Source of the DNA: Candidatus Nanopelagicales bacterium
GTDB lineage: Bacteria; Actinomycetota; Actinomycetes; S36-B12; GCA-2699445
NCBI GenBank assembly: GCA_030700225.1
Contig: JAUYJT010000063.1
Coordinates: 1 to 33,789, forward strand
Reading direction: 5' to 3'
DNA length: 33,789 nucleotides
The translations under genes and the position numbers were made by a program. This document shows positions 1 to 33,789 of the stretch, piece after piece; position 1 is the stretch's first letter; each line of letters opens with the position of its first letter. The notes under the pieces were generated by a model. It made no database searches. It worked only from the letters and a program-made list of their open reading frames with translations, and was not told the DNA's origin.

Positions 1-220
1 GGTTGAGCGCGGCGAGGCAGTCGAGTTGTGCCCTGGTTAGATCCCCACGCCACATGCAGCGGCCTTCCTCAAGCCAAACGTCGGCGCCGATCGCGGTGAG
101 CCGGTCGAGTCTGCGTCGAGCACTGACCGCGTGAACGGTGATCAACATGGTTCGGGTTCGCCCGCGTGAGTCGCGCAGCAGCACCTTGAAGATGGGTCGG
201 ACTGGGTTGGGTTCGCTCAT
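1..220 (-). CDS. Unknown element protein, 3' part cut by window edge
   Basis: An open frame starts with ATG at 220 and stays open for 73 codons to the window edge. Its ATG overlaps the TGA of the primase gene (ATGA), the same coupling used between the other genes of this operon, which is the main reason to believe it. The visible part begins MSEPNPVRPIFKVLLRDS and is basic in the middle (SARRRLDRL), with a WLEEGRCMWRGDLT stretch near the cut. I recognise no family. It is the last visible gene of the leftward replication operon. Confidence 0.6.
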   Translation of the reverse strand, partial: MSEPNPVRPIFKVLLRDSRGRTRTMLITVHAVSARRRLDRLTAIGADVWLEEGRCMWRGDLTRAQLDCLAALN

Positions 221-2091
221 CGTTCCGTTCCATCTGAGTAGGTGCTGTCGATGGGGTTGTTAGGCAGGCCCGTGAGGGGCAGGATTTGCCCCCGACCTGT
301 CCCCGCGCTGTCCCCACGGCTTGATTCCCGGGCGTGTCGCACACGCCCGTCGACCTGTCCCCGACCTGTCCCCACCTGTCCCCGCTCACGCTCAGAACCT
401 GTCCCCGACCTGTCCCCACCTGTCCCCACCTTGCCCGTGGGGGGAGTTGGGGGACCTGTCCCCGTTCTCCGCATGTCTAGTAGAGACATGCGGGGGACAG
501 GTTCCCCCCCCACGGACAACTTTCGGCGGCGCACAACCTCAGCCAGCAGCTTGTTCCTCACGGGGAACCCGGCGGATCTGAGAGCATCCCCGGCCTTGGC
601 TCGGCCAGCGTCGGCGGGGACCGCTAGCTCGTCGAGGCGTTTCGTGGTCGCGTCGATCTTCGCCTCGCGCGCTGAGTCGATGGATATCGACTCGTGGGTC
701 AGGGCCTCGCCTGTGGTTCGGCGAATGGCGAGGGTGTCGGGGTCGCCCAACCCGAGACGATCCTTCTCCCGCCGCAGGGTGAGCGTGTCTTTGTCGGTGA
801 GCGCCAACCTGTACACAAGATCCACGTCTGCGGCTTTCGCGCTAGATCCACGCTGACCGCGTTGGGGATCTTTCCCGCTGTGATCCAATCGCACGTAGGC
901 GATTCCGGCGCGTCTCAGTGGCGCCACGGTGTGCCGGTATTGCGCTAACGCCGTGTCGGAGTCGTTCTCCAAGCCGCGAACAGCCCGGCTCAGCGTGTCG
1001 ACAATGACAACCTCGGCACCAACGTCTTGGGCGGCTTCGAGCAGTCGCCGTCCTCCCTCGGCGGTGTCCAGGGGCTCCCATTCGCCCAAGAGCGAATAGT
1101 GGAGCCTGCCCAGTTTCTCGGGATCGGTGAACTGGAACGCTTCCAGACGGTTGCGCAGTATCGACGGGCTTTGTTCGAGGTCCAGGTACAGCACGGTCCG
1201 CGATCGAATCGGGTCGTCGAAGATCGGCGACCCGATGGCGACACGAACGGCCCAGTCCAGCATGAGCAGGCTCTTACCTTCGCCTGCCGCCGAGTAGATC
1301 GCGCACGACGCGCCGACCGGCAACACTCCGGGGATCACCCAGTCGGGCGGTTCGTGTTCCCCGGCGAGTAGTTCGCCCCAGTTGACGAAGCGGTACTTCG
1401 CTGTGGCTGTGGCTGACAGGTCGAGCGGGGCGAAGTCGTCCGCGCGCAACCCGGCGGCGATGTGGTCGGCGGCGTCTTTCCCTGCCGCGGATTGGACCGC
1501 TCGGACACTGGCCGCTATCGGTGTCAGGTGTCGTTTCACGTCTCGGGCGTGGCGTGTCCCGGGTTCGTCCCGGTCGGTGACGATCACGACGTGCGCGCCG
1601 GTCAGTGGGGTTTGATCGACGATGTTCCACTTCCCGGCGCCGCCGGGGTTGCAGGTGGCGGCCAGGCCCACGGATTCCAGCGCGAGGCAGTCTTTCTCGC
1701 CTTCGCAGATGTAGACCGGCTCGCCGTTCTTCACGGCTTCGGTGACGCCCGTCAGGTGGAACAGTGGCGAGGTTCGCTTGGTTTCGCCCGTTTGCCGGAA
1801 GTCCTTGCCGGGGGATCGGTGAACTGATCGGATGACTGCCCCCGAGTCGTCGGTGTAGTCGTATCGGGCGCCCCTGGGGTCGTCGTACAGGTCGGCCATG
1901 GTTAGCCCGATCGAGGCCAGTACGTCGGTTGTCTCGCATCCGGCGTGGCAGTGGATTAGCGCCGAGCCTTCTATGCGCCGCAGGTCGAGGACGTTCGTGG
2001 AGCCGCTGTCGTGCGCTGGGCATCTGGCCCTCGCCGTGTCCCCTGTGATCGTCGCGGTGAGGGCTCCCGCGAGCTTGTCGAACGCGGTCAC
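217..2091 (-). CDS. Primase-helicase type replication protein (CHC2 zinc finger, TOPRIM, RecA-like ATPase)
   Basis: The likely replication initiator of the element, 624 aa. A CHC2-like zinc site (C24-x2-H27, C48-x3-C52) is followed by a TOPRIM domain with E130 in ICEGEKD and D173/D175 in VTDRDEPG. Next comes a RecA/RepA-type ATPase with Walker A SAAGEGKS (267-274) and a Walker B VVIVDTL ending near D365. A basic helical region (about 490-530) probably forms a winged helix. The last about 85 residues are low-complexity, rich in G, T and R, and are encoded by the CTGTCCCC repeats. I chose the GTG at 2091 because it overlaps the upstream stop as GTGA. The open frame continues upstream to 2670, but that part lies antisense-framed inside the ParB-like gene. 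A primer-synthesis plus unwinding role follows from the domains; activity is inferred. Confidence 0.85.
   Translation of the reverse strand: MTAFDKLAGALTATITGDTARARCPAHDSGSTNVLDLRRIEGSALIHCHAGCETTDVLASIGLTMADLYDDPRGARYDYTDDSGAVIRSVHRSPGKDFRQTGETKRTSPLFHLTGVTEAVKNGEPVYICEGEKDCLALESVGLAATCNPGGAGKWNIVDQTPLTGAHVVIVTDRDEPGTRHARDVKRHLTPIAASVRAVQSAAGKDAADHIAAGLRADDFAPLDLSATATAKYRFVNWGELLAGEHEPPDWVIPGVLPVGASCAIYSAAGEGKSLLMLDWAVRVAIGSPIFDDPIRSRTVLYLDLEQSPSILRNRLEAFQFTDPEKLGRLHYSLLGEWEPLDTAEGGRRLLEAAQDVGAEVVIVDTLSRAVRGLENDSDTALAQYRHTVAPLRRAGIAYVRLDHSGKDPQRGQRGSSAKAADVDLVYRLALTDKDTLTLRREKDRLGLGDPDTLAIRRTTGEALTHESISIDSAREAKIDATTKRLDELAVPADAGRAKAGDALRSAGFPVRNKLLAEVVRRRKLSVGGEPVPRMSLLDMRRTGTGPPTPPTGKVGTGGDRSGTGSERERGQVGTGRGQVDGRVRHARESSRGDSAGTGRGQILPLTGLPNNPIDSTYSDGTER
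297..500. repeat. Iteron-like CTGTCCCC repeats, candidate replication origin
   Basis: Nine plus-strand copies of CTGTCCCC start at 297, 308, 355, 366, 376, 399, 410, 420 and 456, with one inverted copy at 493-500. Most carry the longer form ACCTGTCCCC followed by G or A. Neighbouring copies are commonly 10 or 11 bases apart, one turn of the helix. Because 10 and 11 are not multiples of three, the copies fall in different reading frames of the primase gene, so what is repeated is DNA and not protein. Phage-inducible islands and many plasmids place initiator-binding iterons beside the rep gene, and that is the reading I favour. Confidence 0.6.
469..493. other. Perfect 10-bp hairpin inside the iteron cluster
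   Basis: CCGCATGTCT (469-478) and AGACATGCGG (484-493) are perfect complements around the 5-base loop AGTAG. The hairpin sits between the ninth direct iteron and the single inverted one, inside the primase coding region. No T-run follows on either strand, so a terminator is less likely than an origin structure or protein-binding site. Confidence 0.55.
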
Positions 2092-3212
2092 GATCCACTC
2101 CCGGCCCACTGCGAGATGACGGGCTCCGCCCAGAGGCGGATCTCGTCTGGCGTGGTCCCGATGTCGGGGTTTCGGTCCAGGTCGTCGCACAGGTCGTCCA
2201 CGATCTGAGTCAGAGTCTCCGCGATGCCTCCCCGAGCGACCTTCTTGCGGTCGAGCCATCCGGCGGAATCGTTCAGCACTTCGGCTAGCGCGTCCTCGCT
2301 CGTGAGAGCTAGTGTCCGGCGACGCCTCGCGCGAGATAGCGCGAGGTCTTGAGGGGTGAGGCTCCGCACGATCAGGTTGTTTGAGATGCACAAGCCCGCG
2401 AGGTCCTCGTCTAGGCCGATGGTCTCGACGGGTGGCGTCTGCCCGGTCAACAGGCAGGCGATCAGGCGCGACCGTCCGTCCACGAGCGTCCCGCCCTCGG
2501 TGACGGCGATCGGCACCAGGACGCCGTAGTTCTTCAAGCTGTCGCAGAACCCGTCCCAATCCTCGGCGTCCATTCCCGGCATGGGCAGCGCTTCTAGGCC
2601 CATGAGAATCGACGTTATGCCGTTCGCCGCCATCGCGTCTTCGAGCAGATCCAAGCTCGGATACGCCCATCGAGGCTGATACGGCAGATGCCTCGTCCGA
2701 CCATCCTTACCAAGTCGACTGTCCAACTTGGACAGTTGACCGGATTCGATCAGTCCAGCCCTAACCGTCGAGACAGTCGATGGCGAGACACCGCATCTCC
2801 TGGCGTGTTCACGGTCCGATAGGTGCGGATCGGCGGTCAAGCTCCCGGCGACGATCCCGCGTCTTTGCTCGCGGCTCAGTTGACGGCCCGTGTTGTTCAC
2901 GCTCAGGGCGTGCGAGCGGGCGGCCTCATCGCTTGTGACCTGGATAGTGCGGCGGGGTGGTTCGATTCCGAGGTCTCGGCAGGCCTGGGCGCGGTGGTGC
3001 CCGTCGAGGATGCGGCCCCATGGGTCGACTTCGATGGGGACGCGGACACCGTTGGCGGCGATGTCGGCTTTCAGCGCCGCGTATTCCTCACTCGTTAACG
3101 CTGGCATGCACTGGAACGGCTCGGATTGTGTAGACTCGGTGTCAGATCCGTTGCCCACGTGGTCTACTGTCGCCCCGGCCCCTAAGCCGGGGCGAACTTC
3201 GTTGCCACTCAC
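2088..3212 (-). CDS. ParB-like protein with two ParB/sulfiredoxin-fold domains
   Basis: A 374-aa protein. The first ParB N-terminal-type domain (about residues 35-85) has NGVRVPIEV followed by GRILDGHHRAQA. A helix-turn-helix follows (DREHARRCGVSPSTVSTV). A second stretch near the middle (about 195-255) repeats the pattern: GVLVPIAVTEGGTLVDGRSR. The C-terminal third is charged and helical. The GTG at 3212 is preferred since it overlaps the stop of the small upstream gene as GTGA. The longer frame to 3353 adds an arginine-rich stretch that lies over that gene in another frame. No ParA partner is visible. In such elements ParB-like proteins may regulate or segregate DNA, and some ParB-fold proteins are nucleases; the role here is unproven. 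Confidence 0.8.
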   Translation of the reverse strand: MSGNEVRPGLGAGATVDHVGNGSDTESTQSEPFQCMPALTSEEYAALKADIAANGVRVPIEVDPWGRILDGHHRAQACRDLGIEPPRRTIQVTSDEAARSHALSVNNTGRQLSREQRRGIVAGSLTADPHLSDREHARRCGVSPSTVSTVRAGLIESGQLSKLDSRLGKDGRTRHLPYQPRWAYPSLDLLEDAMAANGITSILMGLEALPMPGMDAEDWDGFCDSLKNYGVLVPIAVTEGGTLVDGRSRLIACLLTGQTPPVETIGLDEDLAGLCISNNLIVRSLTPQDLALSRARRRRTLALTSEDALAEVLNDSAGWLDRKKVARGGIAETLTQIVDDLCDDLDRNPDIGTTPDEIRLWAEPVISQWAGSGS

Positions 3213-3346
3213 GAGGCACCACCGGATTCCATCAGCCCAAGGGCGAGCCTCACGGCTTCCGCAGCGCCGGGGCCGTTGAAGTCTTGGCCGGTTCGCTTCT
3301 GGGTGATCTTCGCTCTCACCCAGTCCTCGCCTTCGACGGCGTTCAC
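3209..3346 (-). CDS. 45-aa microprotein, translationally coupled
   Basis: A small frame beginning MNAVEGEDWVRAKITQKR and ending MESGGAS. It starts at a GTG that overlaps the stop of the 129-aa gene (GTGA) and ends at a TGA overlapped by the GTG of the ParB-like gene. It therefore fills exactly the gap between its neighbours, which is good evidence that it is translated. It has no cysteine, no membrane segment and no family I recognise. The second half (GAAEAVRLALGLM) looks like an amphipathic helix, suggesting a small partner of a neighbouring protein. Confidence 0.6.
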   Translation of the reverse strand: MNAVEGEDWVRAKITQKRTGQDFNGPGAAEAVRLALGLMESGGAS

Positions 3347-3732
3347 GACCCACCGCGCCGCGCCAGTAGAGCGAGCCCGAGCCGCACTGTCTCGGGGTCA
3401 GCGCCGCGAGCCACTAGCCCGGCTTCGGTCATGGGGTCGTCACCGGGCCGGAAGTACTTCCGCAAGTCGTGGGCGACGCCTTCCACTAGGTCACACTCGG
3501 CGTGTACCGCGACGCGCGTCGCCGCTGAGTGGTCCGCCACGGTCTGAAGATGTCCGGCGTTCAGTTCGCCGAAGCGGAGCCCGGCGGGGAGGGCGTCAGA
3601 CACGACCTCGCACGCCATGAGCGCGTCGGCTTCGGCTCGGGTCAGGAGCAACTCGAAGAATGCGTAGCTCCCGGCCATGAACTCGACCCGCCCTGACGCG
3701 ATCTGCGCGCGGACTCCTTCGAGCGTGCTCAT
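3343..3732 (-). CDS. Unknown 129-aa element protein
   Basis: An acidic, largely helical small protein (begins MSTLEGVRAQIASGRVEFM) with no signal peptide and no membrane segment. It contains FFELLLTRAEADALMACEVV and, later, HDLRKYFRPGDDP. Its ATG overlaps the stop of the excisionase-like gene (ATGA) and its TGA overlaps the start of the microprotein (GTGA), so it belongs to the same operon. I recognise no family. Its position between an excisionase and replication genes suggests an accessory role in excision or replication, but nothing in the sequence shows it. Confidence 0.7.
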   Translation of the reverse strand: MSTLEGVRAQIASGRVEFMAGSYAFFELLLTRAEADALMACEVVSDALPAGLRFGELNAGHLQTVADHSAATRVAVHAECDLVEGVAHDLRKYFRPGDDPMTEAGLVARGADPETVRLGLALLARRGGS

Positions 3733-3932
3733 GCGTCGGCCAGGAGTCGGGCTAGCGCGCTGGTGGGGATCAACAACCGCCTCCCGACACGAATGCTTGG
3801 GATCTGTCCGCAGTTGACTGCCGCGTAGGCGGAGGACCTGCTAACGCGCAGGATCTTGGCGGCGTCATCGACTGTGATTGTTGCCCGGATCTTCGGGTCG
3901 GGGATGGTGTCTGTTTCTGTCGTTATGTCCAT
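3729..3932 (-). CDS. Excisionase-like winged-helix DNA-binding protein
   Basis: A 67-aa protein containing the helix-turn-helix type found in excisionases and MerR-like small proteins: TVDDAAKILRVSRSSAYAAV, then the wing GQIPSIRVGRRLLIPTSAL. It is the first gene of the leftward operon and sits opposite the integrase-repressor pair, where xis is expected. I chose the ATG at 3932; a GTG at 3938 would add two residues. No Shine-Dalgarno is seen, but a TAGCGT hexamer ends 7 bases before the ATG, as expected of a leaderless message. The likely job is to direct the integrase towards excision and perhaps to regulate. Confidence 0.75.
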   Translation of the reverse strand: MDITTETDTIPDPKIRATITVDDAAKILRVSRSSAYAAVNCGQIPSIRVGRRLLIPTSALARLLADA

Positions 3933-3939
3933 GGACACG

Positions 3940-3968
3940 ACGCTAACAGCAAGGTCCGTCGCTGTCTA
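3940..3968 (-). promoter_or_regulatory. Putative promoter of the excisionase-replication operon
   Basis: Reading the minus strand, TAGACA (3968-3963) and TAGCGT (3945-3940) are separated by 17 bases, and the ATG of the excisionase-like gene follows 7 bases after the second hexamer. The -35 box abuts the palindrome at 3969-3984. Confidence 0.4.
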
Positions 3969-3984
3969 GTTGTCACGTGGCAAC
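3969..3984. promoter_or_regulatory. Palindromic operator candidate between divergent promoters
   Basis: GTTGTCACGTGGCAAC is a 16-base palindrome with one mismatched pair and a CACGTG centre. It covers the -35 box (TTGTCA) of the regulator gene and directly borders the -35 box of the excisionase operon. It is well placed for the XRE regulator encoded next to it to control both directions. Confidence 0.5.
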
Positions 3985-3999
3985 ACGATACGGTACGGT
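3970..3999 (+). promoter_or_regulatory. Putative leaderless promoter of the XRE regulator
   Basis: TTGTCA (3970-3975) and TACGGT (3994-3999) are 18 bases apart. The ATG at 4006 is where transcription would be expected to begin, and no Shine-Dalgarno is present. Confidence 0.45.
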
Positions 4000-4005
4000 C
4001 AGTCT

Positions 4006-4689
4006 ATGAACAGGCCAGCACGGGACAGCACTGGGGGTGTGGATGCGCTCATAGGGGCCAAGCTCCGCGCCATGCGCGGTGAGCGAGGCGTCACCCAATC
4101 TTCGATAGCGGACACGATGCGCGCCTTTGACCACAACTGGGCCCCGGCGACAGTCGCCGGAGTGGAGACGGGCCGACGGAACCTCAGCCTGGGCGAGCTG
4201 GCGGACCTTTGCCGAATCCTCAACGTCACGGTCCAGACATTCGTCAGCGACTCAGCGACGGCCGACACCGACACCCGAGCCCGCGCCGAGGCGCTGGTCT
4301 ACCGCAGGCCAACGGAAGCCCCGCCCGAGAGGGTGGCGGCGTCCGACCGGGCCAGGCGCCTGGAACGGCTCGAACACATCGTGCTTGAGTCCGCTCTCGG
4401 TCCCGACGACCCCGGCGGCGAGGAGGCGGACAGGGACCTACTGGCAATCATCTCGGCCCACTACGGACGGGACCTGTTGGCGGAGCGGGATCAGCGGGCG
4501 CGGGCGACATCCACGAGCAAGGCGTGGGCCACCCGCGCCATCATCGACGAACTCGCCAACATGCCGGAGCTGCGCGACGCGGCCCAAGCCTGGAGTGACT
4601 TCAGGTACGAGCGGGCCGTGGAGGACCACCAAGCCTGGCAGGGTCAGCGGGCAGAGGATCTCGCCCGCGAGATAGGCGAAGTGGAGTGA
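4006..4689 (+). CDS. XRE-family (Cro/CI-type) transcriptional regulator of the element
   Basis: A 227-aa protein with an N-terminal helix-turn-helix of the XRE type (residues about 14-80: IGAKLRAMRGERGVTQSSIA, then NWAPATVAGVETGRRNLSLG, ending in LCRILNVTVQTF). The remaining about 145 residues are charged and helical and resemble no domain I can name; they may dimerise or sense an inducer. It precedes the integrase by 7 bases and lies divergent from the excisionase operon, the usual place of a lysogeny-type master repressor. The open frame extends upstream to a TTG at 3970, but that start would lie in the -35 box, so ATG 4006 is preferred. Confidence 0.85.
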   Translation: MNRPARDSTGGVDALIGAKLRAMRGERGVTQSSIADTMRAFDHNWAPATVAGVETGRRNLSLGELADLCRILNVTVQTFVSDSATADTDTRARAEALVYRRPTEAPPERVAASDRARRLERLEHIVLESALGPDDPGGEEADRDLLAIISAHYGRDLLAERDQRARATSTSKAWATRAIIDELANMPELRDAAQAWSDFRYERAVEDHQAWQGQRAEDLAREIGEVE

Positions 4690-4696
4690 TGCGACC

Positions 4697-5923
4697 ATGA
4701 GAGGTTCCGTAGTCAAGCGTGTCGACGCTAAGGGCAAGGCCAGGTACTACGCGGTCATCGAGGACGTGGCAGCGGACGGCACACGCCGCCGCCGCTGGCA
4801 CTCCGACCCGGCGACAGGGTCCGCGTTCACATCGAAGCGGGACGCGGAGAAGGCCTTGTCCGGTTTGGTAGTGGCGGTCCAGAGCGGCGGCTACGTCGCT
4901 CCAGCCAGTCTCACGGTGGGGGAGTGGGCCGATCGTTGGCTCGCCCGAGCTGAGGACAGGCTCAGGCCGTCCACATTGGCCAGCTACGAGAAGAACCTCC
5001 GAGTGCACGTCAAGCCGCACATCGGAGAAGTCCGACTCCAGTCGCTATCAGCCGCCCACCTTGACGACATGTACGCGCGTTTGCGCGTCGACGGCAAACA
5101 CGTCAAGGGACATCAACCGTCCCCCTTGTCCGCCAGGACAGTCCGCTACGTGCATGTCATCACGAAGGCACTGCTATCTGACGCGGTTCGGTACGGCATC
5201 CTCTCCCGCAACCCGGCGGACGGTGCTACACCACCGTCCGCGAAGTCGACCAGCGCCGCCACGGGGACCCTGACGACTTGGGCGGCGACCGATGTCGCCG
5301 ACTTCTTGGAGGGCGCGCAGGCGCACCGCTACGGGCCACTGTTCGCTTTCCTCGCCCTGTCGGGGGCCAGGCGCGGCGAGGCGCTCGGGTTGCGCTGGAC
5401 AGATGTTGACATCGGTCGCCGCCGCGCCAGCATCACTAGCAGCGTCGGGCGAGTCTCAGGGAAGATCATTGAGGGTGGCACGAAGACGGGGGCCGGGCGC
5501 CGCCCGATAGCCCTAGACAGCTCCATTCTCGACGCGCTGGCGGAGCAACGGGCACGACAGCATCGGGACCGGGACCTGGTTGGGGCCGGTTACCGCGATC
5601 AGGGTCTAGTGTTCGCCGCGCCCGAGGGCAGCTACGTCAACCCCGAGCACGTCTCCCGCGTCTTCAAGTCCGAGGTCCAACGGCTCGGCCTTCCCCCGAT
5701 CCGCCTGCACGACTTGAGGCATACGTGGGCGACGCTCGCCCTACAGTCCGGGGTGCATCCCAGGGTCGTGCAAGAACGCCTCGGGCACTCAAACGTAACC
5801 ATCACTTTGCAGGTCTACTCGCACGTCGCGCCGCTCATGCATGACGAAGCCGCCGCCACGGTCGCCGGGCTGATCGAGGCGGCGAGAGACCCGAAAGTGA
5901 CACGGCTCCGCCAGGTTCGGTAG
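4697..5923 (+). CDS. int: Tyrosine recombinase (site-specific integrase)
   Basis: A 408-aa phage-type integrase that inserts the element at the adjacent tRNA gene. An N-terminal arm-binding region (about 1-65) is followed by a core-binding SAM-like domain (about 70-170, TVGEWADRWLARAEDRLRPS) and a C-terminal catalytic domain. All catalytic residues are visible: R225 in SGARRGEALGL, K263 in GGTKTG, H338 and R341 in LHDLRHTWAT, H364 in LGHSNV and the nucleophile Y374 in QVYSHV. The ATG follows the regulator stop by 7 bases with GTGGAG before it, so the two are probably one transcript. The gene points at the 3' end of the tRNA-Leu, about 50 bases away. It looks intact. Confidence 0.95.
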   Translation: MRGSVVKRVDAKGKARYYAVIEDVAADGTRRRRWHSDPATGSAFTSKRDAEKALSGLVVAVQSGGYVAPASLTVGEWADRWLARAEDRLRPSTLASYEKNLRVHVKPHIGEVRLQSLSAAHLDDMYARLRVDGKHVKGHQPSPLSARTVRYVHVITKALLSDAVRYGILSRNPADGATPPSAKSTSAATGTLTTWAATDVADFLEGAQAHRYGPLFAFLALSGARRGEALGLRWTDVDIGRRRASITSSVGRVSGKIIEGGTKTGAGRRPIALDSSILDALAEQRARQHRDRDLVGAGYRDQGLVFAAPEGSYVNPEHVSRVFKSEVQRLGLPPIRLHDLRHTWATLALQSGVHPRVVQERLGHSNVTITLQVYSHVAPLMHDEAAATVAGLIEAARDPKVTRLRQVR

Positions 5924-5933
5924 ACAGACGGTA

Positions 5934-5959
5934 GATGAAACACCGTTTCGGGCGTCATC
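5934..5959. terminator. Hairpin between integrase and tRNA-Leu
   Basis: GATGA (5934-5938) pairs with TCATC (5955-5959), and inner bases pair further, best on the minus strand where a G-U replaces a mismatch. It lies between two convergent transcripts. It has no clear T-run, so a terminator role is only likely by position; it may instead belong to the recombination site. Confidence 0.35.
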
Positions 5960-5974
5960 CACGAGGAGAATTAG

Positions 5975-6000
5975 TGTCCGAGGGGGGACTTGAACCCCCA
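5975..6000. other. Probable attachment site in the tRNA-Leu 3' end
   Basis: The integrase gene faces the T-arm and acceptor end of the tRNA, the segment normally used as crossover core by tRNA-directed integrases, which regenerate the tRNA on insertion. The matching copy at the other end of the element is outside the window, so the exact core cannot be set. Confidence 0.45.
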
Positions 6001-6059
6001 CGCCCTTATCGGGCACTAGCACCTCAAGCTAGCGCGTCTGCCTATTCCGCCACCCGGAC
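5975..6059 (-). tRNA. tRNA-Leu (anticodon GAG)
   Basis: On the minus strand the gene begins GTCCGGGTGGCGGAAT and ends CTCGGACA; the 7-bp acceptor stem pairs throughout with one G-U. The anticodon arm CTAGC-TTGAGGT-GCTAG gives GAG, reading CUC and CUU leucine codons. A long variable arm and a T-arm with GGTTCAAGTCC fit the leucine class. CCA is not encoded. The gene is complete, so integration has left it functional. Confidence 0.95.
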
Positions 6060-6077
6060 CAGCGCCGCATCCAGCAG

Positions 6078-6095
6078 CTCCCCCGCAAGCGGGAG
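6078..6095. repeat. GC-rich palindrome between lipoprotein gene and tRNA
   Basis: CTCCC (6078-6082) pairs with GGGAG (6091-6095) around CCGCAAGC, in which GC/GC can pair again after a CC bulge; the flanking GGTACCCCC adds further self-complementarity. It follows the end of the minus-strand lipoprotein gene and precedes the tRNA. It resembles intergenic hairpins I recall from Streptomyces and may act as a terminator. I see no second copy in this window. Confidence 0.45.
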
Positions 6096-6140
6096 GTACC
6101 CCCACGTCAGGATACCAAGGCGCCAGGGTGCGCCGAACCG

Positions 6141-7148
6141 TCAACTGTTCAGCGCATCCTCCATCTCGGACACGGTTTGCTCGCAGATCTGGTACGCCTT
6201 GGCGAGGTTGCCGTTGTTGGCGGCTTGTGCGGCATTCTCGGCCTGGGCCGCCCATTGCTGGGCATCTGCGGGAGTGAGCTTGTGCGCCAGCGTCAGGTCG
6301 ATGACGAGCTGCGCGTATTGCTGGGCGCAGTTCTGGTAGTTCGCCGGCGACGCGGTCCCCGTCGGTGGCTTCACCGTCGGTGAACTAGTGCGCGAAGGCC
6401 TTGACGTGCCGGTCTGGGAGGGACTTGGGGTGTCGCTCGGGGTATCCACAGGGACGGTCAAGTCGGTGCCATCGTCGACGTCCACGACGATCAGCTCGCG
6501 CTGCGGAGGCCCTGGAACGATGACTACCAGGATCCCTGGATCGAACCCGCTCCAAGGCGTTCCGGTGTATTCGACCTGCTCGGTTACCGCCGTTGGCGGC
6601 GCGAGAGGATTGCCGCAGGCGCAGCGGACGCGCGGCACGCCGGTGCTGTCGACAAGCACCGCAGTGCCAGCCTGGAGAACCGCCTGGAAGGGCCTGGCCT
6701 GGCCGTTCGTCAAGGCGTGGTTCGTCACGCGAGTGTCGGAACGCAGCACAACGGCCGCCGCGCCCTTGAGGTAGGCGTCGACGTCGCTCGTACCGATGCC
6801 GATCACGCCGGCCCAGGCGGCGCGCTTGGCCGCGTCAGCCCCAAGGGAGTCCTTGATCTTCTTCTTGTCGCACGGCGTCTTGGTGGACGAGCCCGCGTAG
6901 ACCCTCGGGCTTGTGCCTGTCACTGACTGCACCTCACCCGAAGCAGCTGGGCTGGGCGTCGCAGAGCTCGCGGCGCCCAGCGTGACGGACGGGTTCGCTG
7001 CCGATGGGGTGAAGGGGTCCGCCCCGGGGTCTGACGCGGCGGACAAGAACACCTCTCCGACGGGGGTGGGGGCAGTGCCGGAGGAGCAGGCCACGAGTAC
7101 GGAAAGCCCAACGGCAATCAGGGCGCTATGCGCGATCTTCGCAATCAT
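6141..7148 (-). CDS. DUF6777-type lipoprotein
   Basis: A 335-aa predicted lipoprotein of unknown function. The signal peptide ends in LSVLVAC with lipidated C21. A P/S/T-rich linker follows, then a globular domain with the conserved pattern I associate with DUF6777: EVFLSAASDPGADPF near the start, VVLRSDTRVTNHALTNG, then FQAVLQAGTAVLVDSTGVPR and VRCACGNPLAPP. A second S/T/P-rich linker leads to a helical C-terminal domain (about 250-335) with two cysteines that could form a disulfide. I chose ATG 7148 because TACTGT ends 7 bases upstream; a GTG at 7157 would overlap that hexamer. It is divergent from another lipoprotein gene. Confidence 0.75.
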   Translation of the reverse strand: MIAKIAHSALIAVGLSVLVACSSGTAPTPVGEVFLSAASDPGADPFTPSAANPSVTLGAASSATPSPAASGEVQSVTGTSPRVYAGSSTKTPCDKKKIKDSLGADAAKRAAWAGVIGIGTSDVDAYLKGAAAVVLRSDTRVTNHALTNGQARPFQAVLQAGTAVLVDSTGVPRVRCACGNPLAPPTAVTEQVEYTGTPWSGFDPGILVVIVPGPPQRELIVVDVDDGTDLTVPVDTPSDTPSPSQTGTSRPSRTSSPTVKPPTGTASPANYQNCAQQYAQLVIDLTLAHKLTPADAQQWAAQAENAAQAANNGNLAKAYQICEQTVSEMEDALNS

Positions 7149-7155
7149 GCAATTC

Positions 7156-7178
7156 ACAGTAGGGGTCGCAGCACCCCT
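7156..7178 (-). promoter_or_regulatory. Putative leaderless promoter with spacer palindrome, DUF6777 gene
   Basis: On the minus strand TACTGT (7161-7156) ends 7 bases before the ATG at 7148. Directly upstream, and sharing its last base, is the perfect inverted repeat AGGGGT-CGCAGC-ACCCCT (7161-7178), which would fill the spacer between -10 and -35. That is a natural position for a repressor or for a MerR-like activator. Confidence 0.4.
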
Positions 7179-7333
7179 GAAGAAACTCGTAGCGGCAAAT
7201 GGGTCGACGAGTCACCGATACGCGGAACGTGCGCGCTTCCGTTGGAATGTTCGCGGAATCGCAACTTTGGCCTGCCTCGGAGCGGGAAGGGCACTACACT
7301 CCGACACAGCTACTGGTTACGGAGGGCACTGCA

Positions 7334-8362
7334 ATGACTACCGCGTTTGGTTATCGAGTTGCTGTAGCAGCGGCTGGAGGGGCACTCCTGCTGGCTGGAT
7401 GCTCGTCGACAAGTACGCCCAGCCCAAGCCCATCCTCGACGGTGGATGCGAAGCAGAGTGAGGCCCTGGTTGAGCAGGCAGCGGCGAAGACTGGCGGCTT
7501 GTCTGCCAAGTTCGCTGGGACCGTGACCACGACCCGCCGTGACGAGGCCCCGTCGACAAGCACGACGAAGGGGGCCTTCGACTTGTCCACGGGGAGCTTG
7601 AAGGCCACGATCGGCATTTCGCTCATGGGCGAAGATCTCAAGCTCAAGCTGATCGAGATCGGCAAGACCGCGTACTTCAGGGCTGACGCTCTCTCGGGGA
7701 TACTTGGGCAGAAGTGGATCAAGGCCGATCTGTCCACCTTCGGCATTAGTGATCCCGTGAATCCAAAAGCGGCGTTGAGTGCGCTGAAGAAGGCGGCGAA
7801 CTTCCAAGACGAGGGGACAGAAACCGTCAACGGGGTCGAGGCCACCAAGTACGTTGGAACGCTCACGTACAAACAGGCTGAGAAGCTGGCCGGAACGAAG
7901 GCCGCGAAGGGTCGCAAGGGCAGTGCCCAACTGTCGGTTTGGGTGGACAGTCAAGGCCGGGTCGTGAAGGCCGCGAGCTGGAGCCAGTCCACCGGCCCGG
8001 GCGGGCCGCAACGCGTCGAGTCGGTCCTGACTCTGAGCGACTTCGACAATGTGGGGGCGATCAAGGCTCCACCAGCTAAGAAGGTCATCGACTTGTCTCA
8101 GCTCGTCGATATTGACGCGCTGAAGAAGAGCTTGAACCTGCAGGCCATTCAGGGACAGCTCGGGGGGCTCAGCTTGGCTGACTTGATGAACACCAAGCTT
8201 CCTGGCGGGATGACGATCGGCGACATCACCAAGAGCGGGGGCATACAGAAGCTCGAGGATTCGCTACCCGAGCTGGTGCAGCTGAAGGATCTTGAGAAGT
8301 CGTTGGACCGGCAGCTGCCGGGTGGATTGTCGATCGAGCGTCTGACCAAGCTGTTCAAGTAG
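7334..8362 (+). CDS. LppX/LprAFG-like lipoprotein with C-terminal extension
   Basis: A 342-aa predicted lipoprotein: lipobox LLLAGC with C23, then an S/T/P linker. A domain of about 200 residues follows (TGGLSAKFAGTVTTT, LIEIGKTAYFRADA, KWIKADLSTFG, VNGVEATKYVGTLTY, SVWVDSQGRVVKAAS) that matches the LolA-like fold of LppX/LprG lipid-binding lipoproteins. Those usually end after this domain. Here about 75 more residues follow, with a repeated motif LPGGMTIGDITK and LPGGLSIERLTK. The ATG at 7334 has GGAGGG 7 bases upstream; the frame is open to 7199 but without support. Likely anchored outside the membrane; ligand unknown. Confidence 0.75.
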   Translation: MTTAFGYRVAVAAAGGALLLAGCSSTSTPSPSPSSTVDAKQSEALVEQAAAKTGGLSAKFAGTVTTTRRDEAPSTSTTKGAFDLSTGSLKATIGISLMGEDLKLKLIEIGKTAYFRADALSGILGQKWIKADLSTFGISDPVNPKAALSALKKAANFQDEGTETVNGVEATKYVGTLTYKQAEKLAGTKAAKGRKGSAQLSVWVDSQGRVVKAASWSQSTGPGGPQRVESVLTLSDFDNVGAIKAPPAKKVIDLSQLVDIDALKKSLNLQAIQGQLGGLSLADLMNTKLPGGMTIGDITKSGGIQKLEDSLPELVQLKDLEKSLDRQLPGGLSIERLTKLFK

Positions 8363-8433
8363 CAGGTAACGAAACTCGCGACTTGCTGAGCTCGAGGTTC
8401 CTGGGGTCGGTTCGAGCGTGACATGAGCGGATC

Positions 8434-9861
8434 ATGATGGCCAAGACCGAATCAGGCACTGGCGACAAGTCACAGTCGCACGTCCAACTTGTTGTGCTCA
8501 CGGCTGTGGCTTTGGGGATCATCTTCGGCTACGACAACGGCAACATAGGCGGGGCGCAGCTGTTCTTTGAGGTCGACCTCGACCTGGACAGAAGCCAAAT
8601 CGAGCTGGTTACCGCAGTGCTTGTCTCCGGGGAGCTGCTGGGCTGCTTGGCGGGAGGCTTCCTGGCCAACCTGTTAGGCCGCAAGAAGGTGGTGATCCTG
8701 GCCACGGCTGGGTACGTCCTCTTCTGCCTGACAAGCGCGTTCTCCGCGAACCTGGCCCAACTGCAGGTCTCCCGCGCTCTCCTAGGGATTTCCATCGGTG
8801 TGTCGCTCGTCGCGGCCCCCGTGTTCATCGCCGAGTCTGTCCCGATCCGGACTCGCGGATCCACACTCGTGATGTTTCAGGTGACCTGCGTGGCCGGGAC
8901 AATCCTGGGGCTTGTGGGCTCAATCTTGCTGGCGGGGCTCGACCAAGGCGTCAACTGGCGAGTGATGCTGGGTTTAGCGGCGATCCCGGCGGCGCTGCTG
9001 CTGCCGATCCTGATAAGGGTTCCCGAGACGGCTAACTGGCTTCTGCTCAAGGGGCGCGAAGAAGATGCCCGGGCGACGCTTACCCGGCTGGAACCGGACG
9101 AGGACCCAGAACCCCTGATCGCGGAAATCGAGGCCGCGATAGCCGAGGAGACCGGCGGGGCGTTCCGCGAGATGCTCACCAGGCCCTATCTGCGGGCCAC
9201 CGTGTTCGTCGTGACCCTGGGGTTCTTCGTCCAAATCACAGGGATCAACGCGACTGTGACCTATGGCCCGCGGATATTCAAAGCCCTGGGAATCGACTCC
9301 GCTGAGCGAAGCCTCCTCCTGGAGGCCCTTGTGCAGGTGATCGCGCTGATAGCTGTGCTCGCGTCCATGAGCGTGATCGACTCGCTTGGTCGACGGCCCA
9401 CTCTGCTCACTGGGATCGGCATCATGGTCTTCGCCCAGATCATGCTGGTTGTCGCCTTCGGGACCGAAGTTGGCAACACGCTTGACGGGGCGCAGGTCGT
9501 GCTCGGGTTCGCCGGGCTCGCGCTGATCAACGTGGGGTTCGTGTTCGGCTTCGGAGCGCTTGTGTGGGTGTACTCGGTTGAGAGCTTCCCGGCGCGATTG
9601 CGCGCCTACGGCTCCAGCATCATGCTCTCCGCTGTCCTATTCGGAAACTTGCTAATCGCCCGGTACTTCTTGTTCGTACTCGAAACTATCGGCGGCGCCT
9701 GGTCGTTCGGAATGTTCGCCGCACTCGCGGTGGTGGCGTGGTTCTTCGTGTACAAGTTCGCCCCCGAGACCAAGGGACGTCCTTTGGATGACATTCGTTA
9801 CTTCTGGGAAAATGGCGGCAAGTGGCCGGAAGAATCCGGGCCGAGCAGCGGCAGGGCTTGA
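8434..9861 (+). CDS. Sugar-porter family MFS transporter
   Basis: A 475-aa membrane protein with about 12 predicted helices. Sugar-porter signatures are present: D in the first helix (FGYDNGNIGG), LGRKKVV after helix 2, PETANWLLLKGREEDA before the central loop, QITGINATVTYGP at the start of helix 7, DSLGRRPTLL and PETKGRPLDD at the C-terminus. These indicate uptake of a sugar or polyol, probably with protons; the substrate cannot be read from the sequence. It stands alone between a lipoprotein gene and a peptidase gene on the same strand. Two adjacent ATGs (8434, 8437) have only a weak ribosome site. Confidence 0.88.
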   Translation: MMAKTESGTGDKSQSHVQLVVLTAVALGIIFGYDNGNIGGAQLFFEVDLDLDRSQIELVTAVLVSGELLGCLAGGFLANLLGRKKVVILATAGYVLFCLTSAFSANLAQLQVSRALLGISIGVSLVAAPVFIAESVPIRTRGSTLVMFQVTCVAGTILGLVGSILLAGLDQGVNWRVMLGLAAIPAALLLPILIRVPETANWLLLKGREEDARATLTRLEPDEDPEPLIAEIEAAIAEETGGAFREMLTRPYLRATVFVVTLGFFVQITGINATVTYGPRIFKALGIDSAERSLLLEALVQVIALIAVLASMSVIDSLGRRPTLLTGIGIMVFAQIMLVVAFGTEVGNTLDGAQVVLGFAGLALINVGFVFGFGALVWVYSVESFPARLRAYGSSIMLSAVLFGNLLIARYFLFVLETIGGAWSFGMFAALAVVAWFFVYKFAPETKGRPLDDIRYFWENGGKWPEESGPSSGRA

Positions 9862-9968
9862 TCCGCCCGTGAGGGGCGCGCTTTCGTACGGCGGAGGAGG
9901 CGCCAGGCAGCATGGCGCGCCGTGCGATCTCGCGGGCGGACTTGCTGCGGCTGCGGCAGGATGGCGTC

Positions 9969-11309
9969 ATGGCGAATGACATCAAGGACAAGCGGACCGC
10001 GACGATAGACGCTGAGAACGACGCGGTTGAGATTCTGCGCCAGCTGATCCGAATTGACTCGACGAACACGGGCGAGGACGAGACGACGGTAGGGGAAGCG
10101 CAGATCGCCGAACTCGTCGAGGAGCTGCTTGGGGAAGTCGGCTACCAGCCGACACGTTTCGAAACAACCGCGCCAAACAGACAAGGCGTCTACCTCCGCA
10201 TCCCCGGTCGTGACTCTAAGCGCCCTGCCCTGCTCCTGCACGGCCACCTAGACGCTGTCGCCGCGTTCGCGGACGAATGGACTCATCCGCCTTTCGCCGC
10301 CGAGATCCGCGACGGGATGATCTGGGGCCGCGGGGCCGTCGACATGAAGCACTTCGTCGCGATGGTCCTCGCGGTTGTACGCCATTGGGCTCGCAGCGAC
10401 TATCAGCCTCCTCGTGACGTCGTCTTGATCTTCACCCCCGATGAGGAGGCGGGGGGCCGTAAGGGTGCTCACTGGATCGTCGACCACCATCCTGAGTTCT
10501 TCGACGGGGTGACCGAGGCGGTGGGCGAAGTTGGTGGCTTCTCGCTGACTGTGCGCGAGGACCTGCGCCTGTATCTGATCCAGACCGCTGAAAAGGGAAT
10601 GGCATGGATGCGCCTGAGGGCTGAGGGGACAGCGGGTCACGGGTCGATGCCAGGCGAGGCCAACGCCGTCGCTCGCCTTGTGGGCGCCCTCAACAGGATC
10701 GCCGAACACCGCTTCCCTCTGGTCCTGACGCCCACGACGAAGCAGTTCCTCACAGAACTTCTAAAGGCGGCGGGGTCCCCGGTGGACGTATCGGATCCGG
10801 ATGCGCTTCTCGAAGCGGCCGGGCCGCTGGCCGAGCTTCTCGGGGCAACCTTGAGCGACACAGCCACTCCGACGATGCTGAACGCCGGCCACAAGGTGAA
10901 CGTCATTCCTGGCACCGCCGAGGCCTGTGTCGACGGCAGGTTCCTGCCCGGGCGCGAGAAGGAGTTCCTCGCAGAGATCGACGAGTTGCTCGGCGGCGAC
11001 GTCGTTCGGGAGTTCGTGAACTTCGACGTCGCCCTGGAGACATCGTTCGATGGCCCGATGATCGATGCCATGACCGCGGCCCTGCTGGCAGAGGATGCGG
11101 CGGCGCGGGCCGTGCCGTACATGCTGTCTGGCGGAACCGATGCCAAGGCGTGGAGCCGCCTGGACATTCGCAGTTACGGGTTCGCTCCCTTGAGGCTGCC
11201 GCCGGACCTGAACTTCGCGGCTATGTTCCACGCGGTCGACGAGCGGGTTCCTGTTGATGCCATCCGGTTCGGTGTTCGCGTGCTCAACCGGTTCCTCGAC
11301 AACGTCTGA
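9969..11309 (+). CDS. M20-family metallopeptidase
   Basis: A 446-aa cytoplasmic zinc hydrolase of the M20/ArgE-DapE-CPG2 group. Metal ligands and catalytic residues are in place: H93 and D95 (LLHGHLDAV), bridging D125 (WGRGAVDMKH), general base E159 with E160 (TPDEEAGG) and a C-terminal H421 (FHAVDER). The lid domain lies at about 210-330 (GTAGHGSMPGE). The substrate is likely a dipeptide or N-acyl amino acid; the family is too broad to say more. ATG 9969 has AGGA upstream; the frame is open to 9912 without a ribosome site. The next gene, convergent, encodes an amino-acid decarboxylase-like enzyme, but a shared pathway is speculative. Confidence 0.85.
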   Translation: MANDIKDKRTATIDAENDAVEILRQLIRIDSTNTGEDETTVGEAQIAELVEELLGEVGYQPTRFETTAPNRQGVYLRIPGRDSKRPALLLHGHLDAVAAFADEWTHPPFAAEIRDGMIWGRGAVDMKHFVAMVLAVVRHWARSDYQPPRDVVLIFTPDEEAGGRKGAHWIVDHHPEFFDGVTEAVGEVGGFSLTVREDLRLYLIQTAEKGMAWMRLRAEGTAGHGSMPGEANAVARLVGALNRIAEHRFPLVLTPTTKQFLTELLKAAGSPVDVSDPDALLEAAGPLAELLGATLSDTATPTMLNAGHKVNVIPGTAEACVDGRFLPGREKEFLAEIDELLGGDVVREFVNFDVALETSFDGPMIDAMTAALLAEDAAARAVPYMLSGGTDAKAWSRLDIRSYGFAPLRLPPDLNFAAMFHAVDERVPVDAIRFGVRVLNRFLDNV

Positions 11310-11364
11310 TCAGCCCAGCCGACTCGCCCCTTTTCTTGTGACCCGGTCGAGGCCGCTCGCGTGC

Positions 11365-12984
11365 CTAGGAATTCAGCGAGAACACCTCGTCGAACGTGTC
11401 CCGGGTCTTGATGAACTCGATCTGGCCGACGTCGTCGACGATGACTCTGCTCGGGCGGGGGAAGTAGTTGGTGCTCGCTGCGTAGAACTGGGGATTGTAG
11501 GCCCCCGTGTCGTGTGTCAGCAAGATGTCTCCCCGGGCTGGTCGTCTCGGCAGCTCGATCTTGTAGCGAGAGGGCATGTCTCCGCTGAAGCAAAGCTGAC
11601 CGGCGATGAACCCAGTGAAAGGGCTTGGGTCGCGGCGATCGACATCCGTTGCCAGTTCCCACCTATTCATCGGGATTGTTACGGCTAGAGCCTCAGCGAA
11701 GCTGACAACCCCAGCCTCGATAGCAACAAGGTTGTGCTTGTTGAGGACCCGCTTCACGTGTCCGACGCGCGTGAGCGTGACCCCTGCGTCTTCGGGGATG
11801 CTCCGTCCGGGTTCGATGACCAGAATGGGCTCGCCGATCTCCCGGAGAGCCTTCGCGAACGGCATTGACTTGCCGCCCACTGGCACATTGGACGTCAGCA
11901 GTGCCTCAACCATATTCTCTTTGGGGTGTTCTGAGTAGTAGCCCTCGCCTGTCCAGGTGTCCAAGTGGAGTTGGCCGGTGGTTTCGTCGCGGAACCCGAC
12001 CATGTTGTTGTCCCAGGCCCACAGATGCGACGTATCGCCCTTCTTGGCAGCCAGGTACCCTCGGCGGATCCGGTTGAGAATCTGGTTCCACTGTTTCTTG
12101 TCGACGTAGTTGACCGGAAACCCACCGCCCATGTTCAGCATCTTGCACGGGTGCCCGGCGGCGATGAGCGTGCGCGAAGCCTCGATCATGCGCCCAGCGA
12201 CCTTCCGATATGGCTCGATGGTCGAGATCTGGGATCCGATGTGCGCGTGGAACCCTTGAAAGTCGATCTCGGGATACGCGCCCAGTCGGGACACAAACGC
12301 CTTGACCTCGTGGACGTTCATTCCGAACTTGGTCCATGAGCCGGCAGTGAACGCGGCGGCGTCCGTCACGAGCGGAATGTCGAATCCAGACAGCCGCATC
12401 AGAACACGCGGAGTTGTCCCGGCCTGGCGCGCTAGGCCCGCGATCAGTTCGAACTCCTCGGGGGAATCTGCGATGAGCACCATGCCTTTGGCCAGCGCCA
12501 GTTGGATCAGTTCGTCGGACTTGGTGTTGCCGTTGACATCCATGAACTTCGTGTCAATGCCAGCCAGGAGTGCACATTGGGCCTCGTTGTCCGAGGCGAC
12601 GTCGATTCCTGCTCCGGACTCCCTCACGTACTTGAACACTGTGGGATGGGCGTTCGCTTTGGCGGCGAACCTGACCTCGCCCTTGGGGTAGTGGCGCGCA
12701 AACACGTTGATGAACGCCGCCGCGTTCTCCCGGATGCGAGGTCCGTAGTGGACGTGCAGCGGAAGCCCGAAGTGGTCGACCCACCATGACACTGGGTAAC
12801 CCGCGACGACTAGGTCGCCGCCGATCGGTGCGGTCGTATTCCGCGCGGCGGCGGCTTCCCTGTTGAAGACAGAAGCGTCGCCAGACGTTGGGCGCCTCGC
12901 TGGTGAGCAACCGCTGGTGAGCAGCGGTACGGAGGCCATTCCGATCCCCGCCGCCTTGAGGAACTGGCGCCGGTCAAGTGTCAT
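11365..12984 (-). CDS. Tat-exported fold-type III PLP decarboxylase (diaminopimelate decarboxylase-like)
   Basis: A 539-aa protein with an N-terminal Tat signal (DRRQFLKAAG, R5-R6) and a possible lipidation cysteine C26 in LLTSGC, a weak lipobox. The rest is an alanine-racemase-fold PLP enzyme: K109 in FAAKANAHP binds PLP, H248 in HAHIGSQ stacks on it, GGG 286-288 and EPGR 391-394 hold the phosphate. C465 (QLCFSGD) and Y497 (DTGAYNP) are active-site positions of LysA. The glutamate that usually follows the cysteine is phenylalanine here. An insert (about 310-360) makes it longer than LysA (about 420-460 aa). ATG 12984 is chosen for its GGAGGAG ribosome site. Substrate unknown; it may not act in lysine synthesis, since it appears to be exported. 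Confidence 0.82.
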   Translation of the reverse strand: MTLDRRQFLKAAGIGMASVPLLTSGCSPARRPTSGDASVFNREAAAARNTTAPIGGDLVVAGYPVSWWVDHFGLPLHVHYGPRIRENAAAFINVFARHYPKGEVRFAAKANAHPTVFKYVRESGAGIDVASDNEAQCALLAGIDTKFMDVNGNTKSDELIQLALAKGMVLIADSPEEFELIAGLARQAGTTPRVLMRLSGFDIPLVTDAAAFTAGSWTKFGMNVHEVKAFVSRLGAYPEIDFQGFHAHIGSQISTIEPYRKVAGRMIEASRTLIAAGHPCKMLNMGGGFPVNYVDKKQWNQILNRIRRGYLAAKKGDTSHLWAWDNNMVGFRDETTGQLHLDTWTGEGYYSEHPKENMVEALLTSNVPVGGKSMPFAKALREIGEPILVIEPGRSIPEDAGVTLTRVGHVKRVLNKHNLVAIEAGVVSFAEALAVTIPMNRWELATDVDRRDPSPFTGFIAGQLCFSGDMPSRYKIELPRRPARGDILLTHDTGAYNPQFYAASTNYFPRPSRVIVDDVGQIEFIKTRDTFDEVFSLNS

Positions 12985-13119
12985 TCGCTCCTCCATTCAG
13001 CCTGGTGTCTCGCGGCCGAGTCGGCCGGAGGCGTGAGCAGTGACAGTCGCGATGCTACTGAAGGCCGCGCAACCTGGCCTTGTCTTTCCTATGCTCGGCT
13101 ATAGCGCCAAGGAGGAGCC

Positions 13120-13551
13120 ATGTCCGAACCGTCAACGGCAGCGAGCCCTGGTCGGCCGAACCGCCCATTCAGCGTCACGCTTGTCACATTCCTGATCGGT
13201 CTGTACGGAGTTCTTCAGATCGTAGTGGGCGTCTTGGCGCTCTTCGCGGCCAGCGATACCCGTGCGGTCCTAGAAGAAGGCCTCACCCCCGACACCTTGC
13301 GTGTCGTCGCGCTTGTCGGGATTCTTTATGGCCTGGTGCTGCTGCTGGTGGCGAGTCTGCTGAGCCGGGGGAGCAACGCGATGCGGATCATTGTGACTTT
13401 GCTGCTGATACTGCGGATTGTGCTCGCACCCTTCGCTATCACGAGCGCAGGGCGGCTCTCGGGCGAGATTGTCGGGGTGATCTTCATCGTGATCGCTCTG
13501 GCGCTGTTGTGGAACTCCAAGGCCAGCGCGTTCTTCAAGCCGCGCTCCTAG
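13120..13551 (+). CDS. Small four-helix membrane protein, unknown function
   Basis: A 143-aa protein with a polar, proline-rich start (residues 1-16) and four hydrophobic segments at about 17-43, 62-82, 87-106 and 113-130. A charged loop (DTRAVLEEGLTPDTLR) lies between the first two. No catalytic motif and no family I can name with confidence; such proteins occur widely in actinobacteria. The ATG follows AAGGAGGAGCC, a strong ribosome site. It is divergent from the Tat decarboxylase gene and convergent with the aldo/keto reductase gene. Confidence 0.75.
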   Translation: MSEPSTAASPGRPNRPFSVTLVTFLIGLYGVLQIVVGVLALFAASDTRAVLEEGLTPDTLRVVALVGILYGLVLLLVASLLSRGSNAMRIIVTLLLILRIVLAPFAITSAGRLSGEIVGVIFIVIALALLWNSKASAFFKPRS

Positions 13552-13568
13552 CTAGATTCCTGGCGGCT

Positions 13569-14558
13569 CTAGCTGCGGTTGTCCTGGTTCCATCCGTATT
13601 CGGGGTATCCGCGGTGCGGCGCTGAGACTTCGTCCAGCGCGGTACGGATCTCCGACGGAAGCTCAAGTCGCTCAGACTCCAGGATCGTGCGTAGCTGCCC
13701 GATCGTGCGGGCTCCGACTATCGGGGCCGCGACGCCCGGGCGGTCGCGGACCCAGGCCAGCGCTACCTCCAGCGGCGCCACATCCAGGCCCTCAGCCGCG
13801 GTGCAGACGGCGTCCACGATGCGCGCGGCGCGATCATCGAGATGCTCGGCTACGAAAGGACCGAAGTGAGAAGACGCCGCGCGCGAATCCGCTGGCTTTC
13901 CGTAGCGGTACTTGCCCGTGAGGACACCGCGACCCAGCGGAGACCATGGCGTGATGCCTAGACCCAGGGCTTCGCACGCGGGGGCCACCTCGCGCTCGAT
14001 GCCTCGCTGGACCAGGGAGTACTCCATCTGCGCTACGGCGGGGGCATACCGTCCGGGAACGGCGCGCTGCCATGTGGCCGCCTGTGCGATCTGCCAGCCC
14101 GCGTAGTTGGACACGCCCACGTACCGAACCCGTCCGGAGCGCACCGCGTCGTCGGCAGCTGCCAGGGTCTCATCAAGAGGTGTATGCGGATCCCAGGCGT
14201 GCAGGTTCCAGATGTCAACGTAGTCCACGCCCAACCTAGCCAGGGAACCGTCAAGAGAAGCGAGCAGATGACGGCGTGAGGCGTCGAAACGCCTGCTTGT
14301 CTTGGGTCGGGACACAGCCTTCGTGCCGATTACGATCCGGTCCCTGCCCCCAGTTTCGTGCAGGAGCTGACCGATCATTTCCTCACTCGACCCGTCGGCA
14401 TACACGTCTGCGGTGTCGATGAAGTTCCCGCCCGCGTGTAGGAACGCCTTCCACTGATCGCGCGCCTCGTGCTCGTCGGTATCGCGACCCCAGGTCATGG
14501 TCCCCAGACCGATCCGCGACACCCGCATTCCGGTGTTCCCAAGCTGCCGCTGCTCCAT
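13569..14558 (-). CDS. Aldo/keto reductase
   Basis: A 329-aa NAD(P)H-dependent oxidoreductase with a TIM barrel. The catalytic tetrad is complete: D48 and Y53 (NFIDTADVYADG), K80 (VIGTKAV) and H120 (WNLHAWDP). The cofactor end is GVSNYAGWQ and ITPWSPLGRGVLTGKY, with PIVGARTIGQL near the C-terminus. It is of the group that includes general stress protein 69 and YajO-like enzymes, which reduce sugars and aldehydes; the physiological substrate is not evident. It is monocistronic and its start fits a leaderless message. Confidence 0.9.
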   Translation of the reverse strand: MEQRQLGNTGMRVSRIGLGTMTWGRDTDEHEARDQWKAFLHAGGNFIDTADVYADGSSEEMIGQLLHETGGRDRIVIGTKAVSRPKTSRRFDASRRHLLASLDGSLARLGVDYVDIWNLHAWDPHTPLDETLAAADDAVRSGRVRYVGVSNYAGWQIAQAATWQRAVPGRYAPAVAQMEYSLVQRGIEREVAPACEALGLGITPWSPLGRGVLTGKYRYGKPADSRAASSHFGPFVAEHLDDRAARIVDAVCTAAEGLDVAPLEVALAWVRDRPGVAAPIVGARTIGQLRTILESERLELPSEIRTALDEVSAPHRGYPEYGWNQDNRS

Positions 14559-14564
14559 GGCCGC

Positions 14565-14570
14565 AACCTA
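14565..14570 (-). promoter_or_regulatory. -10 element of a putative leaderless promoter, aldo/keto reductase
   Basis: TAGGTT on the minus strand ends 6 bases before the ATG at 14558. No convincing -35 box is seen. A purine-rich stretch upstream (GAAGG) is too far away to act as a ribosome site. Confidence 0.4.
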
Positions 14571-14703
14571 CCTTCACCCGCCAACGCGGGGAAGCAGCGG
14601 GCCGCGCCACAAGCGGGGGGCTGTGGCGGTGGCGGGTATGCTCGCGACGGTCCCGTAGAGGGCCGCAATGGTGAGCGGGCACGGGATGTCAGATTGGAGC
14701 GAA

Positions 14704-15753
14704 ATGCGACTGGGTCTCAATCTCGGCTACTGGGGCATGGGCAACGACGCGGACAATCTTGTGCTGGCTCGCGAGGCAGACGAACTCGGGTACTCCGTGG
14801 TTTGGGCGGCGGAGGCGTACGGATCTGACGCCGCGACTGTCCTGACCTGGATCGCCGCGCAAACGGAGCGCATCGACGTTGGGTCGGCTGTGTTCCAGAT
14901 CCCCGGGCGCACCCCAGTCAACACCGCGATGACAGCCGCGACCCTGGACATGTTGTCCAATGGGCGCTTCCGCCTTGGCCTGGGCGTATCCGGGCCTCAG
15001 GTATCGGAGGGGTGGCACGGCGTGCGCTTCTCCAAGCCACTTGCCCGTACCCGCGAGTACGTCGACATCGTCCGCATGGCGCTGCGGCGCGAGCGGGTCA
15101 AGTATGACGGCGAGTTCTTCACGCTCCCTTTGCCAGACGGTCCGGGCAAGGCGCTGGCTCTGACCGTGCACCCGGTCCGCGAAGACATCCCGATGTACCT
15201 GGCTGCCATCGGACCGAAGAACCTTGAACTGGCGGGTGAGCTGTTCGACGGGTGGCTCGCGTTGTTCTACTCCCCGGAGTTCGCACCGGAGCAGATCGCC
15301 AGCATCCGAGCGGGCCGCGAGAAGTCAGGCAAGACGCTCGAAGGATTCGACATCGTGCCAACTGTGCCGCTAGTCATCGGGGAGGATCTCGAAGCCTGCG
15401 CAGCTCCGATCCGCGCATACGCCGCGCTCTACATCGGCGGGATGGGCAGCAGGGAGAAGAACTTCTACAACCAACTGGCCACGCGCATGGGCTACGGGGA
15501 AGCAGCCGCGCAGATCCAGGACCTTTTCCTGGCGCGTGATTACGCGGGTGCCGCCGCGAAAGTTCCTTTCGAGTTCATCGACAAAACGTCGCTCATCGGT
15601 CCGCCAGACCGGATCAAGGAGCGACTGTACGCCTTCGCCGAGTCAGGCGTCACCACACTCACCGTCGCCAGTTACGCGGGCGAGTTAGACCAGCGCACCG
15701 ACACTGTGCGTGCGATGGCGGCGATCCTGAGGGAATCGGGCCTGGCGGAGTGA
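14704..15753 (+). CDS. LLM-class (probable F420-dependent) oxidoreductase
   Basis: A 349-aa luciferase-like monooxygenase-fold protein: MRLGLNLGYWG at the start, AREADELGYSVVWAAEAYG, then DMLSNGRFRLGLGVSGPQV and, later, PMYLAAIGPKNLELAGELFD, all standard for the actinobacterial F420-dependent subgroup. Length and motifs fit Rv3520c-type enzymes. The substrate is unknown. ATG 14704 follows GGAG with a short spacer; the frame is open to 14668. Its stop overlaps the start of uppP (GTGA), so the two are translationally coupled. Confidence 0.85.
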   Translation: MRLGLNLGYWGMGNDADNLVLAREADELGYSVVWAAEAYGSDAATVLTWIAAQTERIDVGSAVFQIPGRTPVNTAMTAATLDMLSNGRFRLGLGVSGPQVSEGWHGVRFSKPLARTREYVDIVRMALRRERVKYDGEFFTLPLPDGPGKALALTVHPVREDIPMYLAAIGPKNLELAGELFDGWLALFYSPEFAPEQIASIRAGREKSGKTLEGFDIVPTVPLVIGEDLEACAAPIRAYAALYIGGMGSREKNFYNQLATRMGYGEAAAQIQDLFLARDYAGAAAKVPFEFIDKTSLIGPPDRIKERLYAFAESGVTTLTVASYAGELDQRTDTVRAMAAILRESGLAE

Positions 15754-16574
15754 TCGGCTGGTTCGAGGCTGTCCTGCTGGGTGTCGTACAGGGACTGACA
15801 GAGTTCCTCCCGATCTCCTCCACGGCACACATCCTGATCGTCTCTCAGCTGTTCGGCTGGGAGGATCCGGGAGCGGCCTTCACCGCGGTCACGCAGCTTG
15901 GCACCGAGAGCGCGGTGTTGGTGTACTTCCGCAAGGACATCACGCGGATCATCGCCACCTGGTCAAGGTCACTGTTCAGCCCGCCTTTGAGGTCAAGCAT
16001 TGACGCACGCATGGGGTGGTACGTCATCATCGGGACCTTGCCGATCGGAGTGTTCGGCTTCGCGTTCCGTGACCAAATCGAGACTGTGGCACGCAATCTG
16101 TGGCTCGTCGCTGGCGCGTTGATCGCGTTCGGCGTCATCCTCGGACTAGCGGACCGCCTCGGTGCGAAGGAAAAGGGGACAGAAGCCCTGACGGCACGAG
16201 ACGGGGTGCTGTTCGGGTTTGGGCAGGCACTTGCCCTCATCCCGGGAGTGTCCCGTTCCGGCGCGACGATCTCGGCGGGTTTGGCGCTTGGGTACAGACG
16301 CGAGGCCGCCACGAGGTACGCGTTCTTGCTGGCCATCCCCGCAGTGGTGATCTCTGGCCTGTTCGAAGCCCTGAAGATAGGCGACGGGTCAGCTCCACAA
16401 TGGGGCCCGACGATCTTGGCCACTTTGATCGCTTTCGTCGTCGGATACTCCGTGATCGCCTGGTTGCTGCGATACATCACGACGCATTCTTATCTGCCAT
16501 TCGTCGCTTACCGTATTGTGCTGGGGCTACTGATCATCGTGCTGCTCGGCTTCGGGGTGCTTACTACGGCGTGA
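15750..16574 (+). CDS. uppP: Undecaprenyl-diphosphatase
   Basis: A 274-aa integral membrane phosphatase that recycles the undecaprenyl carrier of cell-wall synthesis and gives bacitracin tolerance. Both family motifs are visible: the (E/Q)xxxE motif as Q14-GLT-E18 followed by FLPISSTAH, and PGVSRSGATIS in the middle. About eight hydrophobic segments fit the family, as does the length (about 270-280). It starts at a GTG overlapping the previous stop. In actinobacteria uppP commonly stands just before a histidine-phosphatase gene and mshC, as here. Confidence 0.95.
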   Translation: MIGWFEAVLLGVVQGLTEFLPISSTAHILIVSQLFGWEDPGAAFTAVTQLGTESAVLVYFRKDITRIIATWSRSLFSPPLRSSIDARMGWYVIIGTLPIGVFGFAFRDQIETVARNLWLVAGALIAFGVILGLADRLGAKEKGTEALTARDGVLFGFGQALALIPGVSRSGATISAGLALGYRREAATRYAFLLAIPAVVISGLFEALKIGDGSAPQWGPTILATLIAFVVGYSVIAWLLRYITTHSYLPFVAYRIVLGLLIIVLLGFGVLTTA

Positions 16575-16624
16575 GCCCCAACGCACCGTGACGATCGTGG
16601 CGGCAGGCAATAGGCTGTTGCTTT

Positions 16625-17275
16625 GTGACCAACGTTCTTCTGCTGGCGGAAGGCCGTAACACGGCCGAGGCGCAGGGGCTGCTGCCGGGTTGGATGCCCG
16701 ACGCCGGGCTCGATGACGTGGGTCGCAAGCAAGCCGAGATGGCAGCGCTTCGGCTGCGTGAAGTCCGTTTCTGTGCCATCGTTACCAGCCCATTGGAGGG
16801 CTGCCGCCAGACTGCCGAAGTCGTCGCCAAGCAGAGGCGGCGCGACCTGCCAGTGCATGCCGAACTCGACCTCGCCAGTTGCAGGTACGGGGACTGGACC
16901 GGGATGCCGCTGGACGTCGTGCGCAAGGAACCGCTGTGGGAATCCGTGCTCCACGTTCCAAGCGCGGTGCGCTTCCCCGGCGGCGAGTCGCTGTCGGAGA
17001 TGCAGATCAGGGCGCTGCACGCCATTGGGAGCTGGAACCAACGTCTTGGCGGGGAGTCCACCTATGTTGTTGTCAGTCACGGCGACGTCATCCGGTCCAT
17101 CCTGGCCGACGCGCTTGGGCTGCATCTGGACATGTTCCGCAGGATTGAGGTGCGGCCCGGATCGATCTCTGTCATCAAGTATCAGGACGGTCCGTGCGTG
17201 GTTTCGCGTCTCAACGACGACGGATCAGATTTGACTTCCTACTCTCCGCGCCGCATGCGTCGCGGACGGAAGTGA
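16625..17275 (+). CDS. Histidine-phosphatase-fold protein lacking catalytic residues (MSMEG_4193-like)
   Basis: A 216-aa member of the phosphoglycerate-mutase/histidine phosphatase superfamily. By position and by segments such as PGWMPDAGLDDVGRKQAE, RYGDWTGM and RFPGGESLSEMQIRA it is the protein normally encoded between uppP and mshC. The catalytic motif RHG reads A8-E9-G10, so the phospho-accepting histidine is a glutamate. The usual arginine in SPLxRC is glycine (SPLEGC). The acid before the YGDW segment is lost (ASCRYGDW). The C-terminal histidine in VVVSHGDVIRS remains. The frame is open and intact, so this looks like a conserved pseudoenzyme and not a decayed gene. It starts at GTG 16625 without a ribosome site; TAGGCT lies 8 bases upstream. 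Confidence 0.82.
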   Translation: MTNVLLLAEGRNTAEAQGLLPGWMPDAGLDDVGRKQAEMAALRLREVRFCAIVTSPLEGCRQTAEVVAKQRRRDLPVHAELDLASCRYGDWTGMPLDVVRKEPLWESVLHVPSAVRFPGGESLSEMQIRALHAIGSWNQRLGGESTYVVVSHGDVIRSILADALGLHLDMFRRIEVRPGSISVIKYQDGPCVVSRLNDDGSDLTSYSPRRMRRGRK

Positions 17276-17278
17276 CAC

Positions 17279-18505
17279 ATGCGGTCGTGGCCGCCGACGG
17301 TCGTCCCCGAACTTCCTGGGCGTGCCCCGTCGCTACGCGTGTTTGACACGGCATCCGGGCAGATCCGTCCGACGGCGCCAGGTGAGCGCGCGCGCATGTA
17401 TGTGTGCGGGATAACTCCCTACGACGCCACGCACATCGGTCACGCGGCCACGTACATCCTGTTCGATACGGTGAACCGCATCTGGCGGGACGGCGGCCAT
17501 GACGTGGACTACACGCAGAACGTGACGGACGTTGACGACCCGCTGCTTGAACGTGCGGTCGAAAGCGGCGAGGACTGGCGTGGTCTCGCCGACCGCGAGA
17601 CCGAGGCATTCCGGGCGGACATGGAGGCTCTGCGAGTGATCCCGCCGCGGAACTACATCGGAGCCGTCGAGTCGATCCCCTGGATTGTGGATTCGATACT
17701 GGAGCTCAAGCAGATGAGGGCTGCGTATGAGGTTGATGGCGACCTGTATTTCCCAGTAGGTGTCGCGCCAAGGTTCGGCGAGGTGTCGGGACTTCCGCGG
17801 CGCGAGATGATGCGTCTGTTCGCGGAGAGGGGCGGAGATCCCCAGCGCGAGGGGAAGCGCGATCCACTGGACGCGTTGCTCTGGCGCTCAGCCCGGGACG
17901 GCGAGCCGTCATGGAGAAGTGCGCTGGGTCGAGGTCGGCCAGGCTGGCACGTGGAGTGCAGCTCGATCGCTTCTGTGATGCCCGGCGTCCCTTTGGACAT
18001 TCAAGGCGGCGGATCGGACCTGTCGTTTCCGCATCACGAGATGTGTGCGGCGATGGCTGAGGCGGGTTCTGGGGCATGGCCTTTCGCCAGGCACTACCTT
18101 CATGTCGGGATGGTCGGCTATCAGGGCGAGAAGATGAGCAAGTCTCGCGGCAACCTGGTGTTCGTTCGGTCGCTACTTGACGGCGGCGCCGATCCGTCCG
18201 CGATCCGTCTAGCGATTCTGGCCCACCACTACCAGACGGATTGGGAATGGACGCCTGAGGACTTGGCGAGGGCGCAAGACCGGTTGACCGCCTGGAGGCT
18301 GGGCGCCGAAGCGCGGAAGGCACCATCGGGTGCCGCGTTGCTCCAGCGGTTGCGGGAATGCCTTAGCGACAACCTGAGTACCGATTCCGCGCTGGCCGCT
18401 GTCGACGACTGGGTGACCCAGGCGCGCCTCGGACGCGGGCCCGACGCCGACGCTCCGACCTTGGTCCGCGCAGCGGTGGACGCCTTGCTCGGCGTCGTCA
18501 TTTGA
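17279..18505 (+). CDS. mshC: Mycothiol ligase (L-cysteine:GlcN-Ins ligase)
   Basis: A 408-aa ATP-dependent ligase that joins cysteine to glucosaminyl-inositol, a late step of mycothiol synthesis. It is a shortened class I cysteinyl-tRNA synthetase: a HIGH-like THIGHA (51-56), KMSKS (285-289), and zinc ligands C43 (YVCGITPYDATH), C227 (HVECSS) and H252 (FPHHE). The signature GITPYDATH distinguishes MshC from cysteinyl-tRNA synthetase. The anticodon-binding region is reduced, as in the family (about 410 aa). It starts 3 bases after the stop of the preceding gene, so it is likely in one transcript with it. Its presence implies mycothiol as the main thiol. Confidence 0.95.
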   Translation: MRSWPPTVVPELPGRAPSLRVFDTASGQIRPTAPGERARMYVCGITPYDATHIGHAATYILFDTVNRIWRDGGHDVDYTQNVTDVDDPLLERAVESGEDWRGLADRETEAFRADMEALRVIPPRNYIGAVESIPWIVDSILELKQMRAAYEVDGDLYFPVGVAPRFGEVSGLPRREMMRLFAERGGDPQREGKRDPLDALLWRSARDGEPSWRSALGRGRPGWHVECSSIASVMPGVPLDIQGGGSDLSFPHHEMCAAMAEAGSGAWPFARHYLHVGMVGYQGEKMSKSRGNLVFVRSLLDGGADPSAIRLAILAHHYQTDWEWTPEDLARAQDRLTAWRLGAEARKAPSGAALLQRLRECLSDNLSTDSALAAVDDWVTQARLGRGPDADAPTLVRAAVDALLGVVI

Positions 18506-18510
18506 CCCGG

Positions 18511-19545
18511 TCAGCCGGTCTTCTCGTCGTGGCCGCCGAACTCTTTGCGCATCGCGGACTGAACTTGGTCAGCGAATCGCGCGTTGCCCTGCGACATCAG
18601 CCGCGAGTACAAGGCAGACGAGAGGACGGGGGCCGGCGTTCCGGTGTCGATCGCCGCCTGGCAGGTCCAGCGGCCTTCGCCGGAGTCCGAGACCCGACCG
18701 CCGAATTCATCCAGAGTCGGAGACTTGACTAGTGCTGCTGCCGTCAGATCGAGTAGCCATGACGCCACAACCGAGCCGCGGCGCCACAGCTCGGTGATGG
18801 CGGCGATGTCGAGGTCGTATTTGTAGAACTCGGGGTTCTCCAGCGGCGCTGTCTCGGCGTCCTGGTCGCGTTGCTGGTTCCCGGCGTTAGCGCGCTTGAG
18901 GATGTTCAGTCCCTCGGCGTAGGCGGCCATGAGCCCGTACTCGATTCCGTTGTGCGTCATCTTCACGAAGTGCCCGGCGCCGCTGGGCCCGCAGTGCAGC
19001 CAGCCGCGTTCGGCGGGGATCGGCTCTCCAACGCGCCCGGGAGTCCTGGAAACGTCGCCCATACCTGGGGCGATGGTGTCCCAGATCGGGACCATCCGGT
19101 TCACGGCGGATGTGTCGCCGCCAATCATGAGGCAGTAGCCGCGCTCCAGCCCCCAAACGCCGCCGCTCGTCCCGCAGTCCAGGAAGTGAGTTCCTTTCTT
19201 CGCGAGCACGCTGGAGCGGCGGATGTCGTCGTGGTACCTGGAGTTGCCGCCGTCGATGAGCACGTCGTCGGGTTCGAGAAGCGCCCCGAGTTCAGTGACG
19301 ACGGATTCAGTGGCCGCCCCCGCCGGCACCATCACCCACACGTTGCGTGGCTTGGCGAGCTTGGCGACGAGGTCGGCCAAGGAACTCGCCGGAGTCGCTC
19401 CATCGGCGACCAGGGGGTCGACGGACGTCTTGTGGCGGGCATAGGCGACGCACTCATGGCCATCCCGCATGAGTCTGCGAACGATGTTGGCTCCCATGCG
19501 CCCGAGCCCGATCATCCCAAGTTGCATCGGCTTGTCAGTCGGCAC
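18511..19545 (-). CDS. gnd: 6-phosphogluconate dehydrogenase, short form
   Basis: A 344-aa enzyme converting 6-phosphogluconate to ribulose 5-phosphate and CO2. The Rossmann motif MIGLGRMGANIVRRL (11-25) is followed by IDGGNSRYHDD (97-107) and CGTSGGVWGLERGYC. The catalytic stretch has K195 and N199 (FVKMTHNGIEYG). The short form (about 300-345 aa against about 470) is usually NAD-dependent, but the residue that closes the second strand is A36 followed by RHK where mycobacterial relatives have an aspartate, so the cofactor may be NADP. GTG 19545 is chosen for the GGAGG 5 bases before it; a TAGCGT hexamer at 19616-19611 on this strand may be its -10. Divergent from pgi. Confidence 0.92.
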   Translation of the reverse strand: MPTDKPMQLGMIGLGRMGANIVRRLMRDGHECVAYARHKTSVDPLVADGATPASSLADLVAKLAKPRNVWVMVPAGAATESVVTELGALLEPDDVLIDGGNSRYHDDIRRSSVLAKKGTHFLDCGTSGGVWGLERGYCLMIGGDTSAVNRMVPIWDTIAPGMGDVSRTPGRVGEPIPAERGWLHCGPSGAGHFVKMTHNGIEYGLMAAYAEGLNILKRANAGNQQRDQDAETAPLENPEFYKYDLDIAAITELWRRGSVVASWLLDLTAAALVKSPTLDEFGGRVSDSGEGRWTCQAAIDTGTPAPVLSSALYSRLMSQGNARFADQVQSAMRKEFGGHDEKTG

Positions 19546-19665
19546 CGCTACCTCCCTCGCTGCTTTCGGGCGGAACCGTCCACTAGGCCAGACGACCGCG
19601 CCTGTTTGAAACGCTAACGGAACTGCGCCGGCCACGCCTGATGTCGCATCTGTTGGTCGGTCCCA

Positions 19666-19694
19666 TGGCAACGCGTGGCAGTCCTGGATAGGTT
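19666..19694 (+). promoter_or_regulatory. Putative pgi promoter in the 215-base gnd-pgi gap
   Basis: TGGCAA (19666-19671) and TAGGTT (19689-19694) are 17 bases apart on the plus strand. A small hairpin GACAC-ATCGTG-GTGTC (19726-19741) lies in the leader just before the ribosome site. Nothing else gene-like is seen in 19546-19760. Confidence 0.35.
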
Positions 19695-19760
19695 GACGGC
19701 GGTGGGCCCGGTGGCAGGCGCACCGGACACATCGTGGTGTCGCGATGAAGGAGAGACGAC

Positions 19761-21380
19761 GTGGTGAAGTCGCTGGCCTGGGATGAGCTGAACACTTTGG
19801 CGGATTCGGTGGGAGGATGCCGGATTCGAGAGTTACTTCAGGCCGATCCGGGCCGAGCTGAGCGCTTCGTCGCCGAGGGAGCTGGCCTGACGCTCGACTA
19901 CTCCCGTCAGCGGCTAGACGACGATGTGCTGGCGGCGCTGTTGAAGCTTGCCGAAGAGCGTGGAGTAGAGGCCCGGCGGGATTCGATGTTGTCCGGGGCG
20001 CGGATAAACGTGACCGAAGACCGGGCGGTGCTTCACACAGCGCTGCGCCTGCCCAGAGATGCCAGCCTGGTGGTGGATGGTGTGGATGTCGTCGCGGGAG
20101 TGCATGACGTGCTTGACCGGATGTCCGCGTTCGCCGACCGGGTTCGTTCAGGGGCTTGGGTTGGGCATACCGGCAGCAGGATCCGGAACATAGTCAACAT
20201 CGGGATTGGCGGGTCTGATCTGGGTCCAGTGATGGCCTACTCGGCTCTGCGCGCCTACTCGGACCGTGATCTGTGCTTCCGCTTCGTGTCCAATGTTGAT
20301 GGCACAGACGTAGTTGAGGCGACGATGGACCTCAACCCGGCCGAGACCTTGTTCATCATCTCCAGCAAGACTTTCACGACGTTGGAGACCATGAGCAACG
20401 CCGCGGCGGCCCGCGAGTGGGTGATAGCGGGTCTTGGCCAGGAAGCGGACGTCGCGAAGCATTTCGTAGCCGTCTCCACGAACGCTGACGCTGTAGCCGG
20501 ATTCGGAATCGACACCGCCAACATGTTCGGTTTCTGGGAGTGGGTCGGCGGCCGGTACTCAATGGACTCAGCCATTGGCCTGTCGACGATGATCGCCGTT
20601 GGTCCGGCGGGATTTCAGGAGATGCTGGCGGGATTCCACGCGATGGATGAGCACTTCCGGATCGCGCCCGCCCGGGGCAACCTGCCCATGCTCATGGGAC
20701 TGATCAGCGTGTGGAACCGCAACTTCCTGGATTGCCCGACGGTGGCGGTCCTGCCATACGAGCAGTACTTGTCGCGGTTCCCCGCCTATCTGCAGCAGTT
20801 GACGATGGAATCGAACGGTAAGCGTGTCCGGCTGGATGGCTCGCCTGTCCAGTCGCAAACGGGGCCCATCTACTGGGGCGAACCTGGAACGAATGGGCAG
20901 CATTCCTTCTATCAGCTCATCCATCAGGGGACCAGCGTGATCCCGGTCGACGTGCTGTTCTTCGACGAACCGCTGAACGAGGTGGGGAGGCAGCACGACC
21001 TGCTCGTGGCCAACGCTCTGGCTCAAGCGGCCGTGTTCGCCCTGGGTCGCACCGAGGAAGAGGTGCGCGCCGACGGAGCACCAGATCACCTCGTGGCTCA
21101 CAAGGTGATGCCCGGCAACAGGCCTTGCAGCGTCATCACGGCAAAGAAGCTGACGCCGCACTCTCTTGGCGCCCTGGTCGCCCTGTACGAGCACATCGTC
21201 TTCGTCGCGGGGGCTATTTGGGGAGTGGATTCGTTCGACCAGTGGGGCGTCGAGCTCGGCAAGGTGCTCGCGAGCCAGCTCGTTCCACAGCTGATCGACG
21301 GGGCTGGCGCACCCGCTGAGCAGGATCCCGCGACGACCGCCGCTGTGGCTCGCTACCGCTCGGCGAGGGATAGAGGCTGA
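19761..21380 (+). CDS. pgi: Glucose-6-phosphate isomerase
   Basis: A 539-aa cytoplasmic enzyme interconverting glucose 6-phosphate and fructose 6-phosphate. Family signatures are complete: the phosphate-binding [11 protein letters not shown] and [10 protein letters not shown], the first PROSITE-type signature [16 protein letters not shown], and the catalytic stretch [19 protein letters not shown] with E374. Length is normal for the bacterial long form. The GTG at 19761 follows AAGGAGAG. It is divergent from gnd, so enzymes at the glycolysis and pentose-phosphate branch point are paired; metH follows on the same strand. Confidence 0.95.
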
Positions 21381-21469
21381 CCAGGGCAGTCCGATCTGGG
21401 ATGAGTTCAGGCGACAGCGGTTTAGGCTTGACGGTGGATACTGATCAACCACACGTCATTGGAGTCGCA

Positions 21470-24400
21470 GTGCCGAACGAGGCGTTTCTCGACGCGCTGC
21501 GCACGCGCGTGCTCGTGGCCGACGGCGCGATGGGGACCATGCTGCAGGCGGCCGACCTGACGCTGGACGATTTCGAAGGCCACGAAGGCTGCAATGAGAT
21601 CCTCAACGCCACGAGGCCAGATGTCGTCGCCGCTGTGCATCGCGAGTACTTCGACGTCGGGGTGGACTGCGTCGAGACGAACACGTTCGGCGCGAATCTG
21701 GCGAATCTGGCCGAGTTCGGGATCAGTGACCGGATTACCGAGCTGTCGCTGGCTGGAGCCCGCATCGCCCGGGAGGTCGCGGACACGTACACAGCCGGAG
21801 ATGGACGCGGGCGGTATGTGCTGGGCTCAGTTGGCCCGGGCACGAAGCTGCCTTCGCTGGGGCATGTGGAGTTCGCGGTTCTGCGCGACGCCTACCAGCA
21901 GGAATCAGAAGGCCTGATCGCAGGCGGTGTTGATGCCGTGCTCATCGAGACAGTTCAGGATCTGCTCCAAGCCAAGGCGGCCATCATCGGCGCCCGCCGC
22001 GCGATCGCCGCAGCCGGTGTGGACGTCCCAGTCCTGGTCCAAGTCACGGTGGAAACAACCGGCACGATGCTGCTGGGAACCGAAATCGGTGCGGCTCTGA
22101 CATCCCTGCGAAGCCTCGGTGTGGCGGCTATAGGACTGAACTGCGCCACTGGTCCGGCCGAGATGAGCGAACATCTGAGGTACCTAGCCGCCAATTCCGA
22201 CATCGCGCTGACGTGCATGCCGAACGCGGGTCTGCCTGAACTGACAGCGTCCGGTGCCCACTACCCGCTAACGGCCGAGCAACTGGCGGATGCCCACGAT
22301 CGATTCGTGCGCGACTACGGAGTGTCCCTGGTGGGTGGCTGCTGCGGGACCACGCCCGAGCACATGCGCGTGGTCGTTGAGCGCGTGGCTGGGCGCCCTG
22401 TGGCGGCTAGGTCTGTATCCCCGGAGCCGTCGGCGGCGTCGCTTTACCAGTCAGTCCCGTTCCGTCAGGAGACCGCCTACTTGTCCATCGGTGAACGCAC
22501 CAACGCGAACGGGTCGAAGGCGTTTCGGGAAGCCATGCTTGCCCAGAACTGGGACGAGTGCGTCGAGATCGCCCGCCGTCAGATCTTGGACGGGGCGCAC
22601 ATGCTGGATCTGTGCGTCGACTACGTCAACCGCGACGCGGTTTCCGATATGAGGAGTATCGCTGGGCGACTGGCGACCGCGTCGACTCTGCCCATCGTCC
22701 TTGACTCCACTGAGCCGCGAGTGATCGAGGCGGGACTGGAGATGCTCGGCGGCCGAAGCGTAGTGAACTCGGTCAACTACGAGGACGGCGACGGTTCCGG
22801 GTCGCGAATCAACGCGATGATGCCGATCATCAAGGAGCACGGGGCGGCGGTTATCGCGTTGACCATTGATGAGGACGGCCAGGCGAGAACGGCCGAGTGG
22901 AAGGTGCGTGTCGCGGATCGCTTGATTGGCGACCTGGTTGGTGTTTGGGGGATGGCGCCCGGTGACATCGTCGTGGACTGCCTGACGTTTCCCATCGCTA
23001 CGGGGCAGGAGGAGACCAGGCGGGACGGCATCGAAACGATCGAGGCAATCCGTGAAGTCAAGCGCCGCCACCCTGAGGCGCAGACGACACTAGGGGTTTC
23101 GAACGTCTCCTTCGGACTGTCGCCAGCGGCGCGCCAGGTGCTGAACTCGGTGTTCCTGAACGAGTGCGTCGAGGCGGGTCTGGACTCCGCGATCGTGGCC
23201 ACGTCGCGGATCCTTCCCATGGCCCGGATCCCCGCGGACCAGCGGGATGCGGCGCTCGACCTGGTGTACGACCGTCGCGAGTACGCCGACGACGGCTCCC
23301 TCGCGCATGATCCGCTTGCCCATTTCCTGGCCATATTCGAGGGTGTGACGACATCATCAGCCGTCGCGGACCGCGCGGCCGAATTGGCGGCGTTGCCGCT
23401 GGAGGATCGGCTCAAACGCAGGATCGTCGACGCCGAACGCGGTGGGCTGATCGACGACCTTGACCAAGCGTTGCTGACGAGATCGGCGTTGGTAATCGTC
23501 AACGAAATCTTGCTGGATGGCATGCGGAAGGTCGGAGAGCTGTTCGGGTCCGGGCAGATGCAACTGCCTTTCGTACTGGCCAGCGCGGAGGTCATGAAGA
23601 GCGCTGTGGCCCATCTCGAACCGCACATGGCACAGTCGGACGGCGCCGGGAAAGGCACGATCGTGCTGGCCACAGTGAAGGGCGACGTTCACGACATCGG
23701 TAAGAACCTCGTCGACATCATCTTGACCAACAACGGCTATCGCGTCGTGAACCTGGGAATCAAGCAGCCGATCAGCGCGATCATCGAAGCCGCCGAGGAA
23801 AGCGACGCTGACGCGATCGGCATGTCGGGTCTGCTGGTGAAGTCCACTGTCGTGATGAAGGACAACTTGGCGGAGTTGAACGAGCGCAGCCTCGCGGCGC
23901 GCTGGCCGGTGTTCCTTGGGGGCGCGGCCCTAACCCGCGCCTACGTTGAGCAGGATCTCGCCGAGCTGTATGCCGGCGACGTCCGCTACGCGCGCGATGC
24001 GTTCGAAGGCTTGGCACTGATGGATGCGGTCATGGCCGTCAAACGCGGGGAGCCGGATGCCGCTCTACCTGAGCGTCGGCAGAGGCGCGTGAAATCCGTG
24101 CGCGGCGAGCCAGGTTCAGCGGTTGCTGATTCCTCGGGCCGATCCGATGTCGCCGGGGATGTTCCTGTTCCCGAGCCGCCGTTTTGGGGCGTGCGGGTGA
24201 TCAAGGGCGTGCCCATGGCTGAGATTGTCGCCTACCTCGACGAGCGCGCGACCTTCGTCGGGCAATGGGGACTGAAACCGGCTCGAGGGTCGGGCGAGAC
24301 GTTTGAGCAACTTGCCGAGGAGGTCGGCCGTCCGCGACTGCGCCACTGGTTGGACCGGATCAAGACGGACGGCTTGCTCGAGCCAGCCATCGTGTACGGG

Positions 24401-24961
24401 TACTTCCCAGTCAACAGTGATGGCAACGACCTGGTCGTCTTCGACCCCGACGGCTCCCAGATCGCGCGCTTCTCATTCCCGCGGCAGCGGCGAGGCCGTC
24501 GGCTATGCATCGCGGACTTCTTCCGCCAGGTCGAGTCGGGAGAAAGAGATGTTCTCGCTTTGACCATCGTGACCATGGGGCGGGTCGCTTCGGAGTCAAC
24601 GGAGCGGCTATTCGACGAGCATTCCTACCGTGACTACCTGGAGTTGCACGGCCTGGGCGTACAACTCACCGAGGCGCTGGCGGAGTTGTGGCACGCGCGG
24701 ATCCGCGCCGAGCTGGGATTCGCTGGTGAGGATGACGGTGATCGTTCAACGCTCATCAGGAAGCAGGGCTACCGCGGGTCGCGCTACTCCTTTGGCTACC
24801 CTGCCTGCCCTGACGTCGAGCAGCAGGCACAGATCGTGAGGCTGCTTGGATCGGAGCGGATTGGTGTGACCTTGTCCGAGGAGTTCCAGTTGCATCCCGA
24901 GCAATCGACTTCGGCGTTGATCGTGCATCATCCAGAGGCCAAGTACTTCAGCGCGACGTGA
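21470..24961 (+). CDS. metH: Cobalamin-dependent methionine synthase
   Basis: A 1163-aa enzyme methylating homocysteine from 5-methyltetrahydrofolate. Domains in order: homocysteine-binding barrel (about 10-305) with zinc ligands C225 (LNCAT), C291 and C292 (GGCCGTTPEH); pterin-binding barrel (about 335-600, SIGERTNANGSKAFREAM); cobalamin cap and Rossmann domain with DVHDIGKN, H741 being the axial cobalt ligand; reactivation domain at the C-terminus (about 910-1163) with YRGSRYSFGYPACPD. GTG 21470 is preferred for its GGAG at a 5-base distance; an ATG at 21401 would add 23 residues without a ribosome site. It follows pgi closely. No cobalamin riboswitch fits in the short gap before it. Confidence 0.95.
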   Translation: MPNEAFLDALRTRVLVADGAMGTMLQAADLTLDDFEGHEGCNEILNATRPDVVAAVHREYFDVGVDCVETNTFGANLANLAEFGISDRITELSLAGARIAREVADTYTAGDGRGRYVLGSVGPGTKLPSLGHVEFAVLRDAYQQESEGLIAGGVDAVLIETVQDLLQAKAAIIGARRAIAAAGVDVPVLVQVTVETTGTMLLGTEIGAALTSLRSLGVAAIGLNCATGPAEMSEHLRYLAANSDIALTCMPNAGLPELTASGAHYPLTAEQLADAHDRFVRDYGVSLVGGCCGTTPEHMRVVVERVAGRPVAARSVSPEPSAASLYQSVPFRQETAYLSIGERTNANGSKAFREAMLAQNWDECVEIARRQILDGAHMLDLCVDYVNRDAVSDMRSIAGRLATASTLPIVLDSTEPRVIEAGLEMLGGRSVVNSVNYEDGDGSGSRINAMMPIIKEHGAAVIALTIDEDGQARTAEWKVRVADRLIGDLVGVWGMAPGDIVVDCLTFPIATGQEETRRDGIETIEAIREVKRRHPEAQTTLGVSNVSFGLSPAARQVLNSVFLNECVEAGLDSAIVATSRILPMARIPADQRDAALDLVYDRREYADDGSLAHDPLAHFLAIFEGVTTSSAVADRAAELAALPLEDRLKRRIVDAERGGLIDDLDQALLTRSALVIVNEILLDGMRKVGELFGSGQMQLPFVLASAEVMKSAVAHLEPHMAQSDGAGKGTIVLATVKGDVHDIGKNLVDIILTNNGYRVVNLGIKQPISAIIEAAEESDADAIGMSGLLVKSTVVMKDNLAELNERSLAARWPVFLGGAALTRAYVEQDLAELYAGDVRYARDAFEGLALMDAVMAVKRGEPDAALPERRQRRVKSVRGEPGSAVADSSGRSDVAGDVPVPEPPFWGVRVIKGVPMAEIVAYLDERATFVGQWGLKPARGSGETFEQLAEEVGRPRLRHWLDRIKTDGLLEPAIVYGYFPVNSDGNDLVVFDPDGSQIARFSFPRQRRGRRLCIADFFRQVESGERDVLALTIVTMGRVASESTERLFDEHSYRDYLELHGLGVQLTEALAELWHARIRAELGFAGEDDGDRSTLIRKQGYRGSRYSFGYPACPDVEQQAQIVRLLGSERIGVTLSEEFQLHPEQSTSALIVHHPEAKYFSAT

Positions 24962-25019
24962 CGCGACGTGAATCGCCGCCGGTTCTCGGGTCGTAGCGGC
25001 GAATTGATCAGTTGGGCCA

Positions 25020-25025
25020 TAGGCT
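25020..25025 (+). promoter_or_regulatory. -10 element of a putative leaderless promoter, rpiA
   Basis: TAGGCT ends 6 bases before the ATG at 25032 and no Shine-Dalgarno precedes that ATG. No good -35 box is seen. Confidence 0.4.
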
Positions 25026-25031
25026 CTGGAC

Positions 25032-25727
25032 ATGTTGTGGGGAAGGCTTGACGAGGCGGCGTGGCCGACGAAGATCAGCAACATCGATGCCAAGAGGGGG
25101 ATCGCCGAACGACTCGCTGGACGGGCGCGGGACGGTGACGTCATAGGCATTGGCTCGGGCAGCACCAGCTACCTGGCGCTGATGGCTCTGCGCGATCGAA
25201 TCAAGTCTGAGGGGCTGCGAGTCATATGCATCCCGACCTCGCATGAGATCGAGACCTACTGCGCCGTGATGGGGCTCGAAGTCACCACTCTCGCAGCCGC
25301 CAGGCCCGATTGGTGCTTTGACGGGGCAGACGAAGTGGACCCCGATAACGACATGATCAAGGGTCGTGGGGGAGCGTTCCTGCGGGAGCAGCTCGTCTTC
25401 GCAGCTGCGGCGCAGCGAGTGATCCTGGTTGACAAGTCCAAGTTCGTCGAGCGTCTGGGACTAACTCACGATCTGCCGCTGGGCGTGGTGCCTGAGGCGG
25501 TGGAACTGGTCCACGACAGGCTGGTCTCGGAGCTGGGCACGGCTCCGACAGTTAGGTCGGCTGGTGGCAAGGACGGGGGAGTGATCACCGAGCAGGGGCA
25601 TTTGATCATGGATCTCGCGTTGGACGGCAGTCGCTCAGCCTCAGACCTAGAGCGCCTGCTGCTGACGACGCCGGGCATCGCGGCGACCGGGCTCTTCGTG
25701 GGCTATGAGTTCGAGATCATCTCGTAG
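25032..25727 (+). CDS. rpiA: Ribose-5-phosphate isomerase A
   Basis: A 231-aa enzyme interconverting ribose 5-phosphate and ribulose 5-phosphate in the non-oxidative pentose phosphate pathway. Family motifs: phosphate loop GIGSGSTSY (39-47), IPTSHE, FDGADEVDP with D97 and D100, K110-GRGGAFLRE with the presumed catalytic E119, then VDKSKFVERLG and TEQGHLIMDLAL. This is the RpiA and not the RpiB fold. It uses the product of gnd, encoded in the same region. Followed after 6 bases by the HAD phosphatase gene, probably co-transcribed. Confidence 0.94.
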   Translation: MLWGRLDEAAWPTKISNIDAKRGIAERLAGRARDGDVIGIGSGSTSYLALMALRDRIKSEGLRVICIPTSHEIETYCAVMGLEVTTLAAARPDWCFDGADEVDPDNDMIKGRGGAFLREQLVFAAAAQRVILVDKSKFVERLGLTHDLPLGVVPEAVELVHDRLVSELGTAPTVRSAGGKDGGVITEQGHLIMDLALDGSRSASDLERLLLTTPGIAATGLFVGYEFEIIS

Positions 25728-25733
25728 CGGGCT

Positions 25734-26417
25734 GTGTCTTCTGTGTGGCCCTTCGAGGGTGTCTTGTTCGACATGGACGGCACGCTTGTGGACACCGAGC
25801 CTGTGTGGCGGGTGGCTGAGGCCGAACTGATGCACGGGTTCGGGGCGGAGTGGACCGCCGAGGACCAGGACCTCGCCATGGGCGGATCGGCGACCCGAGT
25901 CACGCGGTACATGGCGGACAAGATTGCCGCCAGCGGAGGCCAGCGGCCGGATCCGGAGATCCTGGTCGACATGTTCGACCGCGTCATGTTGCGCATGTTC
26001 GCCGAATCGCCCCCGGAACTGAAGCCGGGTACACCCGAACTGCTGGTCCAGGTCGCGTCAAGCGGTCTGCCTATAGCGCTTGTCTCTTCCTCTCCGCGTC
26101 GACTCATGACGGCCATCCTCGACGGGATCGGTGACGACTGGTTCGACGTCACTGTCGCTGCCGAGGACGTGGACCACCACAAACCCGATCCGCTGCCTTA
26201 CTTGCGCGCTGCCGAGCTGCTGGGAGTTGATCCGGCTCGCTGTGTCGTCATCGAGGATTCTCGGCCAGGCGTGGAATCCGCCGTCGCCGCTGGGGCGTTC
26301 GTCATCGCGGTGCAGGAACTGACCGTGATCGCTCCTGGCCCAAGAAGCGTCGTCGTCGACTCGCTGGTTGGGGTGGATCTGGCCCTCATCGCCTCCTGGT
26401 ACAGGGGACCGAGCTAG
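25734..26417 (+). CDS. HAD-family phosphatase (beta-phosphoglucomutase-like)
   Basis: A 227-aa haloacid-dehalogenase-fold hydrolase. Motif I FDMDGTLVD has nucleophile D13 and acid D15; motif II S119 (LVSSSPRR); motif III K150 (DHHKPDP); motif IV E174-D175 (VIEDSRPGVESA). A helical cap lies at about 20-95. The group dephosphorylates small sugar phosphates and similar metabolites; the substrate cannot be read. GTG at 25734 follows the rpiA stop by 6 bases. A HAD gene near metH is common in actinobacteria. Confidence 0.88.
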   Translation: MSSVWPFEGVLFDMDGTLVDTEPVWRVAEAELMHGFGAEWTAEDQDLAMGGSATRVTRYMADKIAASGGQRPDPEILVDMFDRVMLRMFAESPPELKPGTPELLVQVASSGLPIALVSSSPRRLMTAILDGIGDDWFDVTVAAEDVDHHKPDPLPYLRAAELLGVDPARCVVIEDSRPGVESAVAAGAFVIAVQELTVIAPGPRSVVVDSLVGVDLALIASWYRGPS

Positions 26418-26451
26418 CCCGTTCCGGCGTTCGTGCCCGGCCCCCGTCAGC

Positions 26452-26554
26452 GGAAGCGGCCGTTCCCGACAAACGCACCCGTTGCGCAAGGAAACACTCG
26501 TTGCAACGGGCGCGTCTGTACCCTAAAGGGTGCGTTTGTGGGAACGGCCGTTCC
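26452..26554. repeat. Complex intergenic inverted repeat with nested palindromes
   Basis: The outer arms (26452-26480 and 26528-26554) pair over 27 base pairs, the left arm having only two extra Gs. Within the right arm GGAACGGCCGTTCC (26541-26554) is itself a perfect palindrome. A competing pairing joins ACAAACGCACCCGTTGC (26469-26485) with GCAACGGGCGCGTCTGT (26503-26519), 15 of 17 matching. CGTTGCAACG (26499-26508) and ACCCT-AA-AGGGT (26520-26531) are further palindromes. It lies between two convergent genes (HAD and inhibitor-like lipoprotein). A terminator would not need this complexity; a small mobile repeat, a structured RNA or a protein-binding array are the alternatives. Confidence 0.7.
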
Positions 26555-26588
26555 TGCCAGCTGGAGGGAGGATTCGCGTGGCGCTCAG

Positions 26589-27014
26589 TTAGGGGCCGGA
26601 CGTTGCGCCCGTGAAGGCCAGGAGGGGTAGAGCCGCATCCCACCGCGCTGTCTCGCAGCTGTTGGTTCGCTTGAACTTGGTGTCGACTTGCTTACCGTTC
26701 CATGTCCCCGTGACAGTCGCTGTTTGTGCCCCGCTGAAGACAGCGGCGCAGATCGTCTCGGGGTCCACCGGCTGGAACGGGTCATCGCCGTCGACGGTTG
26801 CTTCAGCCAGGAACTCACAGGCCTCGCTCGGGTTCGGATGGGTTCCATCGGGGGGATCGCATTGCAGGGTCCAGGAACTCTGACCGCCATCGTCAACAAC
26901 GATGGACAGGCTCGCGACTCGGGGCGGACTCGTGGCGGTTTGGTCTGATGAGGCGCAGCCGACCGCGAGGACGGCAACTGACATGACGGCTAATGCCGTC
27001 CCGAAGTGACGCAT
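26589..27014 (-). CDS. Subtilisin-inhibitor-like (SSI family) lipoprotein
   Basis: A 141-aa secreted protein with signal peptide ending AVLAVGC (C20, a weak lipobox). The mature part matches the Streptomyces subtilisin inhibitor domain: LQCDPPDGTHPNPSEACEFL, then DPETICAAVFSGAQTATVTG, TWNGKQVDTKFKRTNSCE and a phenylalanine near the end. The four mature cysteines fit the two disulfides of the family. The usual reactive-site loop, around the third cysteine, is altered (CAAVFSG), so inhibition of a protease is a guess. ATG 27014 is preceded by TAACCT with 6 bases between, as for a leaderless message. Confidence 0.75.
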   Translation of the reverse strand: MRHFGTALAVMSVAVLAVGCASSDQTATSPPRVASLSIVVDDGGQSSWTLQCDPPDGTHPNPSEACEFLAEATVDGDDPFQPVDPETICAAVFSGAQTATVTGTWNGKQVDTKFKRTNSCETARWDAALPLLAFTGATSGP

Positions 27015-27020
27015 GACTCC

Positions 27021-27026
27021 AGGTTA
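27021..27026 (-). promoter_or_regulatory. -10 element of a putative leaderless promoter, SSI-like lipoprotein
   Basis: TAACCT on the minus strand ends 6 bases before the ATG at 27014. A GGAG lies only 2 bases from that ATG, too close to serve as a normal ribosome site. Confidence 0.35.
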
Positions 27027-27052
27027 TCCCCGACCGGGGCCACTAGCGTCGC

Positions 27053-27817
27053 TCAGACCGCCTGTACGCTCTCGAGGCCGATCATTCGCTGGACGATCGT
27101 GTCCGCCGTTGGATCGCTCATCTCGTCCACAATGTGGCCGTCGGCGAGGAACAGTATCCGATCGGCGTATGAAGCGGCGCCCGGATCGTGAGTCACCACG
27201 ACGATGGTTTGCCCGAACTCGTCGACTCCGCGCCTGAGGAAAGCGAGCACTTCAGCGCTAGCTTTGGAGTCCAGGTTGCCCGTGGGTTCATCAGCGAAGA
27301 TGACCGCTGGACGTGACGCCAGTGCCCTGGCACAGGCCACGCGCTGTCGCTGGCCGCCAGACAACTCCGACGGCTTGTGGTTCAGCCGGTCGCCGAGGCC
27401 AACTGCGGCGATGACTGTGTCGAGCCACGCGTCATCGGCGGTTCGTCCAGCTAGGTCGAGCGGCAAGGTGATGTTCTCCAGCGCTGTCAGAGTCGGTATC
27501 AGGTTGAACATCTGGAACACGAATCCGACGGACTCGCGGCGCAGCCGGGTCAGTTTCGCGTCGGACAGCTCAGATAGCTCCACGTCGCGGATGAACACGC
27601 TGCCTTCGGTGACCGAGTCCAACCCGGCCAGACAGTGCAGGAGCGTTGACTTGCCAGACCCGGATGGTCCCATCACAGCTGTGAGCTGGGCGGTCTCGAT
27701 GTCGCAGTCGACCGCGTCGAGGGCGACAACGCGGGTGTCTCCTTCGCCATAGATCTTGGTCAGCCCGCGCGCGCGCACGGCGGATCGTTCCACGGTCGCG
27801 GTTTCGGGGCGGTCCAT
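27053..27817 (-). CDS. ABC transporter ATP-binding protein (LolD/MacB type)
   Basis: A 254-aa ATPase with Walker A GPSGSGKST (50-58), Q-loop VFQMFNLIPTLTALEN, signature LSGGQRQRV, Walker B VIFADEPTGNLDS and switch histidine VVVTHD. The Q-loop text and the GNLDSK sequence place it with the LolD/MacB/FtsE-like group that works with FtsX-fold permeases. No permease gene is adjacent: recB-like lies upstream (2 bases from its stop to this ATG) and a lipoprotein gene downstream. ATG 27817 is chosen because the longer frame runs into the recB-like gene. Confidence 0.9.
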   Translation of the reverse strand: MDRPETATVERSAVRARGLTKIYGEGDTRVVALDAVDCDIETAQLTAVMGPSGSGKSTLLHCLAGLDSVTEGSVFIRDVELSELSDAKLTRLRRESVGFVFQMFNLIPTLTALENITLPLDLAGRTADDAWLDTVIAAVGLGDRLNHKPSELSGGQRQRVACARALASRPAVIFADEPTGNLDSKASAEVLAFLRRGVDEFGQTIVVVTHDPGAASYADRILFLADGHIVDEMSDPTADTIVQRMIGLESVQAV

Positions 27818-27819
27818 CG

Positions 27820-28740
27820 TCACAGTGTCACCCCTAACGCGGTGTGCTCGCTGCCCGAACTCCCAGGGAGCGGCGGCGCGATTCCATCCCACGCCGGGCA
27901 AAGGCTCTTGTGGTGGCACCAATCGCATAGCCGCGACGGTTTGGGGCGCCAGAGCCCGGCTTTCGCGGCGTTGTCAATGGCGCTCCACAGCGCCTCCACT
28001 TTCCGCTGGGTGGCCAGGAGTTCTGGTTCGGTTGGCTCAATCGCGATCGATTCCGCGCTCGCTAGGTACATCAGCTGCAACCGCGCCGGGACTTGCCCGA
28101 ATTCCCGCCAGACGACTAGCCCGTAGAAGCGCATCTGGAACAACGCCTTTGTCTCCCAGCCCTGGCCAGGTGCGCGCCCGGTCTTGTAGTCGACGACCCG
28201 CAAAGCCCCCGACGACGACCGGTCGAGGCGATCTATGATCCCCCTGAGCACAAGCCCGCTGTCGAGCGTCGTTGAGACCGACAGCTCCCGCTCCGCGGGT
28301 TCAAGACGGTTCGGGTCTTCGATCTCGAAGTAGTGCGGCAGAATGGCTCCCGCGTCCTCCAGGAACCGGGCGACCCGTTCTTGGGCTGGCTCGCTTTCGG
28401 ATGAGTCCGCGAGCCAGCGTTCCCAAGCGCTCTCATCGGCGAAGAGGAGACCCGGAAGCTCGGGGCGCTCCCGCGAGATCGACTCCCAGCTCGTCGCGAT
28501 CAGAGATTGAGCCGCCGCTAGGGTTCTGCCTCCCGCCGGGAGGTCGAACAGGCGCTCCATAACTAGGTGCAGCAGGGTTCCGCGCACGGCGTCCTCGCCC
28601 GGAGGCTCTGGAATACGGTCGATGGAACGAAACCGGTACAGCAGAGGGCAGGACATGAAGTCACCGGCCCGCGAAGGGGACAACGAACTGGGGGGGCGGG
28701 GCCCCAGTGACCGGCCCGTCGCGGCGGTTGTTGAAGACAT
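27820..28740 (-). CDS. RecB-family (PD-(D/E)XK, Cas4-like) exonuclease
   Basis: A 306-aa nuclease of the group encoded near arc in actinobacteria (Rv2119-like). The PD-(D/E)XK core shows H58 (GTLLHLVMERLF), D170 (GIIDRLD), D184 and K186 (VVDYKTG), and QMRFYGLVVW. Four cysteines, C31 (SCPLLYRFR) and C272, C275, C281 (CDWCHHKSLC), should hold an iron-sulfur cluster as in Cas4 and AddB. A role in DNA repair is likely; no CRISPR genes are near. TAGCGT ends 6 bases before the ATG, fitting a leaderless start. It is divergent from the M50 protease and is followed by the ABC ATPase. Confidence 0.88.
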   Translation of the reverse strand: MSSTTAATGRSLGPRPPSSLSPSRAGDFMSCPLLYRFRSIDRIPEPPGEDAVRGTLLHLVMERLFDLPAGGRTLAAAQSLIATSWESISRERPELPGLLFADESAWERWLADSSESEPAQERVARFLEDAGAILPHYFEIEDPNRLEPAERELSVSTTLDSGLVLRGIIDRLDRSSSGALRVVDYKTGRAPGQGWETKALFQMRFYGLVVWREFGQVPARLQLMYLASAESIAIEPTEPELLATQRKVEALWSAIDNAAKAGLWRPKPSRLCDWCHHKSLCPAWDGIAPPLPGSSGSEHTALGVTL

Positions 28741-28746
28741 GGCAAC

Positions 28747-28801
28747 ACGCTATCTCCCACGTCCGACAGCGGCTTGGGCCCGTCGCCGAGGCCCATACAG
28801 T
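28747..28801. promoter_or_regulatory. Divergent leaderless promoters, recB-like and M50 protease genes
   Basis: On the minus strand TAGCGT (28752-28747) ends 6 bases before the recB-like ATG at 28740. On the plus strand TTGGGC (28774-28779) and TACAGT (28796-28801) are 16 bases apart, and TACAGT ends 6 bases before the GTG at 28808. The two promoters share 67 bases between the start codons. Confidence 0.45.
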
Positions 28802-28807
28802 AGAAGG

Positions 28808-29932
28808 GTGACGATCCTGGGCGCTTCGCCGACGGCCAAGCCGGGGGGGCCAGCGTTCAACATGCTGGGATTCCGTGTGGCGATTCCCTGGAACACGCTG
28901 ATAGGGATCCTGATCATCGCCGTTCTTTGGTACCCGGAGTTCTCCCGGCGATACGGGGGCGTTGGTCAGTGGCTGCTGGCTGTGGCATTCGCGCTGCTAC
29001 TAGTTGGGTCCATCCTGCTTCACGAGTTGGCGCATGCCCTGACAGCGAGAGCCATGGGCTACCCGGTGACCGGAGTGACGTTGTGGGCGCTGGGGGGTTT
29101 CACGACGTTCAAGACGGGCAGGAACCACGGCCCTGGGCGTGCGGCGACCATCGCCGCGGCCGGACCGGGCGCAACCTTGTCCATCGCGGTTCTCGCGGGC
29201 GCGGCAGCGTCGGCGCTTCCGCATGGGACCTTCGCAAACGAGATCCTTGCCGCCCTGTCCTCGGCTAACGCGGTGATAGGCGTGTTCAACCTGTTGCCAG
29301 GCAGCCCGTTGGATGGCGGAGCCATCGTTGAGTCCATCGTCTGGGCCTTCACGGGATCAATGGCGCGTGGGCAGCTCGTCGCAGCGTGGATCGGCAGAGT
29401 CCTGGCCGTGATCGTAGGCGCTTCGCCCTTCGTCGTCGCCGCGGCCGTGGGTGGTCAGCCGTCGCTGTCGCTCTTGCTGATCGCTCTGGTGTTGGCCGTC
29501 CTGCTTTGGACCGGCGCTTCGGCTTCGTTGGCTGCCGCCCGTTCCTCGGAGCGACTCAGGTCGGTTCCAGCGGCAAGCCTCGCGCAGCCCGTGGCCGCCG
29601 TTTCGTCCGACGCTACGGTCGCCATGTCACTGGCCCAGCAGCGCGAAGGCGTTGTCCAGGTAGTCATCGGATACGAGGGCGTGCCGCTTGGCATCGTGCG
29701 AACCGAAGCCGCAGCAGCTGTCCCGGCGCAAGAGCGGGACCGTCTCGGCGTCCTGGCGGTTTGCGTGAGCCTGACTGACCTTCCCCTGGTCGAGGCCGGG
29801 GGGACAGCGTGGGATGTGCTGACCGCCTGCCAGGAGAGTGACGCGCGTTTCGTTGGACTCCGCGATGAGCGCAGCGGGCAGGTTCTGGGTGTGGTTGACA
29901 CCGACGCGATGTTCGTAACGATGGGGCAATGA
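28808..29932 (+). CDS. M50 (site-2-type) membrane protease with CBS domains
   Basis: A 374-aa intramembrane metalloprotease. The zinc site is HELAH with H72, E73, H76 in a hydrophobic helix; the third ligand is D169 in NLLPGSPLDGG. About six hydrophobic segments precede a C-terminal pair of CBS-like segments (about 250-374) that could bind an adenine nucleotide. This is the SpoIVFB/Rv-type family near arc in actinobacteria. The substrate, perhaps an anti-sigma factor, is unknown. GTG 28808 is chosen since it sits 6 bases after TACAGT; the frame extends to 28622 but overlaps the recB-like gene. The stop overlaps the trmI start. Confidence 0.85.
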   Translation: MTILGASPTAKPGGPAFNMLGFRVAIPWNTLIGILIIAVLWYPEFSRRYGGVGQWLLAVAFALLLVGSILLHELAHALTARAMGYPVTGVTLWALGGFTTFKTGRNHGPGRAATIAAAGPGATLSIAVLAGAAASALPHGTFANEILAALSSANAVIGVFNLLPGSPLDGGAIVESIVWAFTGSMARGQLVAAWIGRVLAVIVGASPFVVAAAVGGQPSLSLLLIALVLAVLLWTGASASLAAARSSERLRSVPAASLAQPVAAVSSDATVAMSLAQQREGVVQVVIGYEGVPLGIVRTEAAAAVPAQERDRLGVLAVCVSLTDLPLVEAGGTAWDVLTACQESDARFVGLRDERSGQVLGVVDTDAMFVTMGQ

Positions 29933-30819
29933 TGCCGACCAGCCGCGGAGGCATCGGCGAGGTGTTGCGGCCAGGCGACGTCGTGCAGCTCACCGACCCG
30001 AAGGGTCGGCATCAAACGATCACACTCGACCCTGACGGGGTTCTCCACACGCACAAGGGCGCCTTGCCTCACGCCGAGATGATCGGTCAGTCCGAAGGAA
30101 TCGTCGTCACAACCAGCGGAGGGGCGGCCTACCTGGTCCTGAGGCCGATTCTGGAGGACTACGTGCTGGCGATGGGCCGCAAAGCAGCCATCGTGTACCC
30201 CAAGGACGCCTTCGCGATCGTGGGTCTTGCTGGAGTCGGGCCCGGGTCACGCGTCCTGGAAGCTGGAGCCGGGTCAGGTGGGTTGACCTGCTTCCTGCTC
30301 AACGCGGTCGGACCAACCGGCGAGGTGTACTCATACGAGGCCAGGCCCGAGTTCGCCGAAGTCGCCGAGCGCAACGTCACCAGATGGTTCTCTGGCCGAC
30401 CGGACAACTGGCGGCTGGTCGCCGAACCGTTGCCTGAGGATCCCGAACCCCGCCAACTCGATGCCGTCGTGCTGGACATGCTCGCCCCCTGGGAGTGCCT
30501 TGAGGCAGCCGAGGCATGCCTGGCACCGGGTGGTCGGCTCGTATCTTACGTGGCGACAACCACTCAAATGTCGATGCTCGTGGAGTCCCTTAGAGTGCGC
30601 GGAAAGTGGACCGAACCGCGGGCGACTGAGTCGCTCCTTCGCACCTGGCATCTGGAGGGATTGGCTGTGCGGCCCGATCACCGGATGGTGGCGCACACCG
30701 CGTTCCTCGTGTCCACCAGGCGGCTCGCTGACGGAACCAGACCGCTCGCGCGCCGCCGCAGGCCCGCTCCAGGTGCCTACGGGCCGGACTATTCAGGCCC
30801 TCGCCCAGAACTACCGTAA
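29929..30819 (+). CDS. trmI: tRNA (adenine-58-N1)-methyltransferase
   Basis: A 296-aa class I SAM-dependent enzyme making m1A58 in the tRNA T-loop. An N-terminal beta-rich domain (about 1-75) precedes the Rossmann methyltransferase: motif I VLEAGAGSGGLT (109-120), YEARPEFAEVAERN, and motif IV VVLDMLAPWE, the characteristic aspartate of this family. A C-terminal RPDHRMVAHTAFL stretch fits Rv2118c. Its ATG overlaps the stop of the M50 protease gene (ATGA), so the two are coupled. A basic, proline-rich tail (RRRRPAPG) is slightly longer than usual. Confidence 0.93.
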   Translation: MMPTSRGGIGEVLRPGDVVQLTDPKGRHQTITLDPDGVLHTHKGALPHAEMIGQSEGIVVTTSGGAAYLVLRPILEDYVLAMGRKAAIVYPKDAFAIVGLAGVGPGSRVLEAGAGSGGLTCFLLNAVGPTGEVYSYEARPEFAEVAERNVTRWFSGRPDNWRLVAEPLPEDPEPRQLDAVVLDMLAPWECLEAAEACLAPGGRLVSYVATTTQMSMLVESLRVRGKWTEPRATESLLRTWHLEGLAVRPDHRMVAHTAFLVSTRRLADGTRPLARRRRPAPGAYGPDYSGPRPELP

Positions 30820-30838
30820 GTAGTTGGATGGGTTTTTT
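30809..30838 (+). terminator. Probable terminator after trmI
   Basis: AACTAC-CGTAA-GTAGTT (30809-30825) is a perfect 6-bp hairpin that includes the trmI stop codon, and a run of six Ts follows at 30833-30838. The T-run is 7 bases away from the stem, so termination may be partial. Confidence 0.45.
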
Positions 30839-30849
30839 CAGTGATTCGG

Positions 30850-30876
30850 TTGCGACCTGCGGGGAGCCGCTAGGGT
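30850..30876 (+). promoter_or_regulatory. Putative arc promoter
   Basis: TTGCGA (30850-30855) and TAGGGT (30871-30876) are 15 bases apart, a short spacer. The strong ribosome site AGGAGG lies at 30883-30888. Confidence 0.3.
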
Positions 30877-30894
30877 CAGATCAGGAGGTGGATG

Positions 30895-32574
30895 ATGGCC
30901 CAGGACACGCCCACCAGTGAGGAACGACCGGACGGTTTCGAACGCGCCGCCGCCCTGCACCGCAGGATCGCGGAACTTCGAGCCGAAGTCGCGGCCTCGA
31001 CCGCACACAATCAGCGGTTGAGCGCGACGCTGCGGGAGGCCCGGGATCAACTCGTCGCCCTGAAGGCGGAACTCGATAGGCTCAACGATCCACCAGGCGG
31101 ATACGGCATCTTCGTGCAGGACAACGGCGACGAGACCATTGACATCCTCGTTTCCGGCCGCAAGATGCGCGTTTCCTGGGGCGGTGACACGCGGCCCGAG
31201 GACCTGCACCCCGGGCAGGAAGTGATGCTCAACGAGTCGATGAACGTGATCGGGGCACGCCAATACGAGGTCGCCGGCGAGATCGTCATGTTCGTGGAGC
31301 TGGTCGACGACGAACGGGCACTAGTCGCCGGCCACGCGGACGAGGAGCGCATCGTCCGCCTGGCTGAGCCATTGCGGGGAGCGAAACTGCGTGCCGGGGA
31401 CTCGCTGCTGATGGAACCACGGACCGGCTATGTGTACGAGCGGATCCCCAAGTCCGAGGTCGAGGAGTTGGTGCTCGAAGAGGTTCCCGACATCGACTAC
31501 TCCGACATCGGCGGGCTCGGGCCACAGATTGAGATGATCCGGGACGCCGTCGAGTTGCCGTTCCTGCACGCTGAGCTGTTCGCTGAGCACGCGCTAGCCG
31601 CTCCGAAGGGCATCCTTCTTTACGGGCCACCCGGGTGCGGCAAGACTCTGATCGCCAAGGCGGTAGCGAACTCGCTGGCCAAGCAGGTCTCTAAGGTCGC
31701 CGAGAGCAAGGACGCCAGGTCCTTCTTCCTGAACATCAAGGGACCCGAGCTACTCAACAAGTACGTCGGTGAGACCGAGAGGCACATCCGCCTGGTATTC
31801 CAAAGGGCGCGGGAAAAGGCGAGCGAAGGCACGCCCGTCATCGTGTTCTTCGACGAGATGGACTCACTGTTCCGGACCAGAGGGTCAGGCGTCTCAAGTG
31901 ATGTGGAGAACACGATCGTTCCCCAGCTCCTGAGCGAGATCGACGGCGTGGAGAGTCTGGAGAACGTGATCGTGATCGGGGCCTCGAACCGCGAGGACAT
32001 GATCGACCCAGCGATCCTTAGACCGGGTCGCCTTGACGTGAAGATCAAGATCGAGCGCCCCGACGCACAGGGCGCCGCCGACATCTTCAGCAAGTACCTG
32101 ACGCCGAATTTGCCGTTGCACGCCGATGACCTTGCCGAGAACGGCGGCTCGCCGGAAGAGACCTGCGCTGCCATGATCCGGGCGGCCGTGGAGCGCATCT
32201 ACACCGAAAACGTGGACAACCGGTTCCTTGAGGTGACTTATGCGAATGGCGACAAGGAAATCCTGTACTTCCGGGACTTCAACTCCGGGGCCATGATCGA
32301 GAACATCGTGTCGCGGGCGAAGAAGATGGCGATCAAGGACCTCCTCGACACCGGGCAGCGTGGGCTCAGGGTTCAGCACGTGCTCGCGGCGTGCCTGGAC
32401 GAGTTCCGCGAGAATGAGGATCTGCCGAACACGACCAACCCAGATGACTGGGCGAGGATCTCGGGCAAGAAGGGCGAACGGATCGTGTTTATTCGGACCC
32501 TCGTCCGTGGGAAGTCCGGGGACGACCTTGGGCGGTCCATCGACACGGTCGCTCACACCGGTCAGTACCTCTAG
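30895..32574 (+). CDS. arc: Proteasome-associated AAA ATPase (ARC/Mpa)
   Basis: A 559-aa hexameric ATPase that unfolds pupylated proteins and feeds them to the 20S proteasome. An N-terminal coiled coil (about 15-64, [16 protein letters not shown]) precedes two OB-like domains (about 70-190). The AAA domain has Walker A GPPGCGKT (244-251), Walker B with D320-E321 ([10 protein letters not shown]) and [16 protein letters not shown]. The C-terminal QYL is the motif that docks into the proteasome ring. Two ATGs (30892, 30895) follow AGGAGG; the second is better spaced. In most actinobacteria dop and pup follow directly; here the next gene is a sugar transporter. Confidence 0.95.
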
Positions 32575-32715
32575 CCAGCCCCCCTCGATTGACCTCCGCG
32601 AGGCATCTCAGTTCCGGCGGGTCCGGACAAATGGGTCATGTCGGCTACGGACAGTTAGACACGGCGCGCTACGGCGCGCAACCGGGGTTGCGGATCGCTA
32701 GGGTTCCGAGCAGAT

Positions 32716-32757
32716 GGGCGGCAGTGCGCCGCCCCCCACAAGTCGCCAAAGCGCGAC
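32716..32757. other. Two hairpins in the arc-transporter gap
   Basis: GGGCGGC-AGTGC-GCCGCCC (32716-32734) is a perfect 7-bp stem, and GTCGC-CAAAGC-GCGAC (32742-32757) a 5-bp stem that ends one base before the ribosome site AGGAGG of the next gene. Neither has a T-run. The rest of 32575-32769 shows only a further small inverted repeat, GCAAC-CGGG-GTTGC. Control of the transporter message is possible. Confidence 0.4.
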
Positions 32758-32769
32758 TAGGAGGCGACC

Positions 32770-33789
32770 ATGGCTCAAGATCCAAAAGCCGACGCTGGCG
32801 GAGGTGCGTCAGCTGTTGCGGAGCGCTACCGCACAGGACGAGTGCTCAAGATGGCCATCGTCGCCGCTCTGGGTGGATTCCTGTTCGGGTTCGACTCGGC
32901 GGTTGTGAATGGGGCGAAGCAGGCGATCGAGGACAAGTTCAACCTCGCCAACGACGACATTTGGTTCTTCTCGGCCATCGGGTTAGTTGTCTCGGTCGCG
33001 CTGCTGGGCTCGGCTGTGGGCGCCTGGTTCGCGGGGCCGCTTGCGAACAAGTACGGGCGCAGGCGCGTGATGGTGATCGCGGCAGCGCTGTTCCTCTTGG
33101 CCGCGTTCGGGCAGGGGTTCCCGTTCGGAGTCCTTGACCTTGTGTTCTGGCGCTTTGTCGGCGGCGCCGGCATCGGGGTTGCCTCCGTGATCGCGCCGAT
33201 GTACATCGCGGAGGTGGCCCCCGCCGCGCTCCGTGGCCGACTGGGGTCGCTGCAGCAGCTCGCGATTGTCACGGGCATCTTCACCAGCGCTCTTACTAAC
33301 TACGTCCTCCTCAACGCCGCCGGCGGAGAGAGCGCGAACGCTCCGCTTTGGGGGTTGGAAGCCTGGCAGTGGATGTTCCTGGTCATGGTCATTCCCGCGG
33401 TTGTTTACGGTGGTCTCGCGCTCAGGATCCCCGAATCGCCCCGCTACCTGGTCTCGATCGGCAAGGACGAGGAAGCCGCCGAGATTCTGGGTTCGATAAT
33501 CGAGGGCGACCAACACGGCACGGTAGCCGAGATCAAGCAGACCTTGGCGGGGGAGCACAAGCCTCGGTTCAGGGACCTGAGGGGTGCGGCGCTTGGGCTC
33601 CACCCGATCGTGTGGATCGGCATCGGCCTGAGCGTGTTCCAACAGTTCGTCGGCATCAACGTGATCTTCTACTACTCAAACACGATCTGGTCATCCGTCG
33701 GCCTGGGTGAGAGCGAGGCGTTCCTGATCACGCTCATCACCAACACGACGAATGTGGTGGTCACCTTCGTCGCGATAGCTCTCGTTGAC
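32770..33789 (+). CDS. Sugar-porter family MFS transporter, 3' end cut by window edge
   Basis: The first 340 codons of a sugar porter. After a polar N-terminus come GGFLFGFDSAVVNG with the helix-1 aspartate, NKYGRRRVMV after helix 2, RFVGGAGIGVASVIAPMYIA with EVAP, RIPESPRYLVS before the central loop, and QQFVGINVIFYYSN in helix 7. These match XylE/GLUT-like proteins more closely than the first transporter does. AGGAGG precedes ATG 32770 by 5 bases. The substrate is probably a sugar or inositol; the C-terminal half is outside the window. It takes the place where dop or pup would be expected after arc. Confidence 0.9.
   Translation, partial: MAQDPKADAGGGASAVAERYRTGRVLKMAIVAALGGFLFGFDSAVVNGAKQAIEDKFNLANDDIWFFSAIGLVVSVALLGSAVGAWFAGPLANKYGRRRVMVIAAALFLLAAFGQGFPFGVLDLVFWRFVGGAGIGVASVIAPMYIAEVAPAALRGRLGSLQQLAIVTGIFTSALTNYVLLNAAGGESANAPLWGLEAWQWMFLVMVIPAVVYGGLALRIPESPRYLVSIGKDEEAAEILGSIIEGDQHGTVAEIKQTLAGEHKPRFRDLRGAALGLHPIVWIGIGLSVFQQFVGINVIFYYSNTIWSSVGLGESEAFLITLITNTTNVVVTFVAIALVD

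Follow-up and report, generated by a model that had tools for sequence, protein, structure and literature searches.

A putative Tat-targeted PLP decarboxylase of a rare family between LysA and Y4yA in a Candidatus Nanopelagicales bacterium

Described relatives of the encoded protein

To our knowledge, the amino-acid decarboxylases of the superfamily of fold-type III PLP enzymes that includes the diaminopimelate (DAP) decarboxylase LysA (DAPDC) are cytoplasmic enzymes, and decarboxylation on the cell surface by this superfamily occurs in no described system. The PLP enzymes PvdN and PtaA of Pseudomonas, which have a different PLP fold, that of the aminotransferase type, are located in the Gram-negative periplasm. 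Both are exported by Tat in a folded form together with the cofactor, and PvdN performs a decarboxylation (PMC6206403). A fold-type III PLP enzyme is found outside the cytoplasm in P. putida, whose periplasmic broad-spectrum racemase Alr differs from the protein considered here in its chemistry and residues and, in the accessible part of the source, is not described as Tat-exported or lipid-anchored (PMC6034422). The openly accessible literature yielded neither a description of an exported DAP-type decarboxylase, which is not proof of absence, nor one of Y4yA, a related family known by its RefSeq name.

The gene described here lies in a 33,789-nt stretch of DNA, which was analysed as a whole and is referred to as the window. 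The protein that it encodes (the window protein) shares with LysA the fold (Z up to 38), the PLP lysine, HIGSQ, the GGG loop, EPGR, the catalytic Cys and TGAY, and it differs from LysA in the putative Tat signal, in a long insert, in Phe466 replacing a Glu and in Glu431 replacing an Arg (Table 1). Its full-length similarity to Y4yA proteins is 22-29%, and these too have a long insert at the corresponding site, but they carry HLDG or HLDT instead of HIGSQ and an end of the C-x-E-x-(D/E)L type, form a clade of their own and have no Tat signal that we could see. The N-citryl amino-acid decarboxylases FigC/FslC and SbnH have the same fold and, like the window protein, are changed in both specificity elements; FigC also has a hydrophobic residue beside the catalytic Cys (PMC7857480). 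They are only 17-20% similar to it in the fold search, however, belong to siderophore clusters and have no described export signal. DokD, the D-ornithine/D-lysine decarboxylase, is alike in fold (Z about 36 for the model of the window protein) and in the barrel, but the window protein scores 109 bits with the corresponding model NF052544, whose cut-off is 700.

Table 1. Features of the decarboxylase gene and its product; positions are those of the window, residues those of the protein.
Feature	Position	Strand	Remarks and basis
Putatively Tat-targeted fold-type III PLP decarboxylase, complete gene	11365..12984	minus	539 aa + stop; ORF, family matches, model, start analysis
Ribosome-binding site GGAGGAG	12988..12994	minus	directly 5' of ATG at 12984; sequence and start scan
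Predicted Tat signal peptide, residues 1-26	12907..12984	minus	RRQFLK, hydrophobic stretch, lipobox-like LTSGC; Tat-profile scores, low pLDDT, Tat signal in sister L065
Cys26, possible lipidation site	12907..12909	minus	sequence; absent from sister L065 (family alignment)
Lys109, PLP Schiff-base lysine (TmDAPDC K46)	12658..12660	minus	invariant in two alignments
HIGSQ 248-252	12229..12243	minus	His stacks on PLP, Ser binds phosphate
GGGFP 286-290, glycine loop	12115..12129	minus	PLP phosphate; Pro replaces LysA Gly
Insert relative to LysA, about residues 299-353	11926..12090	minus	common to the family, long insert at same site in Y4yA; alignments, spacing counts
EPGR 391-394	11803..11814	minus	Glu to pyridine nitrogen, Arg
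Glu431, at site of DAP-carboxylate-binding Arg (TmDAPDC R285, M. jannaschii R343)	11692..11694	minus	local alignment divergent
CFSGD 465-469	11578..11592	minus	catalytic Cys465; Phe466 replaces the Glu contacting the distal amino group of DAP (TmDAPDC E315)
TGAY 493-496	11497..11508	minus	Tyr to PLP phosphate (TmDAPDC Y343)

The gene, its start and its catalytic residues

Residue numbers are counted from the ATG at 12984. The sole good ribosome site lies 5' of the Tat signal, directly before this ATG, while the site of an alternative ATG at 12996, twelve bases further 5', is weak. On the 3' side the only in-frame candidates are ATG16 and CTG21, within the signal, and GTG65, within the conserved domain, none of which has a convincing ribosome site in the start scan, and so no usable start separates the signal from the domain. 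A start after the signal, which the preliminary description had named as an outcome that would speak against its proposal, therefore receives no support from the sequence.

The assignment to the fold-type III PLP decarboxylases is based on the match to PF02784 (Orn_Arg_deC_N, 112.8 bits), on the PLP Lys, the His, the GGG loop, EPGR, the Cys and the Tyr, and on a barrel with a C-terminal sheet domain. The PLP lysine, HIGSQ, GGGF and EPGR on which the initial assignment to the DAP decarboxylase group had relied were all located (K109, HIGSQ 248-252, GGGFP 286-290 and EPGR 391-394), and the PLP residues of TmDAPDC (K46, D65, H179, S182, E246 and Y343) are retained together with the catalytic Cys. 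Both PF00278 and the decarboxylase-type Glu391 are present in all ten members of the family described below. The structure model (pLDDT 87.4, pTM 0.88) superimposes on the H. pylori DAP decarboxylase with a Z of 38.3 and 2.0 Å over 390 residues. In a HMMER alignment with 2YXX, in which residues were counted, E246, R249, R285, C314 and E315 correspond to E391, R394, E431, C465 and F466, and the same pairing results when the family is aligned with nine LysA sequences in MAFFT; the assignment of E431 is the least certain of these, because an earlier MAFFT run with fewer rows had a gap near it.

The gene stands alone, with a convergent M20 peptidase gene on one side and a divergent small ORF on the other, beyond which follow genes of an aldo/keto reductase, an LLM oxidoreductase, UppP and MshC; the F420 LLM oxidoreductase, UppP and MshC genes are found together at 14668-18505. 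MshC marks the contig as actinobacterial, and the presence of mshC and other actinobacterial genes on the contig argues against contamination, a reading that was rejected. The G+C content is 0.61-0.62 over the gene compared with 0.64-0.66 in its flanks, with equally low values in other stretches of the window; the lower G+C and the absence of the gene from related genomes suggest that it was gained horizontally. A tyrosine integrase gene (4697-5923, plus strand) ends beside a tRNA-Leu(gag) gene (5974-6059, minus strand), and a Toprim/AAA primase-helicase-like protein is encoded at 217-2670 (minus strand), on the far side of the integrase; this region (window 1-6059) is probably the terminal part of an integrated element whose remainder lies beyond the contig. 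Short direct repeats of the type ACCTGTCCCC, in 31-nt copies of which two are identical, occupy 284-437 and overlap the primase-like gene at its end. The possibility that the decarboxylase gene is cargo of a mobile element was rejected, since the primase-like genes lie on the far side of the integrase and tRNA-Leu genes (4697-6059) and the decarboxylase gene lies on the opposite side.

The N-terminal signal and the CFSGD family

The N-terminus of the window protein (MTLDRRQFLKAAGIGMASVPLLTSGC) contains an RRxFLK motif (RRQFL being residues 5-9), an uncharged, moderately hydrophobic stretch and a lipobox-like end. The Tat pattern, RRx(F/L)(L/K) with a moderately hydrophobic stretch behind it, is represented by RRQFLK and a best 11-residue hydropathy of 1.69. 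Of random N-termini with the local protein composition, 1.7% contain the motif RR-x-[FGAVML]-[LITMVF]; the share falls to 0.19% when an uncharged hydrophobic stretch is also required, and to a fraction of about 3e-6 when a lipobox is demanded as well. The curated Tat models are borderline, as the scores of TIGR01409 (16.4 bits, cut-off 16.7) and Pfam TAT_signal PF10518 (16.0 bits, cut-off 22.7) are just under the cut-offs; the independent predicted Tat signal of the closest orthologue, L065, is stronger support for Tat targeting than these profiles. Residues 1-32 of the model have a pLDDT below 50, compared with more than 90 for most of the domain, and TatC is encoded in the genomes of both the window protein and L065. 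The twin-arginine signal seen initially is thus supported by the RRQFLK motif with its hydrophobic stretch, by the start and by the sister sequence, even with borderline curated models. The possible lipidation cysteine proposed along with it, Cys26, lies in LTSGC, a loose match to the lipobox, and is not conserved, having no counterpart in L065. Export of the window protein, and its lipidation, are predictions made from the sequence.

The window protein is a member of a rare uncharacterised family, here called the CFSGD family, which stands between LysA and the Y4yA group and for which NCBIfam has no curated model. When 84,980 species genomes were scanned with a pattern steered by motifs, nine orthologues with 34-49% identity emerged, spread over six or more phyla: L063 from WOR-1, L064 from Eremiobacterota, L065 from a Spirochaetota MAG, L066 from Methylococcus, L067-L069 from Holophagaceae, L070 from a deltaproteobacterial MAG (Myxococcota according to the tree tool) and L071 from an unassigned bacterium. 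The probe alignment, composed of the window protein and scrambled rows that kept only two motifs, served solely to steer the search pattern; a single-sequence scan of the 84,980 genomes gave no close relative. Only LysA and Y4yA types, and no orthologue, were found in 99 genomes of relatives and in 166 genomes of the order, 395 of the class and 396 of the phylum. Members occur in 1 of 296 Spirochaetota genomes, 2 of 247 Acidobacteriota genomes and 1 of 331 genomes of the class of L066, the previously known member being counted in each; these searches added one member, in Acidobacteriota. Phages and plasmids yielded only LysA, Y4yA and similar proteins, with about 31% identity or less among the matches listed. 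At least one additional weaker fold-III match, probably an ordinary LysA, is present in seven of the eight orthologue-bearing genomes. Two different CFSGD-family copies (L068 and L069) lie on separate contigs of the Holophagaceae genome UBA692, and a 29% relative of the decarboxylase is encoded at 5001-5957 of the 123-kb IMG/VR contig L154.

All ten members have C-[FY] in place of C-E and have lost the Arg of the far DAP carboxylate (TmDAPDC R285; M. jannaschii R343), with Glu or Asp at this site in seven. The 50-residue insert noticed at the outset is real: 105 residues separate GGG from EPG in the window protein compared with 40-44 in LysA, and the spacing is 88-118 in the nine family members readable by script and 72-117 in Y4yA rows, apart from the very short outlier L140. 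The CFSGD motif and the insert had been taken as indications of a new substrate. A non-DAP pocket is supported, but the motif and the insert are not tied to export, being shared with members that look cytoplasmic, and Y4yA has a long insert as well; they are marks of the family and not of an exported oddity.

The comparison of homologues with and without the signal, which the preliminary description had suggested, showed that a Tat signal is present in two of the ten members, the window protein and L065 (MDRRRFLFSSISGTVAAGLLAG), and that eight of the nine orthologues look cytoplasmic. A Tat scan of 41 rows of the CFSGD family and Y4yA-like relatives and of 58 other ORFs, with the window protein examined separately, gave no hit other than L065 and an implausible site in L102. 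In a maximum-likelihood tree from which the first 45 residues of the window protein had been left out, this protein and L065 are sisters with support of 100/97. Given the Tat signal of L065 and a grouping obtained without the signal of the window protein, the simplest history is that Tat targeting probably arose by a single gain in this clade. The two deepest members, L070 and L071, are not firmly attached to the remaining eight: a branch uniting all ten appears in 68% of bootstrap trees, which makes the outer limit of the family uncertain. The window protein is outside the main Y4yA clade (100/100). Four fold-III PLP enzymes, L112 and L138 (Planctomycetota) and L140 and L142 (Chloroflexota), are placed on long branches outside the main LysA, Y4yA and CFSGD groups and are possibly further unnamed families.

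Substrate, alternative readings and implications

The replacement found at Phe466 has been made in TmDAPDC, where the E315F substitution lowered meso-DAP activity from 675 to 36 mU/mg, a loss of about 95%, and produced activities that the wild type lacks, of 4.1 mU/mg with D-Phe and 4.2 mU/mg with D-norleucine (PMC8277567). According to work on FigC, substrate choice in the superfamily is set by the Cys loop together with the specificity helix (PMC7857480). Both elements are altered in the window protein, and together with the E315F data this makes a non-DAP substrate a well supported prediction. Most likely the substrate would be a (D-)amino acid other than DAP, or else a conjugate of larger size; candidates may include hydrophobic (D-)amino acids, basic ones bound through Glu431, or such a conjugate. 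The D-amino acids or peptides, external or derived from the cell wall, that the preliminary description had suggested may also be considered. Nothing in the neighbourhood of the window gene points to a substrate, and no shared genes are apparent in the orthologue neighbourhoods as read from ORF starts.

We consider it probable that the protein is a Tat-exported, possibly lipid-anchored fold-type III PLP decarboxylase of the CFSGD family acting on a non-DAP amino acid. If its N-terminus were not a working Tat signal, the enzyme would be a cytoplasmic decarboxylase or one anchored in the membrane and facing inward, which would agree with the cytoplasmic appearance of most other members and with the borderline Tat models; this is fairly improbable in view of the start and ribosome site, which favour the signal, the clear Tat signal (MDRRRFLFSSISG) of L065, the chance frequency of about 0.2% for the motif with its hydrophobic stretch, and TatC in both genomes. 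The residual DAP activity of TmDAPDC E315F, about 5% (PMC8277567), and the facts that lysA is the best profile and DAP decarboxylases are the best folds would suit an additional meso-DAP decarboxylase, one that is exported and produces lysine outside the cell from cell-wall-derived DAP. We regard this as very improbable, for the lysA score of 207.7 bits is below the cut-off of 297.9 (TIGR01048), both DAP-side residues are changed throughout the family (Glu to Phe466, Arg to Glu431), and a distinct, ordinary lysA with CESGD (L001) is present in the same genome.

The preliminary description had spoken of a decarboxylase or racemase, and of this the PLP decarboxylase fold stands, whereas a racemase is disfavoured because Glu391, the decarboxylase residue at the pyridine nitrogen, and the catalytic Cys465 are retained; racemases have Arg at the pyridine nitrogen. 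If the protein were an exported racemase of amino acids, it would resemble the broad-spectrum racemases of this fold that work in the periplasm (PMC6034422) and share their fold class, and Pfam Ala_racemase_N scores 24.5 bits against 24.1, but this reading is hardly credible, as Asp128 and the C-terminal sheet domain also fit decarboxylases and no racemase is among the best 50 fold matches. The model and the intact catalytic set argue for decarboxylation and not racemisation. A small but real chance is left to an extracellular tailoring enzyme which, like SbnH or FigC, acts on a large conjugate (a citryl-, glutamyl- or peptidyl-amino acid): the hydrophobic residue after the catalytic Cys and the changed specificity helix are FigC-like (PMC7857480), the long insert is near the barrel, and PvdN is a Tat-exported tailoring PLP enzyme (PMC6206403). 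Against it, no siderophore or biosynthetic genes adjoin the window gene, and cytoplasmic family members are also found in lone contexts.

For the probable reading, an exported decarboxylase acting on a non-DAP amino acid, a course of events can be proposed. PLP loading and folding of the protein would take place in the cytoplasm, a requirement known from PvdN (PMC6206403), and Tat would then export it folded, after which a lipid on Cys26 may hold it on the outer face of the membrane. Outside, an amino acid other than meso-DAP would be bound as the external aldimine and lose CO2, and the amine would be set free. A point against this reading is that the active site is formed by two subunits, so that export would call for a dimer that passes through Tat or assembles on the outside. 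Activity and substrate are deduced here from residue comparisons, and we suggest only tentatively the wider view in which a small clade of PLP decarboxylases gained a Tat signal, thereby came to be located outside the cell, and acts there on a (D-)amino acid, peptide end or conjugate of the envelope or the environment.

The CFSGD family is sparse, spans several phyla and has a pocket altered at both known specificity points, which makes its substrate directly testable. Its members with and without the signal are a natural pair for studying the adaptation of a dimeric PLP enzyme to Tat. If the window protein is exported by Tat, PLP-dependent decarboxylation would take place on the cell surface, beside D-amino acids, peptidoglycan fragments and environmental amines.
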